64,000 nucleotides of DNA, from assembly GCA_028753945.1 (NCBI GenBank), contig JAPNXP010000002.1:3224001-3288000 (forward strand). The letters run 5' to 3'. A model generated the notes under the pieces. That model did not search any database. It had not been told where the DNA came from and saw only the letters and a program-made list of their open reading frames with translations. Positions 1-64,000 of this stretch are shown one piece after another; within the stretch, counting starts at the first letter, position 1; the number at the start of each line of letters is the position of its first letter. Made by a program: the position numbers and the translations under genes. Origin of the DNA: Hexactinellida sp. DTS-2022. Lineage: Eukaryota > Porifera > Hexactinellida.

Positions 1-299
1 TTTTTCAACCAGTTTTGGGTATAACCATGTTCCAATTTTGAACATTTATAACGCGTTTAACTATGTTAAAAGTATGCTAGAAAAACAAGATAATTCGCAA
101 CCAAAATTACCATTACGTCATCAGATGATAACATATCACAATTCTGGAGAGTGCTATGTATACCTGGGTACCATATTCCTAAATATAGTTATAATACACT
201 TTTCAGCTCTATCATTGCTAATTATTGGGATAAAGAACAATTCTCCATTTTTCAATGCACTTTAAGTAATCCATGGTACACAAATTTTCGCTTAGCACA

Positions 300-700
300 C
301 AGGCCTTATATATCGAAGGTCACGACTGCTCCTATCCCAAGTTTAACCAATTCTTAACTTACGAAACCTAAAATTCTTCAGAAAAGAGGCCAGAAAGTGG
401 TATTTTTGCTCCTTGCTTGGTCTCTACTCAGACACTAATCGTTAGTTCGCTTCAATGAGCTTGCAAAATGATCTTTATACTATTAAACTTGGGATAGGCG
501 TCTGGTGAGCTAAGCAAATGTAGTGCTAATGGTACTGATCAATCATACAAATTTTTGGAGGTATATCGAATATACTTTACAACAATTAATTCAGTGAAAT
601 CTAATAAAATAGTATTACCCCTATGGGGAGGCATTTCCTAAAGAATTTAATGCTACTCGAAAAATAGTTTGGACTTAGATATGCTGTATACATTTTAAAC
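300..700. repeat. Dispersed repeat with an inverted block
   Basis: Two blocks recur at 48598-49055 and, for one of them, near 23140-23300. The block at about 332-485 carries short inverted ends (TATCCCAAGTTTAA and its complement near 484-498). Relative to the copy at 48.6-49.05 kb the two blocks are in opposite relative orientation, so one was inverted in one copy. No coding potential is evident, and I see nothing supportable in bases 1-299. Confidence 0.55.
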
Positions 701-915
701 CATTGCATAATACTTAGTTAACATTGTTATATAACCACTATATAAGATTCCTACTGAATGAAGTGTATATATATAGGAAAACAGTATTACAATAAACACA
801 TATTCTTCAACAAAGTACCAACCCAGTCCAACATGCGCCGACCTCACAAAAATATTATGCAACTATCTGAAGATTTCAGTTCAAGGAATTATTGTAGTTA
901 TAGTGATACATAAAT

Positions 916-1066
916 TATACTAGGATTAGACGTTTCTGACACATTTTCAAATTGTTGTAATTCTTTGAATCTGAAAAATGCAATAATCATCATTTAAATA
1001 ACTTGTTTTGACTTTGAAGCTTTGAAAAATATTAGTAAGCTTCAGGAACGATCTAATCCTAGTATA
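916..1066. mobile_element. Short TA-flanked MITE
   Basis: About 24 bp inverted ends (TATACTAGGATTAGACG at the left, its near complement at 1043-1066) enclose 100 bp of AT-rich sequence. Flanking TA is consistent with a Tc1/mariner-type MITE. The rest of 701-1172 holds nothing I can support. Confidence 0.6.
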
Positions 1067-1663
1067 GAGTATAGCTATGGATATGTATTGAATAAACAAG
1101 GAATAATCAACACTTAAACTTCTGTGGATTTATTTTAGACCTGCGCACATATTTTCAGTCAGGCATAGGAATTTAAGGTTAAATTGCGGCAGATTCACCC
1201 AAAAAAACACATGAATTTAGTTTTGAAGGTGGGAGTTTGAATTTCACATATATGATGGAAGACATTATAGCTATATCGAAACTGAAAACGAAATCTATGA
1301 TCTTCAATAAATTCGAAATTATAGGGCTTGCAGTATTATGCTAATACAAAAGTCCCATAGGGGGATTTTTTCAGACTCCACCTGATATGTGTGTGGTCTG
1401 CAAGATCATTATTTGCTAAAGACCTGTACTGTGTGATCTATCAGATAGATCATCGTTATGGGCGGTTGGTGGGCGGTTTCGAATTTTGATAAGATCTAAA
1501 TAAAAAATATTGCGACCTTTTGAAACCAAAAAATGAATAAAAAGGTCATCTTTTTATGCGAAATTTGATTAAATGCTTGATAAAAAAAATTCCAAGTCAT
1601 AATTCAAAAATGTAAACCGTCTACCAACTCCTTACGCTTATAATCTTTAAATATTGATTCTGA

Positions 1664-1834
1664 TGTTAGGAGTTTGTTGTCCAACCATAGACGTTGACAT
1701 TAGCTAGTTAGCTTAGTTCATCCGTTATTATTTAGTATAGTTTACAGCACTTAGTTGTTAGTTCTATTTACTTCTACACGATTATATACACTGATTACTA
1801 TTATTCTCAGTAAGAACGTGCGTCGTACTCAACA
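1664..1834 (+). repeat. 5' LTR of the gypsy element
   Basis: It begins TGTTAGGAG and ends ACTCAACA, the usual TG...CA borders. It is almost identical to 6438-6606. It sits directly after CTGA, inside family A copy 1. Confidence 0.9.
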
Positions 1835-3724
1835 TAACTAACAACTAGTCCAATAATTCCAATGGCTACTCCCATGTCTTGGAGTAGCCATGGAACTCGT
1901 TGGCTACTCCCGATGTCTTGGAGTAGCCATGGAACTCGAGGAAATACCATATTCTATTTCTTTTCGACCAGGAAGTTCCAATGTGGTTCCGGACTATCTG
2001 AGTCGAAGGCCTACTAACATGGAGGTGGATCCTGAAGTGAACAGAGAGAGCCGTTTCGAAGATCGCATTTTCCATACCCAGAGGGTCGAAGAGCAACTAG
2101 ATGGATTACAAGGTGAGCTTCGTGAGAGACTAGTGAGCAAACGAATAAAGAAAAGCATTATATTGATACTGGGACCAGCGCCCCAGTCGCTTCGCGCCCG
2201 AGGAGATACCCGCCTCATTGGGAACAGGAGATAGAGGAACAAGTGATCGAGATGATAGAGAACGGAATTTGCCGTGCTTCACGATCACCCTGGGCGAGTA
2301 ACGTGGTACTGGTAAAAAAACGGGACGGATCGCTACGGTTTGCGATAGATTACCGTCGCCTGAATGATGTTACTAAGAAGGACGCATACAGCTTACCGAA
2401 CCCACAACAGATATTGGACAAATTGGATGGCGCTAATTACTTCTCCTCTCTGGATGTAGCCAGTGCGTTTGGTGTGTCCCTGTATGCGGATGTGATATAG
2501 AGAAGACAGCATTTTACACCCCGAGAGGGCAGTATGAGATGCTGGTTATGCCTTTTGGCCTTTGCAATAGTCAGGCCACTTACCAACGCCTCATGGATAG
2601 GACAATGGCAGGTCTGGATTTTGTGGAGACCTTTGTGGATGATTGCTTAGTGTTTTCCAATTCGTTTGAGGAACATTTGGACCATATAGAGGCAGTTTTA
2701 CGAAGGCTGAGGGATGCTAGGATTCAGCTACGCCTCGGAAAGTGTCATTTTGGTTACTCAGAAATAAATTTTTGGGACATTCAATCACCCGTGGAGGGAG
2801 GAAGCCCTTGGAGTCTGCGGTGGAAGAGCTCTCCCATTTCCCACGCCCTAACTCAGTTAAACATTTGCAGGCATTTTTGGGAAGCGTCAATTTTTACCGG
2901 GCGTACATTCCTCGAATGGCCCAGATAGCCCATCCTTTGTATGCATTGACCAGAAAGGGAGTGTGCTGGAACTGGACCGAGGTGTTTGAGCAATCTTTCG
3001 ACAAGTTACGGCGGAAGTTGGTGTCTGAACCAGTGAAATTGGCTTTTCCGAGGTGGAGTGAAGAGATTTACATCGAAGCAGATGCCAGCAGAAAAGGTGT
3101 GGCCGCCGTTCTGTCTCAGAAGGATAAAGATACCGGGGTACTACAACCCATCAGTTACTTTTCGTCGGCGCTCAGTTTATCACAGATAAATTATTCAGCT
3201 GGACAGTTGGCGGCTTGGGTATTAGTTGCAGCTTCGCGGAAGTGGGAACTTTACTTGAAGGCAGCCCCGAAGGTCCACCTTATTACGGACCATTGTCCCT
3301 TGCAATGGTTGAGGAATCAGAAAGACCCCCGCCATACATACGCCCGATGGTTGATGGAACTCGAGGAAATACCATATTCTATTTCTTTTCGAACAAGGAA
3401 GTTCCAATGTGGTTCCGGACTATCTGAGTCGAAGATCTAACATGGAGGTGGATCCTGAAGTGAACAGAGAGAGCCGTTTCGAAGATCGCATTTTCCATAC
3501 CCAGAGGGTCGAAGAGCAACTAGATGGATTACAAGGTGAGCTCCGTGAGAGACTAGTGAGCATAGAACCAATAAGAACCATCGAGGAAATACAGTCTTGG
3601 GCCAACCGAATTGCTCATGAACAGAGGATGGACGATGTCATTCTGGACGCTAGGCGTCAGCTCTCAGACAGAGGGTGGATTGAACACGGCCAGCTGAAGA
3701 GGTTTTCCTGTCATTTACGGATTA

Positions 3725-4284
3725 TTAACTGTAGACTGCCGGAGTGATTTTCAGGAAAATAGCATACCCTGTAGTTCTTTGAATTTAATATTTAGAACCT
3801 AATAATTTGAAATCCAACAAGAGCACAATAATATATCAACATTCTAGAATTTTTGAAAAAATTTACTAAAGGATTTCGACAAAAAGTGATGTCACATACT
3901 TTCTCTTTAAGGAGATTCAATGGCAAATTTTCGACACCCGATAACCACCAAATATTATTCCGTTTTTGGACAGTACTAGTTTTTCTAAGAAGGACGTAGA
4001 AACTCAGAATTTCTAAAATCGAAAAATTTGAATTAGATATCAATATTTTAAAATAGCCTAATAGTGAATCCATACTAGTCAATCTAAATTCTAGCTATTT
4101 ACTCTATTTGGCGCTAGTTCTATTATAGTGCAAGTTTAACTCTACTACATTAGTACTATGCATTATGCCACACAGAATTTTCAATATCTATTTAATTCTT
4201 TTTTTCTATAGATTTTTAAATAATCACTCGATTTTATCAGAATTTTGACATTATATAATAATTAAGTCTATAACTTTGTATTAA
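3725..4284. mobile_element. TTAA-bounded MITE, family B, inside gypsy
   Basis: Bounded by TTAA at 3725-3728 and 4281-4284. The left end CTGTAGACTGCCGGAGTG recurs inverted at 13640-14022 and about 46995-47012. The body matches 13311-13657 in reverse. It interrupts the gypsy pol region and has no coding sequence. Confidence 0.75.
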
Positions 4285-4861
4285 CGATGCCCTTTACTTT
4301 GACAATCGAATTGTAATTCCGACGGCTCTTAGAGGAGAAGCAATTCATCGGACTCATCAAGAGTCACACTTTGGTCAAGCAAAGACAATAGAAAAATGAA
4401 GAGAAGTTACTTCTGGTCCAGAATGGCCAGGGATATTAAACTTTTCTGCAATGGCTGTTTGGTTTGCCAAAAGTCAAAGGCAAAAACGTACCCGGGGCAG
4501 CCGATGGAATTGTTTAAAGACGAAAACTGGATGCCTGGAGAAGCAGTTGCCATGGATGTGGCTACTCTCCCGTGGGGAGATGGAGAATATCGTTATTTTA
4601 TGCTGATGGTTGATTTGTTCTCTAATTACATTGAATTAGCACCACTCCGCGATAAGACATCTGAAACGATAGTTCGCGAGTTTAAACGGTCTTGGATTTA
4701 CAAGGGGCATGGCGTACCCGAAGTATTGCTTACAGACCAAGGACCTAATGTTGACGGCCGTGGAGTACGCACAATGTGCAATGCCCTGGGCATCGAGAAA
4801 CGCCACACGACAGCTTATCACCCCCAGGCTGATGGTATGGCAGAACGTGGTATTGGAACTG

Positions 4862-5587
4862 TTAAGGTTAAATTACGGCAGATTCACCCAAAAAACACAT
4901 GAATTTAGTTTTGAAGGCGGGAGTTTGAATTTCACATATATGATGGAAGAGATTATAGCTATATCGAAACTGAAAACGAAATCTAATTATCTTCTATAAA
5001 TTCGAAATTATTGGGCTTGCAGTATTATGCTAATACAAAAGTCCCATAGGGGGATTTTTTCGACTCCACCTGATAAGTGTGTAGTTTGCAAGATCATTAT
5101 TTGCTAAAGACCTGTACTGTGTGATCTATCAGAAAGATCATCGTTATGGGCGGTTGGTGGGCGGTTTAGAATTTTGATAAGATCTAAATAAAAAATATTG
5201 CGACCTTTTGAAATCAAAAAATGAATAAAAAGGTCATCTTTTCATGCGAAATTTGATAAAATGCTTGATAAAAAAAATTCCAAGTCATAATTCAAAAATG
5301 TAAACCGTCTACCTACTCCGTACGCTTATAATCTTTAAATATTGATTCTGATGACAAACATTGATAATTGCATTGCCAAATTACCGCATAATATCGACCA
5401 CCACTTTTGGTAATCGCCCTATGGGAGATTTGTATTAGCCAAATTTTGAAACCGACAAAAAATAAAAAGTATAATAGATAGGGACATTTTCTTTTTGGTT
5501 TATTGATTTGTATCGTATAGGTATATATTTCTCACAATTACAGATTAATACAAGAACTTTCATTCACGTGGGGTAATTTAACCTTAA
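4862..5587. mobile_element. TTAA-bounded MITE, family A, copy 2, inside gypsy integrase
   Basis: TTAA-GGTTAAATTACGGCAG at the left and GGGTAATTTAACC-TTAA at the right; 726 bp including both TTAA. It is inserted in the integrase region. The gypsy element thus lies in one copy of this family and carries another. Confidence 0.88.
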
Positions 5588-6437
5588 GCAGACTATCCGT
5601 TGCCTTCTCCTTGAACGGAAGATGGACCATGGAGCATGGCCGAGTATCCTTCCAGAGGTGAGTTTTCTCCTGAATAGTGTTACGAATGCTTCCACTAATA
5701 TTGCGCCAAATATGCTCACCTTTGGCCGAAGCCCGCGAGTACCCACGGATATCCCTTCACCTAATGTATCAAGAAAGGAGACAACAAAGGATGAATATTT
5801 TCAGGAACTCTCCATTAGACTGGAAGAGCTTATAGGAACTGCACGGATTAATCGAAGCAAGAGTACAAAAGCTTCGAAAGTTTATTACGATAAAGGGAAG
5901 AAAGACATGGGAGTTAGAGCAGGAGATAGTGTGCTTCTAAAGAAAGAAGTAAGAGGTAGTTTGGACCCTAAATTTGAAGGTCCATATACAGTAATAAGGA
6001 GAGACGGTGAAGATGTTAAGATTAGCCTTCCCGAGAAGGATAAATGGGTTCACTAGAATAGGTGCAAACCATATGAGAGAAGTAAAGTAATCCTTCCTCT
6101 ACAAAAGTACACTGTCCAGGAAGGGACAGAACGTATCGCTTCCGACAGCATGGAAAAAGATATTGGACAAGACCTCGAACGGAGACAAGAGGAACAGGTT
6201 GCCTCTGATGATGGAGAAGAACGAGAAATTCCAAATTCGGATTGCGCAGACCAAAGCACTAGAAGCACGGTCACACCACAAGAAGAGGAAATGGAAATTG
6301 AATCTCCCCGCTATCCTAGGCGGATAAGAAAGGCAACGCAGTTTTATGGAGAAATCGCCCCATGCTCATGGGGTGGGTCGGGTAATTCTTCACCTGCAGG
6401 AAAAGAAGATTTCCGACACAAATGAAAGGGGAGGAGA

Positions 6438-6606
6438 TGTTAGGAGTTTGTTGTCCAACCATAGACGTTGACATTAGTTAGTTAGCTTAGTTCATCCGTT
6501 ATTTTAGTATAGTTTACAGCACTTAGTTGTTAGTTCTATTTACTTCTACACGATTATATACACTGATTACTATTATTCTCAGTAAGAACGTGCGTCGTAC
6601 TCAACA
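6438..6606 (+). repeat. 3' LTR of the gypsy element
   Basis: Near-identical partner of 1664-1834, preceded by a purine tract and followed by the CTGA duplication, where the interrupted MITE resumes. Confidence 0.9.
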
Positions 6607-6642
6607 CTGATAACAAACATTGATGGCCGCATTGCCAAATTA

Positions 6643-8070
6643 CACTGTACAACAAATTTTCAGTTTTAGAAAAATACGTTGTATCAATTAAGCGTATTAT
6701 AGCAACATTGTTATGCTAATCACAGATCTGATGGCCCTTTTGTTCCATCACATCACATTTTTTTGAAAATTAACATTAAAATTCCTGAAATATTGCAAAA
6801 ATATGGACATTTAAACTAATATTTTTTTGCGAGCATCAAGTCATAACTTCGAATAATGTAAGGAACCTGCAGAATTCGTACAATCACGTGTAGACATGCA
6901 ATAAAATCTCAGAAGAAATTAACAGAAGGCAAAAATATACGAATCTGATACTTGCCAACTGTCGCGCTTTTTGACAGTGAGGTCTAATACTAATATGCTA
7001 TGTCCGTTAAATATCGAAATATCCCGATAAATACAACTTCCCGTCCCGCTTTGCCCGTAGCTCAGCTTGGCATGTATGTAATCTATTATTTTCTTAAACG
7101 ATGTTGCTTAGTGAATTACATTAGGCGAATGTTAGTTGTACTTTTTCGTCTCCGTAACAACCCAATAATTCCATTGCAATGTCCTAGTAATTAAGGTTCA
7201 GCTACATTTTTCTGGATTTCAAATACTTTTATGTGATGTCGATTTTCAAATGAAGATTTTTCTTATCCAAAATCCAAAAAACAGATGAACTATTCATATT
7301 AGGGTAAATCGCAGGACTGAAAAGTTGTATCTTTACGAGATCTCTCCGAAACCGTTGAGTTTTTGATTCTACGACCATAATTGACAAAATGACTTCTTCC
7401 GCAATTCTGAAAATGTTAGTTTTGAGATAGCGGCTTTTGAAAAAAGAATTTACAGCAATTATTCCTAAATTGAGGTGACCAAAGTGTGTCAAACTGGAAA
7501 AATAATAGGAATCTTTCTTAGAAATCTCTTGAGAGTACTCATTGGTATCAATACAATCCCAAAATGCAATAAAAGAGAAATGGACAATGATTTGGATTTT
7601 ATCTAAATATTCGAAATTTGTAGAGTATACCTGAACCTTAAATCAGGCAAATAATAATGTCGTTAATATAAGCTAATTCCATAACAACACCCCTGTAACC
7701 AAGTCTAGTAACCATACGCCCATTTAATTAGGAGCATGAGCCCAGTACTTTTCAACACCCCAAATATGCATATTACTTACTGGAAAGATTTTTTTGTAAT
7801 AATCAAGTATTAATATATGAACGTATAAATTTTCCGTGAACAAATGAAACACCTCCTTTTTCGCATTTGGTAATTTTAGATCGACTTACATTTCTCAATT
7901 TCGGGCAAAATGTCGATTTTTTTTAAATAATTAAGAAAATTCGAATATTTTTTTCTTCTGAAAAATGTAATGTGATAGGCCCAAACTGACTTCGGATATG
8001 TGATCAGCATTTCAAACTTACCATAAAATAGATTGTCGCTATCTCGTATTTTTTTGTGTGTTGTACAGTG
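6643..8070. mobile_element. CACTG-ended element with TTA duplication
   Basis: Inverted ends CACTGTACAACA and TGTTGTACAGTG, flanked by TTA (6640-6642 and 8071-8073), in family A copy 1. A 3 bp duplication fits PIF/Harbinger (TWA target) or CACTA-type elements; the CACTG start favours the latter, the TTA the former. At 1428 bp it has no recognisable transposase, so it is non-autonomous. It carries a TTAA element at 7191-7641. Confidence 0.75.
7191..7641. mobile_element. TTAA-bounded MITE, family C, copy 1
   Basis: TTAA-GGTTCAG at the left, CTGAACC-TTAA at the right. The interior is nearly the same as 11223-11480. The left end is shortened relative to copy 2. It is inserted in the 6643-8070 element. 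Confidence 0.75.
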
Positions 8071-8428
8071 TTACCGCATAATATCTACCACCACTTTTGG
8101 AAATCGCCCTATGGGAGATTTGTATTAGCCAAATTTTGAAACCGAAAAAAAATAAAAAGTATAATAGATAGGGACAATTTCTTTTTGGTTTATTGATTTG
8201 TATCGTATAGGTATATATTTCTCACAATTACAGATTAATACAAGAACTTTCATTCACGTGGGCTAATTTAACCTTAATATTACGTAATATGGAACTATAC
8301 TCAATCACTCGAGCGAATATTATTCGAATTCAATTTGGATTGCGGCTTTGTATCAGTATATATATTGCGAAAACTGATATAAGTTTGGATTTGATTGGAA
8401 GTTTTTTTCTGAAGTTGAGCTTGGAGCC

Positions 8429-9130
8429 TTAAGGCCCAACTATACTCAAGAATGACATTTGAGATTAGGTTGTTTTTGGATAGTAACCCATAAAGAAAAC
8501 TAGCATTAAAAATTTCAGCTGAATCTGAGTCATACTTTTAACGTTGCACCCTTTTTAGCATTTAGGAATGTGTCCATCATCATCAAAAGGTCATTTTTAA
8601 AATGGACGATCATAACTTTTGGTCTAGATTTCACAAATTTGGTTCAACATGTTTGAAACCAAGTGTAAATGAATGAATACATATGTACCTTTATAGAAAC
8701 ACGAATATTTAATATTTTGGATCGAAACTTTCAGCGTTACAGCACTTTGAAGTCGGATTTCAACTGACAAACGTCACTTTTTCGTAGTTTTGGGGTCGAA
8801 GTTTGACTTCAAAGTGCTGTAACTCTGAAAGTTTCGAGCCAAAATATTAAATATTCGTGTTTCTATAAAGGTACATATGTATTCATTCATTTACACTTGG
8901 TTTCAAACATGTTGAACCAAATTTGTGAAATCTAGACCAAAAGTTATGATCGTCCATTTTTAAAATGACCTTTTGATGATGATGGACACATTCCTAAACG
9001 CTAAAAAGGGTGCAACGTTAAAAGTATGACTCAGATTTAGCTGAAATTTTTAATGCTAGTTTACTTTATGGGTTACTATCCAAAAACAACCTAATCTCAA
9101 ATGTCATTCTTGAGTATAGTTTGGTCTTAA
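8429..9130. mobile_element. Long foldback element, TTAA-bounded
   Basis: Two arms of about 325 bp (8433-8755 and 8800-9126) are near-perfect inverted copies around a short loop. The tips read TTAA-GGCCCAACTATACTCAAG and CTTGAGTATAGTTTGGTC-TTAA. There is no open frame. The arms are similar enough to suggest a recent origin or ongoing arm homogenisation. RNA read across it would form a long duplex. Confidence 0.88.
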
Positions 9131-9426
9131 ATGTTCTCTGGCTGCCCCCCCCCCAGATTTTTAGAAAAATTGGAAAGTTCGACGCCTATGGGGTCTGATA
9201 TTTACATTAATCTCCTTTTGTATCTCATAAGAGATATTCTATAATAATTGGGATCGAAATTCAACTGTGAAAGAACGATTTGGAATTACTGGGCCCTCTT
9301 AATTAAAAGCGAATAGTTTCTTATTTCTAGATACATACTAAAAAAAGCTGATAAATACAATTTTACCTTCTGTGGCTTAAATATACTGACAATTGTCAAG
9401 TGTACTTATGTGTAAGCAGGTGAATA

Positions 9427-9527
9427 CAGTAGAGCCTCTGAACAACGGACACCTTGGGACCGGAACCGTTGTCCGTTATTTAGATGTTGTCCGCTATTTG
9501 GAGTGGCCGTTATGGGAGGCTCCACTG
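9427..9527. mobile_element. pogo/Tigger-type MITE
   Basis: Inverted ends CAGTAGAGCCTC and GAGGCTCCACTG flanked by TA on both sides. At 101 bp it resembles the CAGTGGAACCTC elements at 44771 and 50744. Bases 9530-10093 hold only a scrap similar to the right end of family B (about 9795-9834). Confidence 0.75.
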
Positions 9528-10093
9528 TAGATAAATTTTCAGTAGTGTGGTGCTTACACCGCAATCGAGTAATATACTATATATGTATAGTATGTGCATA
9601 TAGTTCACAGTTTGTATAATATCTGGAGTGATTAAAACTCCTTTACTCCCCCTAAACTACACCCATCGTAAGTGTTTCCAGATACTCTATACTTGATAAA
9701 TTTACTAAAAATTGGCTTGATAAAAATTTCTAAAGAAGGAGTGTAAAAAATAAGCTGTAAACAGCAAGAGTAATGCTGTTAACAGTTAAAATTGATACAT
9801 TAGGAATATTTAATTCTATAACTTTGTATTAAGACTGGGATGTTATTATAACCAACATAAATTAGAGAGGATAAATGTCAACCATTTTCCAAATAGTGTT
9901 CTTAGATCTGATATGTTCTTATAACCGGTGCAGTGTGCTTATACCCGACATGTAATGTACTACCCAAACACTTCTCTAAGACATTTTTTCACAATTCCAA
10001 TGTAATGTTGAAAGAAAATTTATGCTTGATATTGTTGGATCTGCTGTTCGGACTAGCAAGGTTCGGTATAGGGAGGGTTAAGGAGTCAGGAAG

Positions 10094-10961
10094 TTAATTA
10101 TGGCCAGTTTCTATAGAACGTCTCTGCAAATGCAAAGTTAATCAGAACACTCCAATTTTTATATTAGCATGACTGGATGCACATAAAAAGTCTACAAGAT
10201 TTTTTTTAGAAGATTCGAATTTATATTCTTGTCAGGAAAGTACAAAACGTCCCAAAATATATCTGTAATTCAGAGAAAAGGACAATAAACCACGTGGCAC
10301 CGGTCATTCATAACGGGTCAAAAAACCTTAGTTATATAATCATAATCCTGGTAAAGCAATCGTAAATCTGACGCTGTTAGTGACCGGAAGTTAGAACTAA
10401 GCTCTAACGAAGATTTTATTATTGCTTACGTCATCAAATTGTGCCACATGACACATCCATATATGGTCAACAAAATCATAGAATGTAAACTAAATGGCAT
10501 GTAGTCCCAATTTGTTGCCCAGTGAATTTGTATTGATTAATTGACATCGTTACATGGTTAGAGCTAGTCGCAACGACTTCTCATTCGTGAGATAATTAAT
10601 TGATCCGTCATCGAAAGTGGCCATCCATATGACCATATATGGTCAAAGAAATTAATTTTACAGAAATATGAATTTTAGTATCTCAACTGTTCAGAGTCAA
10701 TCTAATAGGTCTAAATCCAAATTTGCTAAGCAATACGATTGAATTTGAAGTACTTATAGCTGATGGTCCATTTTCTGCACCCTGCTGGCCCTGCAGGTAT
10801 TGGATTTACGACGTTTTGATCTATCCTGCCAAGAATATACTTCAGAATCTTCTAGAAAATTTTTTAATGACTTTTTATGTGCTTCCGGTCATGCTGATAT
10901 AAAATTTGGAGTGTTCATATTAACTTTGTAGAGACGTTCTATAGAAACTGGCCATATTTAA
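10094..10961. mobile_element. TTAA-bounded inverted-repeat element, family D
   Basis: TTAA at 10094-10097 and 10958-10961. Ends TTATGGCCAGTTTCTATAG and CTATAGAAACTGGCCATA extend into imperfect arms of about 150 bp. It contains two exact CCATATATGG palindromes (10457, 10633) and no coding sequence. The right TTAA is shared with the next element. Confidence 0.75.
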
Positions 10962-11485
10962 GGTTCAGGTATACTCTAGAGTACTTCTACCATAAGTATT
11001 TACCCGAATTAATTAATTTTTACATCGGATTTACTTCAACCTCAGGATGCCAAAAATACAATAATATTGGCAAATAAAGTAATGGAGGAAAAATCTTTTT
11101 TTAAATTTTACCATTTTTGCGGAATAGATCAATCAGAAAAGATAAACAATACCAAGAATATTATTGATAAAATGTGTTTAGCTGGATGTAAAATAACTTT
11201 TGAATAACTGAATTGTGAACATCTACATTTTTCTGGATTTCAATTACTTTTATGTGATGTCGATTTTCAAATGAAGATTTCCTTATCCAAAATTCAAAAA
11301 ACAGATGAACTATTCATATTAGGGTAAATCGCAGCACTGAAAAGTTGTATCTTTACGAGATCTCTCCGAAACCGTTGATTTTTAGATTCTACGACCAAAA
11401 TTGACAAAATCACTTCTTCCGCAATTGTGAAAATGTTAGTTTTGAGATAGCGGCTTTTGAAAAAAAGAGTATACCTGAATTTTAA
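10958..11485. mobile_element. TTAA-bounded MITE, family C, copy 2
   Basis: TTAA-GGTTCAGGTATACTC at the left and GAGTATACCTGAAT-TTAA at the right. It begins in the very TTAA that ends the family D element, so it went into that element's target duplication. Confidence 0.78.
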
Positions 11486-11579
11486 CTTTGTGACTCCTTA
11501 ATTAATGATGATCCCAGAACGGGATGAAATACCTCCTTATTGAAGAGATATTTGCCAAAATCTTAACAATTAATGAAAT

Positions 11580-11760
11580 TTAAAATCAATCTAGAAGTTA
11601 GCATTCAACGGGTAATATAGGTAAACAAGTATGCTAGAAAAGCAATTTCGCGTTTCTAAATTCCAACATGAATATTTGTTGTTGTTGTTCACACAAATAG
11701 GCAAACAATTAATGAAATTCAAAATCAACCTAGAAGTAAGCTTCCAAGTCGCCGTTATTT
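11580..11760. repeat. Diverged copy of the 63.8 kb tandem unit
   Basis: Contains the words CTAGAAGTTAGC, AACGGGTAATA and TTGTTGTTGTT in the same order as the unit at 61440-61575 and (reverse) 63811-64000. No gene is evident. Confidence 0.5.
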
Positions 11761-11871
11761 TGTCAAAAGAACATTCCGCAAGATTTCCTGAGAGTGACTT
11801 TTGTATTTTTATCTGTTCTCAAAAAGTATAAGTCGTAGAGAAAAAAACTATCCCTCAAAAATGATCATTAT

Positions 11872-13261
11872 CGCTACTTCCGCCTTGTTCTCGACCAAAG
11901 TTAGAAATGTTCAAATTTGTACAATATTTTTACAGACAGTGCGGAAGGATGGTATCTTTCGAAAGGAATTGGGTTTTCATCGATCCGATCATTATTTCCA
12001 GAGTTATGACCGTTTTAGTAGAGCGGCATTTAAATTAAAACTCGGTTTTATAACTCCGAAGGTGTTGCCCACGTTAAAATAACTATTTATTGTATTTACA
12101 ACGTTTCAATATTCACACATATGACAAAAAATTTGCATAACTCAACAAAAAAATTTATGTGAAAGTGGAAATTGCAAAAGTTATAGCCCTTCTGCGGTCT
12201 TCAGGGTACGGATTCTTAATTTATTTGTAACTCAGAGAAGAAAAGAGATAAATTAATATAGCACTAGTTCAAAATGATCAGAATACATGGTTTCCCATAT
12301 GTAAATAATACATTTTGTGAGCCTAGGACGCCCCGTTTACAAAAATTCCCTATATGGTAGTGTGAATGTGACCAATTTTGATGATACATGCAAATTTGAA
12401 ACTTCTAAACGAGAGACTATAGAGCTTACATCTAAACTACTAATCACATTGATATATCATTTCTAATTCATTGCAAAGTCAAAAATCACTCAAAACCAAA
12501 TGGTTACCTTGCTAATAATCTCGAATGCCCATATATGGAGGAGTCATGTGACCATCAAAAGAGAGGAATCAAAATTCGAAAGTGAACTGGAGCTTAGTTC
12601 TAACTTTCAGACACTATCAGTGATTGAATTCCAGCTAGATGGCCGATTTTAATTCCTTCTCGGATGAATATTCCTCGCTGTAGACGTGTCCAAAACCGTC
12701 TCTGCCAGCTGAAAAACCACCATATCTAAATATAGACTGCCACAATTTTTAAAGCTTAGTTCTGGCGAACTTTATGAAGTTATATCGCTGAGTTTTGGAA
12801 TATAGCACTCTACTAAGTAAACTAAGACCTGTTACAGTTCCTATTGTCCGAATTCGTCCTTAAAATACAAACTGGGGCCCTTTGGGAGAAAAAGGTGGCT
12901 CAAATGTGGGAAGTCGGTCCGTTTTTTATTAAAATCGAGCCATTCCAACAGAAATTTGACTTTTACTTAAGAAGCTCCTGGGATATCTCAAGGGGACTTG
13001 CAATAATGGTTTAGATCAAAAGTTATTTCTGTGCCCTTTTTCAAATTTTCAAGACTAAGCTTGTAGTGCTATATTATTCTATATGAAAGCTTAAATCCAG
13101 AATTTCAAATAAAATCAGTGCTTAGAAGCCCTATATTAGTGTACTAGATTATTAAAATAGCCTATACATATGACCCCCTATGTATAGGAAGTATAGACTT
13201 ACTAGGATCAACGAGTACTGCGTTGTATAAACTCACTAATTTATCCAAGGCGGAACCAGCG
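11872..13261. mobile_element. Family E element, copy 1 (old)
   Basis: The ends CGCTACTTCCGCCTT and AAGGCGGAACCAGCG are inverted copies. The interior matches 58374-59782 in reverse over most of its length. The TTAA flanks seen in the other copy have decayed here. It contains one CCATATATGG (12529). No coding potential. Confidence 0.7.
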
Positions 13262-13310
13262 TTTTCAGTTAAACAATAAACATGTACAAATGGCGTGTCG
13301 ATTTTCAACT

Positions 13311-14022
13311 GTAATACAAAGTTAAGGACTTATTAATTATATAATGCCAAATTTCTGATAAAATCGAGTGATTATTTGATAATTTATAGAAAAAAAGAAT
13401 TAAATCAAAATCTCAAATTCTGTGTCGCATATGTACTTCTACTAATGTAGTAGAGTTAACGGCGTTATATCGATTTAAAGAGAAAGTATGTGTCATCACT
13501 TTTGTCGAAATCCTCTAGTAAATTTCTTCAAAAATTCTAGCATGTTGATATATTTTTATGCTCTTTTTGGATTTCAAATTAATAGGTTCCAAATATTAAA
13601 TACAAAGAACTACAGAGTATGTTAATTCCCTGAAAATCACTCCGGCAGTCTACGGTTAAAGAGAAAGTATGTGTCATCACTTTTTGACGAAATCCTCTAG
13701 TAAATTTCTTCAAAAATTCTAGCATGTTGATATATTTTTATGCTCTTTTTGGATTTCAAATTAATAGGTTCCAAATATTAAATACAAAGAACTACAGAGT
13801 ATGTTAATTCCCTGAAAATCACTCCGGCAGTCTACGGTTAAAGAGAAAGTATGTGTCATCACTTTTTGACGAAATCCTCAGGTAATTTTTTTTTTTAAAT
13901 TCTAGCATATTGATATATTATGATGCTCTGTTTGGATTTCAAATTAATAGGTTCTAAAAATTAAATACAATGAACTACAGGGTATGCTATTTTTTTGAAA
14001 ATCACTCCGGCAGTCTACGGTT
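13311..14022. repeat. Family B copy with tandem triplication of its right end
   Basis: Bases 13311-13475 match the left part of a family B element. A unit of about 183 bp, from AAAGAGAAAGTATGTGTCATC to GGCAGTCTACGGTT, then appears three times (from about 13476, 13656 and 13841). The junctions read CTACGG-TTAA-AGAG, that is, they fall in TTAA. Units 1 and 2 are almost identical; unit 3 is more diverged. Confidence 0.7.
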
Positions 14023-14035
14023 GAGTATTACAGTA

Positions 14036-14235
14036 CTGATAATAGTTCAAAGTGGAGAAACCAGTGATACGCTTTACAAAATAGCTCATAACTCGGAAAA
14101 TACGCGTGGACGTGGCTCAAAACCATATACAAACGTTAGTTATTGTCCTTCGGCAGTGTTTGGTACAAAATAAAATTGTAAGTTGTTTTTTGGAGCGAAC
14201 TTCCGATTTTTTCCCAATAAAGGACACCGTTAGAA
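14036..14235. repeat. Right-end fragment of a family F (TTAA) element
   Basis: Matches 35034-35227, the right end of the 33833-35231 element, closing with AATAAAGGACACCG before TTAG. The left part is absent. Bases 14236-14650 hold nothing further that I recognise. Confidence 0.65.
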
Positions 14236-14654
14236 TAAAAACTCAGTAATTTTCGACAGCTCTGAGCAGATACATCCTGGCTATGTATGTATTCATTCAT
14301 TTTGAAATACTTCATTAGTTTTATCAATTTTGGATCAATTGTTTTTCATTTTCAAACTGACATCACATAAAATTCTGGAAAACAGATTTTTTAAAAGTTT
14401 TCCTCAATCGCTACATAGGCAGCGTATAGCTACTTCAGATAAACATTATTATTCACAGTTCAACTTATTCATGTTGATCATTTCTTAGGATCGATTACAT
14501 AAATATGTGAAAATCCGAAAGTGTATTTTGTCAATGTTACTTGAATATGAAATAGTATTGGGCTTTTGGCCTCTATGTGATGAACCAATTCGACTATGAA
14601 AATTTCAGTGAAATCGGCTCAAAAAGTGCTGGGAAGTATACTTGGACCATGACT

Positions 14655-14775
14655 ACCACTACGAACAGGGAGAGAGGGAGACTTTCCACTTAGTATATTG
14701 CCTGTCCTAGTCCACTTTGGTTCGACTAAAATTAGGTTTATATATGTTATATAGAACCTCACTTCAACATGCACT
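14655..14775. repeat. Tandem satellite, left portion
   Basis: Contains the unit marks CTACGAACAGGGAGAGAGGG, CCACTTAGTATATTGC and CACTTTGGTT. The same array resumes at 21380, on the far side of the hAT insertion. Confidence 0.7.
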
Positions 14776-14947
14776 CAGGGCCGGATCATGGGTCTCTGGG
14801 ATCATAGGCTGGGTAGAATTATGGGCCCCTTCCCTCCCCTTCAACCAATATATGGATAACAAAATAACTTTATTTAAGTCTATAGTAATGTCATTACTTA
14901 TTAGTAGGCTACTAGGCCAAGTCCTACCCTAGGATTGGAAACTGAGT

Positions 14948-17512
14948 TTACATAAAATGAACTTTTCTGGCTTTGACTTTGGCGAACTTCGAAATTACGA
15001 CATTGAAGTCTATCTCACGGAGAATGGCACTCTCAATGCAGATGAGAGCTAGCTGATTCAGTCGTTCGTCTGTCATTGATGTGCGGATTTCATTTTTTAC
15101 TCGTTTCAACGTAGAAAAGGATCTCTCTCCTGAACAATTTGAAACAAATAGTGTCAAATAGAGACGAAGAGCCACTTCCACATTCGGAAATGCTTCACGA
15201 ATTCCAGGCTCCATTAAGATGCGGTACATTTCAAATTCTACATTGCCAGATAACAGTTGGACGTTTGGTCTAACAAATTCAGCAAATTGTACAATTTCTT
15301 CGCATAACGTTGATTCCAAATCACTTGAATATGTTTTCACGAGATGCTCAGATGCTGCACGCAACTCTCCTGGAGACATATCCTTCATATTCTCCAAAAA
15401 TCCAAACAATGAGCATACTGTTTAGTACGCATCCAAACGTTTCTCCAGTGCAGCCACTAAATTATCCACAATAGGCAAGAACACTTCTGTTCTGAATTTA
15501 TCACGTGGTGAAAGATGAGCATATTCTGCAGATCCATCATATCGCGTAATCTTTACACTTCTCTGTCGTTTACGGATGTTGGCATCGCGGTATTCTTCAA
15601 TCGCAGTCAACCTTTTCCCCATTTCTTCAAATTCGTCAAATTTGTTCCTCAGTCCTTCAACATATGTCTTTAGCGAGTGTAGCATACTCACCGCATTATT
15701 GAGAGCCAAAGTTGCTGATAGTAATGCCTTGCTGGTGAGGTTGAAACGCTCCATGATGGTTGACCACAACTCAGTGAGTATGCCATACTCAAGCTGATCC
15801 ATTTTTCTCACAAGTCCTTCCGATTCTCTTCGAGTCTCTGCCTTCAAGTTGGTATCTTCTTCAATCGTTTCTAGTGTAAATTTGATCTTGCTGAAGCCAT
15901 CTTTCAAGGCTTTTAATGCCTCTGCCCGGGCTGACCAGCGTGTTTGACTAAGATTCTTCACAATCAGATCTCCTTTCAAGTTGTCCTTCAGAATGGACCA
16001 GCGATGGGTAGATGCACTCAGGAATCTGTACACATTCTGAATGAACAAAAAAAAACTCAGTGCCATTGGGGCTGAATCTACTGCATTAATCGCAACCAGA
16101 TTCAGTGAATGGCCGAAGCAGGGGATATAGAATGCAAGAGGACTGCTTTCCCGAATGAGAGTTTGAACACTGTGATATTTTCCGGCCATGTTGCTGGCGT
16201 TGTCATATGATTGTCCTCTGCAGTTTTTCACCACAATCCTCCAGAAACGCAAACAAACTGTTGGTGAGTTGCTGTGCGCTGTGCCCTTCCATCCCAAGAA
16301 ACTTCATGAATCTCTCAACGGGAATTGGTGAATTCTCTGGAACATATCGAAAATACAGGTTAACTGATCCACATTACTTGCATCAGGCGTGGAGTCAATT
16401 TACACAGAGAAATATTTTGCTGCTTTCAATTCATTGATGATGTAATCCATGACCTGTTGACCCATGATTGCTATAAACTCATTGCACACCGTTGATGATA
16501 GGTATGTGGTTGAGCCACGTCCTTTTCCATTAGCATGTTGAAGTTTTTGTCTTTCCATGTGTGCAGCTAGGAATGGGTCAAACTTAGAAATTAGTTCCAG
16601 CACACCGAGGTAATTTCCATTTGATTTAGAACCGACGATTTCATCTTGGCCACGAAATGGCAACCCTCTTTCAGCTAAGAATTTGATGACTTCAACCACG
16701 CGTTCCAGGACAGCCCTCCAGTAGCTGCATTCAGCATTATACTGTTGCATCAGTTTCTCATCTACTCTTGCTTTTTCTCTTCCAAAGTCATTTAGTTTCG
16801 TGATGGATGACACATGCAAATCGGACCGTTCATGCTCTTGAATTCTTCTAGAAGCATTTTTCCAATCATTGTACCCTCCTTTAGTAAAGGAAATGCACTC
16901 ATGGGAGAATAGCTTGCAGTGGAAGCAGAACACGTGTCCAGTTGACGGAGAATAACACAGCCACGTTCTCGAAATTCTTCTCTCTGTGAGCGGGTGAATG
17001 TATGTGAACAAACATTTAGAAAAATATCGGACTTGTCGAATTCCATCAGCGATCTTTGATGCCTCATAGTTAACATCGGGATGCTGACAATCTTTACTTC
17101 CACATTGTGCCCAATATTCACGCATATCTTTAGTTATTTCTTCAGGCCATTTTGCTAAATCCGTATCGTACACATACGCAGGAGAAGCAGCTGGAACAGT
17201 CGTTTCCATTGTATCCACCGTGCCCTCAGCCTCAACCTCTGTTACAGCGGGTTGAACATCCATGGCTTGCGATGAGGTGCCACTACTACATGGATCTGTA
17301 GAGAATGTCACTTCATCTGGTTTCGATTTGGACTCTGTTACCGATGGAAATATGCTGGTCAGTTTCGGAATTTTTGCCAACATTTTTTCATCACGTTCAA
17401 TAGTTTCATGACGTTCATTTCTCTTCTCGGCGCCAGATTTATGTCGGTATCCGGAAGACTTGTTTTGCGTTGAAAAACAACTAATAAATATTAAATTATA
17501 TATATCAAGCAC
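14948..17512 (-). pseudogene. hAT transposase, TTF zinc-finger / ZMYM1 type, broken
   Basis: In order on the minus strand: a basic start region (about 17460, KSGAEKR), a TTF-type zinc finger about 16850-16990 (VFCFHCKLF ... IQEHERSDLH), the hAT catalytic region with GQSYDNASNMAGKY about 16170-16215, the FGHSLNL motif, and a C-terminal dimerisation domain (SGERSFSTLKRVKNEIR) about 15090-15140. A TAA follows KYFSV near 16398, two frame changes lie between about 16210 and 16350, and a second in-frame TAA follows LDAY at 15419-15421. It therefore cannot give one product. The family catalyses cut-and-paste transposition with 8 bp target duplications, matching the flanks. The exact N-terminus is uncertain; a spliced first exon is possible. 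Confidence 0.88.
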
Positions 17513-17646
17513 TAAAATAACATTAGTAACTTACTTTTAACTCTCTAACAAAATTGACTTGAAGTAAACAATATATAATTATTCGCACAATAAATTTTTC
17601 AAATAAAATAAGAATAAAATATAAATATACAAATTAACGTCTATTA

Positions 17647-18004
17647 GGCCACATAAAATAAATTACTTGTTTATCATCCATATTTTTCGAGAAAATTGGG
17701 ACGGCGGACGGGATTTTATTTTTATTTTTTATTTCTATTAATATGCAAATAACATCATCCTATGCCAAAAAATTAATATTAATATTAAATATAATTAGAA
17801 AATAACATGGCAATGCCAAATAATTAAAGTAATGCTCTAAAATATAGACCTTATTAAAAATTCATACATAGTAGGTACTTTACACAAGTTATTGCTTATA
17901 TTTTGTACGATTATGTTGATAAGATAATAATAAGATAGATCCGGACGGGTAGTTAAAATTGGGGCGGACGGGGATGATAAACAAGTTATTTATTTTATAC
18001 GGCC
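17647..18004. mobile_element. Harbinger-type MITE, copy 1 (358 bp)
   Basis: Ends GGCCACATAAAATAAAT and ATTTATTTTATACGGCC flanked by TTA on both sides, as PIF/Harbinger elements make. It is near-identical in reverse to 60488-60845, also 358 bp, so both inserted recently. It sits inside hAT 1. Confidence 0.88.
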
Positions 18005-18177
18005 TTAGTTTTACAAACATACATGGGTGATACAGAACTGATAGAATTTGAAGAAAGGAAGAATTACGCTTTGATAGATCAAAAATGTATAAATTAAACT
18101 TACGACGAGCAGATTTTCCCGGGCCCCCAGAACCCACGGGCCCCTAGCCTGCAGCCCAGAGTTGGAATCGGGTCCAC

Positions 18178-18275
18178 TTTTCAGAACCCGACCCGACCCG
18201 AACCCGACGACCTTCAACCCGAACCCGACCCGAACTCGACGATCTTCAACCCGAACCCGACCCGAACCCGAAGTG
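18178..18275. repeat. hAT 2 left subterminal repeats
   Basis: Array of ACCCGACCCGAACCCGAC-type words spaced by CTTCAA, mirrored inverted at 21238-21332. Such clusters are typical hAT transposase-binding regions. They resemble short telomere-like G-rich repeats (CGGGTT on the other strand) only superficially. Confidence 0.75.
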
Positions 18276-18341
18276 TATATAAGTATAGATATAAACTGAA
18301 ATTCCTCTAAAATATATGTTTATTTGACATTTCAACTAATA

Positions 18342-20971
18342 TTAGTCAAACAAGTTTTTCTTTTGATGTTTTTCAGCTGAATATAAAAATTCCAGCGCCT
18401 CTACTTTTTCTGGAGAAAGTAAAGTTCTCCGCTGAGTGAGTGTTAGTCCACAGGATGAGAAATCACGTTCTGATTGTCCACTAGAACATTGTGCCGCAAA
18501 CAACATTTTTGCCAATTGTCTTAGAATTGGATATCTCCTTTGATTATCTCTCCAGAAGACAAGAGGGTTGTTATCTTCAGTTATATTCGATAATGCTGGT
18601 GACATAGCCTTGTAGTCCTCAAATTCCTAAACATATCAGATATATCTATAAATAATCTATCAAAAGATCTTACATGGTACATCCATCCTATATATATAAT
18701 GATAACCCACCTGTCTGCACTGTTCTTGCTGTGGATATGGAGAGTTTTTGGTAACTGATACCCCTGAAGTTGCGCCATCCCGCAGGTCAGAAAAGATGTG
18801 CTCGTTTACATTTGAGACACATTGTCTTTTGTTATTTGGCTCACTTCTCTGATCGAAAGAAGTGCGATTGACGATGTTATCCATCTGACTCATTATCCAT
18901 AACTCAAGGTCATCTAGAAGTTGCATCTTGAATAGGCGATCAGCATGGGTGATGTTTGGAAGGAAATCAAAACGTTTGAACATTGGGTCGAGGAATGTTG
19001 ACATCCAGTGGTGAGCCTTGAGAGATCCCTCGAAATATTTCACATTTAAGTGAATGATCAACTCTTTCTTTAGTGTAGCAATTTCTTGGCTGTCACATTC
19101 ACTTGGTTGAGCGAACGCCACTGCCTTGTAGTATACCAGAACTGCATAGTTGATTGTAGGTATAGTACTGGACTGCAAAATCTAGAGTTATAACATTACG
19201 TATTACAAATGTCTTAGTTTAATACGTATGTACATAATTATAAATTGTATACGTATATATGTATATATATTTATATAAACGTCCACTTCGTGAACTAAGG
19301 CTACAAATACGATAGAAAAATTATGAATATAAACCTCAAATAATTTGCCGAAAGGATCCATAAATGCTAGGATGTTAGAGTTTAGTTTGCGGTCGAGTGA
19401 TGCGATCAGCATTAGTCGGTCTCTGTGCGGCTCGGCAAGTATTCGCTGAAGGCAATCGTAGCTCGCATCAATGGAACGTGCACGGTCAATAAGACCTTGC
19501 CACCTCCTAAATAAGGATGATGTGATGTAATATGTAGTATAATCAAATATGCCAAGTAACACAAAGAGAAATATTAAAAACCTGGTTGAGCTGCCTTTTT
19601 TTATTGTTACCGGGAGCTGTTCTTGAACTCCACTGGCTTGGTTGCAGTATTTGGTCAAAGCTGCAGCTGCATGGTCGTATTCCACCAGCTGTTGATTTTT
19701 TGCACATGCATTCGACCACATCGTTGTCCAACAAGTATGAAGACGATGAGCCATACAATCCAATCTAAAATATAAATTGTATTAATATTATATGCTAATA
19801 TCAAAAGATAAGCAACTGTCCAGTATGGTTTCAAGCTTGTACCTTGCAGAATTTTCGCATATGTTGAGGCTGAGACAATGTTGGAACCATGGTCTGTGGT
19901 GGAGGTTATCATTTGGATATCGATATTGTACTCCGAGAGGATAATATGAACTGCATTTTTGATATTTTCAGCTGTGTGACGATTTGGACCGAAGTGACGG
20001 ATTGCTAGGGTACAGTGCCGTAGTACAAAATCGGTATCGATCCAAAATGCGTGAACATCCAGATATGAGCTGTGTTGATAATCATCTGTCCATAGATCAA
20101 GCGTAATCGAGAGACTGTCAGCTTTCTGGGGCTCAACTAACCTTTCAATTAGTTTTTCCTTTACCTCTTTCACCTAATTAACAAAAGTTGAATAATATAT
20201 ATTGTCTGGCTCGCTTATTATATTAGGCCACTGTTAATGAGAAACTTATTTCAGCAAGAATTTCCCCTGAGGACGCGGACGGGCGGAGTCTGATTATCTC
20301 ATTATTTAATTCCTAATCAATCACACTCCTTTGAATCATCGATATGAATTCTTAATCGATTGCTATACAATTGAAACTCGTACCATAGTCAGATATACGT
20401 ATGAATAAATACAACGGATTAATTAACTTACTTTCTGTTTGCTAAAGTCCGAAATTGTCTTTCTCCCGAACAAGACGCCCTTCACATTGAAACATCCCAC
20501 ATTTGATGCGATGTTTACAAATATCTGCAGCAAGCCAATAAGTCCCTCGTTCTCGAGAGAATTGAAGGATTGATGTCCCATCACGCAGAATCCTAACTCT
20601 GCATTTTTTATCTTGATTTTTTGCTTTTCACTCAGAACAGTGAGCTTCGTGAAGGTGCTAGTGATGAGTGGTTGGGATATTCCCTGTACCTTCTTGCAAT
20701 TTTCCGCATGGCGACTTAGGGTGGAAGAACCCGTGATCTTCGAGTCGTATTTCAATACGTGCTTGCAAAACCTGCAGACGAAGAAGCCTTCAACAATGCG
20801 TGGCATAGAATTCCCATCTTCATTGTCATTCAACCGACTGATAACATCGAATGACTTCCAGAATTCTGCCCGGCCGCAAGCAATTGTAAAGGTGAAGCGC
20901 CCGGGAAACATCTTTATTTCTGTATTAAGAATTTCTGCTGGTGTTGACATTCTCGCGAAAAAAGACAACAA
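18342..20971 (-). CDS. hAT transposase with BED finger, six exons, looks intact
   Basis: Predicted exons (minus): 20971-20432, 20173-about 19847, 19764-19582, 19503-19335, 19181-18711 and 18626-18342; about 655 residues, normal for the family. Exon 1 has a BED zinc finger (FFVCRFCKHVL ... SRHAENC) and a Hermes-like DNA-binding segment. Exon 2 has two catalytic aspartate motifs (LDLWTDDYQHSSYLD, TTDHGSN). Exons 3-4 give AHRLHTCW and the STRWQG junction. Exon 6 has the dimerisation domain with the catalytic-Glu motif SGQSERDFSS. Four introns are GT-AG. The exon 2/3 junction keeps frame only with a GC-AG intron (CT|GCAAGG); the nearby GT donor would shift frame by one base. I see no nonsense codon within the exons. 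It is the best candidate here for an active transposase, and its binding sites are probably the subterminal arrays. The start at 20971 or at the second Met (about 20950) is undecided. Confidence 0.82.
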
Positions 20972-21237
20972 ATATTTAGTTATAAAAAATACAGAACACT
21001 TACGAAATATAGTATTGAGTAAATTAAAAGTAGCTACTAAGTTGTTTTGTATTATTAAGGAAAATTTGTATCTTGGAATATTATGGGTTAATAATATTTA
21101 TATAACCCATCAATGTGCTTATGAGGTCATTTGATTAAAGTTCCATATAATGTTTCTATTGTAAATATAATCTTTCAAAAAATAGAATTAAATCATTGAA
21201 TTCAAAAATGTTACGCACTAAGTTCGAACTGATCAAC

Positions 21238-21332
21238 TTCGAACCCGAACCCGACCCGAACCCGATTCTAAATCTGAATCTTAACCCGAACCCGACCCGA
21301 ACCCGACCCGACCCGAGAAACCCGAACCCGAT
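21238..21332. repeat. hAT 2 right subterminal repeats
   Basis: The same CCCGAACCCGACCC words as at the left end. Together with the tips they form the likely cis-acting ends of hAT 2. Confidence 0.75.
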
Positions 21333-21379
21333 TCCAACTCTGCTGCAGCCTACTTAGCCTATTGGGTGATCCGGCCTTG

Positions 21380-21839
21380 CATGCACTTGCGGCAAGGAAG
21401 AGAGGTATACTCTCCACTTAGTATATTGCTTATCGTATTCCACTTTGGTTTGAATTTAACTATGCTGTTTTATCAAATATAAACCCACAATTTTACTAGC
21501 ACTACGAACAGGGAGAGAGGGAGATTGTCCACTTAGTATATTGCTTATCGTATTCCACTTTGGTTTGAATCTAATACTGCATATTTGTCTAATATAAACC
21601 CACAATTTACTAGCACTGCGAACAGGGAGAAAAGAGACTGCCCACTTAGTATACTGCTTGTCCTAGTATAGTCCACTTTAGTTTGACAAAATAAGATTTA
21701 TTTATGTAATTTAGAACCTCACTTCAACATGCACATCTGGCCAGGGCGAGAGGTATAATCTCCACTTAGTATATTGCTTATCGTATTCCACTTTGGTTTG
21801 AATTTAATTATGCAGTTTTATCTAATATAAAACCACAAT
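21380..21839. repeat. Tandem satellite, right portion
   Basis: Four units of roughly 100-130 bp share CCACTTAGTATATTGCTTATC, TATTCCACTTTGGTTTGAAT and AATATAAACCCACAATTT. Two versions of the inter-unit segment alternate (AGCACTACGAACAGGGAGAG and CACTTCAACATGCACATC). The array continues 14655-14775 and ends at the TTAA element at 21840. Confidence 0.75.
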
Positions 21840-22741
21840 TTAACGGTGTCCGGACTGGCCAAATTAACGAATTTCTTTTATTCCACCGGAATATTTTTTT
21901 TTTCTAAATATACACTCAATGAGATTAATATTTCTCCTCCAATCTTAATTTTGATTTTGTCATTCATAAGTGTCACAATATGACGTTTCAACACCTCCAT
22001 ATATGGCAAAAATTACAAATTTCGCCGATATCCTTGAAATTTTAAGAGTAGAGTAAGAGTAAGAGTAGAGATTATCTAGTTTTTTCTAGAATTAATATAT
22101 TGCGGGGGAATACTAAGACACTTTGGAATCGAATTGGAATGTTAGTAAGTGACTATTGAGACATTAGAACTAAATATACACTTAATTTTCAAAAGCTTCG
22201 TTCAAAGAATAATAAAAATTGATTTAGAAGCTTAGTTTTGATGAAATGTTATGAGTTATCGCGACAAACTCAACTGCATTGTCAATAACATAACTATATC
22301 ATAAAAAAATAGGAAGTAGAATGAGTAATTTATTATTTGGGATTGAATATGGGAACAGATTGTGTGAAATTTCCCAATAAATTGAAGAAATGTGGACTTT
22401 GAATCGAAAACTGTAAAAAAATCGAGGAAAAAAAATAAATTCATTGTTAACGCAAGTTGGATAGGTTTCTAAGTAACTCAATATCTTATACAACAACTAG
22501 TTAGAAGTTGGGAAGTGCTTCTACAAAAGATTATAGACTATTAGACTATGTTACGGTCAATTAGAAGCCATTTTTAGAAATTCGATATATATTTAGTTAC
22601 ATTTTGAAATTTGAATTTTTTAAAGTGCAGTTATTCTTAGAAATGCCTTCCTAGATACTTGTTATGAATCAAAAGTAGTTATGATGAATCAATAATGATT
22701 TACCATTATAAATTATGTAATCCCAGTCCGGATACCGTTAA
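21840..22741. mobile_element. TTAA-bounded element, family F
   Basis: TTAA-CGGTGTCCGGACTGG at the left and CCAGTCCGGATACCG-TTAA at the right. It contains one CCATATATGG (21997). There is no coding sequence. It truncates the satellite. Confidence 0.8.
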
Positions 22742-25700
22742 GTCAAAAACTTTGGAAGGAGATATAGGATGAAATAGGGGGTACCCCGAGCGGCGACATT
22801 CCCTCAAAAATTCACTACATATGCGAATGTTGCACATAAAGATATAACTAGGTATTTTAATTAGTAGATATAGCATCATACATGCCATATAGTGACAAAT
22901 TAAGCTTTGCAGACAGTGTGAGGTCGAAAATATTCACCAAAACCCTCAGAATTTTGGAGGAAAGGTGATTTTTTTTGGAGGGGGAATTTATTTAAAAAAT
23001 CAAAAATATTAATTTATCCCGTTTAGTTTTAAATAAGTAACATGTATGCTATATAAGGATTACATATACTATATAAAATGGAATTTGTTTTCTTTAGCAA
23101 ATAATAACATTTAGCTTACGGACTCACTATACTCACCCCTTTATGCTACTCGAAAAATAGTTTGGACTTAGATATGCTGTATTCATTTTAAGCTTAGTTA
23201 TGCAATTACAGAGCAGATTGGAGAATTGCACTTCAATATCTACAAATACGCTAAAACCACCCATACCGCAAATACATTTTTCACCCTAAGCATCCTTATA
23301 GTACAATAAGGAAAATAATAATTGACTGAATAATCTTGTTTTTTGCCTATTATGCCTATTTCTACATTGTGTATTAGGTATGGGATATTGATGAGATTAG
23401 TTGGTCAAGGGTGTCCACGCATGGAAATATATCGGAAATTACCTTAAAAACATAACATAATCCTAATTGCTATTTTTGGGCCTAGCAATACCAAACGACC
23501 ATATCTAACGTTTGTACAATGTTTTGATTCTTTCCAAGCGTATCTAAATAGTTATGGTCAATTTTGTACAAGTGTTCACTGGTTTCACCACAAAGATCGA
23601 TTCTAAGTCCTCCATGCCTCAACAATGGTATGATTGGTGGTATCATCACTCTATACAAGCTAAAACTGACGAAAATAATTTACTATTGATCAAAAAAATA
23701 ATTAACCGTTGACTCCCCAGTCGCCACACAGTGTGGCAGTGCCAAAGAACGTAGTAAATAAAGTCCAAATTTCCTAAGATTTCCGATTTAAAAATGTTTT
23801 TACAAACTCTATCGATTTCAATCATAAAAATGTTTTTATTAAATTTTAAGATGATGACATTGCATAAAAGTGTCTTCCGCCACTTGAATGCCAACTCAAT
23901 TAGAAATAATCAAATGTAAACTTTGGCTGTGCAAAACATGTTAGTTATGGAATTCAATGTAGATAGACCCTTTTTTGAATGTTTTACTCGTATATTTATA
24001 GAGTTGTGGGACATAATGGAATTTTGTAACATTTTTTCGTCATCCATGGTTCAAAAAAACAAAATTTAGTGGTTTTAATATATTGACGTGGATTTAGAAG
24101 TATGCGTCCGAATCGTTTGAAATATGTTATCCAAAATGGAATATTATGGCTCCACATGATGTAGTTTTCCAATTAAGACTAACTTCCTTTATTCTCAGGA
24201 TATATCGCTTCAAAGAAGAATTGTTTGTCACCATTTTTTGGATAGAATATTGAACAAAATTTTGCAAAAAATATTATATGTTGTCAAAATAAGAATGTCT
24301 TGATGAGTTTTGAATCTAAAAGTTCATTTTTTTTAAATAATAGAATTGTAGTAAATTAGAAATTCATGAAAAAGCTTTCGGCAGTATTCAGTTAAAAAGT
24401 CAAGATCTGAACCTTTATTGCCTATAATCTCATTCGAGGTACGTTTTCTACTACATTTTTTTTCTCAGACACCCGAGGTGCTAGAAACAAACTTTACGTC
24501 TCAAAATACACGCAATACCCGACTTCCTATCCGTCAATAATACATTTCGTGACCCTAACACGCACCGTTTTCAAAATTATCCTTATATGGGCATACAATG
24601 TGACCATTTTTGATGACGCAGTCAACTTCTTCTCTCCTGCAGTATAAACTCTAGAGCTCAGCTCTAACCTTCTATTGACATCAATAACACATCACAAACT
24701 CATTGGAAGAACTAACGAGACAAGTTACCAAATGGTTACTCGTCTATAAATTCCCATGCCCATATGGATGTGTCATTTGAGTGATGTGAGCATAAACCTC
24801 GAAATTAATTAATATTCGAGAGATTAGCTCTAAGTTCCTACAGTTATCAATAATCTATTTCAAGGCATATGGTAAAGTTCAATATAGTATAAAACAATTT
24901 TCAAAGATGATTACAAGCCCTCCGTGCCATTTTTCTGGGAATATTTTGAAAGACCAAATGCCGGACTAAATGCAGGACTTTTTTTGAGAAAGATACAATC
25001 GATTAAGACTCAAAGAAAATTATCCACAACAATAGTACTTATCTCAAAATCTCATCTGTTTTTTCACCGAAATTAGGCAATTAACACAGAGATAGTAACC
25101 AAAGATATAAAACTTCACGAAACTATCGACTTAGTTTTACTCCGGAGCCTACAAAATTAAATATTGGTTGATAGAGGTCATTAATCGCTAATTGAGTTGA
25201 GGCAACGGAAAGAGAAGGCATAATAGATGTAGTATATTGATTTAGAACATTCTAGAACATTGTACAATGTAGTTTCCGAAAACTTATAAAGTATGTTATA
25301 CAGGATAGACGCACTTTACTCTAGCATTGAAAGTCTCTATTCTTAGCCCACAAGAATTTGTGCTAGAACACTATTAATAACATATAACCTATGCCTTTCC
25401 GGGGTTGTTTCAATTATACGATTGATGTTATATAAGCGAAATTCGATAAGCTTGTGAGAGATTAAACATTCCTGTGCGTGGACACCGTTAAAATAAAAAT
25501 AAAAAAATTATTTTGAAAATTGTCCCATATATGGAAGATGACGTCATATCATTGCAAAATTATCATCTTTTGATGAAAGTTTTGGGAAAGAAAGTCATGG
25601 GAGTCAATCAGGAGTCAATCCTGGTAAAAATAATTTCATAAATTATCTCAATTATTTTCCAAGGAATCATCTTATAATGGTATCTAACCACAAACACGGT

Positions 25701-26549
25701 TTTATTAAATGCGCCACTATTTTATCTACCTTTATATTTTCAGGGGACTTGAAATATTTTGCAAAGTGTACTCCCAAAGTGTACATTACCTTTCTCTAAA
25801 TTGGTTTGTCCATGGGCAATATTTCAAACAAACAGTGGAAAAACAATAGTAAGCTCTATGGTTACCACACTTCAGAGAAAAGGACTAGTTGAAAATGAAA
25901 ATTGCGTTTGCGAGAAAAGTAAGTGATTTTAGAAGGGAGGTTGCCACTTTAACTGCCACACAAAACCTTGAACTCCCCGAAACGATGTCTCTCTTCTTAG
26001 GACCAGTCGTCGAGTACATTATAAACATTATCGCCAGCGCAGCCAAGTCTCCGTAAATCTACGTGGACTACGTGAAAATAACCCTGTCCACGGGTCAACG
26101 TAGAAGACATTTCTACGTATTTCAGGCGAAAAATATTTAAGGGGACACTTAGAGATCATCATTGCAAAAGTTTTGAACTGAAAATTTTTTATTATGAAAA
26201 GTATAAAGCGAAAAAACAACAAGTTTACAAATCTTTAAAAAAAATAGAAAAAAACACCTTTAAGGTCACTTTATGGGTATAATAAATTAAAAAATAAATT
26301 AAAAATTAAAAAATTAAAAAAATTCCTAGCAAAAGTTCTTGTAATTGATTATATGAATTCATAGAATGAATACAAAGAAAAAAGTAAAATATAATTAAAT
26401 CCTCTTTTTCATGGATTTTCATTAATAACGGTACAAGAAAAATAAAAATATTTGAATAGGACTTGCACTGTAAAAAAGGTGTATGAGAACATTTACTAAC
26501 GTCTGGCCATGGCAGATTTTTAAAAATTCAGTTTGATTAAGCAATAATG
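22742..26549. other. AT-rich, no gene seen; old repeat fragments
   Basis: Fragments only. About 23140-23300 matches 48598-48760 and 626-700. About 23575-23650 matches 34985-35060 in reverse. 24410-24660 matches 34690-34920 in reverse. A family F-like right end (GGACACCGTTAA) lies near 25481-25492. One CCATATATGG sits at 25525. No open frame here resembles a known protein. Confidence 0.5.
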
Positions 26550-27236
26550 TTTTTAATCTGTAATTGTGAGAAATAGATACCTAAACGATACAAAGCAATA
26601 AACCAAAAAGAAAATGTCATTATCTATTATACTTTTTATTTTTTGTCGGTTTCAAAATTTGGCTAATACAAATCTCCCATAGGGCGATTTCCAAAAGTGG
26701 TGGTCGATATTATGCGGTAATTTGGCAATGCGGCCATCAATATTTGTTATAAGAATCAATATTTATAGATTATAAGCGTACGGAGTTGGTAGACGGTTTA
26801 CATTTTTGAATTATGACTTTGAATTTTTCTTTTCAAACATTTTTCAAATTTCGCATAAAAAGATGACCTTTTTATTCATTTTTTGGTTTCAAATGGTCGC
26901 AATATTTTTTATTTAGATCTTATCAAAATTCTAAACCGCCCACCAACTTCCCATAACAATGATCTAGCTGATAGATCACAAAGTATAGGTCTTTAGCAAA
27001 TAATTATTTTGAAATCCACACACATATCAGGTCGAGTATGAAGAAATCCCCACATGGGACTTTTGTATTAGCATCAAACTACACGCCCACTAAAATCGAG
27101 GTTATAGAAGATTATTTGATTTCGTTTTCAGTTTGAATCTAGCTATAATTGTTTCTATCATATATATGAAATTTAAACTCCCACCTTCAAAACTAAATTC
27201 ATGTGTTTTTTGGGTGAATCAGCGTAATTTAACCTC
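26550..27236. mobile_element. Family A MITE, copy 3, reversed and truncated
   Basis: Reverse of the family A consensus (CTGTAATTGTGAGAAATAG ... CGTAATTTAACCTC). The low-coordinate end lacks its terminal 40 bp or so, and the TTAA at the other end has mutated. It is older than the copies at 4862 and 44947. Confidence 0.75.
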
Positions 27237-27330
27237 AATGCTTTATCAATTTTTATAATTGGAGCCTCTCAGACTCAAGTTAAAACCCCCGAGATCGCGA
27301 CCTTCCAGTCCTTTACTTAAGGAGTCTATG

Positions 27331-27595
27331 TCGCTACACCACTACTATCGCTACACCACCTCTACTATCGCTACACCACCACTATCGCTGCACCACCACC
27401 ACTATTTCTACACCACTACTACTATTGCTACACCACTACTACTATCGCTACACCACCACTACTATCGCTAAACCACCACTACTATCGCTACACCACCACT
27501 ACTATCTCTACACCACCACTACTGACGCTATACCACCACTACTATCGCTACACCACCACTATCGCAATTCCACCACTATCGCTACACCACCAAAG
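27331..27595. repeat. Imperfect microsatellite, (CACCACTACTATCGCTA)n
   Basis: About 15 copies of a 15-21 bp unit with the words TATCGCTACACCACCACTAC. The long Tyr/His-rich frame across it is a by-product of the repeat and not a gene. Nothing supportable is seen in 27600-29640 apart from a CCATATATGG at 28678. Confidence 0.75.
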
Positions 27596-29684
27596 TCAGC
27601 TTCTTCGAAAATTCTCTCGGCGTAGGTCGACGCAAATCGTCTTGAACGTGTCGTCCTCCGCCAAGAGATGCACTCACTCCGCTTGATGTTGGACAGGTCC
27701 AACATCAAAGTTTTTAATTACAGATTACGAATACAGCTCCTGGAACGCAATCAATCTTATTTATTTATTATAATTTTATTTATCTACCCTAGTATATTCA
27801 TATTTATTATGTATCGCTTTATAACAATAAACTCCTAATATTTATCCTAGAGTTACACACACATTTAGTACTATTAGGTTACCTGTAAGCAAAATACAGG
27901 TTCGGCAAATATGTGTAATTATGGGAAAAGTCCAAAAATACTATATTTTTTTCAAAATTTTCAAAATACTCCACTAATTTGTAAATATACCCTATTTATT
28001 GGAATATTCCAAATAGGCTCAAGTTTTATTGGATTATTGAAACTACTATGGAGATGCCAACCACAAATATTTATTAGTACAAGCTGCTCATCTGCTCTTC
28101 GCGCGTCATCACAACTTGTTCTCGGGCCTGCGGCCCTCGTTTGTATTTCAAGCATGTTCCTTTTCAAATTAGATGTAGTACTTAATGGGTGACCCCTAGC
28201 TTCTATTTATATCCGTAGATCCTAGTTAAAAACGCTAGTGCACTCGATTTTTTTTTGAGATGTGTAAGCTTCTTATCAATATGTAGCATTTAGTTTCAAC
28301 ACTTTTCCACTAATATATCATGAGTTATGACCAAATTATGACTACTGTTTTGTCTTTTTTGTCATAGTTTCATACCTCAAGGCCCTCAAATATACAATAA
28401 TGCATTATATAACTTCCGATTTGTTGATACAAAGATGGAAATAGCATTTTCGCACAAAATGAGACATTTTAGGACACGATCCAATCTTTATTCGCTAGGT
28501 GTTATGGACTTTTGAACATCAGAAGGGGGCAAAAGATCACACATTTCACACCTGTTGATATTTCAGAAACCCTTTGAGATAAATGATTATAGCCATCAGA
28601 AAATACTGTAAATACCTGACTTTCTATACGTTTATAGTACATTTTAGGACCCTAGGTCTCTAAATGTTTTCAAATGACCATATATGGTAATTTGATGTCA
28701 CTAATTTTGATGACGAAGCAATTTTTCTAACTCTTGATCTGTAGACACCAGACACTAGCTCTAAAATTCTAATCACATCATGATACAATTTCTAACTCAT
28801 TGGATAACGTTTTGGGAATATATGTTGATTCGAATGATGTGTTCTGATTTCAAATGCCCATTATAGGTGGTGGCAGAGTGTCAATATCTTATATGTGACA
28901 AAAAATCCAACTTCTGAACCAAATGAGATAGAGCTTAGCTTAAATGACTAAAAGTGATCTAATTCAATTTCAAATGACATTATCTATTTTATGCAGCTTT
29001 GGAACTCCTTTTAGTCGTACTTACACATTCTGGACTCAGCCACTTCGACACAAATAAATAGTGTTGTTTGTGAAAAGTGGCTCAGCGGATAAATTTTTCA
29101 TTCAAAAAGTAGCAAATGAATTTGTCTGAAAATTTAATAGAGTGTTGAGAACAAGTAAAATGAACTTTGATGTGGATAGATTTTTGATTCACTGTTTTTT
29201 GAGAATTTGGGACGCTTTTGTCAATAAATAATACAAAAAACCACTGAATTCTCGTAGTTTCCCATATAATATTGCCATAAAACTGATTTTCAAAATGTGA
29301 AAGCTAAAAATGAACACTCTGATTATATTATCAAGTAGATCATTTAGGGTGTTCCATGGTGCAATTTGGTATAATCTTAAATCGTTATGACACCTAGAAA
29401 AAATTTTTCGTGTATAAGATTGATTAGAGGATAATTTTAGAATTTCAAAAAATATCTACTAAAAAGTATCGTAAAGAAATTTGAAATTGCTCATATGCTT
29501 GACATGTATTCTCAGAATTATTTAAAGAGACACTTAGTGACAATTGTATTTGATATACATACTAATTTCTAAGCCACTTACAGACTTACTGTATAGCGTC
29601 AGGAGGGAGGAGTCGAGCCCAATCTCAAGTCAGTGGGAGAGAGAGAGAGGATATTCACGATATATTTGCCCGTGCTAATTTTGT

Positions 29685-30060
29685 TCCGGCCGGACCAAAT
29701 ATATCAGACAAATTTGCTCCGGCCGGACCAAATTTTTCAGAAAACCAAATATTTCAGCTATTTTAGCTCCGGGATTATCTTTTGGTCCGGTCGGACCAAA
29801 GATTTCTATCGTTTTTAGTCCGGGGTTTTCTTTTGGTCCGGTCGGACCAATTGTATCAGACAAATTTGGTCCGCTCGGACCGATCATTCCAGAGGACCAA
29901 ATATTTCAGCCATTTTTGGTCCGGGATTATCTTCGGTCCGCCCGGACCAAATATTTCAATCGTTTTGGTCCGGGGTTTTCTTTTTGTCCGGCCGGACCAA
30001 ATATATCAGAGAAATTTGGTCCGGCGTTAGCTTTTGATCCGACTGGATCAAATATTTCAG
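29685..30060. repeat. Minisatellite with GGTCCGGCCGGACC palindromic cores
   Basis: Units of about 35-65 bp each carry a palindrome of the form TTTGGTCCGGCCGGACCAAA followed by TATTTCAG. Eight cores are visible near 29685, 29730, 29790, 29845, 29872, 29937, 29987 and 30037 (degenerate). Adjacent to an otherwise AT-rich region the CCGG content is conspicuous. Confidence 0.75.
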
Positions 30061-31388
30061 AATATAACAATCCTTGCAAGTGTCACTAGGTTTGTATGCA
30101 CATTAACAAAATTGGTATATTTATGTAATATTTTGTAAATTGATTATATTATTTATTGAATCCATTAATCTGCATCCGAATTTGTTAAAGTCGGTTTATT
30201 ATAATCTAACGTATAGCCATAGCCTACTCTATATATGGCCTGACTACTACTTTAAATTTCGGCACCAGGGATGCAATAGTAGATGGGAGATAAAAATTAA
30301 CCATAACTTTTATTTTTATTAGTTTTGATAATAACCAACCATCAGGTTTAAATATTGTTTCGTTACCACCTATTGACTTTGATATTTTATTTAACTAAGT
30401 AGCTTATTTTCTCAAAATGCCGAACAGTTGTTCAGCACCTGGGTGCAAAAGTAATTATTCTAAAGAGGAACATATTCCCACTTTCAAGATGCCTGAAAAT
30501 CCTCCAGACTTGAGACATGCAAGGACACGAGCTCTTCACAGAGAAGATATTGGTAATCTCAAGGCAGTGTATGTGTGTTTGAAGCATTTTCACGAGGAGG
30601 ATATCTTGTCTACACATAAAGTTCCAAGCTGAGACGGAACATTCACAGAAATTCCCCTCGCCAGGCCAATGCTCAGAGAAGGTGCCATTCCTAGTTTACT
30701 ACCTGGGTGCCCATCTTACTATTCTAGTTCCAGTTCTAAGAGAACTCGTCTGTCATTCGACTCAAAAGAGGAAGATTTCATAAACCAGGCTCTGCATTTT
30801 AGCTTACAGTCTGAAGAAGAAGAGAAAGAGAAGTATAATGTCAGAACGATACATGATCTAAAGGATAAGTTGAATTTAATTTCTATACCTGTTAATTGGT
30901 CTATATTATCTCCCAACGACCATTGTGTTAACTTTGTCCAGATTGAAATTGTCAATCACACTGTTTCTGCCAACATGTATCTAAATATTGACTCAAGTTT
31001 ACACACAGCTGCCTTTGTATATGGCAAAGATATTTCATTGTCACTTCACAGCATAAATGATATTCGACAAGTTGAAACAGTTTTGTGTGAAATTGCTCTT
31101 ATATTTACACACAAGGGAAGTGATTCCAAACGTTCATTTCATTTAACCCGATCTAAAGAGCATATTCAAGAAATAATGAATGATTTCTCATTAGTTAGCA
31201 ATTGCGACGACAGTACAAGTACGAAGTTTCTCGATCTAGGTCGACTTCAATTTATTATGTGTCAGCTTGAGAATTGTTTTATTCCCAAAACAAGACGTAG
31301 ATACAATGTAATTACACAAATTATTGCGTTAAAAACTCATTTAATTTCACCTTCTTCTTATAACTACCTCCAAAGTTTAGACTATATA

Positions 31389-31951
31389 CACTAACCGGCC
31401 AAAAGTATTTGAACAGCAATAATTTGCATTTTACATTCAGGCTTCTAGCAGCATAATAACATTAGTAGATTCTTCAACACAGCTATTTACATAAAACGAT
31501 ATGTAAAGTATAATATAATAGTAAAAAATTTGAATTTAGATATATATGGAGGTGTTAAACTCATTAATTATATAATTAGCTAATTAAATAGATAATTTCT
31601 GATCATTAAGATGCAATGAGAATATAGAACTTCTGATTGCATATTTGAATTCCACATGGTCGAATTACTCTAGGTGCATAATTTCAAATCATTACGATTA
31701 TATTCTACTGAGATACAGCCTCATTACCATTTGTGCCACTTGTGCCACAATTGGCACGTTGCAGAGACACTTATGCCACTTCAAAAATATTTTCTAAAAT
31801 GACTTGAAATCACAATTTTTATTAATTTATAACTATAGCAAGATATTTATCGTCATTTCAGAGTAGTTTGAACAGTAGTTAATAAGTTACCAGACTACCA
31901 TTGTGTCTGCATTAAAACTTCCATTGTTCAAATACTTTTGGCTGGTTAGTG
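31389..31951. mobile_element. Tc1-like MITE, family G, copy 1
   Basis: Ends CACTAACCGGCCAAAAGTAT and ATACTTTTGGCTGGTTAGTG with TA on each side, inside the P transposase gene. The 563 bp interior has the words GTGCCACTTGTGCCACAA. Copies at 45918-46481 and 48113-48597. Confidence 0.85.
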
Positions 31952-32148
31952 TATCTCTTCCACATTACCACACTTTAGAAAAACTTTATTCTTCATTTGG
32001 CCTTGAAAATGAATTCACTAGTTATCTTATTCAGGCAACATCCTTTTTTTCTCAAGAACAAAAAAATGTAATAATTCAAATGGATGAAATACATATAAAA
32101 TCTGATATTTCTTACAAGGGTGGTAGGATTTTTGCCCCAATTTAACCC

Positions 32149-32208
32149 CGGAAGATCCGACAAAGACTGTTTTTGTGAAAAAAAAAACAGTCTTTGTCGG
32201 ATCTTCCG
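32149..32208. repeat. Perfect 26 bp hairpin in the P transposase
   Basis: Arms 32149-32174 and 32183-32208 are exact inverted copies (CGGAAGATCCGACAAAGACT...) around an 8 nt loop. One arm reads as the expected P-transposase coding text (EDPTKTVF); the other is a local inverted duplicate of it, probably from template switching during repair. Confidence 0.85.
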
Positions 32209-32407
32209 TGGTTTCAAGTTTGCATAAAAAATGGTCTAGCATCGTTCGTTTACTTCCGTGTGGATTAATAACTGCTGGAAGAATATTCCCAATTATTAAA
32301 TCCTGCATTTTAGATCTTGAAAATTGTGGTTTACGGGTGCAAGTTATTTCAACAGACAATTACCCTTTAAGTGTAGACTGCCTAACTGATACACGTTGTG
32401 TCAGGAG

Positions 32408-33146
32408 TAGGGGTCTCAATCCCGGAGCCTTTTTCCAATCCCGGGATCCCGGGATCCCGGGATTCCGGGATTGATCAAATAATTTATTGACACTTGACCA
32501 ATCATGCAAATATGTTGAATTAATGTAATTGTGTATTGATTGATAACTCCATTACATAATAAATAGAGCATAAGATCGTAGTATAGTAATAATAAGATTT
32601 TAATTAAGATTTTTATGATTATTCCTGATAGGAATTTAAATCGATATTGAAATGAAATGGTTCAAGATTGTTGTTAATAAACAAAGCATCATGTTATCAA
32701 AAATTCACCTAATGACAAAGCCACACGTAATTGAACAAGTAACGAATAATTGATTACCGAGAAATGTAAGCGATAAAAATGAATTAAAGAATATAATTAC
32801 AGTCAGGTTCTATTATTATGAACATTCAAGGGACCAAAAATTGTGTTCATAATAGAGAGACTTCATAATAAGCGAACTCAACTTAATACAAACCCTATGT
32901 AAGTTGTTAAATTGGGACCGTAGGATTTGTTCATAATAATAAATCTTCATATTATCAGACGAAATCTTGTTCATAATAAGCAGACCTGACAGTATATGTC
33001 ATGCGAGAAGATAATATTCACATCAGGCTCACAATCATTGCTATACTCATGATATATCTGGATCCCGGGATTGGAAAGTCTAATCCCGGGATTGAATCCC
33101 GAATAAAATGGACCGGGATCCCGGGATCCCGGGATTGAGACCCCTA
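32408..33146. mobile_element. Non-autonomous hAT with CCCGGGAT repeats
   Basis: Inverted ends TAGGGGTCTCAATCCCGG and CCGGGATTGAGACCCCTA with an exact 8 bp duplication GTCAGGAG (32400-32407, 33147-33154). Both subterminal regions repeat ATCCCGGG. It has no transposase. A pogo-like MITE is inserted at 32800. Confidence 0.9.
32800..32992. mobile_element. pogo-type MITE
   Basis: CAGTCAGGTTCTATTATTAT at the left and AATAAGCAGACCTGACAG... at the right edge, flanked by TA. It is the innermost layer of the P/TTAA/hAT/pogo stack. Confidence 0.75.
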
Positions 33147-33579
33147 GTCAGGAGGGAAACATGTCGATCTAATCATTCAAATTTCGAGAAAATTCGGATT
33201 TAGACAGTGTTTTGTATTCTCAATCGATTTCAATAAAAAAATCAAAATTTTCAGAATTTTGTTAGATGACGTAGCAGAAAGGTGATCTGCTCCACTTGCC
33301 ACCCACCCACTTTTGTAGATAAGAAATGCGAAAATCTCACCGTGGGAATACCCATAGGAAGATATTAGACTAATCTTATCTGTTTTAGGATATTTGGGTG
33401 GACTAATTTAGAGTTGTGACAGATATAACTCAAATATATGTATATTTTCGAAATCCATGGTTCATCAAATACAGATTTATAATTTTTATGAAAATGAGGT
33501 AACTTTAGTTTCCTGATACAGATTTGTTCAAATTTTGAGATCTGATAACTAATAAGATAGTCCATAGCATTCTATACAT

Positions 33580-35998
33580 AAGGCAATGGTACGCACTCAA
33601 ATTTCTGGACCAGGGATTAACTAGTATAGTCAACTAAATAGATGCAACTCAATTATTCTTCGAAATAAGTAATCCAAGGTGCTTCTACTTATGTAATTGT
33701 TTTTTATAAAGGTAGTCATGTACAAGACGCATATTTTTGAGGTGCCACTTGGGCGAAATGACGTCACCGTATTATCTAATAGGCAAAATATGCCAGAACT
33801 TTGAACGCATGTAAAATGTTCAATTTCGCTTTTTAACGGTATTCCTTATAGGAAACTGTAAATTCACTATAGAACATGTCTATGGATGCTCTGAATACTT
33901 CTAAGTATCCTCAGAACTTGCTCTGCCTAAATATGACTAAGATTCAACACATTTCAATGCATATTGAATTGTTTTGTCTTGATATAGATTCTTTTAGATT
34001 ACGACTATGAGCTCCTATTCAATATAACATAGACACGTCAAATTTTCCTGAACAATTAGAGCTGTTCTAGAATGTTCTCTAGTCGATTTCAACTCTATAA
34101 AAGCCTAATCTTTCGAGGCGACGATTGCGATTTTGTATTTTCGACTTCGATGACCCCGAAATATTGAGGTGTGCGACTTGAGTCAGATTTTTTGAATATT
34201 TAATATCATATACCAATTGATTGGCTATTACTAATTGTAATTTGATGTATTTGGCTAATCGCAAAGGTCCAGGCTCTTTGGTTTGGGGTATATGAAGTGG
34301 AAAAAAAAAATCAAAACGCAATCTTTGTAATCTTCCTCAGGATTCTTAGTAGTTGCACCCCTCCGCCGGAAATTTCCATCATATTGTGAAAACGACCAAA
34401 TGGGATCCCCAAACGTTTCAATATACGACCTAGTAATCGATAACTATACCTTCTAACTTGAAATGGATTATTGATGTTACTAGGCAGTTAGAGCTAAGCT
34501 CTAGCTTATATTTAAATTTCAAGGATTATGGTCAGATCACTGAAATGACACCTCCATATATGGGCATGTGAAATTATATTCTAGTAACCATTAGGAAAAT
34601 AGTCTCATTTGTACTTCTAATGAATATGTAATGGGTTATTGATGTGAATAGAAGGTTAAAGCTAAGCTCTAATGTTTATACTTTAGGAAAGAAGAAATTT
34701 GCTGTGTCATCAAAATTGGGCACATTACATGCCCATATAGGGATCATTTTGAAAACGGAGGGTGTTAGGGTCCCAAAATGTATTATGAACGTATAGGAAG
34801 TCGGGTATTGCGAGCATTTTGAGACGTATATGTTGATTCTAGCTGCTCGGGTGTCTGAGAAACAAAATGGAAAAGAAAACGTACCCTCGAATGAGATTAT
34901 AGACCATAAATGTTTAGATTTTCACTTTTTGCGATTTTTTTTTGATCAATTGTTGTTTATTTTCGTCATTGATTGCTAGGATAGAGTAATGATACCACCA
35001 ATCTTACCATTGTTGAGGAATACAATACAGATAATAGTTCAAAGTGGAGAAACCAGTGATCCGCTGTACAAAATAGCTCATAACTCTGAAAATACGCGTG
35101 GAAGTGGCTCAAAACCATATACAAACGTTAGTTATGGTCCATCGTCAGTGTTTGGTACAAAAAAAAAAATTAGGTTATATTGTCTTTTGGAGCGAAATTT
35201 CCGATTTTTTCCCAATAAGGAACACCCTTAAAACAAATCGCTGTAACTAACCCATCTAGGAGTCATTTTACATATAATATCTCAGAATCAATTATGGAAT
35301 GTTGACACATTCCTCTGTTGCTATGGAAACGTGATTTCAATGCTTGAGGTCATATCTCGAGAAGAAATTTCGTTAAAGCTTAGTCAATGGATCCAAACGA
35401 TAGCCCATCCTCAACTTCCTATTCAATGATAATACATTTCGATGCTCTATCTCCAACCAATTTTCTGAGAATTGTGATTATTGTAATATACATTCAAACG
35501 GTTATACACATTTTGCGCAAAATTAGTTGGAGATTGAGCATCGAAATGTATTATCATTGAATAGGAAGTTGAGGATGGGCTATCGTTTGGATCCATTGAC
35601 TAAGCTTTAACTATATTTCTTCTCGAGATATGACCTCAAGCATTGAAATCACGTTTCCATAGCAACAGAGTAATGTGTCAACATTCCATAATAGATTCTG
35701 AGATATTATATGTAAAATGACTCCTAGATGGGTTAGTTACAGCGATTTGTTTTAAAAAGCGAAATTGAACATTTTACATGCGTTCAAAGTTCTGGCATAT
35801 TTTGCCTATTAGATAATACGGTGACGTCATTTCGCCCAAGTGGCACCTCAAAAATATGCGTCTTGTACATGACTACCTTTATAAAAAACAATTACATAAG
35901 TAGAAGCACCCTGGATTAGTTATTTCGAAGAATAATTGAGTTGCATCTATTTAGACTATCTATAGTATAGTGGCCCAGTACTAATCTCACTGCCTTTA
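33580..35998. mobile_element. Large palindromic element with one arm interrupted
   Basis: Inverted arms: 33580-33836 plus 35232-35460 on the left, 35520-35998 on the right, meeting near 35490. Arm identity is high over most of about 480 bp. A TTAA element (33833-35231) sits in the left arm. No coding sequence; the outer target duplication is not clear. Confidence 0.78.
33833..35231. mobile_element. TTAA-bounded element, family F, in palindrome arm
   Basis: TTAA-CGGTATTCCTTAT at the left, ATAAGGAACACCC-TTAA at the right. The right part matches 14036-14235, and 34690-34920 matches 24410-24660 in reverse. It contains a CCATATATGG (34554). Confidence 0.75.
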
Positions 35999-36489
35999 TT
36001 TATTTCTATCTCCGTAGACGGTGCCCTGGGCACACCCTTATCCAATGAGGGCTGAAACTTGGCATGCAGGTGCTGGGTTACCATTTGATTTGCACCTGGG
36101 GTTACGATTTTGATAAAAGAATACCATATTTGGAAAGGTGTGAAAATCGCATAACTTCATTCCACAAATATTTTCGATAAACCAATATGACCGTTGGACT
36201 CCCAAAATATGACTTCCTGTACGACAATAATACATTTCCTGTGTCTAACATTAGCGGAATACGGGATATCAATAAGTAACAATACTGTTTTAGGCCTACG
36301 CTAATTTTACCGTAAAACGAAATTTACAGTCCCTATATTAAAGAAGTCCCTGCTATTACTTAAAGAAGTTATGGTTATTAACTTTGATAGCAACATACGT
36401 AATTATAATACACAGTGTCATTTACGTCAATAGCCAACACTACCTTATCTGATTACGATTAACAAATAATAGAAACAAAATTGTTGTTG

Positions 36490-36612
36490 AGAAATAAAAT
36501 GATTTTTTCTTAAATGTTTATGTTGCAGTTTATGTAAAGTCCTGGTGTGCACGCGGGTACACCAGGCACATTCCATAAACTGTAACATTTAAACCATTTA
36601 TTTCTCCTGAAT
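36490..36612. repeat. Short imperfect hairpin repeat
   Basis: GAGAAATAAAATG and TAAATGTTTATGTTGCAGTT pair with AACTGTAACATTTAAA and CATTTATTTCTC around a GC-richer centre (GGTGTGCACGCGGGTACACC). It could be a tiny MITE. A small-RNA precursor is possible but unsupported. Confidence 0.4.
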
Positions 36613-36722
36613 TTCAATAATATATTCCTTGATTTCTTACGACTTATGGTTACTATCCTACCAATTTAATTGGTTAAAGAAATAATCACATCGATTAACT
36701 TCTTTCTAAATGTATCATACTC

Positions 36723-37434
36723 AAGGCTCTCCAGCCCCACTGAGCAAACTCGTTTTTAACTGTTATTTTATGACTACATCATATACTGAATTTATGAATA
36801 TTCTCAACTCAACTTGCGATTGCATGCCTTTCTCATAGCATCTATTACAAAAATAGCACTATATGGAATCAATACAAATCTCCATATAGAAATTTATACA
36901 GGTTACTTTACGATTATTCTGCTATGGTTATATATTAAGTTAATATGCCTATTGATCATTTGTATAATGTATCCAGGTAGGGAGCTATGAAGCCAGAAAC
37001 ACAATTATGCTTATAACTTCCTTTATATCACGTCATCCCTTCGGAATTTTCGCAAATTTGGCTATCAAGCATATATCATAGGCTTATTTTATTAGTGTTA
37101 CATATATTTATGTTTTATTTTTGAAAAAGCACTCCATAGCTCCCTACCTAATACATTTACCTATTGATTCCACTACAGTTCATAGCTCTACTATGGACAC
37201 TGTTCTTACAAACTTTTATGAATTGGGGTCAGGTTTTGCTGATCCCTGGGATTTTTCTAATGAGATTTCCTCATTATGTAAACTTTGGCTGATCATAATT
37301 TGTTTTTTATTGAATAGAATTTGCTAAAACTTTGCAGAAGCATTTAGCCATATATTATATGCAACATTCTGGAAAGACCTCGATTTTTCGTAAAATTGGG
37401 GGGTTTTTTTATTCAGTAGGGCTGGAGAACCTTA
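36723..37434. mobile_element. Inverted-repeat element with nested MITE
   Basis: Ends AAGGCTCTCCAGCCCCACTG and CAGTAGGGCTGGAGAACCTT. A second pair, TATCCAGGTAGGGAGCTATG against CATAGCTCCCTACCTAATAC, bounds an inner 192 bp MITE at 36966-37157. No transposase is seen and the outer duplication is not clear. Confidence 0.6.
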
Positions 37435-37583
37435 AACGAGGAGAATGTCTAGAAAGAGATATACATATATGCATTTATAAGAAATATAAAAGGTAACTAT
37501 TTTTTCAATCAGTTTTGATTGTATTAACCAATTACTTTGGGAGCCTCCTCCTTTTCCCCACACAGCCGCCCTATCCTCTCCAT

Positions 37584-38372
37584 TCATACAGTGGAAACCG
37601 CACATCTATATCCATTCCATCGGCCCCAATTTTTAATTAAATTAGGCTTCGTTCGTATGTGTGCAACGACATAACAGAATGAGCATCGCATTGTGTTTAG
37701 ATATTGCATTCCCTAAAATATTAATTTGTTTATAATTTAATTAATAGAAGAATGATTTTGATGTCATAACCTGCTTTGATATACTAAACAAACATACTAA
37801 TTTTAATTGAATTGAGTTGTATGAGTGTATTGTTAGATTATTTTAACTTACCACGAAATACAGTACTTTGTGTGTGTATCTAGCACGTTGGTTTTCTGTA
37901 TAGCTGGGGTATAGATCTGTTGTCCATCCGAGTATAATCTCCATAATATCTCTCTTCTACAATAAATGGGTAAAATAATAATTTGTAGTTATCTTGTGAA
38001 TCATTGTTAACTTACAACTTCCTCATCTTTTCCACCATCCAAATACTCGAATAACATCGTGTTGGCAGTGTAGTCGTGTGCTTTGTATAACAAGTTGTGC
38101 AGCTCTTCATGTAGAGGAGTCATGAAGGTCTGCCCAAGTATATTCTGCTTAGGATTTCATACAAATGACAACATTGTAAGAAAAATATTACGGAATGTTT
38201 CAAATATTCTGGATTGACGTCAATTGAAGGTGTAAGGCGAAAATATAAATGAGTGTCAATAAAGATTACACTCAATGAATTAGACAGTAGATGTGAAAAC
38301 GGAAGTTTACTTTTAAGTTATTAAGGTGTTGAAATATAGGTTCCGTAGAAATACGAAAAGATTCTGGTACAT
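37584..38372 (-). CDS. Four-exon chain of unknown gene (possible host or domesticated gene)
   Basis: Minus-strand exons with consensus splice sites: 38372-38311 (ends NNLK|gtaaac), 38147-38016 (44 codons, ends KDEEV|gtaagt), 37956-37852 (35 codons, ends LYFV|gtaagt) and 37712-37584 (ends in TGA). The last three join in phase 0, with introns of 163, 59 and 139 bp. The product is not recognised. A stretch IILGWTTDLYPSYTENQ looks like an ordinary soluble protein. It lies just downstream of an integrase-like fossil on the same strand, so it may be the tail of the same mobile-element gene or a host gene. No 5' exon was identified. Chance occurrence of this chain is unlikely but not excluded. Confidence 0.42.
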
Positions 38373-38469
38373 CTAAAAAAGGAATATTTACTATTAACAC
38401 TATTTTATCTTTTAAATAAAAACTCAATCACAATGAATTTATTTGTGAGGTGTTGATTCCTATGCTAGT

Positions 38470-40203
38470 ATCGAGGCTTACTTTCTTCTTAGTATTCTTG
38501 GGACTAGAGGATCTTTCGAACTAAAGACTTGTGATATGGATTGGAATCATTTTGTACTTCTTCGTTCCTAAGTCGTTTAGAAATTGTAACATGGCTTTCT
38601 GTTGATTTCGACACCGTGTAAGGCCCGAGATGTTTCGTTTGCTTCTTTTCTTTGGACATTTGTTTTAGTTTGGGCATGTTGGTATAGATTATCTTATCTT
38701 CCTTCTTTAGAGGGGCACTAATTACAGAGAGAATAATTATGAAAATATTATAATCGAAAGAATGATTCGAACTTTAGTAACAAGATAGACGGTGTGTTAT
38801 GTATGAATTAAATATCGTCATCATTTCAACTAACTGACTAGTGTTAACTTCCTTATCATTTTGTATCTTCTGCTTGAGTTGTTCAAAATTGATGCAGTCC
38901 ATAGCTGATTGCTGTGTAGAAGTTCGAGATTCATCGATGTTGCTAAGTGCTTAGAGGGGATTATCAGGAGGTGGGCAAAATATGTCGTTGATACCTTCGA
39001 TATCATCTAGTGGATCTGTGAGCTCAGAGAAAATCGATTCTTTCAAATCAAAGTCTTCCTCATCGTTGGTATGCAGGTCGTTAATGGTGGACAAGAGATA
39101 TTGATGTCGGGACTCTCTTCCCCACATAACCTTGAATGGAGTTTGTCCGATGGATCTTTTCTTTACAGGAGTTCATTCAAGCACAGCCTGTTTGAGCAGT
39201 TTGGACCAATTATCCCCTATCTGACTCTCCATTTTAATCAGTTTTCTATATGAATAATTCGTAAATGGGTCTTAAAATTATATTAGAAAATACTAACTGT
39301 TTCAGAATCTTGTTGTGCGCTTCGACTATTATTTTCCACTGAGATACAGGCATACAGCCACATTTCCTTATGTGCCACTTGTCCCACAACTTTTGCCCAC
39401 AAGTAGCACGTGACATAGACACAGATGCCACTTCATGGATATTGGATAAACATGACTTAAAATCATAATGTTATGATATTTATAATTTTATTAGAAGATA
39501 AAGTCATTTGAGAGTAGTTTAATCCAGCAGGCTTTATTACGCAAACGAGAAGTATATTGTAATACAGGAATAAAACTTCAGTTGTTAGAATGTTCAACTG
39601 AAACGAGATAGGTAGTTAATTTTTATAAAGTATGAACAAAATACAGAAGTGGTCCGGACAAAGATGGACTATCCTTTATAATAATGTCACTGTAAATGGC
39701 AAGTGGTCCGGCCATGACCGAACCACGTGCTACCTAGGAAAGTACACCTAATGATTAAACTCACAAATTCTTTAACGTCTTGGGAAACGCCTGCCCATGT
39801 GTATCTTTGCTAAACTGAATGTAGGTCGTATTTATTTCGGGATGTCCAACTTCGTCATGGAACTTCTCATAGATGTTGTCCAACTCAGACTGCAATGGAA
39901 CTTACAAATCTATCTTTGTGCTTCCACTTTACTCTCTAAAGGGAGAATTCAATTACCCTTGGGATATTTAAAAATGGTCTAGGGGAATAAGGAAGTCAAT
40001 ATTACCTAGAAAAGTCTGTTGGTATCTCCAATAAAATAGGAAGACAATCCTCTTTTGTAGTTCCATTTTGTCTGACGTGAAGCTTGAGATGCCTCAGGAT
40101 ATTTTTCTTCGCGAATAAAGTGAATGATTTCGTCATATTCATTTGGATTCATTTCAAAATAAGAAAGGATTTGATTGTTTATTTGTTGTAGTGAATAAGA
40201 CAA
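38470..40203 (-). pseudogene. Integrase-like fossil (gypsy/Ginger/GIN type)
   Basis: Pieces on the minus strand: an N-terminal region about 40010-40203 (YDEIIHFIREEKYPEASQ), a zinc-binding-like piece about 39780-39900 (IYEKFHDEVGHPEI), a core-end piece about 39070-39245 (IGQTPFKVMWGRES) and a C-terminal piece about 38510-38660 (HLGPYTVSKSTESHVTISK). The catalytic middle is not visible, and part of that interval is a degraded Tc1-like MITE (39330-39600). It could come from a gypsy element, a Ginger DNA transposon or a GIN-like gene. No LTRs were found. Broken; old. Confidence 0.6.
39330..39600. repeat. Degraded family G (Tc1-like) MITE fragment
   Basis: Shares CCACTGAGATACAG, GTGCCACTTGTCCCACAA and GATGCCACTTC with 45918-46481, but both termini are eroded. 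Confidence 0.6.
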
Positions 40204-40549
40204 TTAATGCATATTTTAAGTTTCTTATATCTCAAAATCATAGTATTCTTGAATTAAATTAATAATAAAAAGTAAAATAAGCCAAAAATTCCTTTTATAG
40301 CGTCTCAAAATATCACTGTTTAAATTATAATAGCACATCCATAGTTTGCTAATACAATGTCTCAAAATCTCACGCGTCTCATTCTTGAATTAAATTAATA
40401 TTAAAAATTAAATAAGTCAAAAATTCCTTTTATAGCGTCTCAAAATATCACTGTATAAATTCTAATAGCACATCCATGGTGTATAGAGTAAATCACATAG
40501 GCGTCTCAGAATCTCACGCGTCTCAAAATATCATGCAACAGGTCTAATC

Positions 40550-40678
40550 GGGATACAGACTTTTCGTGACAGGACTTTTCGCTACAAGACATTTCGTGAC
40601 GGACACTTAGTGATAAGACATTTCGTGACATGGACTTTTCGTGACAGGACATTTCGTGACAACAAATTATTATAAATT
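40550..40678 (+). repeat. Left terminal inverted repeat of the 10.7 kb element
   Basis: Made of variants of one motif: TTTTCGTGACAGGAC, TTTTCGCTACAAGAC, ATTTCGTGACGGACAC, ATTTCGTGACATGGAC. Mirrored at 51115-51243. The internal periodicity suggests clustered protein-binding sites. Confidence 0.9.
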
Positions 40679-40694
40679 GTATACAGTCGCATAC

Positions 40695-42202
40695 CTCACG
40701 GGTCTCTGAAATCATAATCTCGGTCAAAAAAATACGGACCTTACGAAATTTACAGATTAGAAAGAGCATTTCATTTACTTTTTTAATTTGTTTTGAATAA
40801 AATATTTCCATCACACAATTTTTACCTAGTGTGATTTTATAATTTGGTGTAAAATATTTATCGAATTTTTATTTTTATTATCATAATTAACATAAAATAA
40901 CATATTACTGGTATATTTTTCATCTCAAGTACATAAAATGACATATTAATTAGACTAACATATGGAGTAGTTGGTGAAATTTGCCTCGCAAACTGCGTTA
41001 TAGGAGCATTTTGGATAACTTTCAACATCTTGATTGCATTTGTATCTATTCCAGACCTTCATAAAGCGTGAGTGATAGGATTCAACTGCTTGTTCTGAAA
41101 CACATCAAAGACCCTTTCCAGGAGGAAGGTATTTCTGTATAAAAGGTACAATGTGGCGACAAATAATATGGACTTTTGTTGAACATGGTAGCCCTGTTCT
41201 ATTAAAAGCCTCTTCGAATTGATGAATATGTTCAATATCTTCAATTTCAATATTCGTCCCGAAGCAAATTGTAACCACATCACTAAACCTCTTCATGGCA
41301 ATGAAGGTGGAGTTTGAAGGAGGAAAAGCCAGTTGCTCACACATTTTGAGCAGCTTGCGCATCGCATTTCCCTCAAATGCATTTCCATGGTAGGTACTCC
41401 ATTGAATATTGTTTATCTTTCAGAAATTTTTCATGCGCGAGTGTTTCTTCTTCAGACATTGTCGTAAGTAGGGCATCATATAGATTTTGTCCCACTCCTA
41501 ACATTAAATGTAATTCAGGAATATTGAACCTATCCATTGTATCGGACATCCATATTCCTATTGAAGGGAGATCTTCCACGCCCATACAATCTATTGCATG
41601 TTTTTTGGCATCACCGCTGTACACTGTAGAAAGCTTGTCAAACATCGTTGAGTGTAGAAGAGAAGATGCGAAGTGAGCTTAATATTGCCAACTTTGGCAC
41701 AACACCACCGACAAACCTTATATTTAGCTGCTTCATGTACGTCCATAATATGTGAAATGTGTTTTAATTAATGGTTATAATAAATATTATTTTAATGCTC
41801 ATGTATTGCATATTTATAGATAATTACATTTCGAATATAACAAAGTGTATCGAATTGTGGAAGAATATGCGTGATAATTGATTATTAATTATCTATTCAG
41901 GCATTTAATAAGTAAACCACATCTAATTTGCAGGATTCTAAATACTGATTGAATAATAACTCTAACCTATCATAATAAAAGGAGTTTTATCAAAAACAAC
42001 CTCAAATCGGAACTAAAGAGATGAAAGCCAATTTAGAATTGACACCAAATTATAAAATCACACTAGGTAAAAATTGTGTGATGGAAATATTTTATTCGAA
42101 ACAAATTAAAAGAGTACATGAAATGCACTTTCTAACCTGTAAATTTCGTAAGGTCCGTATTTTTTTGACCGAGATTATGATTTCAGAGACCCGTGAGTAC
42201 GT
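40695..42202 (-). mobile_element. 1.5 kb element with 158 bp inverted repeats
   Basis: Arms 40695-40852 and 42045-42202 are inverted copies starting CTCACGGGTCTCTGAAATC. TAC on both sides may be a 3 bp duplication. It lies between the left end of the 10.7 kb element and the RAG1-like gene. The centre carries a DDE transposase remnant on the minus strand. Confidence 0.78.
41000..41760 (-). pseudogene. DDE transposase remnant with SEQAVES motif
   Basis: On the minus strand: a Cys-rich start (VCRWCCAKVG, about 41715), DKLSTVYSGDAKKHAIDCMG, then YHGNAFEGNAMRKLLKMC, TPKVH-like STKVHIICRHIVPFI, and finally VSEQAVESYHSRFMKVWNRY near 41020-41080. The pieces are in different frames (changes near 41640, 41375 and 41100), and a TGA stands next to GKGL at about 41108. 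The H...H plus SEQA-ES end resembles the glutamate end of RNase H-fold transposases. The exact superfamily was not recognised. It is the C-terminal portion only. Confidence 0.55.
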
Positions 42203-43657
42203 TTACAACTCAACTCAAGTTACTGTTGGCATTTGTATTGCATATCGAATGATGCTGAAACAGACACTTACTCGCTTGCTCTCCACACTCACTAATTTAA
42301 ACGATGGTCAATTTCCATTGGCGCTCAGAATATCAGACGGCCTTGATGGTTCTGGTTCCCATCAGATTTATAACCAACTAGAAGAGAGTGTACATTTTAA
42401 TTCGAAGAACTTCTTGTTATTTGCTTTCAAACTACTTTCAATTAAAGATTCTTCTGACAACGATGTTTGGATAAATTCCCTGCCTAATTCCCATTTTCAA
42501 GTTAGACCTGTTGCTTTAATAGCAATGAAAGAAAGCGAGGAAAATGTGCGGTTCCTAATGGAGACATTCATTAATCCCGAAACCAAACTAATTGAACAAG
42601 ATGGTATTGATCTCCCGCAAGGGCTTGTGAAAGTTAAGGTATACCGTAGCATGTTCGATGGGAAAATGTCGGGTATCCTAACCGGTGCTGGCGGTGCGAA
42701 ATGACAATTATGCACAGCCACATTCGCAGAGCTACACGGCATTGATCTAGTAAGATCTGGATTCCTAATTAATAGAACTATATCAGCTGCAAGAGATATA
42801 TTTGCTTCCGTTGACAAGACTGAGTATTTATCACTCCCATCTCAAGAACGATTTGGCCTAACTCATGAACCATTATCCGAAATTGAGACACTACCTGCTT
42901 CTCCTCTCCATTCATACACATGTGTATTTCGATGGTTCATGACACTTGTGTACCATTTACATTCCGGATCTAATAAATGGTCACCAACATCTGCTAAAGT
43001 AAAAACTCATTGAAATTTGTTCGTGATTTCTTACAAGAGAAAACAGGCCTAAAAATTGACCAACCTTCTAGTGATAGAGGTACAACATCTACTGGTAACT
43101 TAGCTCGTGAATGTTTTAGCAATAAAAATAACTTCATACATTGGATTACAACCTTAGTTCCAGCCGATTTCCATGATTCTCTCAAGAAAATTCTTAACAA
43201 TCTCTCAGCTATCCTGCGCTCTTTCAGTAGTAGTAGGGAGATAAATACCGATACTCAAGGTCTTCTATGTCGAGAAACAATCGAATTCATCTTAGTAAAA
43301 TTTCCATGGGTGAATATTACACCATCCCTCCACAAGTTGTTAGCTCATAGCACGGAGTTAATTAGGGATTGTAACAACGGGTTCGGGATGAAGGAATTTT
43401 CTGAAGAAGCGGTTGAATCATGTAACAAGTTGATTCGAAAATACCGTGAACATCTCTCTCGAAAAAATTCATTCGGTTTAAACAAGAGAGATATCTTTGT
43501 GCGTCTTTTATCACAAAGCGACCCAGTTTTGACTTCATTTCGACATCAAGTAGTTTGCAAGAAATGCGGAGAACCGAGCCACATTTGCAAACTACACTGC
43601 AATACTTCTTTTCCCCACTCGGAACAAGATAATCTATTAAATGCATTGTTTATATAA
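42203..43657 (+). pseudogene. RAG1/Transib-like transposase core, broken
   Basis: Two consecutive frames. The first (to 42704) has ALRISDGLDGSGSHQIY, matching the first catalytic Asp region of RAG1 (Asp codon 42336-42338). It ends at TGA 42702-42704, exactly where RAG1 has the first Cys of its CxxC zinc site (stop-Gln-Leu-Cys). After a one-base shift in an A-run near 43000 the frame continues with TGLKIDQP, GTTSTGNLAREC, the zinc-site HKLLAH, and the catalytic-Glu motif SEEAVESCNKLIRKYRE (Glu codon 43415-43417), then a Cys-rich tail (CKKCGEPSHICKLHC). The second RAG1 catalytic Asp (after ALHC) appears replaced (PLHSY). The N-terminal RING/zinc and nonamer-binding parts are absent. Transib/RAG-type elements make 5 bp duplications, so the 9 bp-flanked outer element is probably not its own. 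Confidence 0.82.
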
Positions 43658-44109
43658 GTTATATTTTGTTAAGCCACTATTCAGCTCAGTAAACAATTAT
43701 TAGTTCATTATTGGAATATTATTTTTTTTGCATATTTTTCCGATGACGTCATAATTTTGGTTGTAGAAGCTGTAGAAAAAAACTGACCATACCAGTCGAT
43801 TCCTAATAGTCGATAACCCATATGCAATTAATACATTTTAAATGTTTAGGAAGCATGCAAACACCTATTTCCCCTCAGGTGTCTATTTTTCCCCACTGTG
43901 TGGAAACTGTCGAAGGCCATTGTAAAATAAAGGGCACTACTTTTTCTCAAATATTCGTCATAGTTGACCTGATTATGTTTTTGGAACTATATGGGAACAT
44001 CCGAATATGATATATAGAACCTTTCAGAATTGAAATATGTAATCATTTGATCACGTAATCGTCAATTTTCGTTCGAATTAACTTGTTTTTAAGCCCTGTT
44101 TTTACACAG
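43658..44109. other. No feature recognised
   Basis: AT-rich spacer after the RAG1-like frame. The short frames here show no family resemblance. Confidence 0.4.
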
Positions 44110-44201
44110 TTAACTGTAGACTGCCTAACTGATACACGTTGTAACAGGAGGAAAACAGGTCGATCAAATAATTCAAATTTCAAGAAAATTCGGATTTAGA
44201 C

Positions 44202-44555
44202 TAAGTTGTTTAATACGTCTTTTATTGTCTACGTATTACGTAAAATACGTATAATGTAATACGTATTATACGTATACCTTACTTATAATATCGAGCTCAT
44301 GGAATTTGATTTGAATAACATTTGGTTTAATCGTTATTCTTTTATTGTTAATCGACTCGTAGTATAGTTTGTAGTATAGTACAAATATGATTATTTGTTA
44401 GATGTGGTTTTACAACAAGAATTAGAATATTCTATTGAATTTACTGCAAAGATATCCATGGATGATCATAGATTTAACGTATGTACTGGTGTATAGCGTA
44501 TCACGTATAATACGTATTATACGTATTATACGCAACACTCGTATTAAACAACTTA
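44202..44555. mobile_element. 354 bp MITE with 10 bp duplication (MULE-like)
   Basis: Perfect 16 bp ends TAAGTTGTTTAATACG and CGTATTAAACAACTTA with an exact duplication GGATTTAGAC (44192-44201, 44556-44565). The interior carries TACGTATTATACG repeats, and 44330-44500 is shared with 49640-49780. Duplications of 9-10 bp suggest MULE. Confidence 0.82.
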
Positions 44556-44946
44556 GGATTTAGACATGGTTTTGTACTCTCTATCGATTTCATTCAAAAA
44601 TCAAAATTTTCAGAAATTGTTATAATGACGTAACATAAAAGTGAACTGCTCCACTTGCCTGCCACTTGATTTGGTAAATTCTAAATGTTATAATTTCACC
44701 GTGGAAATAAATACCCGAAAGAAGATATTATACTAAATAATATCTATTTAGTATATTTGGTTGACTAATACAGTGGAACCTCTATAAGTGGGGGAGCTGG
44801 GACGGGGAAAATTTCAATTGCCCCCCATTCCCCGGTTATAAAATTCAATTTGAAAAACATTATATATGCTATATTATACAAAATATTCATATAACACACA
44901 CATTAATGCACGTTCTAGTTCTTATTTGTATATTATGACAATTTAG

Positions 44947-45672
44947 TTAAGGTTAAATTACGGCAGATTCATGCAAAAAAACACATAGATTTCGTTTTGA
45001 AGTTAGGTGTTTGATTCTCACATATATGATAGAAGACACTATAGCTATATCGAAACTGCAAACGAAATCTGATTATATTTTATAAATTTTAATTTATGGG
45101 GAATGCAGTTTTATTGTAATACAAAAGTCCCATAGGGGGATTTGTTCAGACTCAACCAGATAACTGTGGGGATTGCAAGATCAATATTACCTAAAGACAT
45201 ATTTTGTGTGATCTAACATAGAGATCATCGTTATGGGCGGTGGTGAGTGGTTTAGAATTTTGATAAAATGTATATAAAAAATATTGCGACCTTTTGTAAC
45301 CAAAAAATGGATAAAAAGGTCATCATTTTATGAGAAATTTGAGAAAATGTTTGAAAAAAATAATTCCAAGTCATAATTCAAAAATGTAAACCGTCTACCA
45401 ACTCCGCACGCTTATAATCTTTGAATATTGATTCTAATAACAAACATTGATGGCCGCATTGCCAAATTACCCCATAATATCGACAACACTTTTGGAATTC
45501 GCCCTATGGGAGATTTGTATTAGCCAAATTTTGAAACTGACAAAAAATAAAAAGTATAATAGATAGGGACATTTTCTTTTTGTTTTATTGCTTTGTATCG
45601 TATAGGTATCTATTTCTCTCAATTACAGATTAATACAAGAACTTTCATTAGCGTGGGGTAATTTAACCTTAA
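44947..45672. mobile_element. Family A MITE, copy 4
   Basis: TTAA-GGTTAAATTACGGCAG to GGGTAATTTAACC-TTAA, 726 bp. It is uninterrupted and so defines the family length. Confidence 0.88.
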
Positions 45673-45917
45673 CTGCTGATCTACACTAGGTGATTTCTTC
45701 TAAAAACATCAGAGTAGATCAATCGAAAATATTTTTTCTGTAGAACTTTTGAGTCGATTTATTGGAAATATTGTATTATTTTATAAGAATCATGTTAGGA
45801 TTTGTCCATTCCCCCCATTTATGGAGGTTGTTTTGTATGGAGATAAAAACTCCTTAAAATTTATGGTCCCCATTCCCCACTTCCCCGCTTATAGAGGTTC
45901 ATTTGTATGGATATATA

Positions 45918-46481
45918 CACTAACCGGCCAAAAGTATTTGAACAACAATAATTTGCATTTTGACATTTGAGGTTATACAAGCATAATAACATTAGTAGAT
46001 GCTACAAAATGGCTATTTACATGAAACGATATGTAAAGTATTATAAAACAGCAAAATTTTCAAATTTACATTTTTATGGAGGCGTTAAACTCATTAAATA
46101 TTTAAATAGCTAATTAAATAATTAATTTGTTATCATTAAGATGCAATGTTAATATATTTATTCTGATAGCAGATTTGAATTCCACATGGTTTGATTTCTC
46201 TAAGTGCATAATTTCAAATCAATCCGAATATTTTCCACTGTGATACAGCCACATTTCAATTTGTGCCACTTATGCCACAAGTGGCACGTGGCAGAAACAC
46301 TTATGCCACTTCGTGGTTATTTTCAAAATTGAATTGAAATCACTATATTTTGTAATGTATATCTATAGTAAGATATTTATAGTCATATCAGAGTAGTTTA
46401 GATAGCCGTTAATAAGTTGCCAGACGAGTATTGTGTGTGCATTAAAATCCCCATTGTTCAATTACTTTTGGCCGGTTAGTG
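45918..46481. mobile_element. Tc1-like MITE, family G, copy 2
   Basis: CACTAACCGGCCAAAAGTAT to TACTTTTGGCCGGTTAGTG with TA flanks, 564 bp, nearly the same length as copy 1. Confidence 0.87.
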
Positions 46482-47547
46482 TACGAATATGGTAAAAAAA
46501 TTCCCCACTTATGGAGGTTCCCCATTTATAGAGATCCCACTTATAGAGGTTGCACTGTACAGAGTTGTGATAGATATAACTCAAATATATGTTTTTTTTC
46601 GTAATCCATGGTTCATCAAAAACAGATTTGTCAATTTCTTTAAAATTCTGTAACTTTCGTTTAGTGATTCGGATTTGTTCAATTTTTGAGATCTGATAAC
46701 TAATAAGATAGTCATCATTGTTTTAGTTTAGAAACAAAGGATTACTTACATGTTAACGTCGTTGTATCGATTTAAAGAGAATGTATGTATCATCACTTTT
46801 TGTCGAAATCCTCTAGTTAATTTTTTTCAAAAATTCTAGCTTATTGATATATTATTGTGCTCTTGTTGGATTTCAAATTAATAGGTTCTAAATATTAAAT
46901 ACAAAGAACTACAGGGTATGCTATTTTTTGATAATCACTCCGCAGTGTACGGTTAAATACAATGAACTACAGGGCATGCTATTTTCCTGAAAATCACTCC
47001 GGCAGTCTACGGTTAAACGCGTTATATATGTTCAACATTGGTACATGATGATACCCAGACCTAGTTAAGGTAGGAGTATACAATCAATTCTAAAAAATCG
47101 ATAATATCAACCCTATAAAATCTTCATTTTATTGCATTTCCGACATCTATGGTTACTTTCTGATCACTCTCATGAAATTTCTAGGTGAACTACAAATTAT
47201 ATTTCAAAATACAGACTCATTTGTCACTACTCTTCATGCAGTGTACGATCGAACACTGTAGACAAAGTTCAAACAAAGTTACCGTAATTGTACTAGCTAC
47301 AACACCTACGTTGTCAAACAAAATACTTCACGACAATTTATTTTCAACTTGGAAACTCAGAAACTTGTGACAACAAAAATATAATAGATTTTGCCTCAAT
47401 TTGAAAACTCCTTTATTGTGACTATTCGTATAAATCATATAATTGTTCTTATTATTTATGTGCCAACTACACTATAGTATAGTTGTCTATTATTACTCAA
47501 ACATATATTACTATTATTACTTATACTAGAATTATAACTATAATTAT

Positions 47548-47892
47548 TTACTTTACTGCTCTTAGATAGTAGTAGTGCACAGCTCTTAGATAGTAGTAGT
47601 GCTCCAAGGCCATATCCCTTGGCAGTTGGGCACTACCATGCCACATCCAATAAGCCTCTTCAATCCTGAGGCCATCAAGAGTCACTCTCTTCAGTCCAGG
47701 AACCTTGCGACTAATAACTCTCAAGGCCCTCCTTGCCGCATTGTTGGCCGCGCGGGTGATCGCAATACTCTTGCGCTTCTCTTTCTCCAGCCTGTCGAGA
47801 TTTTGCTGGAGCAAATTCATGGTCCTTGCTGAAGGTGCCCTCCTCAGGAGACTTCTCATCCAACATATGTCAAATCTTATGGAATTGGTCAT
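47548..47892 (-). CDS. Unrecognised 114-codon frame, Arg/Lys-rich
   Basis: A frame with a basic helical stretch (RLEKEKRKSIAITRAANN) and a tandem 30 bp duplication at its C-terminal end (YYYLRAVHYYYLRAVK). GC content is higher than in the surroundings. It is not recognised and could be a fragment of a larger mobile-element gene. Flanks 47017-47547 and 47893-48112 show nothing supportable. Confidence 0.25.
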   Translation of the reverse strand: MTNSIRFDICWMRSLLRRAPSARTMNLLQQNLDRLEKEKRKSIAITRAANNAARRALRVISRKVPGLKRVTLDGLRIEEAYWMWHGSAQLPRDMALEHYYYLRAVHYYYLRAVK

Positions 47893-48112
47893 TCTTCAAA
47901 ATAATGCTTGATAAAATTATACGTATTTAAAATTCGAATAAACTGCTGTTGTTCAATAATGGTATTTATTTATACGTATTAACGAACGAGTAAACTAAAT
48001 TTTAAGCATATAAACGAATAACTTATTCGGTGTTCCTTCATCTGGTAAATTCACCCCTTCCATAACTAATTTTAGATGTGAATTACCTACAATAATATTG
48101 GTTCCTTTCATA

Positions 48113-48597
48113 CACTGACCGAACAAAAGTATTTGAACAGCAATAATTTGTATTTATACATTCAGGCTTCTAGCAGCCTAATAGCATAGATGGATTCATC
48201 AAAACTGCTAATTTATATGATACTATATTTAAACTTTAATAAAATAGCAAGATTTTTGAATTTACATTTATATGGAGGTGTTAAACCCATTAACTATATA
48301 ATTAGCTAATTAAAAATATAATTTCTGATCATCTAGATGAAATGAGAATATACAAGCTCTGATTGCAGGTTTGAATTTCACATGGTCGAATTAATCTGGG
48401 TGCATAATTTCAAATCATTATGTTCATTTTCTACTGAAATACAGCCACATTCCCATTTGTGCCACTTGTGCCACAAGTGGCACGTGGCAGATACACTTAT
48501 GCTACTAGATGGATATTGCCCAAAATTACGCGAATTCAAAATATTTTGTAATTTATAACTATATCAAGATATTTATTATCTTTTCAGTGTAGTTTAA
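48113..48597. mobile_element. Tc1-like MITE, family G, copy 3, truncated
   Basis: Begins CACTGACCGAACAAAAGTAT and follows the family to about 48597, where it is replaced by the 48598-49055 repeat. The right terminus is missing. Confidence 0.75.
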
Positions 48598-49055
48598 GGA
48601 TGCTTAGGGTGAAAAATGTATTAGCGGTATGGGTGGTTTTTGCGTCTCTGTAGATATTGATGTGTAATTCTCCAATCTGCTCTGTAATTGCATAACTAAG
48701 CTTAAAATGTATACAGCATATCTAAGTTCAAACTATTTTTCAAGTGGCATTAAATTCTTTAGGAAATGCCTCCCCATAGGGGTAATACTGTTTAACTAGA
48801 TTTCACTGAATTAAATCTTAGAAAGTATATTCGATATCGCTCCAAAAATTTGTATTATTGATCAGTACTATTAGCACAACATTTGCTTAGCTCACCATAC
48901 GCCTATCCCATGTTTAACCAGTTCTTAACATACGACTCCTAAAATTCGTCAAAAAAGCGGCCAGAAAGTGGTATTTTTGCTCGTTGCTTGGTCTCAACTC
49001 AGACACTAATCGTTAGTTTGCTTCAATGAGCTTGCAAAATGATCTTTATACTATT
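48598..49055. repeat. Dispersed repeat, two-block copy
   Basis: Matches 485-700 in reverse (first block) and 332-485 directly (second block). The first block also matches 23140-23300 in reverse. A perfect palindrome TAAGGTCTTAAGACCTTA follows at about 49053. Bases 49075-49640 are AT-rich with no feature. Confidence 0.6.
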
Positions 49056-49639
49056 AAGGTCTTAAGACCTTAAGAACTATATCTGAATTTTTGAAAGCAA
49101 TCCCTTGTTAAGTTTATTAGATAAAATTCGGGATATGTCAAAAAAACTATAATTGAGTAATTGAAGGCTGAAGTTTTTTGAATGTGAAATGCATATGTGT
49201 CATTAAATTTGTCCGTATTACCACTGGATTTAGTTACAATATACTAGATAATTTTCATACTACATATATACTAATATGTATTGGAACATCATAGTAAACA
49301 AACGACTTGATTAAATCGAATTATATGCAAGTTTCTGTCATATTAATGGAGTCCTTTTTCTTTTGGGACATCATTATCAGCGATTAAATCATGGCTGACG
49401 TAGTGATTAATGCTCTAATATGCATAATATGTCTACACTAGTTGGGATACAGTATGAATATACTAATATATATGACAATTGAGTTGAATTATATAATATA
49501 GTCAATTAATCTGTTGATGATGCATAAAATAATATAACAAAATATGCAAATCAGAATTTCTATCCCATTATCAACTGGTTTTGGCTATATATGCTAATCA
49601 CTGAGATATTTGTGCATATTAATGTTAGTTTATATACAT

Positions 49640-49780
49640 AATGTATATATCGTAGTATAGTTTGTATAGTACAAATATGATTATTTGTTAGATGTTGTTT
49701 TTACAACAAGAATTAGAAATATTCTATTGAATTTACTTCAAAGATATCCCTGGTAGATCATAGATTTAACGTATAATACG
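49640..49780. repeat. Copy of the 44330-44500 segment
   Basis: Shares CGTAGTATAGTTTGTA, ACAACAAGAATTAGAA and GATCATAGATTTAACGTA with the interior of the 10 bp-duplication MITE. It has no ends of its own. Confidence 0.6.
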
Positions 49781-49785
49781 TACTG

Positions 49786-50707
49786 CACCTGCCAGCCGTA
49801 CAGGGATTTTAACGATTTTGGCTGATCCGTAGAGCAGAGTTGCACGCGGGGCGGGCTGGCCCGCAAGCCCGCGGGCCAGCCCACGGGCTGCCCGCAGATG
49901 CGGGCCGAGTTTAATTATCAGCCCGCGGCTTTGCGGGCCGATAATATTTGTTGCGGGCCGTTGGCCCGCAACACCCCGCAATAAGCCCGCACAATACGTT
50001 ATACTGAACAATGGTCAGGACAGTCAAGTAGTTCAATGACCAATTAACTCAACAACTTGTTAAACTTTAGCAATTTACCCCAATTTACTGTAATTACTAT
50101 TTTCAGCTCATAATCCTTGTTATGTGTTTGTTGTTTGTTCGTCTAAACTTTAGAATGAAATCATTATTATATTAAACCAGGATCATGCCTTTGATTGCAT
50201 GCATTGGAGTATATTGCGCTTTCCGAGCATTTATGTACAATGTACTTCGTTATGTAAATTTAAGGGAATACACAAGGTACTTGATTATTTGCGGGCCGGT
50301 TGCGGGTTGCGGGGCGGGCCGCGGGCCTATTTTTCATATCGGCCCGCGGGCTGTGCGGGCTGCGGGTCAGTTTAACCTAAATGGCGGGCCGCGGGGCGGG
50401 CTGCGGTTACAAAAATTCGGCCCGCGTGCAACTCTGCGGCGTAAAGGGATTTTTAGCTGGTAAAAAATTACTGATTGTGTCTTTAATGATACCTAAAACA
50501 TGTCTACACCATCAAAATGTATCATTTTGTTTTGTGTAAATTAACTGTTCCTATTCAAGCATACAGGGATTCCCTGTACAGTCTATTCAATCCAATGTTT
50601 TCACCTTTCCTAGAAAAAATTTTGGGGTGTACAGGGATTTTGGCCAATATACAGGGGGAAATTGGAGCTCCGTACAGGGATATGGCCCAAATTGGTTGGC
50701 AGGTATG
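49786..50707. mobile_element. Family H element (GTACAGGGA ends), copy 1
   Basis: Ends CACCTGCCAGCCGTACAGGG and GGTTGGCAGGTATG, with GTACAGGGA words at both subterminal regions. The same family occurs at 61697-63003. Interrupted by a GC-rich hAT-like element at 49835. Confidence 0.7.
49835..50436. mobile_element. GC-rich non-autonomous hAT-like element
   Basis: Inverted tips CAGAGTTGCACGCGGG and CCCGCGTGCAACTCTG with dense GGGCCGC/GCGGGCC words inside both ends. The tips resemble those of hAT 2 (CAGAGTTGGAATCGGG), so hAT 2-type transposase may act on it. The target duplication is not clear. Confidence 0.72.
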
Positions 50708-50743
50708 AGTTTTCCATTCATATTTTCATTCATAATACAAATA

Positions 50744-50910
50744 CTGTGGAACCTCCACAAATGGGGCCTGTGGAAACGGGGAACCTCTGGAAATTGGGTG
50801 AAAAATAAATGCTGCGAATTCCTAATCCCATAAAAATGAATCTCTAGAAACGGGGAAATGGGGTGCTAAAACCTTGCATCCCTGGCACCCCATTTGTGGA
50901 GGTTCCACTG
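50744..50910. mobile_element. pogo/Tigger-type MITE
   Basis: CTGTGGAACCTCCACAAATG to CATTTGTGGAGGTTCCACTG, TA-flanked, 167 bp. Confidence 0.8.
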
Positions 50911-51114
50911 TATAGAACTTCTTATCTTAACCAACAACATTTATCAAATGGGTATTCTTGGTTTTATTAATATTGCATAAGAAAAAGGCTTAACAAACTC
51001 ATTTTATGGATATTTATTGGCCTTCGCCTTAAATTAAACTTGTCTCATTTAGGCCGATACCATTACTGATCAACTACCAAAATGGCTTTTCATACGGGTT
51101 TATTGAAAATTATA

Positions 51115-51243
51115 AATTTATAATAATTAATTGTCACGAAATGTCCTGTCACGAAAAGTCCATGTCACGAAATGTCTTGTCACTAAGTGTCCGTCACGAA
51201 ATGTCTTGTAGCGAAAAGTCCTGTCACAAAAAGTCTGTATCCC
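51115..51243 (-). repeat. Right terminal inverted repeat of the 10.7 kb element
   Basis: Inverted copy of 40550-40678 (TGTCACGAAATGTCCTGTCA ... GTCTGTATCCC), directly followed by the GGTCTAATC duplication. Confidence 0.9.
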
Positions 51244-51293
51244 GGTCTAATCACCCTGAGGAGTTCATAATGGCGAAAAAATCCAAAATTGCA

Positions 51294-51396
51294 GCTGTGC
51301 CGACAACATGTTCCTTTGGAAGCACTTTCAGTTAACAAATCAGTAGCCACCAAAAGATAATGCCTCCAAAGGAACATGCGTCGGAACAGTTGCATT
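51294..51396. repeat. Short inverted-repeat element
   Basis: GCCGACAACATGTTCCTTTGG pairs with CCAAAGGAACATGCGTCGG; about 103 bp. Possible MITE just outside the 10.7 kb element. Confidence 0.5.
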
Positions 51397-51529
51397 ATAC
51401 AGGAACTTAAATCCTGGGTTAGTAAATAGCAGTATTAATTAATTAGTTGACATACTTGGAATTGACGGAATTGAGTACGTGTAATTTACATGTCATAGAT
51501 TTAACAGATTCATCATAAATGGTATTTTG

Positions 51530-52175
51530 AGGAGGGTAAGGCCGCAAAGCGGCCGTTAATTGTGTTACGTAGTGTCTAACACGAACCAACAAAGTTCGCG
51601 AAGCGACCTTTGTGAGAGAGTGATCCGTCGCTAAACGACCGAGACCGAAGGGCTCGTATATTAAAAACACAATTGTTCTTTGTATGTGTGTGTGTTTGTT
51701 TGTCCAGAATTAATTGGTTAGACTACGAGTCCCAGAAAGCTAAAAATTTTATCCAGGGGTAACTTTGAACTGCGAGGACGATCTATTGGTTTTTGATGAG
51801 AAATATTCGCATTTTCACCAAAAGTTGACAAAATATGTAGCTAATTAAATTCGAGTGTTTGTTTAAAATGGATTAGCTTGACTTCATTCAATTAGTGTAA
51901 ATAGACTGCATAATAGAAACCGTTTCTGAGGCTCCAATCAATTTCATTGAGTGAAATAAATTCATCTAACCAATCATTTATTCGCCAATGTGATAGAAAC
52001 TCATTCAAAAACCTCATATATCTTCTCTCTTATACACAACTTTTATTAGTTGATTTGGAAACACGAGGCGCTCGTAGATAATTATTGTCGTTACTTACAA
52101 TTTAAAATAGACATTACAAATTTTTGAGTAACCAGTCGCTACGCGACCGAGACTAAGGAATTCGTATATATATTT
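51530..52175. repeat. Repeat with GCGACC/CGAGAC end words
   Basis: Direct copies of a CGCTAAACGACCGAGAC / CGCTACGCGACCGAGAC word followed by a T-rich CGTATA tail occur near 51629 and 52137. A related CACCGAAGGGC...GTATAAAA word is at 63140. The class is unknown. Confidence 0.35.
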
Positions 52176-52507
52176 ATATATACATATATTTATATGTATT
52201 TAATATTTAATATATTATTTTAGAGTCTCCAAAGGGCAAATACATGCCCTCAACCTTCGGTGAGTGTTTTAATTTAATCTCAATTTTCCTTTTTCTTGCT
52301 TGTTACAACATATCGCCTGCTCTGTTTGCTCGCCACTTTTGTTGTGCGTTAATTTGCTGATTATTGTCAGCGTCATATTTACATTTACTTTTGAAATAGA
52401 GAATTTGAAATTAGAAGAATATAAGATTTTCTAGTTGCAAGTTATACATTGACTAGTATCAAACAGTTCAAATTGGAAGTAGAATAGATGAAAAGATATA
52501 TTTAGAT

Positions 52508-54685
52508 CAATGGTTCCCAAAGTGGGCGCTAGCGCCCCCCTAGGGGCGTTGAGATACAACTAGGGGTGCGCTGACAAGTGTGGGGCGGTCAGGGAGGCGC
52601 TAGCATGCAGGTTGACTCTAAGGGGATTGTTGGCGTTGTAAGGATAAATAAATATTTACTTCGGATTCTATACAGTTATCCAATGGTTATAGATATATAT
52701 ATTAGACACTTAGTATTTGAATGGCTGAGAAAAAGAAAAAGTGTATACAATACTCTGTGGACTATCTAAAATTTGGAATGAACCGTCTCCTCAAAATGTC
52801 CAATTAACTATGTGCCTCCTTTGTGAACAGACCTTCTCCAATGAATCCATGAAACCTTCCCGGCTGAGCAACCACTTAAAAGCTATGCCCAGTGACAAAA
52901 GCATGAAGGACATTTCTTTCTTCCAGCAACTAAGAGACAAGTTCATCCACCGACAAACTATCTCAGCGTTTGTTGACAAATCAGTGGTTCAGAATACTGA
53001 TGGATTGCTTGCTTCTTATAGCATCTCTTTATTAATTGCCAAAGCTGGAAAACCCCACACCATTGGCGAAGATTTGATTTTGCCAGCCATTGAGAAGGTT
53101 ATAACGACAGTGATGCATCGTGATGGCGCTCCATTGTCAAATAATTACACTAAGCAACAATTCGGTAGCAAGACGAATTGACGATATGGCAAATGATGTT
53201 GAGAGTACTTTGTGTGGCATGTTAGTATCGAGAGAATTTGAAATTCAAATCGACGAATCAACACTTCCTGGTAGTGAAGCTCTAGTGATGGCATATGTCC
53301 GCTTTGTTAATTATGGAATTCTAATTCAAGACATCTTGTTTGCCAAAACACTTCTAACGGACACCAAAGGGCTGTCAATTTTCAACTTGCTTAACGATTT
53401 CTTGCGTGAAAAAGCAATACCATTAACTAATATTGTTGCGTGCGCTACCGATGGTGCTCCTGCTATGGTAGGAAAACATCGCGGGTTTCTAGCCCATCTA
53501 AAGCAAGCCAATCCCGACATCTTCACAATCCATTGCGTTATCCATCGTCAGCATTTAGTGGCCAAGAATCTCAGTGAACGGCTTCATACATCTCTTAACA
53601 TCGTGGTTAATTGCGATCAACTTCATCAAATCTCATGCCCTCAATGACCGATTGTTTCGACAACTTTGTGCCGACAATGACGAAGAATTCAAACTACTAC
53701 TTCTGCACACTGACGTCAGATGGCTCTCGAAGGTAATGGCTTTGAAGCGGTTCTTTGAACTCTGCGAAACTGTTGTTGAATTCCTGGCTCCGCATAATCC
53801 CGCTCTTCACCATAACGTAGTTCGAGTGAGAATCGATATGGCATACATGACAGATTATTTTGCGAAGTTTAACGAAATGAATCTGCAACTCCAGGGTCAA
53901 GACAACAACCTCATTAAGTCGAAGAGCCTTATCAATGCCTTCATTCGCAAACTGGTACTGTTCTAATCGAACCTAGCACGAGGAGATCTTTGCAATTTTC
54001 CATCATTGAGATTGGACGTGACTCTGTTAAGGAAGAGGATTTGATGGATTTTTGTGCCCATTTGGAAGCAGCATCTCAAGATATGAAGACGCGATTTGAA
54101 GATTTGTTATTGCTGGATGTCCCCCAATCGGCAATCAATCCATTCAAGTGTGACGTTTCGACCGTTAACTCAAACATTCAGGAGAAACTCATTGATCTGA
54201 CATGCGATCTGGAAGCACAAGCAATCTACACTCAAAACGGTTATCAACAGTTCTGGATCAACACCAAAATCGTGGAACGTTATCAAGAATTATGTTTTGC
54301 AGCCCGTAATATAATTCTGGCATTTCCAACATCGTACTTGGTGGAAAAGGGGTTTAGCGCCGTTAACCAATTGGTAACTAAGCAACGGAATCGCCTTCAA
54401 GTTTGGGAGCGAGGTGATCTTCGCCTCCTTCTGACAGACATCGAGCCAAATATTAGAAAACTGGTTGCCAATCACCAAGCACATCCATCTCACTGACAGT
54501 TTAGGTATCTAGATTATAGTTTAGGTGATTAATGAAAGATTTTATCAAATAAATCTATTGTTGCATTGACATTATTCAAACATTCAGTAACGAGTAAATA
54601 TTTTTTGAAGTGGGTGGGGGGGGGGCGTTAACAATCTTATATCTTGTCAAGGGGGCGTTGTGCTATATAAGTTTGGGAACCACTG
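52508..54685 (+). mobile_element. hAT transposon 3 (SCAND3/ZBED5-like)
   Basis: Tips CAATGGTTCCCAAAGTGGGC and GTTTGGGAACCACTG with an exact 8 bp duplication ATTTAGAT (52500-52507, 54686-54693). GC-rich GGGGCG words lie just inside both ends. A broken transposase gene fills the middle. Confidence 0.9.
52722..54496 (+). pseudogene. hAT transposase, SCAND3/ZBED5/FAM200 type, broken
   Basis: The start at 52722 (MAEKKKK ... VDYLKFG) is the family's usual opening. Next come a BED-like finger (MCLLCEQTFSNESMKPSRL ... HL), catalytic motifs EIQIDESTLPGSEAL and CATDGAPAMVGKHRGF, IHCVIHRQHLVAKNL, HTDVRWLSKVMAL, and a C-terminal dimerisation region (LVEKGFSAVNQLVTKQRNRL ... RGDLRLLLT). The frame changes about four times (near 52790, 53155, 53610 and 53970), so the copy is dead. 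The order and length (about 590 codons) are otherwise full. This lineage gave rise to several domesticated vertebrate genes; nothing suggests domestication here. Confidence 0.88.
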
Positions 54686-54742
54686 ATTTAGATGAAGGAA
54701 GTACTCAATATTATTTAATAGCTAATCGATAGTACAATTATA

Positions 54743-55973
54743 CGGGGCTGACTGAATAGTGGAATCTAGTGGAATCCAGTGGAATCAAGTGGAATCTAGT
54801 GGAATCTAGTGGAATCTAGTGGAATCTAGTGGAATCCAGTGGAATCTAGTGGAGTATATGGTGACTGAATGGTGGAATCCAGTGGAATCTAGTGGAATTA
54901 CAAAATTTTAGTGGAATTGACTGAACTGTAGATGGATTTTCTAAAAACCGACTGAACAGTGGAATCGAGTGAAATCTTTGACTGAATAGTGGAATCGAGT
55001 GGAATCTAGTGGAATTTGACTGAATAGTGGAATCGAGTGGAATTTGATTAAATTGTTAAACACTATGTATACTCTATAAGCTAAGTGTGTATCATATTAA
55101 GTTAATTTTCGCCCATGTAAAATGTTTGAAATGATTGAATTAGTGTTGTGCATGAAGTGACACAACAGTATTTATTAGTAATGCTTTATATTACCATGTT
55201 ATTTAGACACATCTTATTAACATTATTTATCAACAATCCTTATCAAATCCAGTTGGTATTCATTGGGCAGTTCAATAGAGATGATTAGTAAGAAACTAAT
55301 ATATATAGTATCATATTGTGCCACTTCATGCACAACACTAGTTTAATCGTTGAAAACAATTTTACAAGGGCGAAAATTAACGTAATATGATACACACGTC
55401 AGGGTTATATCAACTCATTTTGAGTTGGCAAACAACTCATTTTTTGTCTGCCAAATCATGCGAATTTCCTTCACCAACTCATTCAACTCGTTCAAGAAAA
55501 TGAGTTGATTCTGCCAACTCAAAATGAGTTGATACAACCCTGTCATACGTAGCTTATAGCACTACGTAGCGTATAACAATTTAATCAAAATCCACTCGAT
55601 TCCACTATTCAGTCAAATTCCACTAGATTCCACTCGATTCCACTATTCAGTCAAAGATTCCACTCGATTCCACTGTTCAGTCGGTTTTAGAAATCCACTC
55701 GATTCCACCGTTCAGTCAATTCCACTAAAATTTAGTAATTACACTAGATTCCACTAGATTCCACTGGATTCCACTAGATTCCACCATTCAGTCACCCTAG
55801 ATTCCACTAGATTCCACTAGATTCCACTAGATTCCACTGGATTCCACTAGATTCCACTAGATTCCACTAGATTCCACTGGATTCCACTAGGTTCCACTAG
55901 GTTCCACTAGGTTCCACTAGGTTCCACTAGATTCAACTGGATTCAACTAGATTCCACTATTCAGTCAGCCCCT
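54743..55973. mobile_element. Inverted-repeat element with 10 bp tandem arrays as arms
   Basis: Tips GGGGCTGACTGAATAGTGGA and its complement at 55953-55972. Each arm is an array of AGTGGAATCT units (54762-54860 and about 55740-55950) plus GACTGAATAGTGGAATCGAG spacers. The inner part (55040-55590) is also palindromic. Imperfect 7-8 bp ATTATAC-like flanks suggest a hAT-type duplication. Confidence 0.78.
55400..55542. mobile_element. 143 bp hAT-like MITE
   Basis: CAGGGTTATATCAACTCATT to AATGAGTTGATACAACCCTG; flanks match at 6 of 8 positions. It lies in the right arm of the palindromic element. Confidence 0.72.
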
Positions 55974-57785
55974 TATTATACTGTATAAACCGTTTTAATA
56001 ATTAGCTGGTATGGTAGAACTAAAACACGCAAAAGCGTGTATGTAAGACTTATGGAAGATTGAAAAAAACGGGAAATAGGGAATTTTGTAGGCTCTGTAG
56101 GGTTTCATTTTGGGGAGACTCCAGCAAAATCTGTAAAATTTAAAACATGTTGAGGTGCAACTCCCCCATCTTTGGGGATCTTCCCATTTTATACAACTGA
56201 ATATGTAATTGGGGGGGCCTCTCCAAATTTGGGGGAGTCCCCACAAATATTCACACTAAATCACTTTGAGGAGATTTCTCTCCCATATTTGGGGATTCCC
56301 CACCACTGCAAATATATCCACAGTAACTCACTTTTTGGAGAAGTCTCCCCATATTTTAGAATAACTCGAGTATCTTGTATTTATCTTATTTATCTACTTT
56401 GAAATTTCTTTCTTTTACATCAACTTAATTACATGGTTTCACATAGTATTTGCATTTGGAGGGACCCAATGGCGTTGATGCCAAACTGTTGTTGCTGGTA
56501 TATACTATTATATTACTAGTCAGGGTCGCATATTGTGAACCCCCAGGGGACTTCCACTAACTCTTCATAATAAAAGGACTCTTATTCCACAGCCGATTTC
56601 AACTCATGAGAAAATGAAATTAGGAAATCTTTTCAAAGTATCCATCAAAAATTGATAAATTCAGTCAGCAGAGAGTAACGTAGCTCTCGATGACTTAATG
56701 CAGAGACTTCCATTTCTATTGGTTTAAGACATGCACAAATGTCCCCAAGAATTTCTAATCAATTGAGTCAATTCTCTCTGTTGATGAAATATCAATTAAT
56801 GCTTTACTAACATGCCTTTTGATATTTCTCCATTAAACTCGGTGATAATATAATTATCATGTGTTTCAGCATCAGTAAATAGTCATCTTTATTAAGATAC
56901 ATCCCTTCAGAACAGCTTGGGGCTTTGGAATATAAAATCACAAACGGCCAAGTAATTTCGTGAGCATAACAAAGCTATTGTTGTTGTTGTTCAATTAACT
57001 TGCCATACTTGACCAAAATAGAGGCTCCATCATTCAGAGTTGCTACGAATGTTTGTTTAGGACGATTCCAAATTCAAAGAGTTTCTGGCTAACTAAATCA
57101 ATGACTCTTTCAGCTGGCATACGTGCATACTTCGTGTTATTCTTTTCCAAATTCCCAAACTGCTCTTAAATATGTCGATTGATATTCATAAATATTTGAT
57201 TTATACTGGACGTATACTGATCAATAGATATTGGCAAACCTAATAGCATTCAAAGTTAAATCTGTAATGGTTTTGACAAACTTTCTTTGATACTTTGCAG
57301 AAAGAATTTACACAATTTGCAAAGGTTTTTAGGAACTTTGGTGGAATATAGCCTTTGTTCTAAAGGATGTGCGTATAAATACACTTTTTATTATACTATA
57401 AAAACTAAATCCATCTATTGCTGCAAGTTTTGAAAAGATTTCTACTATATATCTTCATTACATTGGTACACATTGCAAATGTAGCATTTCGCTATATTCC
57501 CTCTCGTCAAAATGATCCCAAACTTCGGATTTATTCGCAATGTTAATTACTTGCATACCACTATAAACATTTATACATATGAATAGTATTATAAGATGTT
57601 TAGAAAGACAATTATTATGTAAAGAAAAAAGGTTTTATTAGTAGTCCGTAGGCTAAATTGCACATACAAAATAAAACTAAAAAATACTCAATAAAAATAA
57701 TTACAAAAACAAAGTAAAACACAATATGATATATTCCATAGATAGCAGCTATGGATTAGGATGCACTTGACGAATTAAAGCAATG
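55974..57785. other. No gene seen; weak tandem repeat
   Basis: About 56150-56350 has three loose copies of a TTTGGGGA...TCCCC segment (GGGGGAGTCCCCAC, GGGGATTCCCCAC, GTCTCCCCATATTTT). The remainder is AT-rich without recognisable features. Confidence 0.45.
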
Positions 57786-57960
57786 TATATGTTATGGGCA
57801 ATATGCGAAATTTGGCATTTTGCATAATGCCCAGGCAATATGCAAAATGCTGGTTTTTGTAGCAATTTGCATATTGCTTGGGCATTATGCATAATGCTGG
57901 TTTTTGTAGCAATTTGCATAATGCCATGATTCCAACCATACAATTTGCATAATGACCAGC

Positions 57961-58261
57961 CAGGGCCGTCGGAAGCGTGAAATCGGGGAGGGGGCAATCA
58001 GAATTTAGAGGGGGCACATACAAACAGCTATTTCTTCGTAGTATAAAACCCCACGTGATTTTATGCCTTTTTTGATAGTTTCACATTGGATAAGAGCAGT
58101 GGTATCATGACATTCGATCTCATGTGTATCATTGGTGTTGTTATTTCATCTATTTGGATAGGGGAAGGGGGTACAGGCGAGGGGATCCACAGACGAGTGG
58201 GGCACCGAGATTTTTGAGGGAGGTACGTGCCTCCCTGTACCCCCTCCTTCTGGCGCACCTG
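57961..58261. mobile_element. Non-autonomous hAT-like MITE
   Basis: Tips CAGGGCCGTCGGAAGC and CTTCTGGCGCACCTG; the 8 bp flanks TGACCAGC and TGTCCAGC match at seven of eight positions. GC-rich relative to its surroundings. Confidence 0.72.
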
Positions 58262-58373
58262 TGTCCAGCAATAGCATAATGTCCAGCAATTTGCATAATG
58301 TCCAGACAATTTGCAAAATGTCCAGCAATATGCAAAGTAACTTTCACATAGTGATAGATTTTTAGAGAATTGT

Positions 58374-59782
58374 TTAACGCTGGTTCTGACTATAAATGCA
58401 TTACTGAGTATCTATAACTCACTACTCGTTTATCCTAGTGAGCTAATACTTTCAATATAACAAGGACATAGTGTATAGGCAATTTTAAGACTGTTAGCAC
58501 TCTCATATATGGCTTCAAAACACTGATTTTTTTTGAAATTCTATATTTATGCTCCCATATAGAATAATATAGTACTAAAGCTTATTTCTGATGAATTGAA
58601 AGAGAGTACAAATCTAAAAATCGGTCCAATCCATTCTACCATGTCCCCTTTATTTACTCGACGTAGGTGTTAATATCAAAATGTCAAATTTTTCTGTCGG
58701 AATTGCTGGATTTTAGAATAAACGGACGTTTATCCACATTTGATCCACTTTTTGCTCCCAAATGGCCCAAGTTTGTAAAATAAGGACGAAATCGGACATT
58801 CTGAACTGTAACAGGTCTAAGTTAACAAATTATAGTGATATATTCCAAATCTCAGCGTTATATCTTCAAAAGTTTCCCCAAAACTAAGCTTTAAAATTGT
58901 GGCATGCTATAATTAGATATGGTGGTATTCAGGTGGCAGAGAGGATTTTCGACACGTCTACAGGGAAGAATATTGATTGGGGAAGGATTTAAAATAGGCC
59001 ATCTCTCTGGAATTCAATCACTGATAGTGTCTGAAAGTTAGAACTAAGCTCTAGTTCACTTTTGAATTTGGATTGTCTCTCTTTGATGGTCACATGACAC
59101 CTCCATATATGGGCATTCAAAATTTATGGCAAGGTAACCATTTGGTTTTGACTGATTTTTGACTTTGCAATGATTTAGTAATGATATATCAATATGATTA
59201 GTAATTTAGAGCTAAGTTCTAGAGTATCCCGTTTAGGAGATACAAATTTGCATGTGTCATCAAAATTGGTCACATTCACACTACCTTATAGGGCAATTTC
59301 GAAAATAGGGCGTCCTAGGCTCACAAAATGTATTATTTACATATGGGAAACCATGTATGCTGATCATTTTTCACTAGTAAAATTTTAATTTATCTCTTTT
59401 CCTCTCTGAGTTACAAATTAGCTAAGAATCCGTACCCTGAAGACCGCCGAAGGGCTATAACTTTTGCAATTTCCACTTTTATCTCAAAACCTTTGTTGAG
59501 TTGTGCAAAAATTTTGTCAGACTATCATATGTCTGAATATTGAAACTTTGTAAATACAATAAATAGTTATTTTAACGAGGGCAACACCTTTGGAGTTATA
59601 AAACCGCGTTTTAATATTAAAAGCTGCTCTACTAAAACAGTCATAACTCTGGAAATAATGTTCGGATCGATGAAAACCCAAGTCCCCTCGATAGATACCA
59701 TCCTTCCGCAGTTTCTGTAAAATTATTGTAAAAATTTGAACATTTCCAACTTTGGTCGATTGAAAGGCGGAACCAGCGTTAA
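58374..59782. mobile_element. TTAA-bounded element, family E, copy 2
   Basis: TTAA-CGCTGGTTCTGACT to AAAGGCGGAACCAGCG-TTAA, 1409 bp. It matches 11872-13261 in reverse, so the family is about 1.4 kb with no transposase. It contains a CCATATATGG (59103). Confidence 0.85.
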
Positions 59783-59861
59783 TGTTGTTTGTTCGAACTT
59801 AACAGAAAAATAGGCTATTACAATTTACAACATTTCTAACACTCCTGTTTATAATTAAATA

Positions 59862-60120
59862 CCGTATTTATTCGAATAGTAGCCTCTATTCGAATAATCG
59901 CCTACCTCCAATATACGCCCCCCTAAAGGAGCAAATAAAAATTTATCACTGCTACCCGGAGTAAACATTTATATCTAATATAACTCACAATACGATTATC
60001 AACCGATTATCATAAATAAATTGTAATAAAATGTGATATTCTAGAAAATTGCTCAAAATTGTGGGTCCAAAAATGGAGTAAAAACAATAATCGCCTAGGC
60101 TACTATTCGAGTAAATACGG
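59862..60120. mobile_element. TA-flanked MITE (CCGTATTTATTCGAATAG ends)
   Basis: CCGTATTTATTCGAATAGTA to TACTATTCGAGTAAATACGG, TA on both sides, 259 bp. Tc1/mariner-type target. Confidence 0.82.
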
Positions 60121-60249
60121 TAATTATTATTACGGAATAAAAAATTATTAGTTTGTATGTACCGAATACACGAGGATAGCAACCGGCATTCGATCTATTT
60201 CCAAATTACACAAACTCCTTAGTGTTTATTGATACAATGTAGTCTAGTC

Positions 60250-60345
60250 ATTAATTGTGTGCAGGTACCAGTTTGTGCCTGCACACACTAATAATACACT
60301 GATTGTGTGCGGTCAAACAGCAGTGTGTACCTGCACACACTAACA
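60250..60345. repeat. Short inverted GTGTGCAGGTAC repeats
   Basis: TTAATTGTGTGCAGGTACCA and GTGTACCTGCACACACTAA are inverted, with a second inner copy (GTGCCTGCACACACTAA). Possible tiny MITE. Confidence 0.45.
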
Positions 60346-60392
60346 TGACAATGTGTGTGGTACACACCGCAACATAAATACATTTAAAAATT

Positions 60393-60970
60393 TACTTGTT
60401 TATCATCCAGATTTTTTATAAAATAAGGACGGCGGACGGGATTTTCTTTTTCTTTTTAATTCCATTAATATGAAACAACATATCTAAGGCCGTATAAAAT
60501 AAATAACTTGTTTATCATCCCCGTCCGCCCAAATTTTAACTACCCGTCCGGATCTATTTTATTATTATCTTATGAACATAATCGTACAAAATATAAGCAA
60601 TAACTTGTGTAAAGTACCTACTATGTATGAATTTTTAATAAGTTCTATATTTTAGAGCATTACTTTAATTATTTGGCATTGCCATGTTATTTTCTAATTA
60701 TATTTAATATTAATATTTATTTTTTGGCATAGGATGATGTTATTTGCATATTAATAGAAATAAAAAATAAAAATAAAATCCCGTCCGCCGTCCCAATTTT
60801 CTCGAAAAATATGGATGATAAACAAGTAATTTATTTTATGTGGCCTAATATCAAATAATACATATTCTCATATAATTTAATTAGAAAAACACAAGGCAAT
60901 GCCCAAAATATAAAAGTAATGCTCTAAAATTCTTGACTTATTAATTGAAAACAATTAAATGTCTACTAAG
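60393..60970. mobile_element. Older Harbinger-type MITE split by a younger copy
   Basis: 60393-60482 and 60849-60960 are the two parts of one diverged copy of the 358 bp family, separated by the young copy at 60488-60845. Confidence 0.65.
60488..60845. mobile_element. Harbinger-type MITE, copy 2 (358 bp)
   Basis: GGCCGTATAAAATAAAT to ATTTATTTTATGTGGCC flanked by TAA on both sides. Near-identical in reverse to 17647-18004. Confidence 0.88.
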
Positions 60971-61087
60971 GGGGGGGGACCCATCTGAAATTGTTGTATT
61001 TTACTATCCGGCTAAATTGAATTTATATTAATAATACAGAATGTAACAAGTATTAATTGCATATTCCCAATTTGATGTGACACTATC

Positions 61088-61441
61088 ATGCAAATTTTCT
61101 GGACAATATGCATATTGCTGGACATTATGCAAATTGTCTGGTTGCATGATGGCATTATGCAAATTGCTGGACATTATTCAAATTGTCTGGTTGGTATGAT
61201 GGGATTATGTAAATTGCTGGACATTATGCAAATTGTCTGGTTTGTAGGATGGCATTATGCAAATTGCTGGACATTATGCAAATTGTCTGGTTGGTGTGAT
61301 GGCATTATGCAAATTGCTAGAAAAAAACAGCATTATGCAAAATGCCCAAGCAATATGCAAATTGCCACAAAAACTTGCATTTTGCATATTGCCTGGGCAT
61401 TATGCAAAATGCCCAGTTTCGCATATTGCCCATAACATATA
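61088..61441. repeat. 60 bp tandem array rich in ATGCAAAT
   Basis: About four to five 60 bp units of the form GCAAATTGCTGGACATTATG plus CAAATTGTCTGGTTGG...ATGGCATTAT. The octamer ATGCAAAT occurs about nine times. The terminal part matches the left array in reverse. Confidence 0.75.
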
Positions 61442-61696
61442 GGTATGCTGTTTGAATTTCGCAATTAAATATTTCCAATATGAATATTTATTGTTGTTGT
61501 TTACGAAAAGAGGTGAACAAATTAATGAGATTTCAAAATGAACCTAGAAGCTAGCTTTCAACGGGTATTATTGGGAAACATTATGCTGATACGGAATTTG
61601 CTATATTTGAAATTTTAATATCAATATTAAATGTTGTTGTTCTTTACAAAATTAGTAACAAATTGATCAATATTCAAAATGATTCGATAGGATAGC

Positions 61697-63003
61697 CATC
61701 CTGCCAACCTATTTGAGATATATCCCTGTACGAGACTCCTATTTCCCCCTGTACATTGGCCATAATCCCTGTACACCAGTGGCGTAGCCAGACCTTGAGG
61801 CCAACCTGGGCACACTTGGGGCACTCACCCACGGCGTAGCCAGAAGAATGGTACCCGAATATTGATGCGGCTAGCTAAAATATTGTTGCGATTAAGGCCG
61901 CACCCGCCGCACCTGCTCTTGCGGGCCTGTCATATATACTATGTGAATATTTTTACATTTAGTAATATTTATGTCTAAGATTACCAAAACAAATTTAACC
62001 TTCTCTGCCATGTGTTTTTCTTTATAACCTACCCTACTAAACTAGTTATACACTTAACTTCTGCACTGAAATTAATGGACAATAAAATAATCAATAACCC
62101 TGGCGAGTGAGTGAATGGATAGTAATATTGTATTACAACTAATTGTATTACAATAATAGAAAAAGCTATTAAGATTTCCATCCGCTCTCTATCTCTCTAC
62201 TGTATTTTTGTGAAAGATAGAGAACTCATGTTATCCATAATCATTCCATAGTGCGCAGCCTTTAGTTAATTGCACGAGTTAATTCGACATCAAATCTATT
62301 TTGCATGAATTTCGACATCATTGCGAATAATTAATTTAAATATATAATTTTTCGGCGGTGTACGAATACTTTTGGAAGGGCACTATATAGTTCGGATAAT
62401 AGAGATTGCACACATTTGAAAAAAAAAGCTCAAGAAAGCATGAGAGTATTTAGATTTTGAACGAGAGTATTTGGTTTGAACAATAATAGGACAGTAAAGT
62501 AGCGGTATCCATAAAGAATATGTGCACCCCATCCTTGTGCTGGATGCGCCCTTGCAGCAGGCCCTAACTATGTATTTTAGCAGGGTACGCAGAGTTGAAA
62601 TACTGAGGCGGTGGGGGCCCAACCTTTGTGCGACAACCGGGGCCTCAGCCGCGCTAACCGGGGCCTGAGCTGCGCTAACTGGGGCCTGGCCCCGGCTGGC
62701 CCCCCCCCCCTGGCTACGCCACTGCTGAACACCCCAAAGAATCTTTCTTGTAAAGGTGAAAACATTAGTTTATATAGACTGTACAGGGAATCCCTGTATA
62801 CTCGAATAGGAACAGAGTATTTACACAAAAAGAAAGCTGTATTTAGATGGTGTAGACATGTTTAGGTATTGTTAATAGACTCACAATCAATAATTTTTCC
62901 CTAGCTAAAAATCCCAGTACAAATTTAAAAATCCCTGTACGGTGAGCCTAAATGGTCAAAATCCCTGTACTATACAGGGAAACCCTGTACGGTTGGCAGT
63001 ATG
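61697..63003. mobile_element. Family H element, copy 2
   Basis: CATCCTGCCAACC to GGTTGGCAGTATG with an exact 7 bp duplication GGATAGC (61690-61696, 63004-63010). GTACAGGGA words lie in both subterminal regions. Interrupted by a hAT at 61777. Confidence 0.8.
61777..62724. mobile_element. Non-autonomous hAT (CAGTGGCGTAGCCAG ends)
   Basis: CAGTGGCGTAGCCAG to CTGGCTACGCCACTG, a classic hAT tip; the 8 bp flanks CTGTACAC and CTGAACAC match at seven of eight positions. 948 bp, no transposase. The right end is rich in GGGGCCTGGC words. Confidence 0.87.
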
Positions 63004-63010
63004 GGATAGC

Positions 63011-63810
63011 TTCAAACGGACGCAATAGCTAATTGGATATGCTGATATTGAAACTGGCTATTATACATTTCTAAATAATTTAATTTTTGGTTTAGAATTG
63101 AATAAGCAACCCCGCTCGTAGGGCAGTGTAATTCACCGTGAAGTCATAGACACCGAAGGGCCCGTGGTATAAAACTCATTAATATTGTTGAAATAAAGAT
63201 AAGTAATACAACAGATAAATGAAATTTACCTAAGATACATTTATTTTCGAATAGCGATGTTTCCTCGAATATTAGGACAAAATAGTCCGATGAACAAAAT
63301 AATTCGATGACAAAATAATCCAATTTCGACTGTATTTGAAATTTGCATGTATTTATAGAGTCCAAACGTAGGCTGAGGGAATTCACTTAATTGATTTTCA
63401 TCCAATTAAATGGCAATATGCAATTCTATAATGCACACTTAGCAACTGATAGATACACTAAAATCAAATCATACTATTGAATGCTAGCTCAGAACTGATT
63501 GAGGAATTACAAGAACTACAGATTTGAAATTTGGCAGGTGTGGGCAATATTGTATTTAAGAAACATGTTTACATCGAAGAAAGCTATTCGCATCTTCCTT
63601 GACACAAGGTGGCAAATTGATTGACAAATAATATTCTAGTGTTGTCTATGTATGGATTAGAAGACATTCAATTGTCTCTATCAGTCGTTAAGTGTGCATT
63701 AAAGCATAGGCGCCATGTTTTCTGTATTCATTCAAAAGCTGGGGCAGGGGGTCATTTCCAAACCATTAAATACTTCTTGCCTTATTTCGACTATTGACCA
63801 GAAATGACGT
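63011..63810. other. No gene seen
   Basis: AT-rich. A short CACCGAAGGGC word near 63140 relates to the 51.5-52.2 kb repeat. The minus-strand frame at 63144-63386 shows no family resemblance. Confidence 0.4.
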
Positions 63811-64000
63811 GTTCAGCATACTTGTTTACCTATAATACTCGTTGAAAGCTAACTTCTAGGTTGTTTGGAATTTTCATTAATTTGGTAACTATTTTGTGTA
63901 AACAACAACAACAAATATTCATATTAGAAAATTTTAACCGCGAAAATCATGTTCAGCATTCTTGTTTACCTATAATACTCGTTGAAAGCTAACTTCTAGG
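63811..64000. repeat. Tandem repeat, about 140 bp unit, running off the window
   Basis: The unit GTTCAGCATACTTGTTTACC ... ACTCGTTGAAAGCTAACTTC starts near 63811 and again near 63950, with an AACAACAACAACAAATATTC stretch between. Single related units are at 11580-11760 and 61440-61575. Confidence 0.65.

What the first reader, a model, noticed from the sequence alone, without database searches (positions are those of the whole stretch)
42203..43657. RAG1-like transposase core with closer-than-usual RAG1 signature
The catalytic-Glu block SEEAVESCNKLIRKYRE aligns with the RAG1 block around Glu962 (SEGNESGNKLFRRFR), and HKLLAH with the RAG1 zinc-site HKTLAH. The first catalytic Asp block (SDGLDGSG) is also present. 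RAG1-like and Transib genes are known in invertebrates, but each lineage bears on the origin of V(D)J recombinase.
Basis: partly seen in the sequence, partly recalled or inferred. Interest (0 to 1): 0.8.

Follow-up and report, generated by a model that had tools for sequence, protein, structure and literature searches.

The report
Broken Transib transposon, RAG1's transposon cousin
This is the broken right half of a Transib "jumping gene", a distant cousin of the RAG1 enzyme that assembles antibody genes; many related copies sit in the same genome and some look recently mobile, so it is a new member of a known family and not a RAG1 gene.

Summary
The motifs are real, but the feature is the 3' half of a dead Transib transposon (window 42196-43900, +), not a RAG1L or ProtoRAG gene. 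The C-terminal piece matches HzTransib (E 6e-14) far better than BbRAG1L (0.007) or mouse RAG1 (0.08); Pfam RAG1 stays below its cut-off. The DDE residues remain, but the frame has a TGA and a frameshift and the 5' half is absent. The own genome gave 150 scored matches, 13 in stop-free frames of 700 aa or more. Of 20 regions inspected, 14 show CACAGTG (exact RSS heptamer) at both ends with 5-bp TSDs (13 perfect); none of the 14 holds a second ORF over 130 aa. RAG2 models found nothing, without a positive control. The two ends share a second block offset by 9-10 bp in 9 or 10 of 12 elements. With a CTT1-like knuckle in 7 of 14 paralogues, this resembles the published "Subgroup I" Transibs, so "closer than usual to RAG1" is partly true but already described. 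The other half lies about 86 kb away, beyond an inverted copy of the same Chapaev-like element, with AGTA on both outer sides: possibly a macrotransposon insertion.

The parts
42196..43900 (+). 3' half of a Transib copy, ending in the terminal heptamer (CACTGTG = reverse of CACAGTG) at 43894-43900
   Evidence: 95-98% identical to the longer copy L025 (C2:4.10 Mb) in two blocks; terminus
42198..42701 (+). transposase reading frame piece 1 (pre-RNase H and first RNase H part)
   Evidence: phmmer to HzTransib E 8.5e-5; alignment A1
42702..42704 (+). in-frame TGA that breaks the transposase
42345..42347 (+). Asp codon aligned with RAG1 D600 (in SDGLDGSG)
   Evidence: RAG1 numbering inferred from the chain length of 4wwx_B
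42657..42659 (+). Asp codon aligned with RAG1 D708 (in RSMFDGKM)
42705..43010 (+). transposase reading frame piece 2 (LCTA zinc half-site, PLHSY)
   Evidence: the frame is lost near 42990-43010
42998..43657 (+). transposase reading frame piece 3 (ZnH2 HKLLAH, catalytic Glu, C-terminal CX2CX4HX5C knuckle)
   Evidence: phmmer to HzTransib E 6.4e-14; Pfam RAG1 17 bits
43415..43417 (+). Glu codon aligned with RAG1 E962 (in AVESCNK)
43840..43900 (+). 3' terminal region: heptamer CACAGTG and second block GGGGAAATAG (read inward from the end)
   Evidence: window 3' end printed; the offset test itself used paralogues
40697..42195 (.). 1.5-kb Chapaev-like element (termini CAC/GTG, about 170-bp TIRs, degenerate antisense reading-frame pieces) abutting and truncating the Transib copy; followed by AGTA at 42196-42199

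Best explanation
A dead copy of a Transib cut-and-paste transposon from a large family in this genome (organism not identified). Intact-looking relatives encode one transposase of about 700-750 aa with a RAG1-type DDE core. By homology to HzTransib and RAG it should pair two ends that begin CACAGTG, nick next to the heptamer, form hairpins on the flanks and paste the element with 5-bp duplications. The heptamer, the TSDs and the recent mobility of close copies are shown; the chemistry is inferred. The two ends are not equivalent: a second block shared by both ends sits about 9-10 bp (one helical turn) further in at the 3' end in most elements examined, so synapsis probably needs one short-spaced and one long-spaced end, as with 12/23 RSS (inferred). 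The window copy is inactive. Its reading frame is broken, and its 5' half was separated by an approximately 86-kb insert bounded by two inverted copies of a Chapaev-like element.
For: PDB scores favour HzTransib for the two window pieces searched, for L029 (92 bits vs 34 and 29), for L042 (104 vs 80 and 40) and for the 12-protein profile (165 vs 69 and at best 59 bits). RAG1+BbRAG1L are split off at 100/100. CACAGTG at both ends in 14 of 20 regions inspected, 13 with perfect TSDs and 1 with one mismatch. Without any TSD condition the same end search gives 17 pairs, and those 14 are among them, so the TSDs are not made by the search. No second ORF over 130 aa in any of the 14 elements. Two copies 99.1% identical over 3082 bp have different TSDs, CATTT and TAGTA. 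End asymmetry: summed block score 109 at offset 9; 0 of 500 shuffles reached it, maximum 90. Split copy.
Against: The window copy shows only one end, and element positions 1-435 and a 5' end with the expected TSD (TGGAA) were not found in the 5.2 kb read across and upstream of the 5' half. The Pfam RAG1 match is below its cut-off. Window piece 2 has no Pfam match and was not searched against the PDB. 6 of 20 inspected regions gave no end pair with TSD. In one search, 3 of 12 elements do not have their best block at offset 9-10 (L024 +14, L034 -1, L041 -2); the shuffles did not preserve dinucleotides, and the elements are related to each other.
Confidence: 0.93

Rival explanations
1. It is a RAG1-like (RAG1L) gene from a RAGL transposon of the ProtoRAG kind, with RAG2L nearby.
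For: RAG1 homology, the HKxLAH and NKL motifs and a CTT1-like knuckle. L042 in the same genome scores 79.5 bits to BbRAG1L and passes the Pfam RAG1 cut-off.
Against: HzTransib is the best match in each of five family searches, including for L042. In 14 complete elements of 3.0-4.2 kb no ORF other than the transposase exceeds 130 aa. RAG2 and RAG2_PHD models gave 0 hits, but without a positive control.
Confidence: 0.03
2. It is a domesticated host gene derived from Transib.
For: The DDE residues are retained.
Against: Stop, frameshift and missing 5' half; many similar matches in the genome; position beside other transposon relics.
Confidence: 0.01
3. The missing 5' half is due to an assembly mis-join or a multi-step rearrangement rather than an 86-kb macrotransposon insertion.
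For: The two bounding 1.5-kb copies are 1498 of 1499 identical, which invites mis-joins. Of four other copies with both ends seen, one (L049) lacks matching 4-bp flanks, so rearranged copies of this element exist. No raw reads are available here, and one 5-kb stretch of the cargo showed no full second copy among 40 of 4528 candidates scored.
Against: Both Transib halves lie in the same orientation, meet at L025 element positions 1265-1269, and share AGTA on the outer sides, as one insertion would give. A simple inversion between two copies would have put the halves in opposite orientation.
Confidence: 0.35

Closest known systems
Transib superfamily (HzTransib structure 6PQN; original description by Kapitonov and Jurka 2005 recalled, not read)
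   Same: Single transposase gene, DDE core, CACAGTG-like termini, 5-bp TSDs
   Different: Intact-looking paralogues here are about 700-750 aa, some with a C-terminal zinc knuckle; the stretch between TGNxAR and HK is 79 residues in the window copy against 70 in HzTransib
Subgroup I Transibs (PMC9435367, passages read)
   Same: Asymmetric TIRs, a CTT1-like CX2CX3[G/S]HXnC knuckle in 7 of 14 paralogues and the window piece, a longer alpha11-alpha12-like stretch
   Different: Knuckle spacing Hx5C (Hx3C in one row), not GHx4C; 7 of 14 paralogues lack the motif; clade membership not tested for want of reference sequences
ProtoRAG / RAGL transposons (PMC7204232, PMC8289069, passages read)
   Same: RAG1-type core, heptamer-like termini, 5-bp TSDs, asymmetric ends; AanRAGL has 4/13-bp spacers, i.e. 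a 9-bp offset too (PMC9435367, passage)
   Different: No RAG2L found; transposase sequence closer to Transib
Chapaev / CMC elements (PMC4079192, passages read), for the neighbouring 1.5-kb element
   Same: Termini CAC/GTG; matching 4-bp flanks in 3 of 4 other copies with both ends seen
   Different: No Pfam match for its two degenerate coding pieces scanned; superfamily not proven

Membership tests
Transib superfamily | Transposase most similar to Transib transposases | tested here: met
   HzTransib is the only Transib among the references
Transib superfamily | Termini CACWRTG-like (motif recalled) and 5-bp TSD | tested here: met
   14 of 20 inspected regions, 13 of them with perfect TSDs; in the window copy only the 3' terminus could be seen
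Transib superfamily | Single transposase gene, no RAG2L | tested here: met
   no second ORF over 130 aa in 14 of 14 elements; a spliced gene would not be seen; RAG2 models 0 hits without positive control
Subgroup I Transib (PMC9435367) | Asymmetric TIRs | tested here: met
   offset 9-10 in 9 of 12 distinct elements by free scan, 10 of 12 by anchored scan with L041 weak
Subgroup I Transib (PMC9435367) | CTT1 domain (CCHC motif) | tested here: inconclusive
   similar motif in 7 of 14 paralogue proteins and in the window piece; spacing differs by one residue
[quoted passage not shown]
   length 78-83 against 70 (HzTransib), 83 (BbRAG1L), 86 (RAG1); length only
Subgroup I Transib (PMC9435367) | Placement in the Subgroup I clade | not testable with these tools
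   no ctenophore or Hydra Transib references on hand
RAGL / RAG1L | Groups with RAG1/RAG1L in a tree | tested here: not met
   (three references, long branches)
RAGL / RAG1L | Linked RAG2L gene | tested here: inconclusive
   none found, but no positive control rang
RAGL / RAG1L | RAG1 N-terminal non-core zinc region | not tested
   the window copy lacks its 5' half; no separate test was made on the paralogues' N-termini

The most novel reading that the evidence does not exclude
A RAG2-free, recently mobile Transib lineage uses exact RSS heptamers and a subfamily-specific second motif placed one helical turn apart at its two ends, i.e. a working 12/23-like rule that does not need RAG2; and one of its copies was split by an 86-kb macrotransposon carried by two Chapaev-like elements.
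Probability: 0.4. Interest if true: 0.5.

Novelty: new member of a known kind. Interest (0 to 1): 0.33.

Why it matters
The relic itself is ordinary. Its family is useful because intact-looking, recently moved copies with both ends are at hand. They would allow a direct test of whether end asymmetry of the 12/23 type works with a transposase alone, which bears on whether the rule arose before RAG2 joined. If real, the 86-kb insertion is a further example, besides maize Ac, of transposon pairs moving large DNA.

Tried and rejected
Relatives in bacteria and archaea (genome contigs) and in IMG/VR with profile A2: 73 and 31 stretches matched a pattern, none confirmed; the scan uses two short peptide patterns, so this does not test the published claim of bacterial Transibs. 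RAG2 and RAG2_PHD: 0 hits, no positive control. A first idea that the 5' half was lost by an inversion between two copies was dropped, because both halves lie in the same orientation. A 3-bp TSD for the neighbouring element was dropped for 4 bp after comparing other copies. A second copy of the 86-kb cargo was sought with one 5-kb stretch only: besides itself, only partial matches, 40 of 4528 candidates scored. Of the paper searches, searches were seen as listings; passages were read in seven papers. No structure prediction was run.

Full report
What was checked. The three motifs are encoded as stated. Read as three pieces, the region gives homology across the transposase core. Piece 3 (42998-43657) hits HzTransib at E 6.4e-14 (55.7 bits), BbRAG1L at 0.007 and mouse RAG1 at 0.08; Pfam RAG1 reaches 17 bits against a cut-off of 25. 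Piece 1 hits HzTransib at 8.5e-5 and no RAG1. Pieces 1 and 2 have no Pfam match at E up to 1; piece 2 was not searched against the PDB. The residues aligned with RAG1 D600, D708 and E962 are all present (RAG1 numbering inferred from 4wwx_B). The frame is broken by a TGA at 42702-42704 and by a frameshift near 42990-43010.

The family in the genome. The window lies on C11 of a 112.4-Mb, 18-contig genome of an unnamed organism. The search with piece 3 scored 150 of 550 candidates and lists 150 matches; some are pieces of one place, and the tool calls its counts lower bounds. 13 of the 150 lie in open frames of 700 aa or more without an inner stop. Among the 20 fetched regions the closest to the window copy are L025 (98% over 317 bp and 95% over 1411 bp) and L033 (96% over 1094 bp). 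Of these 20 regions, 14 gave a pair of ends found with the loose pattern CACNNTG, and all 28 of those ends read exactly CACAGTG. TSDs of 5 bp were perfect in 13 and had one mismatch in 1; element lengths were 2975-4232 bp. L023, L026, L027, L033, L039 and L042 gave none. One search asked for a near-matching TSD; one search repeated the search without that condition and found 17 pairs, of which 14 have the TSD. None of the 14 elements has an ORF over 130 aa besides the transposase. L028 and L031 are 99.1% identical over 3082 bp with TSDs CATTT and TAGTA, which shows recent movement.

Placement. The profile of 12 paralogues scores HzTransib 165 bits, BbRAG1L 69 and RAG1 at best 59; L029 alone scores 92, 34 and 29. 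As a yardstick, HzTransib fragments score RAG1 17-25 bits and BbRAG1L 19. So this family is somewhat nearer to the RAG1 side than HzTransib on most chains, not on 3jbw_A, and is still Transib first. In a tree of 18 rows, RAG1 and BbRAG1L stand apart at 100/100. HzTransib, RAG1 and L042 sit on long branches, the tool warned of long branches meeting at L042 and of BbRAG1L's composition, RAG1 filled only 32% of the columns, and the exact order is unsure. PMC9435367 (passages) describes Subgroup I Transibs with asymmetric TIRs, a CTT1 tail and an alpha11-alpha12 region, nearer to RAG1L. Here 7 of 14 paralogue proteins and the window piece carry a CX2CX3[G/S]HX3-5C tail, and the TGNxAR-to-HK stretch is 79 residues in the window copy against 70 in HzTransib, 83 in BbRAG1L and 86 in RAG1. 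The profile also touches the RAG1 nonamer-binding domain structure 3GNA weakly (E 0.024). Clade membership could not be tested.

End asymmetry. In 12 distinct elements (L030 and L031 dropped as near-duplicates of L029 and L028) a free scan for the best 14-bp block shared by the two ends puts it at an offset of 9 or 10 bp in 9, at +14 in L024, at -1 in L034 and at -2 in L041. A scan anchored on the 3' block gives 9 bp in 7 (one of them, L041, weak at 6 of 9), 10 bp in 3, 14 bp in 1 and none in L034. Summed over elements the best offset is 9 (score 109; 0 of 500 mononucleotide shuffles reached it, maximum 90). The block sequence changes between subfamilies (GGAAATAG, GGTCGATTA, CTTCGAATA) but is the same or nearly so within an element, as a binding site would be. 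Asymmetric Transib and RAGL ends are published (12/23 in Drosophila and mosquito Transibs, PMC8355894; 4/13 in AanRAGL, PMC9435367; 27/31 in ProtoRAG, PMC8289069; passages read), so this extends a known pattern.

Why the 5' half is missing. The copy begins at the right end of a 1.5-kb element (40697-42195) with CAC/GTG termini. Other copies of that element show matching 4-bp flanks (L045, L047, L048; L050 is the same place as L048), L049 does not, and L046 showed one end only; CAC/GTG termini with 3-4-bp TSDs are Chapaev hallmarks (PMC4079192, passage). An inverted copy, 1498 of 1499 identical over the stretch compared, lies at C11:3180080-3181579. To its left stands the other part of a Transib copy (L025 element 436-1269, 94.7%), ending in AGTA; to the right of the window copy stands AGTA and the 3' half from L025 element 1265. 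The two halves therefore complement each other around a 4-bp duplication, in the same orientation, separated by about 86.1 kb. The simplest reading is one insertion of a macrotransposon, as known for Ac in maize (PMC9910405, passages). A mis-join or multi-step rearrangement is not excluded. Element positions 1-435 and the 5' TSD were not found in the 5.2 kb read there.

RAG2. No RAG2 or RAG2_PHD match, but neither search had a positive control. The absence argument rests mainly on the small elements without a second long ORF; a spliced gene would escape that test.

Changes made on re-checking: the asymmetry count is now given for both scans, the TSD and second-ORF controls were added, and wording that called the genome an animal's was removed, since the organism was not identified.

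Noticed in passing
window 1-42195 and C11:3180080-3266195: About 86-kb insert bounded by two inverted, almost identical 1.5-kb Chapaev-like elements, with outer AGTA duplications, inside a Transib copy; a possible macrotransposon.
   Followed up: partly
L042:2225-4309 (C2:3227724-3229808): Single 695-aa Transib-like ORF, 39% identical or less to the other matches listed, 79.5 bits to BbRAG1L and over the Pfam RAG1 cut-off; 3' end CACAGTGGGC with the same second block, 5' end not found; the most RAG1L-like of the proteins tested here.
   Followed up: partly
window 41059-41678, minus strand: Degenerate frame pieces inside the Chapaev-like element with an H-x4-H and SEQAVES block that resembles by eye the RAG1/Transib zinc and Glu block; no Pfam match for the two pieces scanned.
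   Followed up: no
window 2437-6056, 14948-21097, 52729-54496: By eye the ORFs look like a gypsy-type polyprotein relic and hAT/ZBED-type transposase relics, so the window looks like a nest of mobile elements.
   Followed up: no
window 40548-40670: Short direct repeats of TTTCGTGACAGGAC-like units beside the Chapaev-like element.
   Followed up: no
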